NCBI GenBank assembly: GCA_963971535.1
Contig: OZ020585.1
Coordinates: forward strand, 26,323,789-26,387,788
Direction of reading: 5' to 3'
DNA length: 64,000 nt
Origin: Notolepis coatsorum
Lineage: Eukaryota > Chordata > Actinopteri > Aulopiformes > Paralepididae
The position numbers and the translations under genes are program-made. Below are positions 1 through 64,000 of the stretch, piece after piece; the first letter of the stretch is position 1, and each line of letters opens with the position of its first letter. A model generated the notes under the pieces. It ran no database searches and was not told where the DNA came from. It worked only from the letters and a program-made list of their open reading frames with translations.

Positions 1-129
1 TTCTGAAACTCTCTCGATATCAGAACTGTTCTGAGTCGATATATGCAAGTCACTATAAACAATATTTTTGGCTTTGAAAAACAACATGAATTTAGTTTTA
101 CTGGCATTAAGCACCAATTCCAGTTCACT
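1..129 (-). pseudogene. LINE reverse transcriptase fragment, runs off the window edge
   Basis: The minus strand is open for about 42 codons and contains the motif LNASKTKFMLFF, the segment just after the catalytic palm of many non-LTR reverse transcriptases. The same stretch occurs at about 11028-11135 on the same strand, where FNASKTKY is seen, so the two are copies of one LINE family. The 3' part of this copy lies outside the window. The clade cannot be settled from so short a piece. Confidence 0.6.
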
Positions 130-804
130 CTTCTCTCCTGTCCACCGCTTTGTCCGTCTATGCTAGCTGCTGGAATCCCATGTTATATCTAGCCACTGGC
201 TCCTCCACTGTCAGGTTTGATGAATGAATTAGCAATGGCACTTAAAGGACATGTTTCCATTATTCATGATATTCTATAAAAAATTATTCACAGACTTTCT
301 TTGCTATTGTAAAGACAGGGAACACCGATCCGACCTGCTCTACTTTATCTACAAACTTGGAAAGAATTGGGAGAAACATTTCTGAACCATACATTTCTAC
401 ATTTTAAACGTGTGCATCGGCTTTATCTAAGCCCAACAAGTCACATCCCCAAACTGCACTCACTGTGCAACTCAAATCAGGTAGGGATTTCTTTTTTTAT
501 TGAAATCTTTTTACATAATGATGTGGGAATTCCCCTCAGTCAAGTATCTTTGGGAGCAGATTACTACAATTATTAAAAAATTGATAGGCTCGCCTTTACA
601 GTATCAAGTAATGATATTAAATGATGGCTTTACTTAGTCATAATTGTTGTTGAGCCTAGGTATGTCTCAGAGGAAAATATGACTAGCTGGATCTACTGCA
701 GCAAAAAAGATGTTGGCAACCAGATGGAAATCGCCACAGTATTTGTCATTGTATCGACAGTGTTGGTCAAGCCGGTATATAGATTAATCTTCTAATATAG
801 ATGA
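130..804. other. No recognisable gene
   Basis: AT-rich sequence without a convincing ORF, RNA gene or clear repeat structure. The 69-codon ORF near 367-576 has no recognisable motif. Confidence 0.5.
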
Positions 805-2075
805 TTAAATAAGGCTGGAATAGAGAGAGGGGTAGGGTATTGGGCTGGCGTAGAGAGAGGGGTAGGGTGGGGTATTGGCCTGGCGTAGAGAGAGGGGTAG
901 GGTGGGGTATTGGGCTGGAGTAGAGAGATGGTAGGGTGGGGTATTGGGCTGGCGTAGAGAGAGGGGTAGGGTGGGGTATTGGCCTGGAGTAGAGAGAGTG
1001 GTATGGTCGGGTATTGGCCTGGAGTAGAGAGAGTGGTAGGGTAGGGTATTGGGCTGAGTAGAGAGAGGGGTAGGGTCGGGTATTGGGCTGCAGTAGAGAG
1101 AGGGGTAGGGTCGGGTATTGGGCTGCAGTAGAGAGAGGGGTAGGGTCGGGTATTGGGCTGCAGTAGAGAGAGGGGTAGGGTGGGGTATTGGGCTGAGTAG
1201 AGAGAGGGGTAGGGTCGGGTATTGGGCTGCAGTAGAGAGAGGGGTAGGGTCGGGTATTGGGCTGGAGTAGAGAGAGTGGTAGGGTCGGGTATTGGGCTGC
1301 AGTAGAGAGAGGGGTAGGGTCGGGTATTGGGCTGCAGTAGAGAGAGGGGTAGGGTCGGGTATTGGGCTGCAGTAGAGAGAGGGGTAGGGTCGGGTATTGG
1401 GCTGCAGTAGAGAGAGTGGTAGGGTCGGGTATTGGGCTGCAGTAGAGAGAGTGGTAGGGTCGGGTATTGGGCTGCAGTAGAGAGAGGGGTAGGGTCGGGT
1501 ATTGGGCTGCAGTAGAGAGAGGGGTAGGGTCGGGTATTGGGCTGGAGTAGAGAGAGGGGTAGGGTCGGGTATTGGGCTGCAGTAGAGAGAGTGGTAGGGT
1601 CGGGTATTGGGCTGCAGTAGAGAGAGTGGTAGGGTCGGGTATTGGGCTGCAGTAGAGAGAGGGGTAGGGTCGGGTATTGGGCTGCAGTAGAGAGAGGGGT
1701 AGGGTCGGGTATTGGGCTGGAGTAGAGAGATGGTAGGGTCGGGTATTGGGCTGGAGTAGAGAGATGGTAGGGTCGGGTATTGGGCTGGAGTAGAGAGATG
1801 GTAGGGTCGGGTATTGGGCTGGAGTAGAGAGATGGTAGGGTCGGGTATTGGGCTGGAGTAGAGAGATGGTAGGGTGGGGTATTGGGCTGCAGTAGAGAGA
1901 GGGTATTGGGGGGTATTGGGCTGGAGTAGAGAGAGGGTATTGGGGGGTATTGGGCTGGAGTAGAGAGAGGGTATTGGGGGGTATTGGGCTGCAGTAGAGA
2001 GAGGGTATTGGGGGGTATTGGGCTGCAGTAGAGAGAGGGTATTGGGGGGTATTGGGCTGGAGGAAAGAGGGTATC
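805..2075. repeat. 34-35-bp minisatellite with a G-quadruplex motif per unit
   Basis: About 36 tandem units. The main unit is 35 bp and reads roughly GGGTATTGGGCTGCAGTAG followed by AGAGAGGGGTAGGGTC; variants swap CTGCAG/CTGGAG and GGGGTAGG/GTGGTAGG. At the right end (about 1865-2075) units switch to a GGGTATTGGGGGG form. Most units contain four G-runs with loops of 2-4 bases, matching the canonical quadruplex pattern. The minus strand is open for 425 codons only because the 35-bp unit happens to lack stops in all three phases. Confidence 0.95.
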
Positions 2076-2692
<617 letters not shown>

Positions 2693-2699
2693 TGGTCAG

Positions 2700-3398
2700 C
2701 GGACCATGTGCTGTTTGTACGGTGTACATGTGCCAGTGTGAAGTGGCCGATCTGTCTGGAGTCTGGAGTGAGTCACTGTCCTGCCTTCTACCCTGCTCAC
2801 TACATTACGCACTCGGTCATCACAAGCATACAATTACACCCACTACCCCTCAGCTCCTAATAATAGCAACACAGAGATCATCAATGTGACATTTCATGGC
2901 AGGCTGTAGAGGGTTAATGGTAGCGGTTGTGGCACGCGGGGCGAACCGCAAGATAATCTGTTCCGCAGGGGATTTTCAGAAATGATGGAATGGTACAGAA
3001 ATATGATAGATTATGCCACTTGCAAAAAAACTATATAAAGTGCTTAGGCTCAGCTCATACATTTTCTTTCACCATATTCTTCATATTTCTTTAAACAGTG
3101 TGTAGAACAGTATGTGTAACAATATGCTGCAGGACATCGACATTGAGTAATGAAGTGTAGGCTTGAATATAGTTTTTTATTTGATTTTCAAATGCAAAGT
3201 CTTTGGGACGATCAGAAGGTCTTCTGAGAATCCTTCTTTACAAGATTTTGTGACGAGGTGTTGCTTGGGCCATCACTGACGTCAACTTGATTTATGTGAC
3301 AAATGGTAAGATTGACAGCTGCTGTGTGTAGCTGAAAATAATAATAATAATAAAAGCGTGACACAAACACACAAGGATGGATGGGGCGCTAAGAGAAG
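2700..3398. other. No recognisable gene
   Basis: No convincing coding or RNA feature; a short (AAT)n is present at about 3339-3354. Confidence 0.4.
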
Positions 3399-3512
3399 GC
3401 AGTGGAGAACAGATGGGTCTTGAGGCAGGATTGGAAAACTGTGATGGACTCTGAGTCTCTAATATCTTGTAGGAGAGAGTTCCAGAGCCTGAGAAGGTTG
3501 ATGGTGATACAG
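3399..3512 (+). repeat. Unclassified interspersed repeat fragment
   Basis: Contains a phrase (ACTCTGAGTCTCTAATATC, then GAGTTCCAGAGCCTGAGAAG) related in wording to 6940-6985 plus 7417-7560. It looks like a common fish repeat; I cannot name the family. Confidence 0.4.
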
Positions 3513-3527
3513 TGTTACATCAAAGCA

Positions 3528-3660
3528 AAGCAGCCTATTCTCAGTCCTCACTCCACATACACAATGGTAGAACGAACTTCCCACCATTGTCAGGACAGCT
3601 GAAACCTGCCCAATTTTCCGCCATTGACTAAAAACACACAAACATATCTAAACTACTAAC
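3528..3660 (+). pseudogene. L2 LINE 3' coding fragment
   Basis: Aligns by eye to the C-terminal coding end of the L2 element at about 44825-44935: CCTATTCTCAGTCCT, then ACAATGGT.GAA.GAACT, then CAGGACAGC, then GACTAAA.AC. Small indels and stops make it a dead remnant. Confidence 0.7.
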
Positions 3661-3891
3661 CTTCGTACTGTCTTTTACTATTATGCACTCATGATACTAA
3701 GGGATTGACCTCTTCTATAATATTACCTACTATGCATTATGCACTTAACTATGATATGCACTTTTAGGGGATGTTGATATCAATTTGAGCATTTGTCCTT
3801 TTATACTGTCTGTGTTTTTACATATTTTCCCTGTACTGTTTCTACTCTGCTCCTGTATTGGATTAGTTGTAGACACACATGGCTAGATCCA

Positions 3892-4105
3892 CAAAGAATG
3901 GATTGCACGGAGCAAGTTGCACCCTTACTTACAATTCATTATGAATTGATAATGGGGACCCTGATGTAAACAAGACGAAAGTCTTTCTCTGGTCTGCATC
4001 CCCTTAACAATTGTGTGTATTGAGCCGTACTGTATTGTACCCATTCTGAAATCTGTTAATAACATTTTCATTCAATCAATCACCGTGCAGATTGATTCAT
4101 TGAAT
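3892..4105 (+). mobile_element. 3' end of LINE family A with a palindromic tail
   Basis: Matches the 3' UTR of the long LINE at 50293-53250: GGGGACCCTGATG, AAACAAGACGAAAGTC, TCTGGTCTGCATCCCCTTAA, TACCCATTCTG, and a CATTCAATCAATC tail. The tail is followed directly by the inverted tail GATTGATTCATTGAATG. The copy also has a 5' extension (CTAGATCCACAAAGAATGG to CATTATGAATTG) shared only with the copy at 25228-25455. Confidence 0.85.
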
Positions 4106-5310
4106 GAAAACTTTATTTGGAGTCCAGACGGGTGAACTCCAGTTAGAATCCTTTAAGGTTAATGTTGGGGTGAAGCAGGGCTGTGTCTTGGCTCCGGTGC
4201 TCTTTAATCTCCTCCTCGTTGCCGCTACCTGCCTCTTCCACCGAGCCCTGGGACATGAAGACGGTGTCCATGTGGAATACCGCCTTGATGGTAGTCTCTT
4301 CAACATCCGCCGGCTCCAGGCACACACAAAGACAAAATCCTGCCAAGTATGTGAGCTACAGTACGCTGATGACTGTGCCATCTTAGCTCACAGTCCAGAG
4401 TCTATGCAGCATGCTCTCGACACCATATCCAGTCTGTACCAATCCTTCGGTCTCCAGGTCAACATACAAAAAACCGAAGTCATGTCCCAACTCACTTTCC
4501 GAAGCTCTACACCTCCCAGTTTTCACATAAAAGGTGTTCCACTTAAAACAGTGGATAATTCACCTACCTCGGCTCCACTCTGTCCTCATGCTGCTCCCTT
4601 GACGCGGAGATACACACACGTATCAATAAAGCGGCATCATCCTTTGGACGCCTACGCAGCAGGGTTTTTGAAAACCGAAACCTGAAGATCAGCACCAAGG
4701 TTGCCGTTTACAACGCAGTATGTCTCTCCACTCTGCTCTATGGAGCAGAATCCTGGACCCCATACCGCCGGCACATCACCAACCTGGATGCTTTCCACAT
4801 CCCTTGCCTCCAAAGGATCTTTGTCCTGACCTGGGAATATCGAGTCCCCCCAGACATCATCAACAACACCAAATCAATCTGTATGGCCGCAGCTGTGGCC
4901 AAAAAACATCTTCGTTGGATAGGGCACACCATACGTATGCCTGACCACCGCCTGCCCCGCCAAGTCCTCTATGGCCAACTGAGAGGAGCAAAGCGGGCTG
5001 CTGGAGGCCAAAAGAGACGCTTTAAGGACTACACCAGGGACCTCCTAAAGTGTGCAAACATCACGCAGCTTGAAACTCTGGCACTCGACAGATCAGCCTG
5101 GCAATTCACTTGTGCCACTGCAGTTTCCCAAATACACCAAACGAACCAAGACCGAAGATCTGAGAGGCGCACACAATGACACCAGCGGGCGGCTGGCAGC
5201 TCCCAGGTATCTGGCTTCCCTTGCGCCATCTGTGGATGGGTGTGCGGCTCAAGGATCGGACTCAACGGCCACGTCCCTGGAGCAAGCATCATCATCAAAC
5301 ACAATGGACA
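4104..5310 (+). pseudogene. Degenerate non-LTR reverse transcriptase (RTE-like group) with C-terminal zinc-finger remnant
   Basis: The reading frame begins inside the reverse transcriptase palm. It shows GVKQGCVLAPVLFNL, the catalytic box as YADD in LQYADDCAIL (about 4360-4386), GLQVNIQKTEVM, then after a one-base deletion near 4560 continues as FTYLGSTLSS, TLLYGAESWTPYRR and LRWIGHTIRMPDHRLP. Near 5212-5290 a different frame gives FPCAICGWVCGSRIGLNGH, a Cys2His-type finger found at the C-terminus of this LINE lineage. The 5' two thirds, including the endonuclease, are absent. At least two frameshifts make it inactive. The clade assignment (RTE or Proto2-like) is inference from motif memory; that it is a LINE RT is clear. 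Confidence 0.8.
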
Positions 5311-5311
5311 G

Positions 5312-5674
5312 CTAAGAGTGTGTGTGCGCACTGCGGCAGGTGGCCAGGACCGTGCAACTAGACGGTATAAATTATGGAATATTAATACAGTCTATTCCGC
5401 TCCAGTGCTAATGCTAATGCAGACCCATGTTTTGCACACGCCTCATTCGCCTTATAAGGGGCGTGTCTGTATGCAAATGAATTGAGCGCAAACGTGCATT
5501 TCAGTTTAAGAATGAGTGGGATTTATCATTCAACACACCTGGGTAAGAACCGATTTGGACATTAAGAACGGGTTGATGAATGCGGCGGTGGCTTTTCTTA
5601 TTTTTCTCTTAACAGACGGTTAAGAAAAAATATAAGAAAAATAATAAGAGAGTATTGGTGAATGAGGCCCATTG
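5312..5674. mobile_element. Non-autonomous DNA element, CCTCATTCACCAA-end family
   Basis: Non-coding unit ending in GGTGAATGAGGCCCA. It shares an internal block (CTCATTCGCCTTATAAGG, GCGTGTCTGTATGCAAAT, TTTAAGAATGAGTGGGATT, AATAATAAGAGAGTATTG) with 35545-35800. Its left part (GGCAGGTGGCCAGGA, GGTATAAAT.ATGGAATATT) recurs at 31436-31500. The terminus resembles both ends of the larger element at 29896-32802. Confidence 0.65.
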
Positions 5675-5879
5675 TCCGTTCCATGGTCTGTAACCGTGTG
5701 ATCTGTCTGTGAGTCGCCTTCCGCCCCTGCTCTCGCAGACTCTATTTTGGGGTATTTTTCCGGTATTTAGCATTTGTTGGATGCAACAAAACTGTTTACA
5801 GTCTGTGTCACCACTGTAATTGGATTTTAACCTATATGCCAGCCCGTCACTAGCTATAGGCTAGATATACATTTATAAT

Positions 5880-6114
5880 AAAACACAAGATACTTGTTAC
5901 CAAAATTGTACGCGTGCACAAACATTTAGACAATAATAAAAAGAGTACGATAAAATAGACAGAGTAAAATAGTGCAATAGTGCAGTGCAATAAAATAGTA
6001 GAATAGAATAGATAAAAATTAAATGTTTTACAGTGCAATAAAATAGTTCTGTATTACTGTTCAACAGTTCAAAGTTGTCTTTACCTTCTCTGTTTGGTAT
6101 CCACAGTTTAAAAC
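5880..6114. repeat. AT-rich repeat, near-duplicate of 6790-6935
   Basis: Strings such as AATAGACAGAGTAAA, CAGTGCAATAAAATAGTAG and AATAGAATAGATA occur here and again at 6790-6935. The unit is a degenerate interspersed repeat of unknown class flanking the SINE insertion. Confidence 0.5.
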
Positions 6115-6125
6115 TTGACAGTCTT

Positions 6126-6616
6126 GTGGGCGGCTACGTGGTGCAGTGGGCAAGGCGCTCACCACAAATACTGGAGACTAGGCTCGAACAGGTTCGCCTC
6201 CCTGTTCGAGCCCAGCGCTTCACATTGCTTTCAGTTTAGCTGGTCGTCTGCACTAATACACATTGGCAGTATTAGGGGGAGGGAAACTGATGGGTGGGGA
6301 TCGGGCGTTGTGGACAGCGACTCTTACAGGTCGGTTGGTGCGCCTGCGCAGTAGAATCAAGAAGCGACGGGGGCGGGGCCCCTCCAAAGCCCAGACCCCT
6401 GACGTTGAAAGATCGAGCCGCGCAGGTGGAAAGATGCGACTGCTGTTACCTCGAGTATTGGAGGAGACTCGTGCTATGTATGACTTAGTCCACATTGCAG
6501 CCGGCTTGTGGGAGGCAAGAAACAGCGTTCAAAGACAGGGGAGGGTTGAATTGGATGATACGAAAATTGGGATGGGAGAAAAATAGAAAATGGGAGAAAA
6601 AGTGGATAAAAAAAAA
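6126..6616 (+). mobile_element. tRNA-derived SINE (family 1) with target-site duplication
   Basis: Starts GGGCGGCTACGTGGTGCAGT with an A-box-like TGGTGCAGTGGGC and a B-box-like GTTCGAGCCC about 60 bases on, followed by a tRNA-unrelated body (ATACACATTGGCAGTATTAG, GTTGTGGACAGCGACTC, GGTCGGTTGGTGCGCC) and an A-rich tail. Both sides carry the 11-bp duplication TTGACAGTCTT (6115-6125 and 6617-6627), so this is a single insertion with visible boundaries. Relatives: 17303-17560, 62510-62861 and, inverted and diverged, 36245-36660. Confidence 0.9.
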
Positions 6617-6939
6617 TTGACAGTCTTCCCTCCTGTTTTATACCCACTTTGACCCTTCAAACCTTCCACTCAGGGCAAACCTCCCTCTCAAGGTGCAGTT
6701 CCCTCTCTCAGGGTGCAGTTCTAGGCCTGGGTCCTACACAGTTTTAAAGCATGACTCTCTCTCTTGTTTGATACCCACACAGTTTAATACCTGACAGCAG
6801 AGTTTTGAACTTGTAATAAAAAGTAATAGACAGAGTAAAGTAATACAGTGCAATAAAATAGTAGAATAGAATAGATAGTAAATTTATGCAATAGAATGGA
6901 CAGAGTAAAATAGTGCTACAGTACAATCAACTGTATTAG

Positions 6940-7800
6940 AAGGCTATGGTGAAGAGGTACGTTTTTAGCTTATTTTTGAAAATATTAAAGGGGAACTATC
7001 TTATAAATGGCCTTTTTGAGTGTTTAGCATTGTTTCCTAGCTATGTGAACTTATATTAATATGATCTATGTCTCAAAATTCTCATATTGGCGCATTCTTT
7101 CAATTCTCCTCTCACAATATTCACCCTCACTGAACTGAGTCATCTGAAGATGTGCCTATATGTGATGTCATAAAGACACTGCTGCATGTTAATGTTCAGG
7201 CGGGGCCGACGCTGCGCAGTGGTTTAGGAGCCCAGGCTCAAAACAGCTTGAGATCTTGAGGTAGAAAAATGCTGTTTTTGAGGACTTGATTAGAAATACA
7301 AAACAATGAATAAAAAAATATATATATATATTGCAGAGGTGTTCCATAGACTCACAGGAATTGTGTAAAAGTGCCCAAATAGCGAAAGAAATAGTAAAAT
7401 AGTTCCCCTTTAAGAGATCTAGCTTCCCTAATGTCCATAGGTAATGTGTTCCATAACTTTGGTGCATAGTTTGCAAAGGCTGCATCCCCGATGTCCTTAG
7501 ACTGTGGCTTGGAACCTTCAATAGACCAGTAGTAGATGATCGCAATGTTCTAGGAGGCACATAGTTGACTAGAGAATTTGCAATGTAGCTTGGTTTTGTT
7601 CCATTTAGTGCTTTGTATATAAGGAGGAGGACCTTGAACTCAATTCTAAATGTTACCGGAAGCCAGTGTAGGTTAGCTAATACTGGAATGATGTGGTCTC
7701 TCCTCTTGCGGTTCTAGTTAGTAGCCTAGCTGCCGAGTTCATCACCATGAATATACCACTGTACTGGCTTTAGAATGTTGTAGAAAGTTTCAACTGCCAT
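6940..7800. repeat. Unclassified interspersed repeat, interrupted by a MITE
   Basis: The stretches 6940-6985 and 7414-7560 read as one repeat once the piggyBac-like MITE is removed (phrases such as GAGGTACGTTTTTAGCTTAT, then CCTAATGTCCATAGGTAATG). The part 7560-7800 (ACTCAATTCTAAATGTTACC, GGAAGCCAGTGTAGG) belongs with it. No coding remains are visible. Confidence 0.45.
6989..7409. mobile_element. piggyBac-like MITE (AGGGGAACTAT family)
   Basis: 421 bp with inverted ends AGGGGAACTATCTTA and AGGGGAACTATTTTA, flanked on both sides by TTAA (6985-6988 and 7410-7413), the hallmark target site of piggyBac elements. A second family member is at 31758-32679 in the opposite orientation. It has no transposase and would depend on one supplied in trans. 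Confidence 0.85.
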
Positions 7801-7849
7801 CAAAACGGTAACTGTTACTGCAAAACATGACCTACTCCACTGACAATAT

Positions 7850-8850
7850 TACGTTTGATTTAACGTACCCGTTAACAATAAACGAGTGGATAGAAATAGA
7901 TGACGGGCCTACATTTAACGGTAATAATGAAAACAGCATTATTAGACATGTCAATCCATCGAAAGAGGAGCTCGATGCACTGGAGAATTGTTATTATTTC
8001 AGCGACTTCGGGTTATTGAGAAGCGCTATATAAATTAAATGAATTATTATTATTATTATATAGAGGTTCAGCACCTCGGACAGTTCCGGGAGTTGGGCCA
8101 GTTCAATGCCCAGGCCGTGACTTGTGATGTTGAAGGCTTTTCTCCAACCCGTCCAGCTCCTCTTTCGATGGATTGGCATGTCTAATAATGGTGTTTTTAT
8201 TATTAAACCCAGATTCGGCTGAAACAAGGGACTAAACACGTTTCGCAATTATGCCACATCAATGTGGAACGCCCTACCCAAAGCTGTAAAGGAATGTGAA
8301 TCACTACCCACTTTCAAAAACACTCTCAAAAAACACCTACGGGAGACTGCAATTCCCCCCCCACCCAACCCCACCCCACCTACCCAACCTCCTCCAATGT
8401 ACAGTTTCTACGTCAAATGTATATACACTCGTTTTCTGGACACTTTTTGTATCACAAACAGTACTGTATTTGCAAATCTGGTATGTCATAAATGTATAGA
8501 TGTAGCAGTACTGTCTATCTGTATGTCGTGTGTGTCATATGATGAATTGAAAATGGGGGACCCTGATGTAAACAAGACGAAAGTCTTTCTCTGGTCTGCA
8601 TCCCCTTAACAATTGTATGTATTGAGCTGTACTGTACTGTACCCATTCTGCAATCTGTTAATAAACTTTTCAATCAATCAAACCGTTAGATGTAGGCCTG
8701 TCCTCTATATCCACTAGTTAACGGACGTACGTTAAATTAGACTAATACGTCATTCGTTTGCGGTCTAATAATGCTGTTTTTATTATTACCGTTAGATGTA
8801 GGCCCGTCCTCTATCTATCCACTCGTATAATGAACAGGTACGTTAAATCA
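7850..8850. mobile_element. Palindromic element with a LINE inserted in one arm
   Basis: The left arm (about 7855-7960, with TTTAACGTACCCGTTAAC, GACGGGCCTACATTTAACG, CAGCATTATTAGAC) recurs inverted at 8158-8204 and 8684-8740, split there by LINE 8205-8682, and once more at about 8755-8850. The inner arm segment ATCCATCGAAAGAGGAGCT is also inverted at 8158-8176. This looks like a foldback-type MITE plus a partial third arm. Confidence 0.65.
8205..8682 (+). mobile_element. 5'-truncated LINE family A copy
   Basis: Encodes the last 45 or so codons of the family A ORF (NTFRNYATSMWNALPKAVK matches 52460-52520), then a C-rich 3' UTR and the tail TTTTCAATCAATCAA. The C-rich segment is shorter than in the 50-kb copy. 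Confidence 0.9.
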
Positions 8851-8867
8851 GATATCGTTAGTGCATC

Positions 8868-9010
8868 GCACACCTACGCGGCCATCCCGGGTTCGCTTCC
8901 CGCTCCCGGTGACATTTGTCCCATGTCTTCCCCGCCTCTTCTCCCGTTCATCCTCTCCTCATCTGTCGGTCATGTCTGACCAGGAATACATTCTCGCTTG
9001 ATTTTTATAA
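8868..9010 (+). mobile_element. tRNA-derived SINE (family 2)
   Basis: A B-box-like GGGTTCGCTTCCCG is followed by a pyrimidine-rich body (CCATGTCTTCCCCGCC, TCTCCCGTTC) that recurs with a better B-box at 31100-31268. Its 3' end passes into an AAT-rich tail. Confidence 0.6.
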
Positions 9011-9274
9011 TAATAATACAAATAATGGTCCTAGGTCGTACATTAAAACAGCGTTCCACCTTGGTAAATAGGTGGTCGGACCTACCTGTTGTATAAATTA
9101 GAATAATACGTCATACATTTGCGTTGCCAAGCTGGTTGATAGCCTACTCCATTTGAAAATCCATAGCAATGATACATATTTAGGAAAACATTTTCTACGC
9201 CAAGTTCACTGAAATATAAAATACCCTGTATTCATCCTATATTTTTCCCGACGGTGCAACGTGCTGTATAAAAG

Positions 9275-9390
9275 CAATAATACACTCAAACCACTGGAAT
9301 ATCAGCAATATTGCCACTCTGCGGGCGCATCACAGCTGTGGCAATATTCCTGATATTATTATTGTATTATTGCTTAAATATTCATTCAGT
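9275..9390. repeat. Short imperfect palindrome
   Basis: GCAATAATACACTCAAACC with GGAATATCAGCAATATTGCCAC is matched on the right by GTGGCAATATTCCTGATATT and GTATTATTGC in inverse order. It is a MITE-like hairpin of about 100 bp. Confidence 0.5.
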
Positions 9391-9687
9391 TCACTAATAG
9401 ATTCTTTACTAAAAGTTAATACCGTGAGAGAGTGTATACGAATGACTGCATTGGTCTCTCCTCTCCTCTCCTCCATGGCAGGGCGTGCCAGAGGACCTGC
9501 CGGCTAATAATAAGCAGGGTCATTAGGCCAGGTGGTGCCACCATGGTTCCCACTGTGGAGCTCATGTTCTGGCATTAGCACCTACAGACTATAGACGGCT
9601 CACTCACAACAGATTAATTTATTCATTCATTCATTCATTCATTCATTCATTCAATCTTTATTTCAACTCGTAAATTAATTGAGGGCT

Positions 9688-9893
9688 GTTAAAGATATTC
9701 ATATATCTATGTATTCGTTTTCTGCAATGTATGAATAACTTGGTTGATATGATCAAGAGGAATTCACTCTGTGTCTCTGTGAGTCTAACATGTTTCTAAC
9801 AGAGGAATGTTTCAAGAGGAATTCACTCTGTGTCACTCTGTGTCTCTAACAGAGACACAGAGTGAACGAATACATAGATATATGAATATGTTT
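9688..9893. repeat. Inverted repeat, arms of about 32 bp
   Basis: The left arm at about 9688-9720 and the right arm at about 9862-9893 are reverse complements over the segment ATATTCATATATCTATGTAT and beyond. The loop holds repeated GAATTCACTCTGTGTC blocks, themselves inverted at 9849-9864. A short (ATTC)n lies just upstream (9621-9655). Confidence 0.7.
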
Positions 9894-10430
9894 AACATTT
9901 CCCTCCTGTTTATCAAAATGGATGATAACACTGTACTTGTCCATCAATTGCCTACATCTGTGCAAGCTTTTCTTCAAGAATGTCATTTTTTACAGCACGT
10001 CATCATTTACATTATACTCTGCATATTCCGGTGGTGGTTCATCTGGATCACAGTAGGTAAAAAGTGGCATGAAGATATGCAACATCAATAATATGAACAA
10101 AAACGCACATATAACCATTATTGCAAAAACAGCTATCACAATCAGAACCTGCTCCATTTCCAAATTGTATAAGATGCGTTGTTCTTCACCGTGTTTGGTA
10201 AAACGTGTATGTTAGGGGCACGAGTAAAATCCCTGACAAGGGCAAGCTCTAATTTTCAATGACGTTGAGCATAAACATAATGAATACATAATAAATACAA
10301 TAAATATACATTAAACTATTCAAATGATACTTTTTATTTATTTAATTTCATTACTCAGTTTATTTGATCAGGGACAGTGCACATCAATCAACAGTTATAC
10401 ATTTATAAATGAATAAAAATGCAATAAGTA
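9894..10430. other. No recognisable gene
   Basis: AT-rich sequence. ORF 9807-10091 starts inside the inverted repeat and has no recognisable motif. Confidence 0.4.
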
Positions 10431-10433
10431 CAA

Positions 10434-11290
10434 TCATAATAGTTTGTACAATTGTTCAATTATGGTGGTATGGTTGATGATTAAGGATTTAAACTGACCA
10501 AAGTGTAACAGAGTTTTAGAGTTTGTTGTATGATGTTCCATGTGTCGGAGCACAGAAGCTAAAAGCACATTTCCCAGGTTCAGTACAAACTCTAGGTGCT
10601 TTACGTCTGAGCCGATCGTTGGAACGTGTACCATAGGGTCCAGATGTCCACTCCACTAGAGAAGCCAGATCAATGAGGCAAACTCCAATTATCGTTTTAT
10701 ATAGATGGCAATCTGGCCTCTCTGCAAGGGAGGACTATCCAACTCTATTATACAGGTCACAGTGGTGACCATCGCCGGTGATCAATATAATGGCTGAATG
10801 ATATGCAGAGTCTAAGGGCTTAAGAGTGGAAACCACCACATGTCTATAAATCACATCTCCGTATCCAACACAGACAGGAAAACTGCTTCAACGACTCTCC
10901 TTCTGCTAATCATAGGGAAGCTGGCTCTATTCGTATACAAGAAGCCAATCGTTTGCAGCACTTTACTGGCAAGAACGCCCACATGATATTTGTAAATGTA
11001 AATTCGTCATCAAGCCAGATATTTATATTCTGAGACTCTCTCAATGTCAGACCCACTCATGGTAGATATATGCAATTCATTGTGAACAACATCTTTAGAA
11101 AACAACATACTGTATATTTAGTCTTACTAGCATTAAAGGCAGAGTTAACAATACAGAGACCCTCCCTGATTACCTGGGAGAAATTGCATGTTGTGCATAG
11201 TTCTTTGTATTTTATTTTACAGTTTGAAAGAGCTTTTCGGACAGAAGAAATAACATCTACAGCAATGCTCTCTCTCTCTTCTTTCAAATA
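10434..11290 (-). pseudogene. Degenerate LINE reverse transcriptase 3' half
   Basis: On the minus strand, from high to low coordinates, the translation passes through FNASKTKY, an RKAL/KRLAS region, GYGDVIYRHVVVSTLKPLDSA, ITGDGHHCDLYNRVGWSS-like and RSNDRLRRKAPRVCTEPGK. This is the order of a LINE reverse transcriptase thumb and C-terminal region. Several stops and frame changes show that it is dead. The family is the same as at 1-129. Clade not determined. Confidence 0.65.
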
Positions 11291-11380
11291 ATAATAATGT
11301 GTAAATAGTGAGAGAGAGAGAGAGAGATCTGCCCTATAGCTAAATGTGTGGTGTTTGCTATTAAAGCCCTATAGTATCAT

Positions 11381-11731
11381 GGGAATAGTATTACAGGGAC
11401 CTCTAGTCATTAGTAATAACTGGAATAGTATTACAGGGACCTCTAGTTATTAGTAATAACTGGAATAGTATTACAGAGACCTCTAGTCATTAGTAATAAC
11501 TGGAATAGTATTACAGGGACCTCTAGTCATTAGTAATAACTGGAATAGTATTACAGAGACCTCTAGGCATTAGTAATAACTGGAATAGTATTACAGAGAC
11601 CTCTAGTCATTAGTAATAACTGGAATAGTATTACAGAGACCTCTAGTCATTAGTAATAACTGGAATAGTATTACAGAGACCTCTAGTCATTAGTAATAAC
11701 TGGAATAGTATTACAGGGACCTCTAGTTACT
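11381..11731. repeat. 40-bp minisatellite, about 8.8 units
   Basis: Exact 40-bp period (TGGAATAGTATTACAGGGAC then CTCTAGTCATTAGTAATAAC) with single-base variants (GGGAC/GAGAC, GTCAT/GTTAT/GGCAT). Low divergence suggests recent expansion. Confidence 0.97.
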
Positions 11732-11845
11732 AGCTTGATTCCCATACAGAAGTGTAGAAGGCGCTTAGCGTTCCCAAACTCTGAGCGTTTCTTGGCCATG
11801 GATGTTGCCTTGGTGCAGCAGGAGAAGGGCAGCTTGGTGCAGCAG

Positions 11846-12585
11846 GAGAGGGGCAGGTAGAGCAGTCGTCTGGTAATCCGGAGGTTCCCGGTTTGATTCC
11901 CGCTCCTCCCGGGCAGCATGTCGAAGTGTCCTTGAGCAAGACACTTAACCCCTAATTGCTCCCGATGAGCAGGTTGGCACCTTGCATGGTTGCCTCTGCC
12001 GTCGGTGTCAGAGCTTCTATCCCCAGGCCATCAGGATGCTCAATGACAATAACACTATGTAACAAACCATCAAATACACTCACAGCACACACATCCACAC
12101 GTACACACTTTAAATAAAAAACTCACTGTAGCACCCACTTTACCCACTTTAGACACTTTAACACACTTTATATTTATTGGTAAAGAGATTTACACTACAA
12201 CTCATACCTCATTGCACCTTACCCTAAGTTGTACCTCATCCCATTTCTGCATTGTACTGTACTATATTGTATTGTAACTCAGTTACTAATTTTTTTCTAC
12301 TCTGTATTGTATATTGTATATATGTACCGGTATATTGAACACTTTTGGTTACACTTGTTTACGTACTTTTGACTTTCTATTTTATACTTTATCTATTTTT
12401 TTATCTAGCACGCTCTCAGAAGCAAAACAGGAAAAAGCATTTCATATAAAAGTATTCTGTATTTTTGTATGACAACTAATAAAGAAACTTGAACTGAACG
12501 AGTGAATGTGTAAGTGAATGGATAAAATGTCAGGAACAAATTGATAAAAGCGCTATCTAAATGCAGCCATTTACCATTTATGATA
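11846..12585 (+). mobile_element. SINE family 3, interrupted by a LINE 3' end
   Basis: The left part (11846-12008) has a tRNA-like head with B-box GGTTTGATTCC, then GTGTCCTTGAGCAAGACACT and GGTTGGCACCTTGCATGGTT. The right part (12497-12585) resumes with GAGTGAATGTGTAAGTGAAT, AAAGCGCTATCTAAATGCAG and CCATTTACCATTTA. The intact copy at 15603-15862 shows that these two pieces were contiguous. Confidence 0.8.
12009..12496 (+). mobile_element. Rex1-type LINE 3' end, inserted in SINE
   Basis: Begins with coding remains reading SFYPQAIRMLNDNN, typical of the extreme C-terminus of Rex1-like ORFs. An AT-rich 3' UTR follows and ends CTAATAAAGAAACTTGAACTG. It splits the SINE, so it is the younger of the two. 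Confidence 0.7.
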
Positions 12586-12823
12586 AAAGGTTGTGATATG
12601 GCTCCATCTTTGGGTTTCTCTCAAAGGGATCTATTTGCACGGCCCCAAGAGGGGCATTTGATCCAGGTTTGACCCGGCGAATATGTCTTGACCTTCCCTC
12701 TAGGTCCTCACATTCAGCTTGAAGCACCTTAACTTCATCTTGGCGAGTATTACCTATGTTGCCAAGGGCAACTAAGTCATCACTGCAGGCGGTAGCTGAG
12801 AACTCAAGCTTCCCAGGGCTCAA
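12578..12823 (-). pseudogene. L1-type ORF1-like fragment
   Basis: The minus-strand 81-codon frame contains QDEVKVLQAECEDLEGRSR followed by HIRRV, resembling the coiled-coil to RRM junction of L1 ORF1 proteins (usually ...ENRSRRNNIRI...). There is no RT nearby. The assignment rests on this short motif only. Confidence 0.5.
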
Positions 12824-12959
12824 TGGTAGAGCCCTGTGATTTCACTTGTGTCTGTAATGTAGCCACAGGTTCCTTTCTTCGAATAGGGTTGAGAGTTCTG
12901 GTGTAAACCAAGGTAATGGACTATCTATTATATTAGATCACATAGTATTGTGTGATTTT

Positions 12960-13055
12960 GTGTGAAGGGCGGACTAGCAAAGTAAGATTTTCATTGTACG
13001 GCAAACTGTCGGTTTAACTGTGCACATTACAATAAACAATCTTGAATTTTGAATC
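12960..13055 (+). mobile_element. LINE 3' terminus
   Basis: GTAAGATTTTCATTGTACGG, then TTACAATAAACAATCTTGAA, is the kind of 3' end carried by Rex-type LINEs; no coding remains. Confidence 0.45.
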
Positions 13056-13105
13056 TCTTACTCTAAGCTTTTTTCCATGGAGGGTGTTTGTCTACAATAG
13101 CAAAA

Positions 13106-13757
13106 AACAAAGCGGGGCTCGCAACTCATTAGTAGTTCCAAGGTGTTTAATTGACAAAAAGGCAGATGCAACGTTTCGACCCTTCTGGTCTTATTCAAGC
13201 ATGAAGACAACACAACACTGACATCTTTTTATACAGGAAGTGAACTAAATTGAATATCAGCCCCACCTGGTGATCAGGGGCGGTCCCAAGATTTGCATGA
13301 TACATTCTATACATGATTAAGTAACAATTTATTTTCATTTGACATTTTTTAGAAGATTAGAGAAATAGCTATGTTAAACACAACATTTAAGACATAATTT
13401 ACAGATAGGCAGCAGTGTTAGTCACTGAAAACAAAAATGAAAAAAACACAAACAAAAAACAAAAACAAAGTCCATTGACTGTCTCCCTCTATAAGTTAAA
13501 TTTACAAATAAGGTCTAATGTCAAAGTCCTCATTGAGTCCTGTTGGTGCCATCGTTTTAAGATAATGGATCCACCATACTTCTCTCCTCAGTAGGAGATT
13601 ATCTATATCTCCCCCTCGTCTTGGAAGATGCACTCTCTCTATTCCAAGGTATCTAAGATACCTTGGAATAGAGAGTGCTTTGTTTTATGTATTACTGTTT
13701 TTACAGTTTGGCTCAGCACCAACAAACGGAGGATGTGCGTTATTTATTTTTTCTGAA
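13106..13757 (-). mobile_element. Penelope-like element, 5'-truncated, with 17-bp target duplication
   Basis: Flanked by TGTCTACAATAGCAAAA at 13089-13105 and 13758-13774. The minus strand (about 13640-13500) encodes RRGGDIDNLLLRREVWWIHY, the end of the GIY-YIG endonuclease domain of Penelope-like elements, followed by a 3' UTR with GGGTCGAAACGTTGCATCTG near 13160. At 13629-13677 a 23-bp segment is inverted around TAA, so the 5' end folds back. The remaining 80 bp to the right flank reads in the opposite sense. Confidence 0.85.
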
Positions 13758-13900
13758 TGTCTACAATAGCAAAACATCTTTCTATGAAGAAATCTAAAGC
13801 TATTTCCACATCAGGGAATTCTGAAGTATAACGAATGTCACTAAGCAAGAAAGGCTCTTTTTATTAACACATTTAAAGTGTATATTATTGGTAGGCTAGA

Positions 13901-14446
13901 CAGGGGTTCCCAAAGTTTTCAGGCCGCAACGCCCAAAATTACAGTGTCAGAGAGCCGCGACCCCCACTATTATAGGAGGTATATAAAACAAATATTAAAA
14001 AAAAGTATTATTATTATTATTATTAAAAAAAAATTTATAAATGGAAATGTATGGTTGAAACATGCAAACGTTCAAACGCACACACACTAATATGCATTGG
14101 ATGCTTTTAACCAGGGCCAGACTGGGGAAATCATTCAGGCCAGGAATATAGTGTGAAATATAGCCACTTTTTAAGCAGGGGGTCCCCCACCAGGAAATGT
14201 TGTGTTACAAAGACTTCATTTCCTGCATTCTGGTGCAGGAATTGTTTTATTTGTACCCTTTAAATGCCAGTGTCTGTGATGGCATGACTGCATTAAAAAA
14301 AAACATTTTAAATAAAGAAATTCTTTTTTTTGGATTTTTTTTATTTTATTTTATTTTTTGTCATCTGGCGACCCCCCCCCCCCCACCCCCCCCCCCCCCC
14401 CCCCCCCCCCCACGGCAGCTCGCGACCCCCACTTTGGGAACCACTG
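13901..14446. mobile_element. hAT-like element (CAGGGGTTCCCAAA ends)
   Basis: Left end CAGGGGTTCCCAAAGTTTTC, right end ...CCACTTTGGGAACCACTG, inverted. The flanks share GGCTAGA (13894-13900 and 14447-14453), consistent with an 8-bp duplication disturbed by one base. The interior is non-coding with a (TTA)n and a C tract of about 50 bases (14372-14411). Confidence 0.75.
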
Positions 14447-14459
14447 GGCTAGACTAATA

Positions 14460-15262
14460 GACACCCACTGGTACTTTGACAGTCAGCTCTACTTGTGTGA
14501 ACCAGGAGGCTGGTCCATCTGTAGCCAGTTTGGCTTCAGTTTGCCACCAGGTGGCAGCTGTTGCAGTGGGCCTCTCCAGAGCCTGAGCTGGAACCTGGAG
14601 GCGAAACACAGGACTGTCCCTGTCGCGTGGGGCTTGTCAGCAGACCGCGGCCCTTTGGACACACACTCCCGTTGCCAAATTAAAAAGAGAGAAACGGCCC
14701 AAATGAATGGCAATGGAGATTGCCGTGTCAGCTCTCTGAACCACAGGGTGAGTGATTTGTCCAAACAGATGCGCTGTGCGTACGGGCATTGGTCTAGTTT
14801 TTCATTAGCAAGCAGATGAATCAAACTCTCAATATGTCCACTGGGCTTTTACATTTTTAGATTTTTGGAATATCATTCAGACAGCCAGTCAGGCGAAGCA
14901 CCTCGAGTGCCGCGCCCCCACGCTGTCAGCTTTTTAATGCGAATGCGACCGCAACCGGCGCTTGTATCTTCTCTCTCGCGCGACAATGGACGCTCTCCGC
15001 CTCTCCGTCAAGAGGCATCTTGCCGGAGTGAAAGGGCACAAAGGGGAGAGGGGTGATTGCATTTCATTACACTCTGCCGCCGCCGCCGGGTCTCATCTCT
15101 TCCGCGACATCCGAGAGGATGTGTTCTCGTTGCCGGAACGAGCCCTTGTCCCTCGTCGGAGTCCCTGCTAGTCCCTGTTACAATATGACGTTGATGTGGG
15201 AGGCATGGCTCTATTTGTGGATCATCTGTAGGCTATCATGTTAGAAGGCAGTAATAATTACC
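14460..15262. other. Unique-looking sequence, no gene recognised
   Basis: GC-richer than its surroundings and with ORFs of 111-153 codons in opposing strands, but none has a recognisable motif, and the repeat ORF at 14358 starts in the C tract. A conserved element or exon cannot be excluded without alignment. Confidence 0.35.
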
Positions 15263-15269
15263 CTGCATC

Positions 15270-15270
<1 letters not shown>

Positions 15271-15361
<91 letters not shown>

Positions 15362-15369
15362 CTCTCTCT
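15271..15369. repeat. (CT)n microsatellite
   Basis: About 100 bp of CT repeat with one CG interruption near 15359. Confidence 0.97.
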
Positions 15370-15573
15370 CAATATTTGACAGACGAGCGGGTCGTTCAAA
15401 CTCAGAAACGGAGACGGACCATTTCACATCACATCACATGAGATACTGAGCCGAATATCAAGGTAGACCGGTCGCCTGGTAATTTGAAGGTTCCTGGTTC
15501 GATCCCGGCAGCCTGGTCTTTGAGCAAGACACTGAACACCTCCAGTAATCGCTCGCTGTGCGCTTGTGGGATC

Positions 15574-16005
15574 TAGGCCTGTCCCGACTAAGGATTTGTA
15601 TAGCGGGCGACATGGTAGGTAGAGCAGTCGTCTGGCAATCCGGAGGTTCCCGGCTCGATTCCCGCTCCTCCCGGGCAGCGTGTCGATGTGTCCTTGAGCA
15701 AGACACTTAACCCCGATGAGCAGGTTGGCACCTTGCATGGTTGCCTCCGCCGTCGGTGTGTGAATGTGTGAGTGAATGGGTAATATGTGAGTAACAAATT
15801 GTAAAGCGCTTTGGATAAAATCGCTATATAAAAAAGCAGCCATTTACCATTTACCATTTAGTCGACTTTGATTGGCCAAAGTTTGGCAGTCGACTACCCC
15901 CCGGCCTCTTTGCTTTTGGAAAGAATGATACAAAAAGAGTTGGCAGTTGACTACGGCTCCTTTGGATGGATTAGTGGACTGTTGGACTAGTCGAGGTCAG
16001 CCCTA
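15574..16005. mobile_element. hAT-like MITE inside the SINE
   Basis: Inverted ends TAGGCCTGTCCCGACTA and TAGGGCTGACCTCGACTA, flanked by GTGGGATC (15566-15573) and ATGGGATC (16006-16013), an 8-bp duplication with one change. It is itself interrupted by the SINE at 15603-15862. Confidence 0.85.
15603..15862 (+). mobile_element. SINE family 3, near-intact copy
   Basis: tRNA-like head (GGTAGAGCAGTCGTCTGG A-box region, GGCTCGATTCC B-box), central block GTGTCCTTGAGCAAGACACT, GGTTGGCACCTTGCATGGTT, and 3' end AAAGCGCTTTGGATAAAATC with CCATTTACCATTTACCATTT. This copy is the best local reference for 11846-12585 and 58180-58437. Confidence 0.85.
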
Positions 16006-16311
16006 ATGGGATCACACTGCTCCTGTTGAGGATGGGTCAAATACAGAGGAATCATTTCCCCTCCAGGACAATAAAGTACTATCATTATTGTTATTATGAA
16101 TATTATTATCGTACGGCCGAGGAAGAGGGTGTATGTGATTCAAACCATGCCTTTGAGGCAATACAATTTATTTTTTATTAGCCGTTTGGATGCTGTCAAT
16201 AATACAGAATTGGTCAACACTATTCGTTCTTATAATAGAAAAATCATCGATCAAATTACTGGATCGGCTTAAACACATTCAATAGTAATTCCCCCCACAT
16301 GCACCCACACA

Positions 16312-16327
16312 CGCACGCATGCACGCA

Positions 16328-16405
<78 letters not shown>

Positions 16406-16594
16406 CTCTCACTTACACGCACACACACACACACACACGACATTCCATCAATCCTGCCGCCGCTGTCGCAGGCCGCCCGTGCCAAGCTGAATAGGTCCGG
16501 GGCCTTCATTAATTTGCCATTAATTAAACCACCCCGCAAGCCACACACTCTGCCAGCGGATGATGGCTTCTACTTGGGGAGCGTAAATCACAAG

Positions 16595-16656
<62 letters not shown>

Positions 16657-16681
16657 GGGGTGTGGGGGGGGGGGGGGGGGG
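16312..16681. repeat. AC/GCAC and TG microsatellites with a G tract
   Basis: (GCAC)n then (AC)n at 16312-16438, and (TG)n at 16597-16654 running into about 20 consecutive G at 16662-16681. The 160 bp between them look unique. Confidence 0.95.
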
Positions 16682-16689
16682 CGCGGCGT

Positions 16690-17005
16690 AATGCAAATGA
16701 TGGCAGGCGAGGCACGCTCATCCCCAGAGTGCTCTTTGATTGGATAGTTGTTCTGCGCCGCTTTGTTACTGTGATTTAGACGCGGCGTCGTGTCTGCTGC
16801 CGCAGAGCAACACTGAGGGGCTTCTACACGTCCTGCGTGTGTCTTCCTGTGTGTGTCTTCCTGTGTGTGTCTTCCTGCGTGTGTCTTCCTGTGTCACACG
16901 CACGCCACCGTGTTGCTTTGCCCTCAAACACTCTGCTTCTTGTGGATATTTGATCAAGATGTTATCAGATGGTCTATTCGGTTATTAGAGTTCCACAGTT
17001 GTGAG
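16690..17005. other. No recognisable gene; short TG-rich tandem
   Basis: A 16-bp tandem (CTTCCTGTGTGTGTCT-like) repeats about four times at 16840-16892. Nothing else is identifiable. Confidence 0.5.
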
Positions 17006-17009
17006 GACT

Positions 17010-17220
17010 AACTAAACAGAACAGAATAGAATAGAAGTACTTCATTAATCCCGAGGGAGATTCAGCACCACACATCGCTCACCATAAACATTTAGGTAGT
17101 CAAAAATAAGAATATACACAGTCAAAGATATACATTCTAAAATGTGTATATACATTCTAAAATATATAGTCCAAAAATATACAGTAAGATGTACAGTAAA
17201 ATATAATATGTACAGGAAGA
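17010..17220 (-). mobile_element. LINE 3' UTR-like fragment
   Basis: TACTTCATTAATCCCGAGGG on the plus strand is the reverse complement of a common fish LINE 3' UTR end; ATACA-rich degenerate repeats follow. No coding. Confidence 0.4.
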
Positions 17221-17302
17221 TATTCTGTCAGGCGCCTCCTGGTGGCACATAACAGAACAGCACATCATCGAGAAATTCCTTTCAAATCAACCGCGTCGGT
17301 AG

Positions 17303-17560
17303 GGGCGGCTAAGTGGCGCAGTGGGCAAGGCGCTCGCCACTAAGCGACCTTGGGTTCTATGAAAGGCGCTATATAAATTTGATCTATTATTATTATTATT
17401 AATGCAGGAGATGCTGGGTTCGAGCCCAGCTCTCGGCATTGCTACCAGCTTGGCTGGTCGTTCATACTAACGCAATTTGCAGTGTTAGGGGTGGGAAGCT
17501 GGTGGGTGGGGATCGGACGTTGTGGACAGTGACTCCTACAGGTCGGTTGGTGCGCCCACG
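17303..17560 (+). mobile_element. SINE family 1 copy with internal insertion
   Basis: GGGCGGCTAAGTGGCGCAGT head, B-box GGGTTCGAGCCC, then CAGTGTTAGGGGTGGGAAGC and GTCGGTTGGTGCGCCC. Between the A- and B-boxes lies about 50 extra bases (GGCGCTATATAAATTTGATC plus ATT repeat) that look like another retroposon tail. Confidence 0.75.
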
Positions 17561-19433
17561 GGACAATGCATTGGTAACTTGTTTCAAATGACAATACGGA
17601 TTGGAATACGGGCACGCACGTAATGTAAATTTGTCCAGAGCCTTCTTGATCGTAATATCTACTCAACTGCGTTGTGTTCTTATGGCTCTAAGTCTTTTTA
17701 CCAAAAACTGTGTAGCACGGCGGAGGAAAGGAATCAATGAGAGTGTTTCTATTTCTCAGATCTGGTTTATTCAAAGTCCAAAAAGTATACAAAAATGTTC
17801 TGGTTCAATCAATGAAAGCGCAATGATATTAGTGGAACAAGCACTATGCCGGAAGTCCCCAATATCAGTCTAATAAAAGTAGTTAAGCGTAACAATCTTC
17901 AATGTAGCTTCGGTTGTTGATTCTTGTTGTCAGGGGAGACAACGGCTTCTGTTCTCGTGGCAAAACGTCTCAAGCGGGTCCTTCTCCGTTCGGCTGTGCA
18001 TAAAAGATTTCAGGAGGTTCTCTCTCGTCTGCCCCGGTGCAGACTCTTTTAACGGCTAAGTCCCGCCCCGGGCGAACGTCAAACTGACGTTCGTCAGGGG
18101 GCGGATATCTAAGTCCTGATTGGCTAAAGCTCACATCGGCCATTTTGGATATGGGTCGTCTGCCATTTTGGGGCAGGTCATTTCTATTTTTGGGGACTAA
18201 TTACCGTTTCTGGAGTTTAGCATTTAAATGTATACAGTATCTGATTTTACTATCTTAAGAATTAGAATTAGTTATTACTTGGTTCAGACAGTTAATTCAA
18301 GTCTTTTCCCGAATTATGTGGCCTTCTAAATACCTAATTAAACCTATTGTTGGTTTTAAGACAAACTGTTTTACTGTATGTATTCTAGGTTAAATATCTT
18401 TGAAGTTAGTTTGATGCTTCTAAATAAATTACACTTGGTTACCAAAGTATAATCCCTGGTGGTTTTAGTATTGGCTAAACATTTAAAACTAGAAGCATAG
18501 TTTTTAGGCCAATTCAGAATCCATCTCCCCCCCCCCCCCTCTTGACAAGAGGAGATGAGGAAGAGGATTCTTCCTGCCCCTCCTAGAGAGCAGCTGTATC
18601 TATAGAATGTCCTGTTTTAGTATCAGTTTGAGTGCCTGAGGGGGCCGTTCTTATTGTTCTACTCTTGCTTAGTAAACAGACCCCCCTATAGAAATTCTAA
18701 TCTTAGCCATCGAGTGGCTTAGTTGTATTGTTTTACTACCCACAAGTGTGGGGGAAGAGACTGTATGCTTAATTAAGCACTTAGCCCTGTCTCAACCTGT
18801 CATTTTGACAGAGTAGACCAGTCAGTATGTCTCCAGATTTGCCTGACCTTTTTGGTCCCACTATATTATTAGTTTTGCTTATTTTATAGAAATGTAATTG
18901 GTGTCTTATCTTTTAGCTTTGCCAATTATAATTACTTCTAGAAGAAATGTATCTTAATAAACTCTTTGGAGGAAAAGCAGAGCACTTATGTATATCTAAC
19001 AGAGGGAATATATTTAGGGTGTAATGCACTGGATTCTTACATTTATCAGTTATCTCCCAGTAGCGGTCGACATTGGGAACCTTAATTCATAACTCATAAC
19101 AATATTTCATAACTCATAACAGTTTGAGACTGAGAATATACCACACACGCAATGATATTTTGCAGCAGGTTGACAGTGATATGCGAGTGCTCCCGACTGC
19201 GTGTGTGTGTTTTCACGGTCGGGAGTGTGTGTGTAAATGCTCCGTGTCCCTCTCTCTCCCTCTCCCTTTCTATCTCTCTCTCCCTCTCTCTCTCTCGCTC
19301 ACATCGTTCTCTGCTCTCTCTGTTGGCACCCACGCCACGTCAACCCGTTTGAGGAAGTGTCAGTATTTCCACTTGCTCTGTTGTTGAGTGCGCTACAACC
19401 ATAGAGGGGGCATTAATTATGCAGATGAGAATT
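17561..19433. mobile_element. Fragment of the AGGGGAACTAT family interior, split by about 1.5 kb
   Basis: GACAATGCATTGGTAACTTG at 17563 and the block 19145-19433 (GATATTTTGCA.CAGGTTGAC, GTGTGTAAATGCTCCG, TTGAGGAAGTGTCAGT, GGCATTAATTATGCAGATGA) are close together in the 31758-32679 element but about 1.5 kb apart here. The outer ends of this copy are missing. Confidence 0.6.
17621..19140. other. About 1.5-kb unclassified insertion
   Basis: Sequence separating two halves of a repeat. The flanks show ACGTAATG and ACGCAATG, a possible 8-bp duplication with one change, but no inverted or direct terminal repeats were found. A GC-rich stretch (about 18040-18110) and a possible AATAAA near 18957 are present. 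No ORF with recognisable motif. A solo LTR is possible but unsupported. Confidence 0.4.
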
Positions 19434-19633
19434 NNNNNNNNNNNNNNNNNNNNNNNNNNNNNNNNNNNNNNNNNNNNNNNNNNNNNNNNNNNNNNNNNNN
19501 NNNNNNNNNNNNNNNNNNNNNNNNNNNNNNNNNNNNNNNNNNNNNNNNNNNNNNNNNNNNNNNNNNNNNNNNNNNNNNNNNNNNNNNNNNNNNNNNNNNN
19601 NNNNNNNNNNNNNNNNNNNNNNNNNNNNNNNNN
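19434..19633. other. Assembly gap (200 N)
   Basis: Run of exactly 200 N; its true size is unknown. Confidence 1.
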
Positions 19634-19878
19634 TTTCACAAATAAGAATAACATAATAATAAATAGTTATAAAGTGCAAAACAGGACAGAACAGTGAGAC
19701 AACGATAAGACAATAAAGTACAGTGGTTGGGGACATACAGTGCAGCACAAAGTTCAAGTCCAAAAGTCCAGCCCTAGCAGCTCGCCATAGAGGGGGGAGG
19801 GGTGGAGCAGGGGGACACCTGACTCGTTTACCAGGCGAGCTGCTGAGGGGAAGAAACTGAGTCTATTGCGGGACCTAA

Positions 19879-20967
19879 AGGCCTCTGCATGCTACAGCAA
19901 ATTCAAAGCAACTTCGACACAACATCGACAAAGCAACGGTGTTGCAGACACTCTACCTCTTATGCTTCTGCAAAATCAACGCGCAGCCTATGTAACATTG
20001 TACCCCGTATGTAGCTAGGTTCCCTAGATAGATGACGCTTCCCTTCTCAACCAACCCATTGATAAAAGCAGAAAAATAAGTATAATTTTTACTTCCGGGC
20101 GGGGGGTTTCAAAATAAAAGAGCGAGTCTAAAAGCACCGTAAATACGTTTATTTTTTACAATATCTAACGTTACACGAACCTAAACTAATCTAAAGTTAG
20201 TTTAGGTTCGTGTTAACTTTGGATAATGTACAAAATAAACGTATTTCCGGTGATTTTAGACGTCGCTCTTTTATTTTGAAAACCCCCGACCGGAAGTGTT
20301 ATAGTGTCTGTTGCTAGCAGCTTGACTTTCTGTGCTTTTCGAGCTAACGTTACCGTAACATCATTAGTTTCCAATGGAGAGGACCTCGGCTCACATGCAG
20401 CTCAAACTACCTATTGGAATAAATTACTTGATTGATGTTTAACTTGTCCCCGTGTGTGTCCAGTCATTTCGACTAGCAAACGTTGTATTTAACGTTACCT
20501 CAGGACGGATACCATTGTATTTACTTGGTTAGCTAATGTAGCTAATGTGGATAGCATTTTGAATAGACCCAATGCTAGCTGGCTGGCTACATCTTTATTT
20601 ACTAAATTATGGAGGCTTTTTAATCGTCAAGGTAAGAGGATTTGTCATGATCAACTGAAGGCGTATGCTATGGAACAATATGTGCTTGGGTTTTCAGAAA
20701 AAGGCGAGCTATGTGACGCTGATTATTTAGCGTCAACGCTGGCTTCAACAATGGAGGATATTATTCTATGACAGCCCCGCCCCCATTCGCTAACCAACCA
20801 ATCACTGCTACGCAATATCAACGCAACGGTTGTTCAGATTAGATTCTGGGGACATGTACGCAACGTCCAAGCAACACAGTCTACAAGACCCTCTAAAACA
20901 ACCGCGCTGAAATCGCGCCGATGTTGTGTTGCAGTTGCTTTGAAGTTGCTGTAGCATGTAGAGGCCT
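19879..20967. mobile_element. PIF/Harbinger-like non-autonomous element
   Basis: Inverted ends AGGCCTCTGCATGCTACAGC and AGGCCTCTACATGCTACAGC, extending with lower identity for about 60 bp, flanked by TAA on both sides (19876-19878 and 20968-20970). A 3-bp TWA duplication is typical of PIF/Harbinger. It interrupts the Rex1 LINE. The internal 74-codon ORF (20547-20771) has no recognised motif. Confidence 0.85.
20092..20298. repeat. 207-bp imperfect palindrome inside the Harbinger-like element
   Basis: Left arm ACTTCCGGGCGGGGG...TTTCAAAATAAAAGAGCGA and right arm its near reverse complement; the centre is around TAATCTAAAG at 20192-20201. Arms are about 100 bp each with scattered mismatches. Confidence 0.9.
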
Positions 20968-22299
20968 TAAGTGGTAGCCACGTGCCATGGGGGAGCATGG
21001 TGAAGAGGTTATGACCCGGGTGGGCAGGGTCTGCCATGATCTTCCTTGCCCTCCTCAAGGCCCTGGTGGAGTGTGGGGACTCGAGGGAGGGAAGGGAGCA
21101 GCCGATCACCCTCTCCGCCGAGCGTATCACCCGCTGCAGCTTGGCCTTGTCCCTGACCGTGGATGCAGGGAACCAGGTGATGATGGAGAGGGTGAGGATG
21201 GACTGGATGATGGCGGTGTAAAACTGGACCATCATGGTCCTCGGGAGCCTGAACTTCCTCAGCTGACGTAGAAAAAACATCCTCTTCCCCGCCTTTTTAT
21301 TGAGAGCGATGGTATTCAGCTCCCATTTTAGGTCCCGGGAGAGTGTCATGCCGAGGAAGCGGCAGGACTCCACAGAGGCCACCGGGGTGCCTCCCAGAAT
21401 GATCGGGGTGGGGGGGCTGCCTTCCGCCTGAAGTCCACCACCATCTCCACTGTTTTCTGGCCGTTAAGGTCCAGGTTGTTGCAGCTGCACCAGCTCTGCA
21501 GCCTCTCGATCTCCCTCCTGTAGGCAGACTCAGATATGAGACCCACCAGGGTGGTATCGTCTGCAAACTTCAGGAGCTTGACCGAGGGGTGCAGAGAGAC
21601 GCAGCTGTTGGTGTACAGGGAGAATAGTAGTGGGGACAGAACGCAGCCCTGTGGGGAGCCAGTGCTGATGGACTTGGGATCGGAGATGTTAATTCCCAGC
21701 TTGTGTCCTGCTTGTCAGGAAGTCCGTTATCCACCTGCAGGTAGAATCCGGCACCTGCAGCAGGGACACCTGATGCTCCAGGATGTGCGGGAGGATGGTG
21801 TTGAAGGCCGAGCTGAAGTCCACCAACAGATTCCTGGTGTAGGTCCCCGTAGTGTCCAGGTGTTCCAGGACATAATGCAGAGCCATTTTCACAGCATCGT
21901 CCGTGGAATAGTTGGCTCTGTACGCAAACTGCAGGGGGTCCAGGAGAGGGTCTGTGATGGACTTCAGGTATGCCAGGACAAGGCGCTCAAAAACCTTCAT
22001 GACCACAGACGTCAGGGCGACCGGTCTGTAGTCATTAAGGCCTGTGACCTTGGCCTTCTTAGGGACGGGGATGATGGTCGAGGCCTTGAAGCACAATGGG
22101 ACCCGACACAGCTCCAGTGAGGTGTTAAATAATGTTGGTAAACACTGGGGACAGCTGGTCGGCGCAGTGCTTCAAAGGTGGCAGGTGAAATTAAATAGAG
22201 TCTGGTCCGACTGCCTTCCGGGGATTTTGACTCTTGAACAGGCGGTTCACCTCTCTTTCTGTGACAGAGAGGGAAAATCCTGGATATTTTGGGTCCTAA

Positions 22300-22960
22300 C
22301 GAACTGCCCCCTCAATGCAAGCCTAATCCTGGCTATACGTAATAACGCTTTGAAAACCTTGACTTTATGCACACTTCAATTTGCTTAGCCGCTACAATTT
22401 TATTGAATGCATCACCTCATACATTGTAACCTATCCTCATAGTGCTCCATAAAACACATCATACCAGTAAAGTTATTGGCATCAGACATCGGCCCATCAC
22501 TCAGTAACACCTGTGTCAAGTTCTGAAACACTTTTTGGCACGTACATATTTTAATGCATTATATTTGTACACTTTATACCTACGTTTTATTGTTAGACGC
22601 TTGTAAGTATCCTACTGTAAATTATGTATTGGAGAGATTCTCATCGAGAACGTATACAGTGTTATTATTGTGTAAGACTTTTCCATACGTTAACCACTGA
22701 AACCTACAGTACACAGTATACCCATTTTTGGAGGTTGCTGGGTCAGGACCTTTAGGGGGAGATACATGGTCAACAGTAGATGCTGCATAGAATAATTATA
22801 CACCACCTGAAAGCTGGAACCCTGAATATTGATATGAGATGCAGGGTAGCACTGTGTTTCAATTTCCTCTAGTCATAAATTATGCAATAAGAAAGATGTT
22901 TTGATTTGTGTCTATTCAAATTCTGAGTGAATAAGGGCGTGGGGCGTTATTACTAGGGAA
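22300..22960. other. No recognisable gene
   Basis: AT-rich sequence with no ORF motif or clear repeat seen. Confidence 0.4.
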
Positions 22961-22964
22961 ATAT

Positions 22965-23400
22965 TATGATTAGATTAGATTAGATGCAATTGTATTGCCA
23001 TTGCACAGCACAAGTACAGAACAATGAAATTAAGTTTGCATCTAACCAGAGTGCAAGGTAACAGTAAAGTGCATAGTGGTATACAGTGTAACATGTGAAT
23101 ATATGTATGTATATAGTATGTATGATGAAGCTAGGGAGCAAATATGCTAGGCTAATATATATACAGTATCAGTATGTACAGTGGTACAAGTATGAATACA
23201 CTGGTAGTAAACCACACTAGCCAGTGGTATAACTAATAAGAGTAGGTATGGAAAATATGTAAATAAGGATACAAGTATAAACAGTGTGTGATATATATAT
23301 AGCAAAGAATATAACAAACCAGTACCATAATATAGACCTCAGGACCTTGAATAACACTTGTGAAATGTTCATGTTGTGATTTGGTATCAGTGACTTGATC
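22965..23400 (-). mobile_element. LINE 3' UTR fragment
   Basis: GATTAGATTAGATGCAATTG and ATTGCCATTGCACAGCACAA on the plus strand are the inverse of the TAATGACAATACAT...AATCTAATCTA end seen at about 29215-29250; ATA/GTA-rich 3' UTR follows. No coding. Confidence 0.5.
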
Positions 23401-23469
23401 TGGAGATTTATGCTTGAAAGAACTACTGCATTGACCCGATCTTGTCCAAAATATGTAAATGAAGTAGTC

Positions 23470-24229
<760 letters not shown>

Positions 24230-24444
24230 CAAAATGGGTTGGGGCGAGCGATGGCGAGAGGGAGGTAGAGGCTAGGTAGTGACCCGTTCAAAGAGCATGA
24301 TTCAGCAGCAGGGACTAAAATAGAGCCATTATTAGCCAGCCAGTCATGCAGTGGGGAGTCATAATTCTTGGCCCCCGTCGTGGCAGCGGTGGTGTTACTC
24401 AGCATTTAGATTTAATTTCAAGTGACCAGGGCCCCCGCGATATC

Positions 24445-24551
24445 ACACACACACACACGCACACGCACGCACACACACACACGCACGCACGCATGCACGC
24501 ACACGCACGCATACACACGCACACACACACACACACGCGCGCACACACACA

Positions 24552-24589
<38 letters not shown>

Positions 24590-24621
24590 CCACACACACC
24601 ACACACACACACACACACACA

Positions 24622-24657
<36 letters not shown>
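24445..24657. repeat. AC-rich compound microsatellite
   Basis: AC repeat interspersed with GCAC and CGCG steps, so purine-pyrimidine alternation is continuous for much of its length. Confidence 0.95.
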
Positions 24658-24658
<1 letters not shown>

Positions 24659-24911
24659 CGCCCGCCACAGTATCCAAGGCTGGATGTTGACTCAGCGTAA
24701 TTGCATTGAAATATGAAAAATGCAGCAGGACACTTGTAAAGCTCGGCAGTGAAACACGGCTCGCTAAACAACAACAACAATGTGGTAACACACAGCACAC
24801 GTTTAGACCCCGCGTGACACGTGACAGAAAGCAAAAGAGCGTCTGTGGATACGGCTGCTACTATCAAAACAAACATGTGATTTACTTTGCAATGTATGAT
24901 TGCATAATAAC

Positions 24912-25715
24912 TAGTGCTGTCAGGCGATTAAAAAAATTAATCTAATTAATTACAGGATTTGTAATTAATTAATACAATTAATCGCATTTTAATCGCATTA
25001 CCTTTTTATGCCTCATATTCTATAATCATATTTCAAATTGCATGTGTCCGGATGGCAGAATTCAGTACTGTATCTACAAAACCTTCTGTTTAATCATCTT
25101 CCATCTATTAATTTGCTTAGATTTTTCAGGTCTGGTCAATTTGAGCATGGTGTTATTCACAGTCAAAGATAAAAATTAATTTATTGATATTCTCATTTGG
25201 TTCATTACAATTTACTCAAAATAAAATTTTCATTCAATCAATCACCACGCAGATTGATTGATTGAATGAAAATGTTATTAACAGATTGCAGAATGGGTAC
25301 AATACAGTACGGCTCAATACACACAATTGTTAAGGGGATGCAGACCAGAGAAAGACTTTCGTCTTGTTTACATCAGGGTCCCCCATTTTCAATTCATAAT
25401 GAATTGTAAGTAAGGGTGCAACTTGCACCGTGCAATCCATTCTTTGTGGATCTAGCCCACAGTATTTCTGACACTGGGAATACATTCCCTGAGATTCATA
25501 GATGTCCCTAGAATCAGATACCAAGAACATGCAAATGGACCATATTAAAAAAAATCTGTAAATGTGTATTCTACATACTTATGGAATGAATGAGATAAAA
25601 AAAAAATATTATTAAAAAAAAAAAAAATTGTAATAAATGTTGAGTTAATTTTCATAACGCGATTATTTGCTATGTAATTAATTAATCTAATTAACGTGAT
25701 AAACTGACAGCCCTA
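24912..25715. mobile_element. hAT-like element with perfect 8-bp duplication
   Basis: Ends TAGTGCTGTCAGGCGATTAA and (inverted) TAGGGCTGTCAGTTTATCAC, flanked by ATAATAAC at 24904-24911 and 25716-25723, identical. Internal TAATTAATTAATC-type subterminal repeats occur at both ends. A LINE 3' fragment (25228-25455) is nested within. Part of the interior recurs inverted at 54865-55035. Confidence 0.92.
25228..25455 (-). mobile_element. LINE family A 3' end with palindromic tail
   Basis: Minus-strand copy of the 3' UTR (AAGACTTTCGTCTTGTTTAC and GGATGCAGACCAGAGAAAG on plus). The tail is mirrored: CATTCAATCAATCACCACGC then GATTGATTGATTGAATG. It has the same 5' extension (CTTACTTACAATTC...) as 3892-4105, which other copies lack. 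Confidence 0.85.
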
Positions 25716-25732
25716 ATAATAACATGATACAT

Positions 25733-26100
25733 GTTCAAAGCCCCTTCTGATTGGAATAACCTACCTGCAAATACTCGTCCCATTTCATCTTTATCATTTA
25801 TATACTGCATACTACTGTATCATGATATTCATGACTGATCTCTTCCCAAGTAACAATCCATTCCTATCCTTGCTTGATTTGTTGTTTTGTTTGTCCTGTG
25901 TATTTTGTGATCTCGTATGTTGGTTTACTTGTTTTGTATTGTTATTTCTTAGTTGATTTTGATTTTGATTCTGTTTCATGTCTAAAGCTTTTTGTTTGTT
26001 TTTTGAAAATGTGCATACATTGTATTGTGTTAGGAGGAGCCCCTCGAAAACGAGATGCTACATCTCAAGGGGTTATTCCTAATAAAGAATTTCAATATAT
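25733..26100 (+). mobile_element. LINE 3' end (different family)
   Basis: Coding remains MFKAPSDWNNLPANTRPISS, typical of the last residues of LINE RT ORFs, then a TTTG-rich 3' UTR ending CGAAAACGAGATGCTACATC, TCAAGGGGTTATTCCTAATA and AAGAATTTC before a TA repeat. Confidence 0.65.
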
Positions 26101-26104
26101 ATAT

Positions 26105-26398
26105 ATATACATAATACTTGAGTTAGATGAAAACAAGGAGATCTAAGGTACACCTCCTCTCCTCTAAAGCCTAGTTCTTCTGACACAGAAATCTGTTTTC
26201 TCTCCACACGTCGCCATGACAACAAGATGCACACCTTTCCCTGGTACGGCTTGGAGGGAGTCCTGCTGAGATACTAATGGTAAACAGCGTCGTTTATCAT
26301 GCAGCATAGATGAGCTACATGTGTGAAGTGTTATGACTTCATATCCACCACATCTCGCTTTGGGATTTATTTTGTGTGCATAGTCGAATCACGTCGTT
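26105..26398. other. No recognisable gene
   Basis: Short unique stretch between LINE end and AC array. Confidence 0.35.
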
Positions 26399-26399
26399 A

Positions 26400-26697
<298 letters not shown>

Positions 26698-26815
26698 CTC
26701 CCTCCCACCACACCGGGGAAGCTGATTAACTTGGGACACAGTGAGGGTGATTCTGGCACTCCGTCCCCGTTCGGCCTCTGTATCTATCAGGTGTGGATTG
26801 GATGCTAATGCTGGA

Positions 26816-26822
26816 GGGGGCT

Positions 26823-26862
<40 letters not shown>

Positions 26863-26878
26863 CTGGGGGGGGGGGGAG
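26816..26878. repeat. G tract of about 60 bases
   Basis: Nearly uninterrupted G with two CT/C breaks. Confidence 0.97.
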
Positions 26879-26879
26879 T

Positions 26880-28110
26880 AGAGTCAGGGAGGTTGACGTC
26901 ATTAACGAGCCTTTCTTCCAACTCCGATTTATCACTGTGAATAAAACACAGCGCTTTGTTTTGCAACAGGCTTTTAAGGATATGTAAATTATCCAATTGT
27001 GGGGGGGGGTTGGGGGGCAATGGATTGGGAGCTCTATTATCAACACTGTCACGAATGTCTCTGGCCAGAAATAACTAAACAGAACAGCAGACAATAGATA
27101 ACAAAAGCCAGACTCTGCAAATCATTACTCAAAACACAAGAACGACTCCCAACTCTGAGCAAAGTGCCGCCACTGTTACTTCAGCACCGTGGGGCACTTT
27201 GTAAAAGTTTACGGACGAGAGCCAATGACGGTTGTTTGTACCGAGAGAGACTACCCTCTCATCATCAAACATCAATCGCCAAATAGCCGGTTTGTCTCGG
27301 CGAGTCTTCCCGCCGAGACAAACAAGGCCACCGCATTCTTATTTCTACGCCTCAGGCTCGGCCTCAGATTTCACCCATGCTGTTCACGGGGATGTCACGC
27401 TGGCAAGTCTATCTGTAAGTAATGGCAGCCGCCGTCAGTAAGAGAGTCTTTTTAAAAGAAAGAAGAGAGAGGAACTAGACAAGCAGCGCCCTCTTCCCCG
27501 TCTCAGCTGGCCAGGTCCCTGTGGCTGACAGCATCTGCATGCAGCCAGAGACTTGTGTGAGTGGCCTTAACCCCCGCGCTTACGGAACAACAAACCACTT
27601 GACAAAGGGTCCCATCTGCCAAAATGCCCCCAGTTAAAAATAGAAACTTCCAGAGGATGGTGTGTGTACGTGTGCGCACGCATGCATGAGCGCGCACGCG
27701 CGCGTGCGTGCGTGCGCAGGGATGCCGCAGTCCCATCCGAGGGGTGACGTTCAGAGACAGGACCGGCTCGTAAAAAATGCGTCAAGCGGACAGACATCCT
27801 AGAAAGGGCTCTCGTCGAATCGAGCTCCATCACGACTCCGCTTGCTCTCTCAAGCGGGACACAGGGGCGCGGAGTGAAGAGGAGAAAGAGGGCGGGTGCG
27901 GCTGCGGGGGTGATGATTTCACATTCCACCGCCGTTCTTCAATCTAGCCGCTAGATAAGGCTTTGTGTCTGATGAATCAATAAGGGTCGCTTGTGCTCAA
28001 AGAGCTCAAGGAGAGAGCAGTGGCTACTGACCCGGCGACGTGAATACAGAGAGACTGACCTCTGCAGTTGAGGGCAAATCGCTTATTTCCAGGGATTATC
28101 ATTTCAATTC
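26880..28110. other. Unique-looking region, no gene recognised
   Basis: Relatively GC-rich and free of obvious transposons. It includes a CGCG-rich GCAC/GTGC patch at 27665-27720. ORFs of 60-120 codons overlap in several frames without motif. It might contain conserved non-coding sequence; this needs alignment. Confidence 0.35.
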
Positions 28111-28111
28111 A

Positions 28112-28198
28112 GTGCGGTGGTGGTGGTGGTGGTGGTGGTGGTGGTGGTAGTGGTGGTGGTGGTGGTAGTGGTGGTGGTAGTGGTGGTGGTGGTAGTGT
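28112..28198. repeat. (GGT)n trinucleotide repeat
   Basis: About 85 bp of GGT with TAG interruptions. Confidence 0.95.
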
Positions 28199-28199
28199 T

Positions 28200-28840
28200 G
28201 TTCTTATCCAAATAATCTCTTAATTGCGAGTCAGTGTGAGGCAGCTCGTTCAGTGCACGCTAACTTGTAGCTCATTATTCATGCGGGGGCCTTTAATCAG
28301 GGGGCGGCTAAAGCGCTGCCTGATGAACTCCACGCTTATTGTCCTCCCAGGCTGTGGACGTGGAAGTGATTCTGCGAGGGACCCTTAGCGTGATAGAAAA
28401 TGTACTTCCAGAGGAGCCCGAAACCCATTCATTCACACGTCATCCAAACGCAACTTCCCCATTCATCACAAGGACGAAGCAGCCTTTCATTTCAAACGGT
28501 TCCCAATACGCACGTAGGAGCGGAGCGGGCTGCCCTGCGCGGGCGGGAGGGTTACCTGGAGGTTGCTGGGACGTCCGGTCGATGCTGCAGGTAGAGGGGA
28601 GGCAGAACTGGATCCCTGGAAACAAGCGAGTGGGGTAGACATTCAGAGGGGTGGGCATTACTGTATCTATACCCCAGACACACAGCTTGCCTAAAATGAG
28701 GTGATGTTTGCAAGCCAAGAGCATGGGAATGGTTACGTACAGGAGTCTTTTGTTGGCTTTAAACTGACAGCGTGAGATATTATATGTTTGCTCAGTGTCA
28801 CTGCACCGCACCACTGTCTGAATAACCTGCATATAACCCC
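28200..28840. other. Unique-looking region, no gene recognised
   Basis: No transposon signature or convincing exon; short ORFs on both strands overlap. Confidence 0.35.
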
Positions 28841-29250
28841 TCTATATACTTGCTTGTACACCTGCACATAACACATAGCTCTGTATGATAGCATGTACAA
28901 TAATGCTGTATATACCATATATATATTTATTCTCACCACCTGTCTGTACTTACCTGCACATAGTCTTTTACTATATCTAGATCTGTTTTTCTACTCTTAC
29001 TAGTACGCTGCTGGCCAGTAGTAGTCATACTGTCTTTATCTATTATACTACAACTCTGTACATACATCTGATTAGCACTACACACAGTAGTACACTACTA
29101 ATTTGTATATTTTGTACCCAGTTTAACCACCTGTACATTGTATATTGCTGTTGCACTTTACCGCTACATCTGTACTCTGGTTGGATGCCAATCTTCTTTT
29201 CGTTGTACTGTACTTGTAATGACAATACATTTGAATATAAATCTAATCTA
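28841..29250 (+). mobile_element. LINE 3' UTR copy
   Basis: TACCTGCACATAGTCTTTTA, ...TTTACCGCTACATCTGTACT and terminal GTAATGACAATACATTTGAA, ATCTAATCTA. It matches the inverted fragment at 22965-23400 in its end; no coding part. Confidence 0.5.
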
Positions 29251-29259
29251 CAACCAGAC

Positions 29260-29699
29260 ACTTGTCTCGTAGTAATATAAATCACTCTCTACATCCACAC
29301 TGGGACTACTGGGTTTCCAGTAGAGCCCCCCCCCCCCTCTATGTGACATGTGGCATGTGCCTGCTGGAAGAACATAACAGACTAAATTGGAAAATGTCAC
29401 AGGTATCCCTGGAGTGCGGGAGTCACAAGATTGCCTCCGTTGAACATCTTCCTTTTTGAGATTTGCACAGGTTCATGCGGAAACCTTAATACAGAATAAT
29501 AAGCGAGAGCTTGTTTATTATTTCCAACTCTGATTTGACCCAGTGAAGTGAACATGTTAACAAGGGGTTTAATAAACTCCCATGATTGACTTCATGAACA
29601 CTCAAAATGTATGTGGGATAAGTAGATGCAAAGAGCTGTTTTTGAAAGGTCCTCCCCGCAGGTGAAAGTCCCAGAACTTTTTTGTAGCCCCATTGCAAA
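29260..29699. other. No recognisable gene
   Basis: Unique-looking sequence up to the hAT target site. Confidence 0.35.
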
Positions 29700-30437
29700 G
29701 CTATGATCAGTGGTGGGAAGTATCTTTACTCAAGTACTGTACTTGAGTAAAATGTTGAGGTATTTTACTTGTGTTTTAATTTCAAGGAACTTTGTACTTT
29801 TACTCCACTACATTTATCTGAAGCCATCAGTTACTATAGTTACTTTGAAGAAAAAGATTTTGCATAGAAAACGTGGCAAAGATTTAAGAAGATAATGGGT
29901 CTCATTCACCAACGGACTTAAGACAAAAGATCAGACAAATGTTTGTCCTAGCGCCACTTAATACATTTTGGGCCGATTTTGGGATTCACCAACGGTCCCT
30001 TCTCCTGGATTTGGTCTTAACTAAAAGCAGGATTTAGGAGTGTTGAAGAGCAGCCGTAAGTCGGACAGACTGGTGTGCGCTGTGTTCTTAAGGGCTTTAT
30101 TTGGGAGGAATCATGGTGATTTCGTTCATGTCAACTCTACAGGCATCCTTGGAATTAATAAATCATAATAATAATAAATATGACAATATTTGTATGATAA
30201 ACTATTTTGTTTTCCATTTACAGTCATGCCTCAAGAGGCATCATGATGTCCGAAAATAAATAAAACCACTACACCAACACTGCAAATTACAGTGGATAAA
30301 ATAAGAACTAAAGCGAATCGTGTGGATATATCTATCTTATATATATATATATATATATATAGACTTTATTAATATTCCATATTTATACCGTCTTGTTGCG
30401 CGCACACATAGACACACATACACACACGCACATAGCC

Positions 30438-30680
30438 TACACTGTAAAATAATTATGTTTTTTCATGGGAAATTCACTGTATTATTTTACAGATTACTTT
30501 TGTTTTTCTACTTTAAGTGTAAATGCCATAAAAATACAGTAAATTACCTTTTATCAAAATATTAAAAAGGTTGTAATCTGTAAATGTATTTGATTTTACT
30601 GTAATTTGTCAGTAAGTATTTGGCAACCATTGATGCCAGACATTTGCCGTTTTCTTGCAGCTTTTTTTCTTACAGTGTAC
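30438..30680. mobile_element. Small MITE-like repeat (CACTGTAA ends)
   Basis: Starts ACACTGTAAAATAATTATG and ends TTTTTTTCTTACAGTGTA, inverted for about 10 bp; the AT-rich interior repeats TTTACAG/CTGTAA motifs. The target duplication was not determined. Confidence 0.5.
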
Positions 30681-31099
30681 GTGTGTAATGAATGAACAGT
30701 AGGCTTATATTATTCTAATTACTTGTTTCATTAGGAGATAGTAGATACTGTATGCTCTGCCCTATAGTAGTATGTACAGTAAGTACAGTACAGTCGGGCA
30801 TACTGTGAGCGGACTGGACTCAACATGGCATGTCTGCAATCGTTTGAGGTTTCAGTCAAGCATACCACACTACCACCGCTTACCAATTTCCTACATTTCT
30901 CATGCCAATTTACTACATTTAATGCAGGCCGATGTCAACCAACACGCCGAGCAGCCTTTTGTGGGACGCCGGTGCACGACGCCTCTGTTGAGTCTGGTCC
31001 ACTCACGCCCGAGTCTGTGGAGATGTGTAACTTACTGTACTGTACTGTACTGTACTGTACTGTAGTAGAACTGTGATGTAGTAGAAATGACTACTATAA

Positions 31100-31268
31100 G
31101 GCACCCAAGCACCCATGTAACGCGCTGCGTCGCGAAGCGGCCGACCCGGGTTCGATTCCCGGACCCGGCGTCCTTTGCCGAATGTCTTCCCCCCCACTCT
31201 GTCTCCCGTTCTTCCTCTCTCTTCTCCCTCTACCGGACTGCCCGGTAGTACAAACAAATAAAAATCTA
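31100..31268 (+). mobile_element. tRNA-derived SINE (family 2)
   Basis: A perfect B-box GGTTCGATTCC within GACCCGGGTTCGATTCCCGG, then body CCTTTGCCGAATGTCTTCCC, TGTCTCCCGTTCTTCCTC and an AAATAAAAATC tail. The tRNA head is degraded at the 5' side. Confidence 0.7.
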
Positions 31269-31757
31269 CAATTTTTTTTTAAAATAAATTACTACTATAG
31301 GGCAGCGCAGTATCTGTGATCTCCTAATAAAACAAGTCATTAGAATGATAAAACCTACTGTTCATTAATTACGCACGTAAATACGCACGCGCACGTGTGT
31401 GTGTGTGTGTGTGTATGTGTGTGTGCATGCGCTGCGGCAGGTGGCCAGGAGCGCGCAACAAGATGGTATAAATATGGAATATTAATACAGTCTATTCCAC
31501 TATAGGTATATAGTGTGCTGTGTGATGACAATACATCTGAATCTAATCTAATTTTGTTCTGTCACAAAGCGCTTCCTCACTATCTGTTAAATACGGGGCA
31601 ATGCCGTCCCTCTTTTTCCGCACGGCCCTCGCATTATAATGAGCTGGAGGGGCGTGTATGCAAATTAAGTAAATGGGAGCGCGTGTTCAAGTTTGTGAAT
31701 GAGTGATGTACGTTCATTCAGGGTTGGCAGCTGTGATCATTTTGGTAAGTTAATTAA

Positions 31758-32679
31758 AGGGGAACTATCTTACTATTTCTTTCACTATTTGAGTCTATGG
31801 AACACATCTGTAAGGTTTTTCTGCACTTCCAGATTCCAAGCTGTTTTTGGCTGGGCTCCGCCCATACTCGCAATGCGCTTTGAGTGACAGTCACCCACAG
31901 TTTGCACTGGCAGACAGAGAGAGATAGAGAGATAGAGAGGGAGACTAATTAATTTAGCTGCGGGGGGGCATAATCCCATGGGACAATGCATTGGTAACTT
32001 GTTTCAAATGACAATATATACCCCTGTGAATATTATTGCACGGATCGGAATATGCGTGGGAGCGTGCGCTTTGATATTTTGCAACAGGTTGACATGACGC
32101 TAGTGCTGATAGAGAGAGAATGAGAGAGAGAACGAGCGAGCGAGTGAGAGAGAGAGAGAGAGGGAGAGAGATAGAGAGGGAGAGAGAGGGAGAGACAGAT
32201 AGAGAGAGGGAGAGAGATAGAGGGAGAGAGAGAGGAGAGATCCTCCAAGAGCGCGCATGTGTTTCCCCCCACACACACGCAATCGCGAGTGTGTGTAAAT
32301 GCTCCGAGTCGCACCGTATGAGAGCCTCCCTCTCTCTCTCTCCCTCTCTCTCTCTCTTTTCTCTCTTTTTGAGGAAGTGTCAGTGACAGGGAAAGCGCTT
32401 TCGCATTATTTCCACTCACTCCGTTGTTGAGCGAATTGTTGATTGTGGGCGGTGGCTACAACCACAGAAGGAGCTGAGGTATGCAGATCAGAATCCTTAC
32501 ACGTCATAGGTACGGTAAATTCAGAATGGCTTAGTTCACTGGGGGAGGACCTTGTCTCATCTGAACTGGAGGAATGTGCACACATTTGAATTTGAGACAT
32601 AGACAGTGTTGGTACAACCCCACATTGCTAGAAAACAATGCTAAACACTGGAAAAGGCTATTTATAAGATAGTTCCCCT
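31758..32679. mobile_element. piggyBac-like MITE (AGGGGAACTAT family), larger copy
   Basis: 922 bp, ends AGGGGAACTATCTTA inverted on both sides, flanked by TTAA (31754-31757 and 32680-32683). Subterminal sequences match 6989-7409 in opposite orientation. The interior carries GA/CT-rich low complexity (32108-32360) and a block also seen at 17561 and 19145-19433. Confidence 0.88.
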
Positions 32680-32956
32680 TTAAGACAACCTCTCCACGCG
32701 TTGGTGAATCTGGGGGTAATTGTCGTCGGCTTTCTCTTACGACCTTCCAAGGAGGTTGTCGTAAGAGAAATCTTAAGACAATGTTGGTGAATGAGGTCCA
32801 ATGTTTTTTCAAATGTGAAGCCTGACAACTTCAAGAGGATGTAATCAGAGCAACACAACAGGACCACATACCACTTTAACACATTTAGAGGTGGTTTTAG
32901 GGTTGAATGCTCCCAAACACTGGAATACATAAACATCAATACAATACTTCTATTAA

Positions 32957-33895
32957 CTCTTTCCGTGCCACTCACGAGATTTCTCGTGTTTTTTTATAGG
33001 TGGTTGAAAGCCACTCACGAGATTTCTCGGATTTTTATTATTTTTTTTTTTTTAGCGATCTGAAAAATTATTGCATCACCCGAGCCTACCCGAGTATAGC
33101 CGAGCGGCGCCGGCGATCACTGTGGAAAAAAGCGCCCCCTGTCGTCTCCCAGATGACATAAGTGATTTTGGAATGGACTCAATGAAAATTAATGGGGAAA
33201 AAAATCCGGTACTCCACATTTTCCAGTCCACTGATCCAGCCGGGGTTACCACAGTTCATTCTGGAACCTCAGATCCCCGCTGATCATGGAGTTCTACAGT
33301 ATCGCGTTGGATCCATACACGTATCGATTTTTTCGAATGGTGATCAGGAATTGGAATATACCAGTTGGATACCATCTGATGTCAGGTAAGGACTCTATGT
33401 TATCAGTGTTAGGATAATCAGAGTAAGTTTGATGAAGATATAGGCTGTTTTGTGAAATGTCTTCTTTCGGTTTCACTGTAAAAGTCTGAGAGGAAATCAA
33501 CGAGGCGATTATCCGTGCGCGGCCATAATGTGCTTGCGTGCACGTATAATATTGATCATCTAGCGTTTATTTGAAAACTATTCATAAAAAGGCCGACGAA
33601 TATCAACGTTGTGGAATATTCCACTAAAAGACGATTTTCATAGAATGCTCCAGAATGGGCTGTTTTTTTATATCAAAACAGGGGCTTTTCTAACTGCTCT
33701 GAAACGGAAACGATGCGATAAAAAAACAATCTGCCTTGACAGCACTGACTGGAAAATAGTCTTTGATAATGCGATGGGCAGATTAGACACATAGCCATAA
33801 TTTAAAACATAGATTAGGCGATATTAACGTTAACATTGGCGCCGATGGTGGCATTCAGCCGGTAAAAAGGAAAACCAGGCGTGGCGCTCAAAGTG
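32957..33895. mobile_element. piggyBac-like element with CTCGTGAG hairpins
   Basis: 939 bp flanked by TTAA (32953-32956, 33896-33899). Ends CTCTTTCCGTGCCACTCACG and (inverted) CACTTTGAGCGCCACGCCTG agree at about 12 of 20 positions. The left end carries two copies of CCACTCACGAGATTTCTCG, each self-complementary in part. ORFs inside are at most 70 codons, so any transposase is destroyed or absent. The terminus resembles 54730-54800. Confidence 0.75.
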
Positions 33896-33999
33896 TTAAG
33901 AAGAATTTTGATTGGAGGACTTTTACCAGAGTGCTATTTTACTACTTTTACTTAAGTAAAGGAACTGTGTACTTCTTCCACCACTGGCTATGACGTGAG

Positions 34000-35540
34000 C
34001 AAACATGATGAGCCAATCTGTCAGCTACAGCAGCATGGAGAGGATTGAATGGGGTGATTGAAGACTGGCAGTGACAGGTATATGTATTAGCAAGCGTTGG
34101 TTAACACCCACTGAGCTCCTCCAAAACAATCACCATGTGCTGTACCGTAGCAAGCAATGTCAGAGAGTAAGAACTGAAACAGCATAATACAGACAGGAAA
34201 AGAGAAACTAGGGAGAGCTTTATCCACTAATAAAACAAGTATTTCACAATCACTCATCAGTATCATCACTTATATTTACCCCCCATCATGTCGTTAGCAG
34301 ATCTGTTAGCGGGAAATTCTGTTGTATGGTACCGACTACCACAGTAACACTGAATCCTGCTATTGTTACTCATTTTGGATTATATGAGAAGACATGAAAT
34401 CACTTCAGTCTTGGCCAAAAAATATGTTGCTCGTTTCTGGATGGTCCTCCCTCTAATGAAAAGCTGAACGCTGCAAGGACACGAGAGAGGAAAGTGATGT
34501 ATCATGCTGGAGAAATTAAGAACATTTATATGACAATGCAACCTAATTAACTTCCTACCCTCGTGAAAACCCTGTCAGATGTTTGCCAATTTGGCAAGCT
34601 CATACAGTCTCAATATATATATATAAATAAAAAACATGTAAGAAAATCTCAAAAATGTTCAACTCACAGATGTTCTTTTCAAAGATTCCTTTTGTTCCAT
34701 TGCACTTTATTAGAGCGCCGAGTTCAGTGGGCAATTTTGTACAAAGCCCCTTAATTCGGAGAAGCACGGATATCTCTTGTGATTTGCCTGGCATTTAGTT
34801 GTACATTGCTGGTAGCAGAATTGTCATTCTGTGTCTTGATTGGTCAGCAGGCTCTTTTCCTGACACACACTCCAACGCAGAAAGTTGGACAATGTTCCAC
34901 TGTCAAACATCTCTGCCCAAAGTAAGTAAACTAACCGGTGCTATCTATTCCCTTAATAAATAATATTATATTATATTATTGTTGTCCCCATATTTCGTAG
35001 GCTCTACTATAAATAAGAACTGAGAATGAGTTGAAAAAAGTTAAATAATAAAAAGTTTCACGGCGTCACTGCCTTCTTGGTTATTCACTGTGTGTTCTGC
35101 TTCTGAAATTGATTATATATTGCTGTTAGAACAGTTAGATGCTGGCTGTCCAGGCCGTACGCATAGAATGCATATTTACAACCTCTCCTCTCCTCCCCTC
35201 TCTCCTCTCCTCTCCTCTCCTCTCTTCTCTTCTCTGCTCCACACCTACAAGTTCTGAGCACACTCTGGGTTTTAGCCACAGGGACCATTCAAAGAGAGAT
35301 GACAGGTGACAGATCCGGTATTTCCGAACCTACTCTGCGATTGGTTCTTGACAAGCGTGCAGTCGTTCAGTATTGACAAAGCCTACTTTGCTGGAACGAT
35401 TTATTTCGCACTATACAGTACAAGTATAAGTCTTTATTTGTCATCAGATTAACACGAGTCGCGAGACGTGTGTGTGTCATTTTGAGATCAGTCGCAAATC
35501 GCTTCCTGTTGAATGGATCAGACAGGGATCAGATGCCGAA
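34000..35540. other. No recognisable gene; CT-rich patch
   Basis: Unique-looking sequence with a (CCTCT)n-like patch at 35170-35236. No motif-bearing ORF. Confidence 0.4.
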
Positions 35541-35544
35541 CCAC

Positions 35545-35800
35545 GGCTGTTTTACACATGCCTCATTCGCCTTATAAGGAGATGGCGGGCGTGTCTGTAT
35601 GCAAATTAATTGAGCACGAACACGCATTTGAGTTTAAGAATGAGTGGGATTCATCATGCAAGACACCTGGGTAAGCACAGATTTGGACGTTAAGAACAGC
35701 TTGATGAATGTGGCGGTGGCTTTTCTTATTGTTCTCTTAACAGACGGGTAAGCAAGAATATAAGAAAAATAATAAGAGAGTATTGTTGAATGAGGCCCAA
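35545..35800. mobile_element. Copy of the CCTCATTCACC-end element
   Basis: Near-identical to 5438-5674 over the shared block (CTCATTCGCCTTATAAGG, GTTTAAGAATGAGTGGGATT, GCGGTGGCTTTTCTTATT, GAATGAGGCCCA). Confidence 0.75.
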
Positions 35801-36240
35801 TGAATGCAGCCATAAAGGTATGGTTTCCTTACACAGAAACGATAGTCTGTTTACTTTGCTGATAACTCACTAAATCACTGCATAACTAATAAATGTTCAA
35901 ACAAGCTTAATTTTTGGTTATTTCTGATACACCCAATTCAAAGTTATAGCCTCATTTTCTTTCAAACTAATTTGTTCGCAGATGTCCGGATATGGTACAG
36001 TTATAAGGCACTTGAGGCAGAGCTGTTTTGCAGGCAGAGGCAGCTCTGCGTAGGAGTGTGTTCCTGACACTACCAAAATGAAAATATGAAAATAACCCAA
36101 CACTTACAATGAGGCAAATGTTAATATGAAAGAAACAAAACACGGAGTCATCACTTGTAAACATGCACCTTTACATAATAATTTCACTGAGAATGTACTG
36201 GAAAGATTATCTCACAATAATGTACAATAAATCTTTTTTT
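35801..36240. other. No recognisable gene
   Basis: AT-rich, no motif-bearing ORF. Confidence 0.35.
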
Positions 36241-36244
36241 CCTT

Positions 36245-36660
36245 TTTGGCATTTTCACCCATCCCCCAATTTAGTTGTTATGCCAATTCCCTTCCTGGTC
36301 GTTGCGGGAGGGTGTCCCCGTCAGTCTGGGGAGGGTGTAGAACTACCACACGTCTCCTCCGATACACGTGGAGACGCCAGCCGCTTATTTTCACCTGACA
36401 GCTAGGAGTTTCACTGGGAGAGTGTAACACGTGCAGAAGTTCACGCTTTCTCCCCCAGATCCCCTCCCTGCTGAACAGGCCCAGACTGACCAGTAGGAGT
36501 CGCTGTTGCAATGATCAGGACTCCTTCCCCACCCGCTTCCCACCTGCAAACACTGCCAATTGTGTTCGTAGGCACGACAAAGCTGGAGGTACCGCTCCCG
36601 GGAATTGAACCCCAGGGTCTCTGCTGTGGTCCTTAGACTTCTATATTACCCAGCCGCACA
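36245..36660 (-). mobile_element. SINE family 1, diverged copy
   Basis: On the minus strand: GTGCGGCTGGGTAATATAG head, B-box GGGGTTCAATTCCCGGGAGC, then AACACAATTGGCAGTGTTTG, GGGTGGGAAGCGGGTGGGG-like and CAGCGACTCCTACTGGTCAG, in the same order as 6126-6616. Confidence 0.7.
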
Positions 36661-36883
36661 GTTTTGTTTTTTTAGCAAAGGAGAAAACAATTCAACATGT
36701 CATCACACATATCCCAGCTGTTTTACATTCTCAGCCTTTGATTCCTGAGCATGAAGATGATTCATTGCAGTAAAAAATAACAATATTACTTCTCAACAAG
36801 GCCCTCTATTACTATAGATAGCTTTAGACCAAATTAGATTTTGAAAGGTACTCTTTTGTTAGTTGTCCAGCATGATTGTGTAT

Positions 36884-36885
<2 letters not shown>

Positions 36886-36970
<85 letters not shown>
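36886..36970. repeat. (TG)n microsatellite
   Basis: About 85 bp of TG repeat. Confidence 0.97.
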
Positions 36971-36972
<2 letters not shown>

Positions 36973-36974
36973 AG

Positions 36975-37680
36975 TTTAATGTGTACAGGTATGTATGCGT
37001 GCACGCCAGCAAGCATCTATGTACAGTATGCATGTTGACAAAATAATGTATATATGAATGTGTGTGTATAGGCTACATACTGTATTTCTCTGTGAATACA
37101 TCTCCGCTCCATATTTAGATTGTGCAAATAGCATCATTGTACAGTGTCCTCCCCTGCTTCCTTACATATACTACAGGGTCCATCCAACAGCTCACTTGAT
37201 AAACAGCATGTCCTTGGGATTTATAGTTATACAATAACTGCCAAGATTGACCTCACTCCATTTTGGAGTGACATTAAACAAGAGTTCCAAACAAAAGAAG
37301 GAAAAGATAATTATGCCTCCAAACGGTCACCCGCAAAGATTGTCAAGACCTCAGAAACAACAGGCTGCCCTCTTCTCAGCGGTACTACCACACCTCCAGC
37401 GGAGTCTTTGGAAAGGGAATGTGTGGTAAAATGTCACCTGTGTCAAACCCACTGATGGAACGAATACATCTATTACTACTGCGTGTAAATAAGAACAGTG
37501 TATTTGAAAAGAACAGCAGGTAACTGTCTTGTAAGATAAGGTTCATATAGTGTTCACAAGTGCTTCAGATCAGAGTAGACAGCTCAGGTTCATTATTTTC
37601 CAAAGCTGTTAAGATGACGGGTAGGTTTGACACTGACTGATCGTTCATCGTGTTCTTGCAATATGGTAGATTCCATGATA
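36975..37680. other. No recognisable gene
   Basis: Unique-looking; the 103-codon ORF at 37144-37455 has no recognised motif. Confidence 0.35.
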
Positions 37681-37682
37681 AA

Positions 37683-37810
37683 AATGATAAAAATGGGGGA
37701 CCCCGATGTAAACAAGACGAAAGTCTTTTTCTGGTCTGCATCCTCTTAGCAGTTTGTTTTGTATTGAGCCGTACTGAATTGTACCCATTCTGCAATCTGT
37801 TAATAAAGTT

Positions 37811-37880
<70 letters not shown>
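37683..37880 (+). mobile_element. LINE family A 3' end with long (CAAT)n tail
   Basis: GGGGGACCCCGATGTAAAC, AAGACGAAAGTC, TACCCATTCTGCAATCTG, TTAATAAAGTTTTCAATC, then about 65 bp of CAAT repeat grown from the element's own tail. Confidence 0.9.
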
Positions 37881-38064
37881 GCAATACAGTAGTTGATGCT
37901 TCCAATGCAGTCATCCCCCCCAGTGTGAGATTACTGCGGGTTTGTGTTTGGTGACATCCTTGGGTTATGATCTGCAGGTTGCTCATCTGTTGCACAAGGA
38001 GCTACAAAACATGAGCTATAAAGTCTCAGCAAAATGTTTTCTTCTGAGAATTAGGTAGTAGAGT

Positions 38065-40418
38065 TCACAGAGTGAGGGACACGTATGTGATCTCTGCACT
38101 GTTGTACTCATATCTCCCGCTCCATAGTTCCACACTGGAGCTCCTATGCAGTGGTCGTGGTTCCTGGTGCCTCCTCTGCCACCTGTGCCACAGAGAGCCC
38201 CGCTCAAACGACGACCTCTCTGAGCTGCCGGGGGCATCTTCTCCCAGCAAATCCCCATAGTCCTCAGATACACCCATCACAGGCGCCTCCATGGGTGTTA
38301 AGTCAGACGGGGGTGTGTCTTCTGTATCAGGTGGCGATGGATCTAAGACTAGTGGACCCTGATCTGAGTTGGCCTCAGGTTCCTGGTCGGCGGGTCCGAT
38401 GTCTGTATCTAATGAACCCCCTGGGTCAGGAGACACGGGACTGGGAGGAGATATAGTGACTATCACCGGTGGTACCGGGTCTTCATAACACTTGGTGGCT
38501 ACATCCTGAGGCATGTGAGCTAGGCGATACTCCATAGCCGGATCCAGACAAACAGATTCTGCTGACTGTAAAGGAGCCCCAGGGCTCACAGTGGCTGGGT
38601 CCATGGTGGGTTGGGGTGAACCTGGAGAGTCCGGTCGGTAGAGGGGCGAATTAGAGTCAAAACTCAGGTCCATCGGCTCCGGTTCAGGATCCATAAACAC
38701 AGAGTCAAGATCATCTTGGTCAAAGGAGGTCAGCATAACTATGTCAAAGTGAACCAGATCAGCATGAAATATAGGGCGTGAGTCAAGTGGTTCAGGAAGG
38801 GGGGGCCACTCTGGCTCCTGGGACTGTGTTTCAACGGTGATGGCAGGATCTGGCTGAGGGTGTACTGGATCAGAGAGGTAGGTTGAATCTAGGGCTCCTG
38901 GATCAGGAAGGGGGTCAAAAGAATAATCTGGAGGGAACTCCAGATCATCTACAAGTGAATAAAGGTCATCCGGACTTCCTGGGGAGTCTGAGTCAATGTA
39001 CACCGACACCACGATAGATGGACATTGGGTATCTGGCTCTAACATATGTGCCATAACAGTATCAAGATCAAATGGACAGATGGCGACTGGCTCTTGGTGA
39101 ATGCGTTCAGCGGAACACACAATGGGCGAGTCCAGTGGTTTTGAGTGTGAATCTGTTTGGGGCAGAAGGTCTGAATCTTCTGGATATGGTGAACAAACAA
39201 AAGGTGGGTCTGAAGACACTGGATCTGGCTTGTCCACAGTGATGGCTTCCTGAAACTCTGAATCAGATGTCACGTCATCATCCTGTTCATCTGGGGAGGA
39301 TACAGTCACCACAGGAAGTGGATATGGTAGGTGTATCGTATCGCTATCAAGTGACTCAGGGTCTGGGGTTGCCATGTCAGCTGGGAGAGATGGCTCAGTG
39401 TCTAACTGGTGCTCATTAGCAGGGTCTACAGAGACTAGGTGTGGAGAGAATATAGTGTCTGGTTCAACTGGCTCGGAAACGTGATGGCTCTCAATGGCTG
39501 CTTCCATTGAACGTGACGCTGCTGAAAGCATGGCAACTGGTTCAGTAATGAACACGTCGGGTGGGTTCACATCATCCCAGTCTGGCAGCTCTGGTGATTG
39601 GAAAGTTGGCAAGTGTACTGGTTCTGGTTTGATGGTTTTAACAGAGGCCGGAAGTATTGGATCTAGATACATCGGTATGGCACTCTCCACATACATTGAC
39701 CGTGGATTGCGGAGAATGCTGGGGTCCATAGAGAGTTGCTTTGGAAGATGTCTGCGGGCCCCCGTGTTCTTGTGCTCCTCCTCCTTCTCCTCTGGACAAT
39801 TAACAGCGGCGTCAGCGGTGCTCTGCCGGACCAGGTGCTTGCTCCTGGCCTGGGTCCCCACAGACACTTTGGATACCTGGGACCTCTTCTCTCGAGCCCC
39901 TCCAGTGCCTCTCTCCGTCCCGGAGCCTCCGAGCCCCCCTGCCCCAACCCCTGCTCCTACCCCTCCGGCAGTTCCGACTGCTGTGGTCGCACCTTGGGGA
40001 GACCAGGTGTTATAATGTTGCGTGAAAGTGTTGAAGTTACTGTTGAAGGCGCGGAGCTCCGTACACAGGTCCCTCCTCAGATCAGCCAGCTCACGACGCA
40101 TGGCTGAGACCTCTTCCTTCCACTGCATGCTGATGGCCGCGGCCAGGGTGGCTGAATCTTTGATACTGGCCTGGATAGCCTTGGGCGAGGTGTGTTCCGG
40201 GCCGTGAACACTAGGCCTACGGGGCCTGAAGAGGCTGGGTGAGACGGGTGGTCCGGACAGAGGTTTGGCTGTAGTGCCGATACTATCTCGTTGGTAAAGC
40301 CTGTCTCCTCTGATGGGGCAGCCTAGGTCATCGTGAGCCATGGGGACCGTGTCTGCCAGATCCTCGCGGACACTTGCCCGGTCAGGCAAACAAGTGTCTT
40401 CCTGCACATAATTTCCGT
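38065..40418 (-). CDS. Large unrecognised coding exon (about 783 codons) with stop; possible dlgap2 3' exon or separate gene
   Basis: Minus-strand frame open for nearly 2.4 kb, far longer than chance and without repeat character. The exon start is set by a good acceptor (TTTGTCTTCCAG before ACGGAAATTATG, boundary at 40418); no start codon is needed. The first two bases complete a codon left by a phase-1 donor, which is the phase of the dlgap2 exon at 42396-42609. Visible parts, in residues of the open frame: basic/proline-rich 64-95; coiled coil about 112-138 (MQWKEEVSAMRRELADLRRD); Gly-rich 160-190; then some 550 residues very rich in Asp, Pro, Ser and Glu with many DP/SP pairs (DSDSPGSPDD, DPGALDS), probably disordered; C-terminal segment with HRSSSVELWSGRYEY before the stop. 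I do not recognise the family. It does not resemble the known DLGAP proline-rich segment or GKAP domain. Confidence 0.65.
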
Positions 40419-42059
40419 CTGGAAGACAAATGTAAATACGGATCTGTATTATGGCCAAAGGTGTGAGCAGCTGGAGAGAATGTGCTTTTAAGCAGCAACA
40501 TCAAGCCATGCACTGAATAAGGAAATGCTATGAGTCAAAATAAGACAGGTGATCCTTCTAAGGTTATTACTACCCCACTGTGTATTCATCTTGATAAATG
40601 TGTTTTCTCAAACCACAGAGAACAATAAGGATCTTTGAAACCAATTAATTAGTGAGCACGTGTTGGTAACCAACACCACACAGAGAAATAATTCCCATTT
40701 TGACTCATTTGTGATAATGGTTTACACTGCCTTCTCAATCTTAAGTTTGTAGCATGCATTCTTCACATCTTTTCAATGCACAAAGCTGAATTCCAACAGC
40801 TTCTAAAGAAGACACATCACAGGAAAATGGACAATACCACAAGTGAATGAGGTATATAACAACAGCCCTGGCGTGCATGCTTTCTCATCTTCCACTTGGC
40901 GGTAAAACAAATGTGTTACTTTGTGCAATGAAAAGAGGCAAAGATGAGCAAAGCTTCAAGAAAACTTCTCCCCCTGTTAACCAGGAAGTAGAGTATGAAC
41001 CCTATTGAAAATGTGAGGTCCGGTCGTTTTTGACCCGTCAATCTGAAAAGCGCTGATTGCGCCTCTTTCGTATTGTGTGGGGGAAACCCCTCTATCTCAT
41101 CCCCACATTTGTGTTCTGAAGACGCAAACATATTAGCTTGAGTACATTGAGAAAGCAGTGTAAGCGGCGTATACATTGGATATAAATCTGTCAACAAGCA
41201 CATGTCTCCAGATGGCCACACCTCTAACCCTGCCTAGGACAGATTACATTAAATCGTGATGGATCTACTGTGGGAATCGTTGGGAATCCATTTTGAATTC
41301 TTTTTTTCCCGGACACTTCCAACTCTTGCTTCTTTTCTTCCCAAATTCTTCATCTGTACGCATCCTCTGTGAATCCAGCAGACATTATGGGAATAGTTGA
41401 AACTACCAGCAGCTTACAATAAATAACCAGGGGTGATTATCAGCAGTGTTTGCGTGTGCCAGTACTTTTGGATTCATTTGTCGGACCGTGGGGGAGAAAC
41501 ACTTGCAAGGGTACGCTGTGACAGTACAGTGCTTTCATCGCTGTCAAAGCTCAGTTTGTCAGGAAGGACTTTAAGGTTTGTCCATTTCACAATTGCTCTG
41601 TCCATATGTCCGTCAAACTGTGAGAACATTCACATTGGCCGTCGCGTGGCATCATGAAACAAGGTAATGTACCCTCCCCCCAAAAAACAAACGAAACAAA
41701 AAAAACACTCATTCATTAATCTGATCTGAAAAATTGACAAAATGTCCCTCCATGTTTTTTCAATAGGGTTCATTGCTTTACTCTCTGATGCATCCGATGA
41801 ATGAGCAGATGAAGAACTGTATCCAAAATACAGTATGATGAACTCACAAACTGCTGCTACAATACTCAGAGGGTCTACTAGAAACAATGGAAAACAGACA
41901 CGAGTTCATGCAGGAGATATGGAGCCATTTCACATTAGAATGGTGCAGTCTCACAATGGTGTGTCACATTTACACTAACTGATCTATGTCTTAACAATTA
42001 CTGCAAATGTCAATAGAACGTGTAAGCTTTTAAGGCCAATTTTCTTTCTTGTTTTGCAC
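40419..42059. other. Intron-like sequence, no gene recognised
   Basis: Lies between the large exon and the MITE. A 20-base pyrimidine-rich acceptor tract directly abuts the exon. No dlgap2-like PPPVPPR motif was seen in any minus-strand frame. Confidence 0.5.
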
Positions 42060-42063
42060 TTAA

Positions 42064-42305
42064 AGGGGTGCTTCACCAAAAAACTGCTGATTTATTTTGC
42101 ACATAATCGAAAAGCTCTAAACTGTTTTGCACACATTGATTTACTTTGACAGATACTGACCGGTGATGAGCGGTGATGGTGGCCACATTCAAAGCCAGTT
42201 ACTCTCAATAACTAAACGAACGTGTGCAAAACCGATTGGAGTTCTTTGACGTGTGTGCAATCACGTGAAAAATTATTGGGCATTGTTTTCCGGCAAAGCG
42301 CCCCT
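42064..42305. mobile_element. piggyBac-like MITE (AGGGGYGCTT ends)
   Basis: 242 bp, ends AGGGGTGCTTCACC and (inverted) AGGGGCGCTTTGCC, flanked by TTAA (42060-42063, 42306-42309). It lies 90 bp downstream of the dlgap2 exon donor. Confidence 0.82.
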
Positions 42306-42395
42306 TTAAGATAAGCTAGCAGCATCGTCAGAACGCTGCATGACACATCATAATGTATTGTAGTGTTAAAGCATGTCTGTCCAGCCTGTCTTTAC

Positions 42396-42609
42396 CTGTG
42401 GTGGACCTGATGGTGGAGGTGACAGTGGAGGAGGCCATGGAGGGGATGCAGTCGTCATCCTGGGAGTAGCCGGCCTGGATGGCCCGCAGGTAGCTGTGGC
42501 TCCTGGTCCGGAAGCACCCGGGGAGGTCCAGGGCTTCCATGGCCTGGGACTCCAGCTCGCCGAACACGGACTCACACACGGACTCAAACTGCCCATTTGT
42601 CTCACTCAC
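42396..42609 (-). CDS. dlgap2: dlgap2 internal exon (disks large-associated protein 2-like)
   Basis: 214-nt exon: acceptor TGTTGTTTGTGGCAG at 42610 upward, donor GTAAAG at 42395 downward. It encodes VSETNGQFESVCESVFGELE, then SQAMEALDLPGCFRTR, SHSYLRAIQAGYSQDDDC and a Ser/Thr-rich end. NGQFESVCESVF and DLPGCFRTRSHSYLRAIQAG are hallmarks of DLGAP/SAPAP/GKAP scaffolds; the wording is closest to DLGAP2. DLGAP proteins link PSD-95 guanylate-kinase domains to SHANK in the postsynaptic density; the SYLRAIQAGYSQ unit fits the GK-binding repeat class, where a phosphorylated Ser contacts the GK domain. It starts in phase 0, in frame with 45442-45601, and ends in phase 1. The paralogue (2a or 2b) cannot be told. 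Confidence 0.88.
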
Positions 42610-42721
42610 CTGCCACAAACAACAGCCAGGGCATCAGTTCCCCCTCATTCTGTAAAAGTCAGGTTATTTTTGCTTTACTGGGAGAAATACATTTATTAGG
42701 TGGCCACAAAGACTGACAATG

Positions 42722-42837
<116 letters not shown>

Positions 42838-42839
42838 GG

Positions 42840-43608
42840 GAAAACAAAAACAGGCTCGGAAACTATCCAATTAAAGGGAGTGCAAAATGTTCCAGCAGGC
42901 AATTTATGCAGAGGAGTTAACAAAATTATGTGTTTATGACCTAAATGTCAGAATATTTGCGAGTCTTGCCTGGAAATGTCTTTTGTGGCTTTTCCACACA
43001 GCACAAGGCATTTAAGCTGTATTGTAATTTGCCGCATAGCCCATGGTCTAAACGTCACACAAGGTGAATTTGTACAGGTTTACGGTCATGTTATACAGCC
43101 ATGTACAATATGAACACCCTGGATGTTTACTGATCACCACAATAGCTATTGCCGCAGACCTTGAACTCTATCTCGTGATTCCTGAGGTATTTATGCTGTG
43201 ATACCCGAGATGTCAAACTCGATAGAAATGTTCTACTGGGTAGAGGTGGTTTGATAGGAATCTCCCTATTCCAATTGAGCAATCTTGAGAATCAAATATA
43301 CCAATCCTGTTGTATTGCTAGATGCATTATCTCGTAGTGACGTTAGCAAGGTACGCCACTGAGGCAGTGACAGAGACTGGGAATTATAGGAGTGATGTTG
43401 AGCCTTCAAGATGCTGAAACAAATCAATACAGCTCTCTCGGGAGGGAGATCAAAATCTCAAATGACACCAGCTCCATTAGTATCATGTACAAGGAATATC
43501 TGTAAAATATGACATAATCATAGGAACATGATAGATAGATGATTTTAAATTATAGCACGTTTGAGCAAGGATCATGGGATTCTTCATCACAACATATATG
43601 TTCTTACT
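42840..43608. other. Intronic sequence, no gene recognised
   Basis: Unique-looking sequence between the microsatellite and the L2 insertion. Confidence 0.4.
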
Positions 43609-43612
43609 GTCA

Positions 43613-44940
43613 TAGGCAACTACCGTCCTGTCTCTCTTCTCTCCTTCCTTTCTAAAACACTTGAACGTGCTGTATCCAACCAACTTACTACTTATCTCTT
43701 ACAGAATGACCTCCTAGACCCTAATCAGTCAGGCTTCAGGACTGGTCACTCCACAGAGACAGCCCTCATTGCGGTCACAGAGGCACTTCACTTAGCAAAA
43801 GCGAAAGGCCTCTCCTCTGTCCTGATTCTCCTAGATCTATCTGCAGCCTTCGACACAGTCAACCACCAGATCCTCCTTGCGGCCCTCGCAGGAATGGGAG
43901 TGGCTGGCTCTGCGCTGACATGGCTGTCATCATACCTCAATGACCGCTCCTACCAAGTGTCATGGAGAGGGACCCTGTCGGCCACCCGCCCCCTGCGGAC
44001 GGGTGTCCCCCAGGGCTCGGTTTTAGGACCCCTTCTCTTCTCCCTCTACACTAAATCACTGGGTAACATTATCACGTCTCATGGCTTCTCCTACCATTGT
44101 TATGCCGACGATACTCAACTCTTCCTCTCCTTCCCTCCCTCAGATATCCACGTCTCTGTGCGGATCTCGGCCTGTCTGTCCGACATCTCAGCCTGGATGA
44201 CGTCCAACCACCTCAAACTGAACCTAAGCAAAACAGAATTGCTCCACCTGCCGGCCAAATCCTCCCCCCTAACCGACCTTTCAATCACAGTCGAGAATGC
44301 AGCTGTGACTGCGTCCCCGACCGCCAAGAACCTTGGTGTTGTCCTCGACGACCAGTTGAACTTCTCTGCTCACATCGCAGCGACGACCAGAACCTGCCGA
44401 TTCCTCCTGAGCAACGTCAGAAGGATACGCCCCTTCCTGACAAAAGAAGCCACCCAACTCCTCGTCCAATCAACAGTCATCTCCCGCCTCGACTACTGCA
44501 ATGCACTGCTCGCTGGCCTCCCGGCCACTGCCACTAAGCCTCTTCAACTCATTCAGAACGCAGCGGCCCGCCTGATCTCAAACCTACCGAAGTCGGCCCA
44601 TGTCACCCCACTTCTTAGGGACCTGCACTGGCTCCCCATTGCTGCACGAATCCGCTTCAAGGCCCTCGACCTAGCATACCGTGCGGCAAAGGGAACCGCT
44701 CCCGCCTACCTCCGGTCAATGGTCTCTAACTACACACCCTCAAGACCCCTACGCTCTGCATCTTCTGGCCGCCTCAGACCTACTCCTATCCAAGCTCCGG
44801 GAGGGTCATCAAAGAGAAGTCGCCTATTCTCAGTCCTTGCCCCACAATGGTGGAATGAACTACCCACCCCAGTTAGGACAGCCGAATCACGTCCAATCTT
44901 TCGCCGTCGACTAAAGACGCACTTCTTCAACCATTATCTG

Positions 44941-44976
<36 letters not shown>

Positions 44977-45163
44977 AACCCTAACTAACCGTACTGTCAT
45001 GCACTTGTCCTAATAAACTAACCTACACTGTAGCACTCAACACTTTGATGAACATTGTTGCTCAGCTGATAGAGTTGTGCCCTTCCTGATGGCTTGTCGT
45101 ACAGAACTTGTAAGTCGCTTTGGATAAAAGCGTCAGCTAAATGACTAAATGTAAATGTAAATG
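43613..45163 (+). mobile_element. L2 LINE, 5'-truncated, long intact RT-domain ORF, antisense in dlgap2 intron
   Basis: A frame open to the stop at 44944-44946 begins at the RT finger NYRPVSLLSFLSKTLERAV. It continues with QSGFRTGHSTETAL, LDLSAAFDTVNH (motif A), TGVPQGSVLGPLLFSLY (motif B), the catalytic YADD in CYADDTQLF (about 44098-44112), LNLSKTELL and a C-terminus PQWWNELPTPVRTAESRPIF. After the stop come about 29 A, then the diagnostic L2 3' end (GTCGCTTTGGATAAAAGCGT, CTAAATGACTAAATGTAAAT). The endonuclease is absent, so it cannot move alone, but no frameshift is seen, which suggests a fairly young copy. It sits antisense to dlgap2. Confidence 0.93.
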
Positions 45164-45441
45164 TACTCTTATTATTGATAACTGGAAAATACCTACGACC
45201 ACATTGCCATCATTTGTATGTCAGAAGTATGATTTTAACATGTAGGGTTTAAAAATAAAGGCAAGCGATTGATATACGCCAATTCTCACACTGCTACAAT
45301 TTAGTTAAATCTCAGCGTAGTATACAGTACGTGTAACACACTCGTAGAGCACCCTGTGGTGTTCGTAGAGCACCGGCGCTCTCCCTCTCACGTGTGTCTC
45401 CGACGTTCCGACTGAACGTGGCTGTCGCGGCCCAGACTCAC
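45164..45441. other. Intronic sequence
   Basis: Less than 300 bp between the L2 end and the dlgap2 donor; nothing else identified. Confidence 0.4.
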
Positions 45442-45601
45442 CTGGCTCACTTGGCTCACGCAGCTGGCCTGGCTGAGGGTGCTGACCGCGCGCATGTAGC
45501 TCTGGTTCCTGGAGCGGAACTTGGGGGAGTTGTAGTTGGCAGAGGGATCCAGGGCGATGCCAGGGTGCATGTCTCTGGTGGCCTGCAGGTGGTAGCTCTG
45601 A
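45442..45601 (-). CDS. dlgap2: dlgap2 internal exon
   Basis: 160-nt exon: acceptor GTTCAG (45602-45607), donor GTGAGT (45441 downward). Its first base completes a Ser codon begun in the previous exon; 53 codons follow and it ends in phase 0. It encodes QSYHLQATRDMHPGIALD, then PSANYNSPKFRSRNQSYMRA and VSTLSQASCVSQVSQ. SPKFRSRN(E/Q)SYMRA is a signature of DLGAP1/2, and the DPSANYN and SQASCVSQVS wording points to DLGAP2. SYMRAVSTLSQ is a GK-binding-repeat-like unit, the upstream partner of the SYLRAIQAG unit in the next exon. The pyrimidine tract of the acceptor is a CT microsatellite (45609-45661 on the plus strand as GA). Confidence 0.92.
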
Positions 45602-45604
45602 CTG

Positions 45605-45607
<3 letters not shown>

Positions 45608-45662
<55 letters not shown>
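45608..45662. repeat. (GA)n microsatellite forming the dlgap2 acceptor pyrimidine tract
   Basis: On the dlgap2 sense strand this is (CT) of about 27 units ending TCTGTTCAG at the exon. There is no other pyrimidine tract between it and the AG. Confidence 0.93.
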
Positions 45663-45665
<3 letters not shown>

Positions 45666-45869
45666 TATAGTCATGGTGCTAATGGTGCATGGTGATAGCT
45701 TAGGCAAGTCAATTAAATATAATATGACTAATATGGAAGTAATATGACTCAGGTGTAACAAATGTAAGTAATACAAAACAATTAAGCGCTATTAGTAGCA
45801 CTGTGCTTCCTTTGGGCAACTAGGACAACTGAGGAAGATTATGACAGCGTCTCCCAAGAGCCCCCACCA

Positions 45870-45882
45870 TCTCTCTCTCTCC

Positions 45883-45966
<84 letters not shown>

Positions 45967-45975
45967 CGCGCGCTC
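45870..45975. repeat. (CT)n microsatellite in dlgap2 intron
   Basis: About 95 bp of CT repeat followed by GCGCGCGCTCTCTC. Confidence 0.96.
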
Positions 45976-47386
45976 TCTCACTCTCCGCCAAATCATTGCC
46001 GTGTTCAATGGTGTCCCACGAAATGGCAATTGGATTTGCTATTGTGCTGATGCATCCAATCAATGCTCGGAAATGAGGGAGATGCAAATAAGGGGTTAGT
46101 TAATGAGCAAGCACTACTGAGAGAACACCCCGTGTCAGCCGGGGCAATCAAATGTGCTGCCCCCGAAGAGAGAGAGGAAGACCTTGTCCAACGTCAGGCT
46201 GGAAATCAGCTGGAGAGTGAAGAGAAGTGAAGAGAGATAGAGGGAGGGAGACAATTCAAGTAGAATAAACCATACGAAGGAGGCACATTAGGAATGCAGA
46301 AGTCCCCCTTTGCAGACCGACTGTAATTCTAATGTCAGACAGGCACAAGTGTTTATAATATATATATATACATACTGATCACTAAAAGGTTTATATATAA
46401 ACCTTAATATAATTAGGTAAGTCACACACTGAGGTCGATATATACACAAGCGTATCTATAAAACAAATATCAAACGATTGAATATGTACGATCATTATCG
46501 ATCATAATCATTTACAATAATACCATAATTGTGACACAAATAAGAATTCGAATCATAGACATAACACAAGTAATATAATACAATAATAAGTAAATTACAA
46601 AGTTAAAAACAGTCACAGCTAAAATCGATCAGGGTTTGGACTTGATTTCTGAATGGACCCATTCAAACCTGATTATCGCACTTCAAAGTACACGACACAA
46701 ATGTATCGTGGAAAAGAAATCTAAGAGCGAACTTGCAGCACTAGCCAGTCCTGTGAGCGGGTGCTATGTGTTCCAACTCTCCAGCCAATATAGAGACATA
46801 AATTAGGGCTTTTCAACTTGAAATATGTCAGTGTGAGTAAACCCCCTGCTATCTATCTACTCTTGTCATAGCAAGACCTACAGCATTTGCAAAGTAATAT
46901 CAACCTTCGAAACAGTCAGCATAGATAGAGCATGTCCAGTTATAAAACATCTCAATCAGCTAGTTTGAATACACATTTCGATATTTCGGATTTAAGGATT
47001 ATTCCACTCTCTAAATATGTCAATATTTACAATAATACACATACAGTATATCAATATCTCAAAACTACTATGATCCTTTGCTGCTGCTTTTCACAATAGA
47101 GAAGGAATCCTATTCTTGGCTGGCAACGTACAACTGAAGTACAACAGTTTGCTAACCAGATCAAATATATAGTGTTTAATTGTGCTTTAAGCCTTGGCAG
47201 CGTGGGGTGCTGCTAGCCCCAGGTGACCCTCTGGTTGACTGGTCTCGAGTGCTAGCCCTGTGATGCGTCCATATGGAGGATGTCAGCAGGGCACCGTGCC
47301 AGCTGGCTCAGAAGGCTGATGACCCAGCAACGCGGAGGCCACGGGAAAGAGAGAGAGGGAAGGGGAGGCCTGGTGCTTGTATTCAC
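45976..47386. other. dlgap2 intron sequence
   Basis: AT-rich, mostly unique-looking; a TA repeat lies at 46357-46372. No coding or clear transposon signature. Confidence 0.5.
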
Positions 47387-47455
47387 CTTAAGTCTGCAGC
47401 GAAATTGGTGATGTAGTTACGCATGTCGCCGTTGATTTTGTCCAAACGGTAAGAG
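47387..47455 (-). CDS. dlgap2: dlgap2 internal exon (69 nt)
   Basis: Short exon: acceptor CTTCTCTGCCCACAG (47456 upward), donor GTGAAT (47386 downward). It encodes SYRLD and KINGDMRNYITNFAADL, and its last two bases AG join the T of the next exon to give Ser. It enters in phase 2 and leaves in phase 2, so its skipping would keep the frame (69 is divisible by 3). I do not recall this segment with certainty in DLGAP2, but its splice phase and position directly upstream of an unambiguous dlgap2 exon support it. Upstream exons with the N-terminal half of the protein are not in the window. Confidence 0.75.
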
Positions 47456-48518
47456 CTGTGGGCAGAGAAGAGAGGGAGAGTTACTGGGTCCCACGAGTGG
47501 GAGAGCGATGGATGGGTGGAGGGCGTCTTGACTCTTGATGTCACCAGGGGGGCGGAACTCCAATGGAATTGGTTCTATGGAATTTGGAGGGCGGAGGAGG
47601 GGGGCATTAAATGTTTGCTTGGGGTTTTTCACCAAAGCGCTGCAAACATTAGGGTGATACAAGATGACCATTGGTGCCCTCACATCATGATATACCGCGT
47701 GATACAATGCTGAGATGTTTTCGGGTTGCATCATATAGTTGACGTAGCCTCATCATGGCGATGTCTATGAAACGTAAACATAATGAAGAACACAGAGGTA
47801 GATGCAGGATGAACTCAGATGGACATTAGGTACACACCAAGAAAACCAACCAAATGCAACTTGGAAAGTGCTCAAATGGGAATATTTCGTAATTGGCAAT
47901 AAAATAAACGATAACGGGAGACTAAATGAAAGGAAATATGCTAATCTCTAAACAAACATTTACACTTCATCATAAGCCACGAGTCCTTATCCAACAGCTA
48001 ATTATCCGATGGCAAATTAGATGTGGTTAATTAAGCAACCTGAAGACTAAAACACCTCACCGTCGTCCTTCCTCAAACAATGAACATTAGTCATGCTTTT
48101 AGCCGACAACATCAGACGAAAGCACAGAACGTGCATCACTGTCCCTGGCCCTGCCGTGGGGGGAGATGTCTATTAGAGTGGGTTGAGCTACAGCAGGGGG
48201 GAGACTGTTTGTTCTCTAATGTCTCTGAATGCTGCTATGCACTCCCATTGTCACCCCCCCCCCCCCCCACACACATTTAAGTAGCAGAAGATGGAATCTC
48301 ACACTTATCCCACTCTGTCTCGCTCTCAAGTTGCCAGAGAACATACTCAGGTTAAACAAAGGCCTGTCTAGACGATAGCTGGGTTGTATCCAGAGTTCTG
48401 AGCCGACAGAGGCTGTGGATTTGTCAGTGCATAATAGTTTTAGAAGGAACTTAAAAAAAAACGAGGGAGCGTATTAACTTAAAGGTAGGGGTGTAGAGTA
48501 CTTGAGTAATTGTACTTT
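47456..48518. other. Upstream dlgap2 intron; C tract and hAT target
   Basis: Mostly unique-looking. A C tract of about 17 lies at 48252-48269. From about 48485 the sequence (TAGAGTACTTGAGTAATTGT) resembles the end of another hAT family and continues beyond the inserted hAT at 54021. Confidence 0.45.
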
Positions 48519-49349
48519 GTTACAATCAGTGTTGTGCTAGTTACTGAAAAATAGTAACTCAGTTACTTTACTAGTTACTTCATTTCAAAGTAACTTCGTT
48601 ACTGTACTAGTTACTTACACCCAAAAGTAATGAGTTACTGTGAAAAGTAACTATTTAGTTATTTAAAAAAAAATAAAAAAAATAAATTGCTCAAGTCCCA
48701 TGCCCCATATACTCAAAATCGGTTGATCAACTTGACAGTTTCCATTCACATCACCGAACTCTGCTAAGCAATGTGGTCTAGAGCGTTTCATTATATATTC
48801 CCTCCCCGCTGTATGTATATTTCTCTCCCACCCACCCACCCCCTCCTAATGTACAGTCCCCTCCCCATCATATGTATATACTCTGTCAGGATCTAGGGGT
48901 AACAGTACTGTATATTTGAATACCGCTTATGTCACAAATGTATCAGTACTAAATACCTTTATACAACGGCATGCAAATTTCTCGATTCTGATTGGCTGAA
49001 ACAGTCATTTTACACGTCTTTATTGGCAACAATCCACGCTGCTGGCCCAGGACCCGCCCACAACCGACCCACATCACATCACTCCGCCGGATCACAAGAA
49101 GGTGGCCAATAATATTTACAAATGGATATGTTAATGGCGACTAAACGACTAAATATGAAGCGATTCTGTCAAGGGGAATGTGTTAGCCCTTTAAACAATG
49201 TTGGATGATGTAATTGATGGGTCTTGAGGCAATCTAGAACAAAAGAAAAATCGCGGTTTGATTGATAGATTAATTGATTGATTTAAATTTCTACTTCCTT
49301 CTTGCTACTGACTGCAGCGTTCTCTCTCACTGTCCGACGCTGGCGTACC

Positions 49350-49351
49350 CA

Positions 49352-49400
<49 letters not shown>

Positions 49401-49424
49401 ACACACACGCACACACACACTGTG

Positions 49425-49455
<31 letters not shown>

Positions 49456-49470
49456 CACACACACACACTC
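49350..49470. repeat. (AC)n microsatellite
   Basis: AC repeat with ATAC, GCAC and TGTGAC interruptions. Confidence 0.96.
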
Positions 49471-49659
49471 CTGTCTGCAACAGCGGGGGAGTCAGACTGA
49501 GAGAGAAGCAGCGCTGTTTTAAGTGAGCATGGTCTATTGAATTGATTGATTGGTTGATTGCTAATTTTATTACTGTACCCCTGGTTTCCAACTGGTTAAG
49601 TTTAGGCTAAAAGAAATAAATAAAAAAATAGGGCGAAGAAAACGTTTTTTTCCTATGCA

Positions 49660-49735
49660 TTCCCTTAACAATTGTGTGTATTGAGCCGTACTGTATTGTA
49701 CCCATTCTGCATCTGGTAATAAAATTTTCAATCAA
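49660..49735 (+). mobile_element. LINE family A 3' end fragment
   Basis: CCCTTAACAATTGTGTGTAT, GAGCCGTACTGTATTGTACC, then TCAATCAATCATT tail. Confidence 0.85.
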
Positions 49736-49885
49736 TCATTCCAATAATACACAGTTGGATGTGTTAGTTGGTTGGATGCACTTCAAGCTGCTTCCACATG
49801 AGGCAACTTCTCTCAATCATTCCAATAATACACAGTTGGATGTGTTAGTTTGGTTGGATGCACTTCAAGCTGCTTCCACATGGAG
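49734..49885. repeat. Two-copy tandem duplication
   Basis: TCATTCCAATAATACACAGT... to ...CTGCTTCCACATG occurs at 49736-49800 and again at 49817-49880 with almost no change. Confidence 0.9.
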
Positions 49886-50016
49886 TTGTGGGAACTACTT
49901 TTTCTGGCGGATGGTTTTTTCAATAAATCTTCGATTAATGTGTGTTTATTGTATAGAAATAAGGTTGGATGAATCTGGCAGTTGTATAAAAGCTTTACAC
50001 CACGTGCAGTCGTGAT

Positions 50017-50112
50017 TTGTGACCAATAAACCATGCCTAGGGGGGTCTAACGACCCTCGGCTGCGCCTCGGGCCTAACAACCACCCCTAGGCATGGTTTA
50101 TTGGTCACAAAC
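50017..50112. repeat. Hairpin with perfect 28-bp arms
   Basis: Left arm TTTGTGACCAATAAACCATG + CCTAGGGG, right arm its exact reverse complement; the loop of about 40 bases is GC-rich (GACCCTCGGCTGCGCCTCGG). Confidence 0.92.
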
Positions 50113-50149
50113 CACTCCTGCGTGTGATGTAATGCTTAAATATGTCCCT

Positions 50150-50287
50150 ATGCCATAAATGTCATGTATGTTGTGTATGTCATAAATGTCTATATGAATT
50201 GAAAATGGGGGACCCTGATGGAAACAAGACAAACGTCTTTCTCAGGTCTGCATCCCCTTAACAATTGTATGTATTGAGCCGTACTGT
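50150..50287 (+). mobile_element. Older LINE family A 3' UTR, left part (split by younger copy)
   Basis: TGAATTGAAAATGGGGGACC, CTGATGGAAACAAGAC, TATTGAGCCGTACTGTATTG; continues after the younger element at 53256 with ACCCATTCTGCAATCTG. This gives two pieces of one element. Confidence 0.88.
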
Positions 50288-50292
50288 ATTGT

Positions 50293-53250
50293 GATCATTA
50301 TATGATATTCTGTACCCGCAAAAAGCTAAAACAAAAGGCTGGCTGTCACAAAACAGTCACATCTAGAGACCTAAAAACCTACTCTAGCGAGGCCTTTAAC
50401 CTTGAACTGGAGGGTCTGGACTGGTCAGATGAGCTCAATGGTACACTGGTTGAAGAAACATGGCTTGGCTTCAAAACCAAATTTTCAACGATACTAAACA
50501 ACATGGCCCCCCTAAGAACCACCAGGGTAAAAAATCGCGCTGAGCCGTGGATGCACGCTGAAATACTGACCGCTATGAAAACCAGAGACAAAAAATGCTC
50601 TGAGTTTCGTAAAAGTCAGTCAAAGCTTAACATAAGCACGAGCAGTGAACTCCAAGCCCACGTGACTGAACTCAAACTGCAAAGAAACAGACTAAGAAAT
50701 GATGTAAACTCCATGATCAAAACAGCAAAGAAAAAATTCATCAATGACAAAACCGAGGAAAACAAAAACAAACCGCGTGAACTTTGGAAATTACTCAATA
50801 ACCAACTAGGCTGCAGTAAAAAACTTAAAACCAGATTCTCAAACATAAACATAAAGACGGACAACACGCTCATCACAGAAAAGCTGGATGTAGCCAATTA
50901 CTTAAATAGTTTCTTCACAAACATAGCCACAACACTGGTAAACAAACTACCCTCCCACTCAGGGCATTATGGGGTAGAACACATAGTAGCTTACTACAAA
51001 AACCTAGGGGTCCACAAAGACGACTTCAAACTGGAAATGGTAACAACAGATGAGGTACTCAAAAAACTGAGCGCCCTCCAACCTAACAAGGCCACTGGCC
51101 ATGACAACATCCCCTCCAAATTCCTCAGAGACTCAGCAGCCGCCATCACCCCAGTCATCACACACATAATAAACCTCTCTATAAAACAGGGACACGTCCC
51201 CAAGGACTTCAAAATTGCGAGAGTGACCCCTCTGCACAAAAAAGGCAGTAAATTAGACCCAGGCAACTACCGCCCTGTTTCTATCCTTACCTCCATCTCG
51301 AAAGTCATGGAAAAAATTGTATACGAACAGGTCGAAAAATACCTTGCGGAAAAAAATCTAATCTACGAATTCCAATCTGGCTTCAGAACATCCCACTCCA
51401 CTGACACATGCCTTCTCTATTTAAACGACCACATCAAACAAGAGGTGGACGCGGGCAAATACTGCGGCATGGTCATGCTGGACCTACAAAAGGCCTTCGA
51501 CACTGTCAATCACACCATTCTGATTGACAAGCTAAAAGCAATTGGTTTTGATAGTCTATCAGTGAGCTGGATGCAATCCTACCTGGAGGGGAGAGAGCAG
51601 ATGGTGGAGGTAAACGGTACCCTATCCCCCCCCCTCACAGTAAACTGTGGTGTTCCACAAGGAAGCATACTAGGTCCGCTACTGTTCCTAATTTATGCAA
51701 ATGACATGTCGTCAGCTTGTGACTGCAACTTGTTCCTGTTTGCGGACGACTCAGCCCTGCTGGTCTCTGACAAGAACAAATTACAGGTTGAAAAAACCCT
51801 CAGCTCAGAACTAAGCAAAATCTGCATATGGCTCGCTGATAACAAACTATCATTACACATGGGCAAAACAGAGTCCATTCTCTTCGGTTCAAATAACAAA
51901 CTCAGCAAGACCGACGGCTTCTCAGTTACAGTGGGTGACAATATTGTCACAAGGAAAGAAGATATTACCTACCTGGGTTCCATCCTAGAGGCAAATCTTT
52001 CCTGTGACAAAATGGCATCCAATGTAATAAAAAAAGTCAACCAACGAACTCGTTTCTTGTACCGGATCTCCTCACTGGTAAACAAGAATACCCTGAAGAC
52101 TCTAGCAGGAGCACTCATTCAAGGGTACTACGACTATGCTTGCACCTCATGGTACCAAAGCACCTCAAAGGCGCTAAAAACAAAATTACAAACATCTCAA
52201 AACAAACTGGTCAGACTACTGCTTGACCTTACTCCTAGAACCCACCTCACCCCTGCCCACTTTGACAACCTAGGATGGCTTAGAGTAGACGACAGAGTAC
52301 AGCAACTTGCAATGGGCCTGGTCTACAAGATACACTACACGACCAAGGTACCCATGTACATGACTAAATACTTCCCAAAGGTCAGTGAATACCACGATCA
52401 CAACACCAGAGGGAGCTCCACAAATCATGTTAAACCCAGATTCGGCTCAAACAAGGGACTAAACACGTTTCGCAATTATGCCACATCAATGTGGAACGCC
52501 CTACCCAAAGCTGTAAAGAAATGTGAATCACTACCCACTTTCAAAAACACTCTCAAAAAACACCTAAGGGAGACTGCAACTCGAAACTGGCCCCTGTAAA
52601 TGTCCGAACACAACCCCCGCCAATGTACAGTAAATTACCAAGTATGGTCTTGTCAATAATCCAATGTACAGTGTTGTTTGTACAGTTGTACAGTGTCCCC
52701 CACCCACCCCTCCTACCCACCCCCCCCCCCCCCCACCCAACCACCTCCAATGTACAGTCCAATGTACAGTCCCATAATCCAATGTACAGTGTTGTTTGTA
52801 CAGTTGTACAGTGTCCCCCACCCACCCCTCCTACCCAACCCCCCCCCCCCCCCCACTCCTACCCAACACCCCCCCCCCCCCCCCCCCCCACTCCTACCCC
52901 CCCCCCAACCACCTCCAATGTACAGTCCCACCCCCACCTACCCAATCCAATGTACAGTTTCTACGCCTAATGTATATACTCTTTTCTTTCTGGACTCTTT
53001 TTGTATCACAAATACAGTACTGTAATTGCAAATCTGGTATGTCATAAATGTATAGATGTAGCAGTACTGTCTATCTGTATGTCATGTATGTCATATATGT
53101 TACGATGAATTGGAAATGGGGGACCCTGGTGGAAACAAGACGAAAGTCTTTCTCTGGTCTGCATCCCCTTAACAATTGTATGTATTGAGCTGTACTGCAC
53201 TGTACCCATTCTGCAATCTGTTAATAAAGTTTTCATTCATTCATTCATTC
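50293..53250 (+). mobile_element. LINE family A: RT-bearing copy with open reading frame
   Basis: 2.96-kb insertion flanked by ATTGT (50288-50292 and 53251-53255). The frame from 50293 starts at DHYMIFCTRK, the end of an APE endonuclease domain (SDHxxI motif), and is open to the stop at 52597-52599. It includes NYRPVSILTSISKVMEKIV, QSGFRTSHSTDTCL, LDLQKAFDTVNHTI (motif A), NCGVPQGSILGPLLFLIY (motif B), FADDSALL (catalytic, about 51739-51762), LSLHMGKTESILFGS and NYATSMWNALPKAVK. The 3' UTR has C-rich tracts with TGTACAGT repeats (52640-52960), the conserved end block and an ATTC tail. The endonuclease is truncated, so it is not autonomous. Clade: CR1/L2/Jockey-like group, unresolved. Confidence 0.93.
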
Positions 53251-53255
53251 ATTGT

Positions 53256-53312
53256 ACCCATTCTGCAATCTGTTAAATAAAGTTTTCATTCATTCATTCA
53301 TTCATCCATTCA
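53256..53312 (+). mobile_element. Older LINE family A 3' end, right part
   Basis: ACCCATTCTGCAATCTGTTA, AATAAAGTTTTCATTC tail; completes 50150-50287. Confidence 0.88.
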
Positions 53313-53611
53313 TTAATTCATTCATAACCATCTTGCAGCGTTGTTATCAAAGCATTGCAACGTTAGAATAGTTAGGATATCAATTGTGCATGAAAGGACT
53401 ATATTTATATTGTTTGATTAGTATTATGAGATTCCCTGGCAGATTTCGTACAGTCAAAATCCGTTGATCTTGAGTTTCAGTGAACACATTGCACTCACCG
53501 TCACCAGTCTGCGGTGGTCGAGATGTAACGTTAGTCCAGTTGACTCCAGCAGCCCTTCAAACATGTTCTTTATCTCGTTTCCATGTTGTATATTAATTAT
53601 CTCTCCAAGTA

Positions 53612-53912
53612 GTTGCTAAATGGTTTGTTAGTTCGTTATTATTACTGCGTTCTTATTATGTAGATTCATAGCGAGCGTCCTCTTGTTGTTTACTGTAGAG
53701 AGCGCCTATTTCTTTCAGAACGTCAGTGGCCAATCAGAAGTGCGAAACCAGAATGAGGCTACGGAAAGAAATAATAATAATAATAATACTTCGTTTTATA
53801 TAGCGCCTTTCAGTCTACAGTAAACAAAACAAACGCAGGCGAAATAAGGACGCTCGCTATGAATCTACATAAAAAGAACGCAGTAACGAACTAACAAACC
53901 ATTCAGTAACGT
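53612..53912. repeat. Inverted duplication inside hAT element
   Basis: GGTTTGTTAGTTCGTTATTA, ...ATGTAGATTCATAGCGAGCG on the left matches the inverse of 53845-53912; the centre contains AATAAT repeat. Confidence 0.82.
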
Positions 53913-54028
53913 AAGTAGCGTTACTGAATTTCAAAAGTAATGCGTTAGAGTACTAGTTGCGGCAAAAAGTAACTTCGTTTCTGTAACGCGTTACTTTGTA
54001 ACGCGTTAGTCCCAACACTGGTTACAAT

Positions 54029-54420
54029 ACTTACTGTAAGTACTGTTTGGGGGGATTTGTACTGTACTCGAGTATTATTAGGTTTGTATACTTGTACTTG
54101 TATACTCAATTACATTTCAGAGAAAAAATCATACTTTTTACTCCAACATTTAAAATGCAGACCTACTGTACAAAGTACAAAGTACAAATCTCGCAGGTCC
54201 AACTACTTTAATTAGTATATTTGTTTCTCTGGCTGAACTAACGTTAACGTTATTAATCCTGCAGCCACACTTTATTTAAAAACAGCTAATCAAATCCCCA
54301 TCAATTTCCAACGTTGCAATCATACAAACGCATGTTTTATGATGGAGTTTCGGTAAAGTACACGTAAAATAGACGTTACCTTTGTCAACAGATACACTAC
54401 CATTATGTTTCTTCACAAAA
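54029..54420. repeat. Continuation of a hAT-like repeat; AT-rich
   Basis: GTACTGTACTCGAGTATTAT, TACTTGTACTTGTATACTCA follow directly on the interrupted 48485-48526 sequence; no coding. Confidence 0.45.
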
Positions 54421-54426
54421 TCATCG

Positions 54427-54446
54427 GGGGGGGGGGGGGGGGGGGG
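54427..54446. repeat. G tract
   Basis: About 20 consecutive G. Confidence 0.97.
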
Positions 54447-54689
54447 CTTTTTTTCGACGCTGCGGTCATAATTTCTTTTTCATAATATCCAATAGTTCGC
54501 TCTCGGCAATCGCCACCTACTAGTAGAGTGAGTCCCTATAGTTGTTTGGGGGCTGGGGCCACCCCACATTAAGCTGGGCCATATGCATGTTCATAAGGTA
54601 GGCAAATACTGCCACCTGGTGCGATTCAATCGTCATTGCAATTTCAAGTACTCAGATGAGTCACCAGACTGTTTTGAATAGGAAAATCT

Positions 54690-54800
54690 AAAAAAAGAAA
54701 AAAGGATCAAAACCCGAGAATTCTCGGGTATGGCGCTCAACGGTTGGCGACGAAACCCGAGATATGTCGGGTATGGCGCAGAAAGAGTGAAGCCCTATTT
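54690..54800. mobile_element. piggyBac-like terminus, relative of 32957-33895
   Basis: CCCGAGATATGTCGGGTATG + GCGCAGAAAGAGTGAA is the inverse-end form of CTCTTTCCGTGCCACTCACG with its hairpin. The TTAA is changed to TGAA. A second hairpin (CCCGAGAATTCTCGGG, 54713-54728) and TGGCGCTCAACGG lie beside it. The other end of this element was not found. Confidence 0.6.
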
Positions 54801-55075
54801 TCTGAAAATCCGCCTAAAAATACATACCTAAGTAAATGGAATATTGCTCCACTTCTACAAGGATCATTTGCATATTCTTGGTATCTAGAGACATCTATGG
54901 ATCTCGGGGGATTTTTCCCAGTGTCAGAAATATTGTGTCTGTTACTAGGCTTGAGTAACTTGTAATGAACCAAATGAGAATATCAATTCTATAAAAAAAA
55001 AATACTTTCATGCTCAAATTGACCAGACATGAAAAATTGCCACTGAGCTACTGAGCTGAGTTATTCAATATTCAA
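54801..55075. mobile_element. hAT interior fragment (same family as 24912-25715)
   Basis: CATTTGCATATTCTTGGTAT, GACATCTATGGATCTC, GTGTCAGAAATATTGTG, AATGAACCAAATGAGAATAT, GCTCAAATTGACCAGAC correspond in order to the inverse of 25130-25560 without its LINE insert. It shows the pre-insertion sequence. Confidence 0.75.
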
Positions 55076-55324
55076 CATTTTAAAGTGTTAAAAAACACAC
55101 ATGGAGGGGGATCTTTAATGGTCAGGGGATGACCAATGGGACTTGTGGGAATCTGTCTCGACTATAACCAGGAAGTCAGCGGATATACAGTACGCTGCAT
55201 TCTGGACAAACAGAACAGACAGCGAAGCCCCCTGGAGAACAATTACATTTTCACATTTTCAAGTAGCGGTGTACACGGATGGCACTGACGCGTGGTTGTC
55301 TAGGGTATTTTGCGCGCACGCGCA

Positions 55325-55337
55325 CGCACGCACGCAG

Positions 55338-55388
<51 letters not shown>

Positions 55389-55410
55389 CACACACACACA
55401 CACACATACG
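55325..55410. repeat. (AC)n microsatellite
   Basis: AC with GCAC steps. Confidence 0.96.
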
Positions 55411-55985
55411 CACACTATTCACGTTTATGGCTACAAGATCAAGGGCTCAATATAACAGAGTAGCTTCTTGAAAAAGGAGTTCTAGCTAAAATAAAGAAAC
55501 CTTAAGATAAAGAGAGAAACCCTGAGAGTCAAACACAGTGTTCACTTTAGTAGCTAACTATGCTTCACACGTCCACAAGCAGCAACATAATATAGATGAG
55601 TTGGAAATCCTGCTGTGACCTTGGGATCTGAGAGAAGAAGCCATTATATGCAACACAATCTGAATGAGTAATTACCTCGTGTCAAATCAGGAATTATCGA
55701 TCTACATGCTTTGCCTGTGTTCATTGTGATTAATTACAACTGATACTCAAGAGGCTAATCACAGATGGGTTGGAGGGGCTAAAATGTGAGTTTTAAAATG
55801 TGAGTTATTTAAAAAAAATAAGTACATATATATTATTAAAAAAAATATATATATATATGTATATAGAAGAAAGACGCCTCCAGAAATAGCAGTAGTTGAT
55901 TGGTTTGGGGCAGTTAGAACCTGCATGGTCCATAATCTAATGAGACATCTGGGGTCATACTGAGCTTGTCAGTATGTAGTAGTGG
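55411..55985. other. No recognisable gene
   Basis: AT-rich; a TA repeat lies at 55843-55860. Confidence 0.4.
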
Positions 55986-55986
55986 T

Positions 55987-56412
<426 letters not shown>

Positions 56413-56876
56413 TGTGTGTGTGTGTTTTACACCCACCCGCTGTCAAAATGCCAATCAGTCGTTGCTAAAGTACTGATCGTGCATGATTGACTCATTAGCT
56501 CATCTTGCTAACGGCTATGCCTGATTCTGCCACATGCCACTCTGTCTCAACCCTCGTTAAAATATAGACATTAAACGTCTTTGGCTAGATATTGGCATCG
56601 CGGCAGGGAAACCGATTCATCTTAGTCATCAGCCTGCGGCGTCAGGAGCCGGGAGACCTGAGGGTGGAGCGCTGAAGACTACAGAAGGGAGGTAAAATGG
56701 ATAATTAATGAAACTTGTCTATTAATGATCATCAATGGTCACCCCCCCCCCCCCCCCCCCCCACAGTGCACTGTGGGTGTTCTACCTGAATGGGGCTGTG
56801 AGTGACTATGATAGATTCTTTATTGGTGAGAAGTAGAGTAAGGCATGCCCCTGTCAGTCATAGTGAGAGCAGAACG

Positions 56877-56956
<80 letters not shown>

Positions 56957-57310
56957 GACACCGAGCTGACGGGCTGTTCTCACTTTAACACCATTTGCTT
57001 CTGGGAACGGTCTGCTGTCAACTCCACACTGGCCCGGCGGCCGACCGGCACTGGGGGACATCAAATTGCTACAAGTGGAGGAAGAAGAAATTCAATCAAC
57101 GCCATGTCTAGGCTTCGAATCCCATCTAATTCTATCCAAACAAGTGAGGTGAATTGTGGTACCAAGAGAGAGCCCTCATGCTAGACGTCACTCGCATCAG
57201 CGATGCCACTTGATTGGCTTCCAGTCCCCATAGTCAGTGGAAGGACCAAAGAGCTCTAATGGGCAGGACACTTAATGACACTTTAGTACATCTGGACAAT
57301 AACACCGTTC
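56413..57310. repeat. Unique-looking sequence with C tract and GA repeat
   Basis: C tract 56743-56762; (GA)n 56880-56954 with one GG interruption. No motif-bearing ORF. Confidence 0.5.
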
Positions 57311-57317
57311 TATGAAA

Positions 57318-57536
57318 GACGCTGTAAGTGGTCATTCTTTTGTTAAAATAAGTGTTAAGTACATTACTGTACATCTAACGGCCATCACTGATAAAGAGTC
57401 TCTCTGCAGAGCAGGAGGGACTGGGAGACTAAATGTTACTGATCAAACACACTATATCAGTGATGGCTGTGAAAATGTAGAGACATTACTGTAAACCACT
57501 TATTTGAAGAAAAAAAAAAGACCACTTACAGCACCT
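57318..57536. repeat. Imperfect inverted repeat, arms about 75 bp
   Basis: GCTGTAAGTGGTC and CCATCACTGATA on the left, TATCAGTGATGG and GACCACTTACAGC on the right, with AATAAGTG / CACTTATT and TTACTGTA / TACAGTAA-type matches between. The loop is about 60 bases. Confidence 0.85.
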
Positions 57537-58180
57537 ATAAGTATGGCAAATGGCCAAGTTCTTGGTGAGAGGCAACAGTGGTCTCTCTGCAAACACACAC
57601 CACGTCAATAAATCCCTTCTTACAGTATGAAGACAATGCCCTCCTTGACGAAACCCCCCTGCCGTGTCAAATGAATGGGACAACAATCTCAATAATACTG
57701 CCATTAGCATCAATGGGCTCAGAGAGACCCGGTCACACAGAGAGATCCATACAGCTCAACGTGGGCTTTTCAGTGGAGACAGCAGGCGTCCAGTCTAACC
57801 ACTATGTTAGTCATTATTTACAATGGACCGCCAAGGACAATAACCACAGCAGATAGGTTTCCCCGCGGTGTCCCCATGAATCTCTTGCCATTCATAGTCA
57901 TTCAAAATGGATGGTCGATGGGAGCCGTGCAGAATATGATCCAAAAATAAATCTATATCTTAGCTACCTCATTGCATTCTGCATGGCTGTAATAATCTCA
58001 GTGTCCAATTTGGACCAATTTGGACCAATTTGGACCAATTTGGAAAAGATACCGCACCTGCTGAAGATGGGGCAGATACCACTGTAATCTGTAGCTGCTC
58101 ACAATCAGTGGGCCTGGGTGAATGTATCCATTATCTGACCTCATGGGACTAATAACATTGGGTCTACAAAGTTACCTAAA
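57537..58180. other. No recognisable gene; 12-bp tandem
   Basis: CCAATTTGGA repeated about four times at 58005-58042; otherwise unique-looking. Confidence 0.45.
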
Positions 58181-58437
58181 TGGTAAATGAATGGACTGCA
58201 TTTATATAGCAGCTTTTATCCAAAGCGCTTCACAGTTTATGCCTCACATTTACCCGTTCACTCACACATTCACACACCGACGGCGGAGGCAACTATGCAT
58301 GGTGCCAACCTGCGCATGGGGAGCAGTTAGGGGGTCTTGCTCAAGGACACTTTCGCGTGCTGCCGGGAGGAGCCGGAATCTAACCGGAAACCTTCCGATT
58401 ACCAGACGACCGCTCTACTTCCTGAGGAAGTGTCGCC
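58180..58437 (-). mobile_element. SINE family 3, inverted copy
   Basis: Plus strand TATATAGCAGCTTTTATCC, CACACCGACGGCGGAGGCAA, TCTTGCTCAAGGACAC, AATCTAACCGGAAACC (B-box region), in reverse order of 15603-15862. Confidence 0.85.
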
Positions 58438-58439
58438 CC

Positions 58440-59100
58440 CATACCTAGATGTACTACTCGAGGGCTATGCCCACACAGCATGTTGCATTCCTATAGGGTT
58501 GGTAGATAACAAACAGCATATTATTTATTTTAAAGTAAATCCAGCGTGGCTCCTTTTCAGCCGACCAAACTAAACAAGGCCCCTGAGAATAGCTTCAGTA
58601 TCTGCTTCCCAAGCTGACAGTGTTGGTGAATGCCACATGCAAATGTTGGAATTTGGAAAACACAATGCAGATTAAAGAGGTTTTAAGCTGTAAAGCCAAG
58701 CAGGCTCGTCAGAACCTCTCCTTAAACCGCTTCTGCCATGGATGACTTTAAAAAAGAAATTATATATATAAATAAATAATATAATAATATATAATAATAT
58801 AAATGGCCTAATAGGAATACTGTGGTATTGCTGATCATAATATCCCTCCCCTAGCCTCACAGAGAGATATCACAAACATACTGCCAGAAATGCTGATCAT
58901 TAATTGTGTGCGTGCGTGTGTGTGTGTGCGTGTGTAATGTATGTGTATGTGTGTATTTTTAATCAGGAGGGTCAGGTGTGTTTGTTGTGATTCTGCGGGT
59001 GTTGCCCGCTGTGGCTTCAGTGTTTCCAGAAAAAGCCTTCTGTGTAACAAACCATTAACAACCTGCGCTGAATGGCAATGAGCAGAGAGCCCTGTTGCAA
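58440..59100. other. No recognisable gene
   Basis: Unique-looking with an AT repeat at 58759-58802 and a GTGT-rich patch at 58906-58945. Confidence 0.4.
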
Positions 59101-59104
59101 AGGG

Positions 59105-59421
59105 AAAGAGAGAGAGGGAGAGAGAGAGAGGGAGAGAGAGGGAGAAAGAGAGAGATGGGGGGGAGAGAGGAGAGATAGAGGGAGAGAGAGGGAGAAAGAG
59201 AGAGATGGGGGGGAGAGAGGAGAGAGAGAGGGAGATAGAGAGAGAGAGAGAGGAGAGAGAGAGAGAAGAAAGAGAGATATGGGGGCGGAGAGAGGAGAGA
59301 GAGAGCGCTGCTGTGACATCCAACGGAATACAACCACCATAAAGACTGTCAATCACACAAAGAAATCTGTCTGTTATGTACTGATTTCTTCTGATTTCTC
59401 TGTTTAATTGTCTTGCTTTGT

Positions 59422-59516
<95 letters not shown>
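59105..59516. repeat. GA-rich low complexity and (GA)n
   Basis: GGGAGAGA-type degenerate GA 59105-59305, including a roughly 60-bp tandem (GAAAGAGAGAGATGGGGGGG-containing units), then (GA)n 59427-59516. Confidence 0.95.
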
Positions 59517-59518
<2 letters not shown>

Positions 59519-61051
59519 CTCTGGAGCTGGAATGGTGCAGTACAAACAGAACACAAGATGAGTCTGGATGAGAAAAACAACAGATCACTATCTAGCCACA
59601 AGGCCATCTGAACAGTTGTTCCTAAACCATCTCTATTTAACTATGAGCGAGGAGGTGAAAAAAGGAATAAAGTAAAAAAAAATATATATATATATATGAG
59701 TCATTCCACCAATCCGGTCCGATTTGAGTCCCTCTGATGTTTTTAAGTGTCTTTTATCTAATCAGTTACCAAAATGTGCTTTGAAATGCTATTTATTTCA
59801 GTTGAGATGTCCTCTTTAATAAAGTGTAAAAACATTGCATGAATGTAATTTTTTTTATTATGCATTATGTTGTTATTTCAGTTGACACCATGTATTTTCA
59901 CATGTCCCTCGTGGCATTTCATGAAAATGTATTTGGGATATGACCAAGAAAATTTGTAAAAAGTCCATACTTTTTTCCATGAACATACACATCCATCTGT
60001 GCTGTTAATGCTGGTAATGATTTATTTCAAAATAAATGAATAATTATTAATTAAAATAACATTATTCAGTCTGTCCCTCAGTAACCCTCAACCCTGTTAC
60101 ACTGAGCATTCTCCCCCCCACAAAAATAATGGTTCAATCCATAGAAGCATGTGAAACAGGAAGTGACAACTTTGAAGTCTTTTGGAGAACACAACACCAG
60201 AAACAGGCAAGTAGCTACCTCATTGTACTATGTTTTCAGTCATTTATCATGTAATATTATGGTAGTCAAGCATAATTACTCAACACCGTTACTTGAAAAA
60301 AATATAGCAAACTATTACTTGTGAATATGATCTTTGTTATAAAACATTTTTAGATGCTTTCTTAATATCATGCATGCCATGTGCTCTCCTGGTACTTCAC
60401 CATGTGGAGTAGCAACCATTTTGTGCAAAAAAAACCTGTTACGTTTGAATGTAATGTTTGAATGTAACGGGGTTGTGAGATTGTAACAGGGTTGTGATTT
60501 TAACACTGATTTTGAAGTTATACAATAATAGTTAAATTAATTATTGAGCTTTTTCAACATGCTTATGCCACATACATATTAATTGTAATGTGCATGTTGC
60601 TGTGTGTGTGCTCACATGTTACCCTAGACTCAACCCTGTTACAGCTACATGTTTATTAATTATTTCTTTAAGTTTATGAAAAACAAATTCAACTCTTGAA
60701 TAATTTTGTCTGAAACGTTTAGAGCAAACATAAGAATATCGATTTTAGTTCAAAATCTGAGGTCAAATCACATTTCTGATGAAAAAGCTTGCGGCCGCTG
60801 TCAAAAATAGGCAAATTTCAGGGTTCAGAATAGCAAAAGTGTAGGATTTTACGTAATTTTTAGACGAGCAATTATAGAAATGGTGTGAAGGACATCTAAT
60901 TATTATAGAAATGTTGACTTTAGCACAAATACATGTTTTAATCTTATTCAGAGAGCTTCCAGAGTGTCCGTAACGGGGTTGAAGAATAATGGTGTCCATA
61001 TCATACAATAATGACCAAAAATAATAGAGATTTCATGCCTGAGATGGGAAA

Positions 61052-61884
61052 GAAGTAGTAGAACGCGCTCACCTCTGTAATTCTGATTTAGTTGTTTACT
61101 TTTTTTTGTTGTTTACTTGCTTAAATGTCCTTGCAACCTTTACTATGTTGGAAAAACAAGAAGACGTTTTAAAAATCGAATTTCGGAGCACAACTGTTCT
61201 ATAAGAAGAAATGACGAGAAGTCTTCAGTTGCAAGGCACTTTAATAAGTTAGGACATGATATTTCTGGCTTAAAATACATGGGTATAGAGCAGGTCTTGA
61301 GACCACCAAGAGGCGGCGACAGAGACAGGCTCTGGCTACAAAGGGAATGCTTTTATATTCATTTTCTGGATTGTCTAGATAGAGCCTAGAGGACTCAATG
61401 AGGAAAATGTTTTGACCTGTTTCATTTGATTATTTCATTTCATTCGATTGTTTACTATTTTCATTTATCATTCTTTATATTTATAATTGAAAGATGGCTT
61501 ATATGGGTCATGAGTGTTTATGTTTAGAGTTTAAGATGTAGGCCTACTCTGTATAAAATATATATAACTATATATAGATATATCTCTTTGTGATTTACTG
61601 TTTCTTTTTTATTTACACGCTTCTTTTTGATTTACATAATTCTGAAAAGGTTGTGCTTGTAAGTGGTATTTTGTACTTTTTTGCAGATCTCTTGTGGGAA
61701 TGTGTTGTCACTTCCTATGTTGTCACTTCCTGTTTGACTTGTATATACTAGGGTCACTTACCCTTCATGCTTCATGCAAACCATTCTGAAGAAGGTGTGT
61801 TCACACCGAAACGTCATGATTACAGGCTGCCAATAAATTTGGAAAAACCTGGAGTGCGTGCCTGGACATTGTTTCCCTATTTTT
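61052..61884 (+). mobile_element. Penelope-like element, 5'-truncated, with 17-bp target duplication
   Basis: Flanked by ATGCCTGAGATGGGAAA at 61035-61051 and 61885-61901. It contains the GIY-YIG coding end (61117-61389) and a 3' UTR with GAAGAAGGTGTGTTCACACC and GAAACGTC (61790-61816). Confidence 0.92.
61117..61389 (+). pseudogene. GIY-YIG endonuclease domain of Penelope-like element
   Basis: About 90 codons ending in a stop: CNLYYVGKTRRRFKNRISEH is the GIY-YIG core (here YYVGKT), followed by SVARHFNKLGHD and PRGGDRDRLWLQRECFYIHF. In Penelope-like retroelements this domain nicks target DNA at the C-terminus of a telomerase-like reverse transcriptase. The reverse transcriptase part is missing, so the copy is dead although this domain is open. 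The homologous part of the 13-kb copy is on the minus strand. Confidence 0.9.
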
Positions 61885-62023
61885 ATGCCTGAGATGGGAA
61901 AATATATTTTTCTGGAAGTTAAATATGTCATTCATCTTGAGGGGTGTTCAGAAAAGTAATACCTCTTGGTAAAAAAAATAAAATCCCAAAGTCCAAATCG
62001 GACTGGATTGGTGGAATGACTCA

Positions 62024-62509
62024 TATATATCCATTCATGGAAAATGTAGAATGTTCCACAACGTCTCCTATTCTAGGAGTTGGAGCCTATACAGCCCTGC
62101 GGTCTATAAAGCGAATGGAGATCTCTACATTCAGCTCCAGTACACCGGTTAGTAAATGCTCTATTATTAAAAGCTGATGCAGCGGAATGGAAGCAGACAT
62201 AAAGGTTTTTGAAAGAGCAGGTATTTTCTTCCTTTCTCTTTTCTTTTTAAATGGTATATTAATAATACAACGGGCTCCTGAATCGCTGCCGTAATTACTG
62301 TTTTCATACTCCTGCTTTGAACAATGACAAACACATTTCTCAGAGGAGGAACAAGAGTGGATTGACTTTTCCCGCTATACCAATCTTTTAGCAATGGCTT
62401 CACAGAAGACGGATCTGCACAACGCGCTACAGAAGGTCTTTACTGCTAACACAGTGAATGAATGAATGAATTATTTTATTTAGAACGTTTACAAATGAAT
62501 AAACAAAGG
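62024..62509. other. No recognisable gene
   Basis: Unique-looking sequence between the TIR element and SINE; short (GAAT)n at 62455-62470. Confidence 0.4.
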
Positions 62510-62861
62510 GGGCGGCTATGTGGCGTAGTGGGCAAGGCGCTCACCACAAAATCTGGAGACGCTGGGCTTGCCTGTTCGAGCCCAGCGCTCCACATTTGCT
62601 TTCAGTTTAGCTGGTCGTCCGTACTAATACACATTGGCCGTATTAGGGGGTGGGAAACTGATGGGTGGGGATCGGGCGTTGTGGACAGCGACTCCTACAG
62701 GTCGGTTGGTGCGCCTGCGCAGTAGAATCAGGAAGTGTCGGGGGCAGCGTGAGCCTCCCACGCGTTACTCCTCGCCACTGAGAGATCGAGCTGCGCAGGT
62801 GAAAAGATGCGACTGCTGTTACCTCAAGTACCGGAGGGGACTTGTGCTATGTATGACTTAG
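62510..62861 (+). mobile_element. SINE family 1 copy
   Basis: GGGCGGCTATGTGGCGTAGT head, CCTGTTCGAGCCCAGCG B-box, CACATTGGCCGTATTAGG, GGTCGGTTGGTGCGCCTGCG and GACTGCTGTTACCTCAAG, almost collinear with 6126-6480; the A-rich tail is missing. Confidence 0.88.

Positions 62862-64000
<1,139 letters not shown>

Follow-up and report, generated by a model that had tools for sequence, protein, structure and literature searches.

In a 64,000-nucleotide window of the Notolepis coatsorum genome (assembly GCA_963971535.1, OZ020585.1:26,323,789-26,387,788, forward strand; this contig is called C6 below), a giant exon very probably provides a second, alternative end for dlgap2. A homologous exon occupies the same place in a second dlgap2 copy, on contig C8. 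We hold the complete explanation, which comprises an alternative last exon, a tail isoform and intronic RNA helices that would favor this end, to be highly probable.

According to one report (PMC9740047), DLGAP proteins bridge PSD-95 and SHANK at excitatory synapses, features of the family include a dynein-light-chain region, a GH1 domain and a SHANK-binding C-terminus, and DLGAP2 counts among the candidate genes for autism and for other disorders. No DLGAP2 isoform of the kind proposed here was met among the top 4 to 12 papers listed per literature search, and fish transcript databases may already carry a model of it.

Results and discussion

The dlgap2 exons in the window

The features of the locus are listed in Table 1. 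Exon A carries RNQSYMRAVSTLSQ, one repeat of the 14-residue type, which we take to be the 14-amino-acid GK-binding repeat, and exon B carries a RSHSYLRAIQAGYSQ repeat. A human DLGAP2 query matched the surroundings of exon B with 81% identity over 78 columns. Homology of the N-terminal and repeat-bearing exons to DLGAP2 places the gene in the DLGAP/SAPAP family. Exon B leaves phase 1, as had been claimed for it, and would be the donor for the alternative end. The window is rich in repeats. Also, the match listed for dlgap2 exon 2 on C6 (26393618-26393893) has a stop inside.

Table 1. Positions of the dlgap2 features (window coordinates unless C6 is given)
Feature	Position	Strand	Remarks
Exon A	45442..45601	-	Phase 2 in, 0 out; counterpart on C8
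Exon B	42396..42609	-	214 nt; phase 0 in, 1 out
Intron, exon B to giant exon	40419..42395	-	1,977 nt (C8 copy: 3,681 nt)
Element 1	41757..41773	-	Pairs with element 2
Element 3	41146..41163	-	Pairs with element 4
Element 2	40995..41011	-	Reverse complement of element 1
Element 4	40722..40739	-	Reverse-complementary to element 3, with a single G-U pair
Giant exon (very probably an alternative last exon)	38065..40418	-	783 codons and a stop, preceded by 2 nt that finish the split codon
Tail core, residues 79-138	40003..40182	-	Heptad-like spacing; conserved in C8 copy
SVG(T/I)QA region, residues 185-190 (SVGTQA)	39847..39864	-	Conserved relative to C8 tail
C-terminal segment HRSxSxELWS...Y(V/L)S(L/M)(T/S)(L/F), residues 757-783	38068..38148	-	
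Assembly gap, 200 N	19434..19633 (C6:26343222-26343421)		Probable left end of misoriented contig
Partner assembly gap, 200 N	C6:26519954-26520153		Other border of inverted block

A giant coding exon within a dlgap2 intron

The giant exon is 2,354 nt long and lies 2.0 kb downstream of exon B. The original observation of a strong acceptor at 40418, opening a phase-matched frame of 2.35 kb that runs to a stop, was borne out. The acceptor scores 9.4 with a consensus matrix, which puts it at the 99.1st percentile when all 4,062 AGs of the strand are ranked, and it comes first among the 11 acceptors scoring at least 6 between 40300 and 42396. In 100 simulated sequences of 10 kb (first-order model, all six frames read), no stop-free stretch exceeded 303 codons, as against the 783 codons seen here. 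In-frame stops end at the acceptor and resume past the stop of the giant exon, and G is more frequent at codon position 1 than at position 2 across the exon (0.353 versus 0.143). As is expected of an alternative last exon, it combines a phase-compatible acceptor, an open frame and a stop within a dlgap2 intron.

An exon scan retained the 22 best non-overlapping candidates per strand. On the minus strand, those scoring above approximately 25 were exons A and B together with fragments of reverse transcriptase and of the giant exon, with nothing else among them. Pfam searches of minus-strand frames in two parts of the window, 23-38 kb and 40.5-64 kb (stops written as X), revealed no domain reaching the cut-off, so no domain of a second gene was found beside the giant exon in these parts. 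Rfam and tRNA scans were empty.

With regard to the message end, AATAAA is absent up to 1.8 kb past the stop in either copy. The first ATTAAA occurs 1,085 nt past the stop on C6 and 68 nt past it on C8, where it lies inside an A-rich run; on C6, weaker poly(A)-signal variants occur from 300 nt past the stop onward. Separately, a donor within the giant exon, at 39993 with a score of 7.4, would give a 426-nt in-frame cassette, and inspection of the C8 sequence by eye revealed no counterpart of this donor.

A homologous exon in the second dlgap2 copy

The C8 copy has a paralogous tail exon (C8:131288312-131289123, minus strand), which matches residues 44-149 with 50% identity and E = 5e-24. The C8 counterpart of exon B, which is 220 nt long and leaves phase 1, is 3.7 kb upstream of this tail exon, and the tail exon agrees with the C6 exon in strand, position and intron phase. 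Both tail acceptors are in phase 1 (on C8, the first of two AGs that are 2 nt apart), and the codon split with the final G of exon B encodes an acidic residue that is followed by G in both copies. When the C8 tail was searched against the whole genome, itself and the giant exon were the only matches with E < 0.01 (2 among the 13 matches listed), and the next match listed, at E = 0.02, was elsewhere. Since one species was examined, conservation of the tail rests on two paralogues.

A fair caveat had been that a phase match alone arises by chance one time in three, but it has been overtaken by the matching phase in the duplicate copy. The same homologue, at the same dlgap2 position, strand and phase, disfavors the proposal that the terminal exon of an unrelated gene is embedded in the locus.

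A blastn comparison of window positions 36-48 kb with the first 22 kb of the C8 stretch gave seven matches, all of which fall in exon A or B, the giant exon (two, one spanning the acceptor) or intron elements discussed below (three). At the protein level, all 21 matches in 36-48 kb belong to exon A or B, to the giant exon, or else to a repeat at 37.67-37.82 kb. Comparison of the window with the C8 region yielded 120 protein-level matches; not one is confined to the intron that separates exon B from the giant exon, and three touch it, each straddling an intron end.

These data bear on the possibility that the giant exon belongs to a separate small nested gene that pre-dates divergence of the copies and that consists of a non-coding first exon and the giant exon, with an internal methionine start. 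M26 is invariant in the two-sequence alignment, and such a gene would require acceptor 40418 too. However, apart from the complementary elements, the intron has no DNA or protein match wholly within it between copies, the frame is open and coding-like right from the acceptor, and phase 1, which fits exon B, is kept in both copies. Moreover, the intron sequence is not island-like, with GC of 0.38-0.44 and CpG observed/expected of 0.16-0.66 in 500-base windows starting at 40501-41751. We therefore regard a nested gene as unlikely and an alternative end of dlgap2 as the better reading.

The canonical 3' end and the C6 assembly

As first noted, a PPPVPPR segment and a GKAP domain are absent from the window: tblastn with DLGAP proteins detected no such exon there. 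On C8, the gene continues from exon C to its end, including the PPPVPPR and GKAP exons, in order and on the same strand, 57-90 kb further on. Its last exon ends in ATERADSIEIYIPEAQTRL, matching human DLGAP2, and the GKAP/GH1 region and the C-terminal SHANK ligand of a DLGAP/SAPAP gene are present in order. Because C8 keeps these exons, the giant exon is to be seen as an alternative last exon and not as the sign of a lost 3' end. The original suggestion of a novel dlgap2 tail is strongly supported by the C8 homologue, but the gene retains its GKAP end.

On C6, the GKAP exons are found on the opposite strand, 160-200 kb from the window locus (C6:26.524-26.564 Mb), and exon C was not found on this contig. 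Given this opposite orientation and the assembly gaps at the borders, the C6 block is likely a misoriented contig. A real inversion, after which this copy would make the tail isoform only and the other copy the canonical protein (subfunctionalization by inversion), would fit the assembly as it stands, with the 5' half on the minus strand, the GKAP half on the plus strand and exon C not found. Yet the five exons found of the C6 GKAP half look intact (66-97% identity to human DLGAP2) and both known borders are assembly gaps, and we judge a real inversion improbable.

The inverted block between 200-N gaps could also mean that an assembly or rearrangement artifact joined two unrelated genes, leaving the phase match accidental. 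Such an artifact would account for the missing GKAP exons but not for the giant exon, as the only N run of the window does not fall anywhere between exon A and the giant exon. All three exons (A, B and tail) also occur together again in the C8 copy, whose exons are in order. This explanation is thus extremely improbable, and a dlgap2 exon on an assembly with a likely misoriented block is preferred.

The predicted tail protein

The conserved parts of the tail are the coil, the SVG(T/I)QA motif and the last approximately 27 residues. Heptad-like spacing in the core, evaluated with a simple heptad score, suggests a coiled coil. The SVG(T/I)QA region presumably resembles the GIQVD-type light-chain motif of canonical DLGAPs. 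The C-terminal segment aligns with the C8 end at 44% identity over 27 columns (E = 0.11). The earlier description of an acidic, coiled-coil tail holds for the coil, which is conserved, but the acidic stretch is mostly specific to the C6 copy.

The codon-level conservation check that had been proposed indicates purifying selection on the core: against the C8 paralogue, over 54 codons, dN is 0.25 and dS is 1.34 (dN/dS of approximately 0.19). Five canonical dlgap2 exons (374 codons) have a dN of 0.13 and a dS of 0.93, and thus amino-acid sites change faster in the tail core than in canonical exons.

The 783-residue tail protein has no Pfam match at the curated cut-off and no clear similarity to DLGAP sequences, and the tail itself does not carry the GKAP/GH1 region and SHANK ligand of the family. 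Searches of solved structures, phage records and literature text (by peptide) gave nothing significant. Viral contigs and prokaryote genomes likewise contained no significant match to the tail; since a dlgap2 exon gave none either, this absence is uninformative.

Crossing complementary elements in the intron

In both dlgap2 copies, the intron that separates exon B from the giant exon contains two interleaved long-range complementary pairs, in the order 1-3-2-4. The two introns share words of 18, 16 and 16 nt, where 200 shuffles gave at most 14 nt, and have no further shared word of at least 12 nt. The control intron between exons A and B (2,832 versus 1,025 nt) has no shared word of at least 12 nt. 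Duplex energies are -34.2 and -28.5 kcal/mol on C6, and -32.9 and -35.7 kcal/mol on C8. Covariation between C6 and C8 is sparse: the core of helix 1 is invariant, and helix 2 exhibits three one-sided changes, all of which preserve pairing. Two two-sided changes are located past mismatches. Both regions of each pair are complementary and conserved between copies, as in a pair of conserved complementary regions (PCCR).

Length of the elements is not by itself the argument, because shuffled introns contain internal inverted words of up to 20 nt, which we attribute to low-complexity runs. For element 1, the 16-mer occurs at three exact sites in 3.42 Gb, where approximately one to two are expected by chance at this genome size and a reversed control also has three; its weight lies in location, as all three sites are within the two dlgap2 introns. 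The 18-mer of element 4 has two exact sites genome-wide, both in dlgap2 introns, and its reversed form has none.

When the complete C6 intron is folded under a nested model, the probability is 0.81-1.0 for helix 3:4 and 0.00 for helix 1:2. Such a model cannot contain both, because 1:2 and 3:4 cross.

In so repeat-rich a window, the elements might be what is left of two transposons in inverted orientation, and not a selected RNA structure. However, as judged by exact words, elements 1/2 and 4 occur nowhere else in the genome, which is not the behavior of an interspersed repeat. Also, an inverted repeat would be nested and not interleaved, and both arms are kept in both copies while no other word of at least 12 nt is common to them. 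We consider a transposon origin very unlikely, and favor conserved RNA pairing.

Proposed isoform and related systems

In the favored explanation, exon B would be spliced to acceptor 40418 instead of distant exon C. The predicted isoform would keep the DLGAP2 N-terminal region and PSD-95-binding repeats, and finish with a tail made up of a short coiled coil, a variable-length acidic linker and a C-terminus that is conserved. Helices 1:2 and 3:4 probably fold the intron and draw donor B and acceptor 40418 closer, which would favor the tail end over splicing to exon C. We tentatively raise, as possible but doubtful, a stronger version in which these crossed, pseudoknot-like helices pre-date divergence of the copies and act as a switch committing the pre-mRNA to a tail isoform that would bind PSD-95 and not SHANK, an uncoupler of the postsynaptic scaffold.

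Exons A and B, like the canonical 3' exons found in the two copies, are those of DLGAP2/SAPAP2, a member of the DLGAP/SAPAP/GKAP postsynaptic scaffolds. The proposed isoform would differ in ending without the light-chain region, GH1 domain and SHANK-binding C-terminus described in PMC9740047. As with alternative terminal exons of other scaffolds, the message would carry a stop of its own and terminate within an intron of a longer gene, but here the tail lacks clear similarity to DLGAP sequences and conserved long-range helices lie upstream.

IRBIS is reportedly a search for conserved complementarity. According to another report (PMC8052449), an alternative terminal exon of FGFR1OP2 is looped out by a PCCR. 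The dlgap2 elements are similar in that two conserved complementary intronic regions, hundreds of nucleotides apart, lie beside an alternative 3'-end exon. In contrast to that example, the dlgap2 exon is outside the loop, and both pairs are within the upstream intron and cross. DLGAP has no occurrence in the main text of that report.

An old, conserved isoform with the PSD-95 end and without the SHANK end would naturally loosen the PSD-95-SHANK bridge, and this is directly testable in fish. For the choice of 3' end, the paired intronic elements provide a sharp prediction that can be probed by mutation.

A long terminal exon downstream of dlgap2 exon B

The original prediction held that dlgap2 exon B is followed, in matching phase, by a giant exon that is either a novel dlgap2 tail lacking the GKAP domain or the exon of an unrelated gene. 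The phase-compatible exon itself was confirmed by several analyses. Its acceptor at window position 40418 scores highest of all acceptors between exon B and the giant exon, and from there 783 codons stay open to a stop, in the phase matching exon B. Simulation indicates that this frame is longer than expected by chance. A coding signature, in which G is far more frequent at codon position 1 than at position 2, covers most of the acceptor-to-stop stretch and is absent outside it. When the - strand was scanned for exons, comparable strength was found, besides the dlgap2 exons and the giant exon, only in transposon reverse transcriptases.

Coordinates of dlgap2 exons, assembly gaps and long open frames (C6 is the contig carrying the window)
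Feature	Location	Strand	Remark
N-terminal dlgap2 exon	C6:26486782-26487885	-	
Next dlgap2 exon	C6:26393618-26393893	-	
dlgap2 exon A	window 45442-45601	-	
dlgap2 exon B	window 42396-42609	-	leaves phase 1
Giant (tail) exon	window 38065-40418	-	2,354 nt
GKAP exons	C6:26523790-26563705	+	appear intact
200-N gap	C6:26519954-26520153		3.6 kb ahead of first C6 GKAP exon
200-N gap	window 19434-19633		
Long open frame	window 43549-44946	+	
Long open frame	window 50278-52599	+	
Long open frame	window 20837-22171	-	

The three long open frames resemble non-LTR-type reverse transcriptases, and two of them are uninterrupted (465 and 773 codons). The window also carries a tandem repeat at 830-2059 (35-bp unit, 35.5 copies, 96% match). 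Approximately 180 nt past the giant exon stop begins an array of TGATTGATTG (37690-37885), one stretch of which recurs elsewhere in the window; the array would fall within the 3' untranslated region of the giant exon.

A second dlgap2 copy with a tail exon

The window's own genome, a 3.42-Gb assembly in which the window lies at C6:26323789-26387788, contains one significant relative of the giant exon, which is located on contig C8 and is 50% identical across residues 44-149 (E 5e-24); a third match has an E of 0.5. The surrounding 200 kb hold a second dlgap2 copy, whose exon B ends 3.7 kb upstream of the C8 tail exon and is preceded, in order and on the same strand, by exon A and an N-terminal exon. 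Both tail-exon acceptors are phase 1, provided that C8 uses the first of two adjacent AGs, and in both copies the codon split between exon B and the tail then encodes an acidic residue, followed by G.

The C8 tail exon encodes about 271 residues, compared with 783 on C6. Shared parts are a coil core (AIQA..K.SA...A..MQWK.E.SAMR.ELA.LRR..C.EL..FNSNF..FTQ.YN.W), a VSVG(T/I)QA motif and a C-terminal HRS.S.ELWS segment; the long middle region, acidic and Pro/Asp-rich, is largely confined to C6. Between the copies, dN is 0.25 and dS 1.34 over 54 codons of the tail core, and 0.13 and 0.93 over five canonical dlgap2 exons (374 codons). Searched against the whole genome, the C8 tail matches only the C6 and C8 tail exons at E < 0.01, and none of the 13 listed matches (E of 10 or less) lies at another dlgap locus (C9, C44:97.5, C29, C30:91 and C7:34.7 Mb).

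Canonical exons were located with a human DLGAP2 query. The 3' half of the C8 gene is in order, with exon C (KKTPPPVPPR) 57 kb past exon B and GKAP exons through to ADSIEIYIPEAQTRL; an upstream exon (query approximately 337-435) was not found in the examined stretch, which contains three gaps. The C8 tail exon thus lies within the intron between exons B and C and is very probably an alternative last exon there. We conclude that the giant exon is very probably an alternative last exon of dlgap2, rather than part of an unrelated gene.

Orientation of the C6 contig

On C6, the N-terminal exon, the exon after it, exons A and B and the giant exon share a strand opposite to that of the GKAP exons. 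A stop reported in one GKAP-exon match falls past that exon's donor. The block with the dlgap2 5' half (C6:26343422-26519953, approximately 176.5 kb) appears inverted between two 200-N gaps. Because flipping it would restore a single collinear dlgap2 gene, a scaffolding error that misoriented this part of the assembly is probable (gaps were sought on either side of 26387789-26512000). Exon C of the C6 copy was not found with the human query, and may lie within an assembly gap.

A second, partial copy of the N-terminal exon lies on the opposite strand in the first large intron (C6:26455597-26456272, +), as two matches, one 55% identical and the other 42% identical and interrupted by 2 stops. 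Another fragment is on an unplaced contig (C3823:1733-2310).

Complementary elements in the intron before the tail exon

The intron between exon B and the tail exon measures 1,977 nt on C6 and 3,681 nt on C8. Excluding low-complexity words, the two introns share only three words of at least 12 nt (18, 16 and 16 nt), and in 200 shuffles of both the longest shared word never exceeded 14. Two of the three are mutual reverse complements; both introns also contain a complement of the third. The resulting elements occur along both RNAs in the order 1, 3, 2, 4, pair as 1:2 and 3:4 (-34.2 and -28.5 kcal/mol on C6, -32.9 and -35.7 on C8), and span approximately 1.05 of 1.98 kb and 2.0 of 3.7 kb, respectively. 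Helix 1 (1:2) has an invariant core; in helix 2 (3:4), 17 pairs are retained on C6 and C8 alike, and the three changes seen, each on one side only, all preserve pairing.

Neither the element 1 16-mer nor the element 4 18-mer has an exact copy outside these introns genome-wide. The 16-mer has three sites (C6 elements 1 and 2, C8 element 1), as does its reversed control, so this count is ordinary and location carries the weight; the 18-mer has two sites, one per copy, and its reversed control none. The control intron between exons A and B shares no word of at least 12 nt, and the 3 kb past the tail stops share one, of 12. Of 120 protein-level matches linking the window to the C8 region, none falls entirely within the intron; three touch it, each straddling an end. 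It is quite likely that selection acts on the paired elements. A simple picture of two helices is complicated by the pairs crossing each other; when the C6 intron is folded as a nested structure, 3:4 forms with a probability of 0.81-1.0 and 1:2 with one of 0.00.

Divergence of the canonical exons is compatible with, without proving, an origin of the two copies in the teleost duplication; if they are that duplicate pair, exon and pairing are older than it. The elements are alike in kind of structure to the pairs of conserved complementary regions described in PMC8052449, whose main text does not name DLGAP. No description of a dlgap2 tail isoform was found among the matches listed in open full-text literature.

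Proposed isoform and its possible regulation

A DLGAP2 made by splicing exon B to 40418 would retain the N-terminal region as well as the 14-residue repeats, and through these repeats would still bind guanylate-kinase domains in the PSD-95 family. It would lack the downstream light-chain, proline-rich, GH1 and SHANK-binding parts, which are features of the DLGAP family (PMC9740047). The tail coil could make the isoform oligomerise. By reducing effective intron length, the helices would favor acceptor 40418 over exon C, tens of kilobases distant; we give an even chance that they act in this direction.

Both tails end in a hydrophobic-x-hydrophobic terminus (L-T-L, M-S-F), which differs from T-R-L at the canonical end. 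The C8 tail (L002:1135-1932, -) contains ATQTDD in addition to VSVGIQA, and we take both to resemble dynein light-chain binding motifs, and VSVG(T/I)QA to resemble the light-chain motif of canonical DLGAPs. Through these putative motifs, the tail might retain the light-chain binding otherwise supplied by the canonical part.
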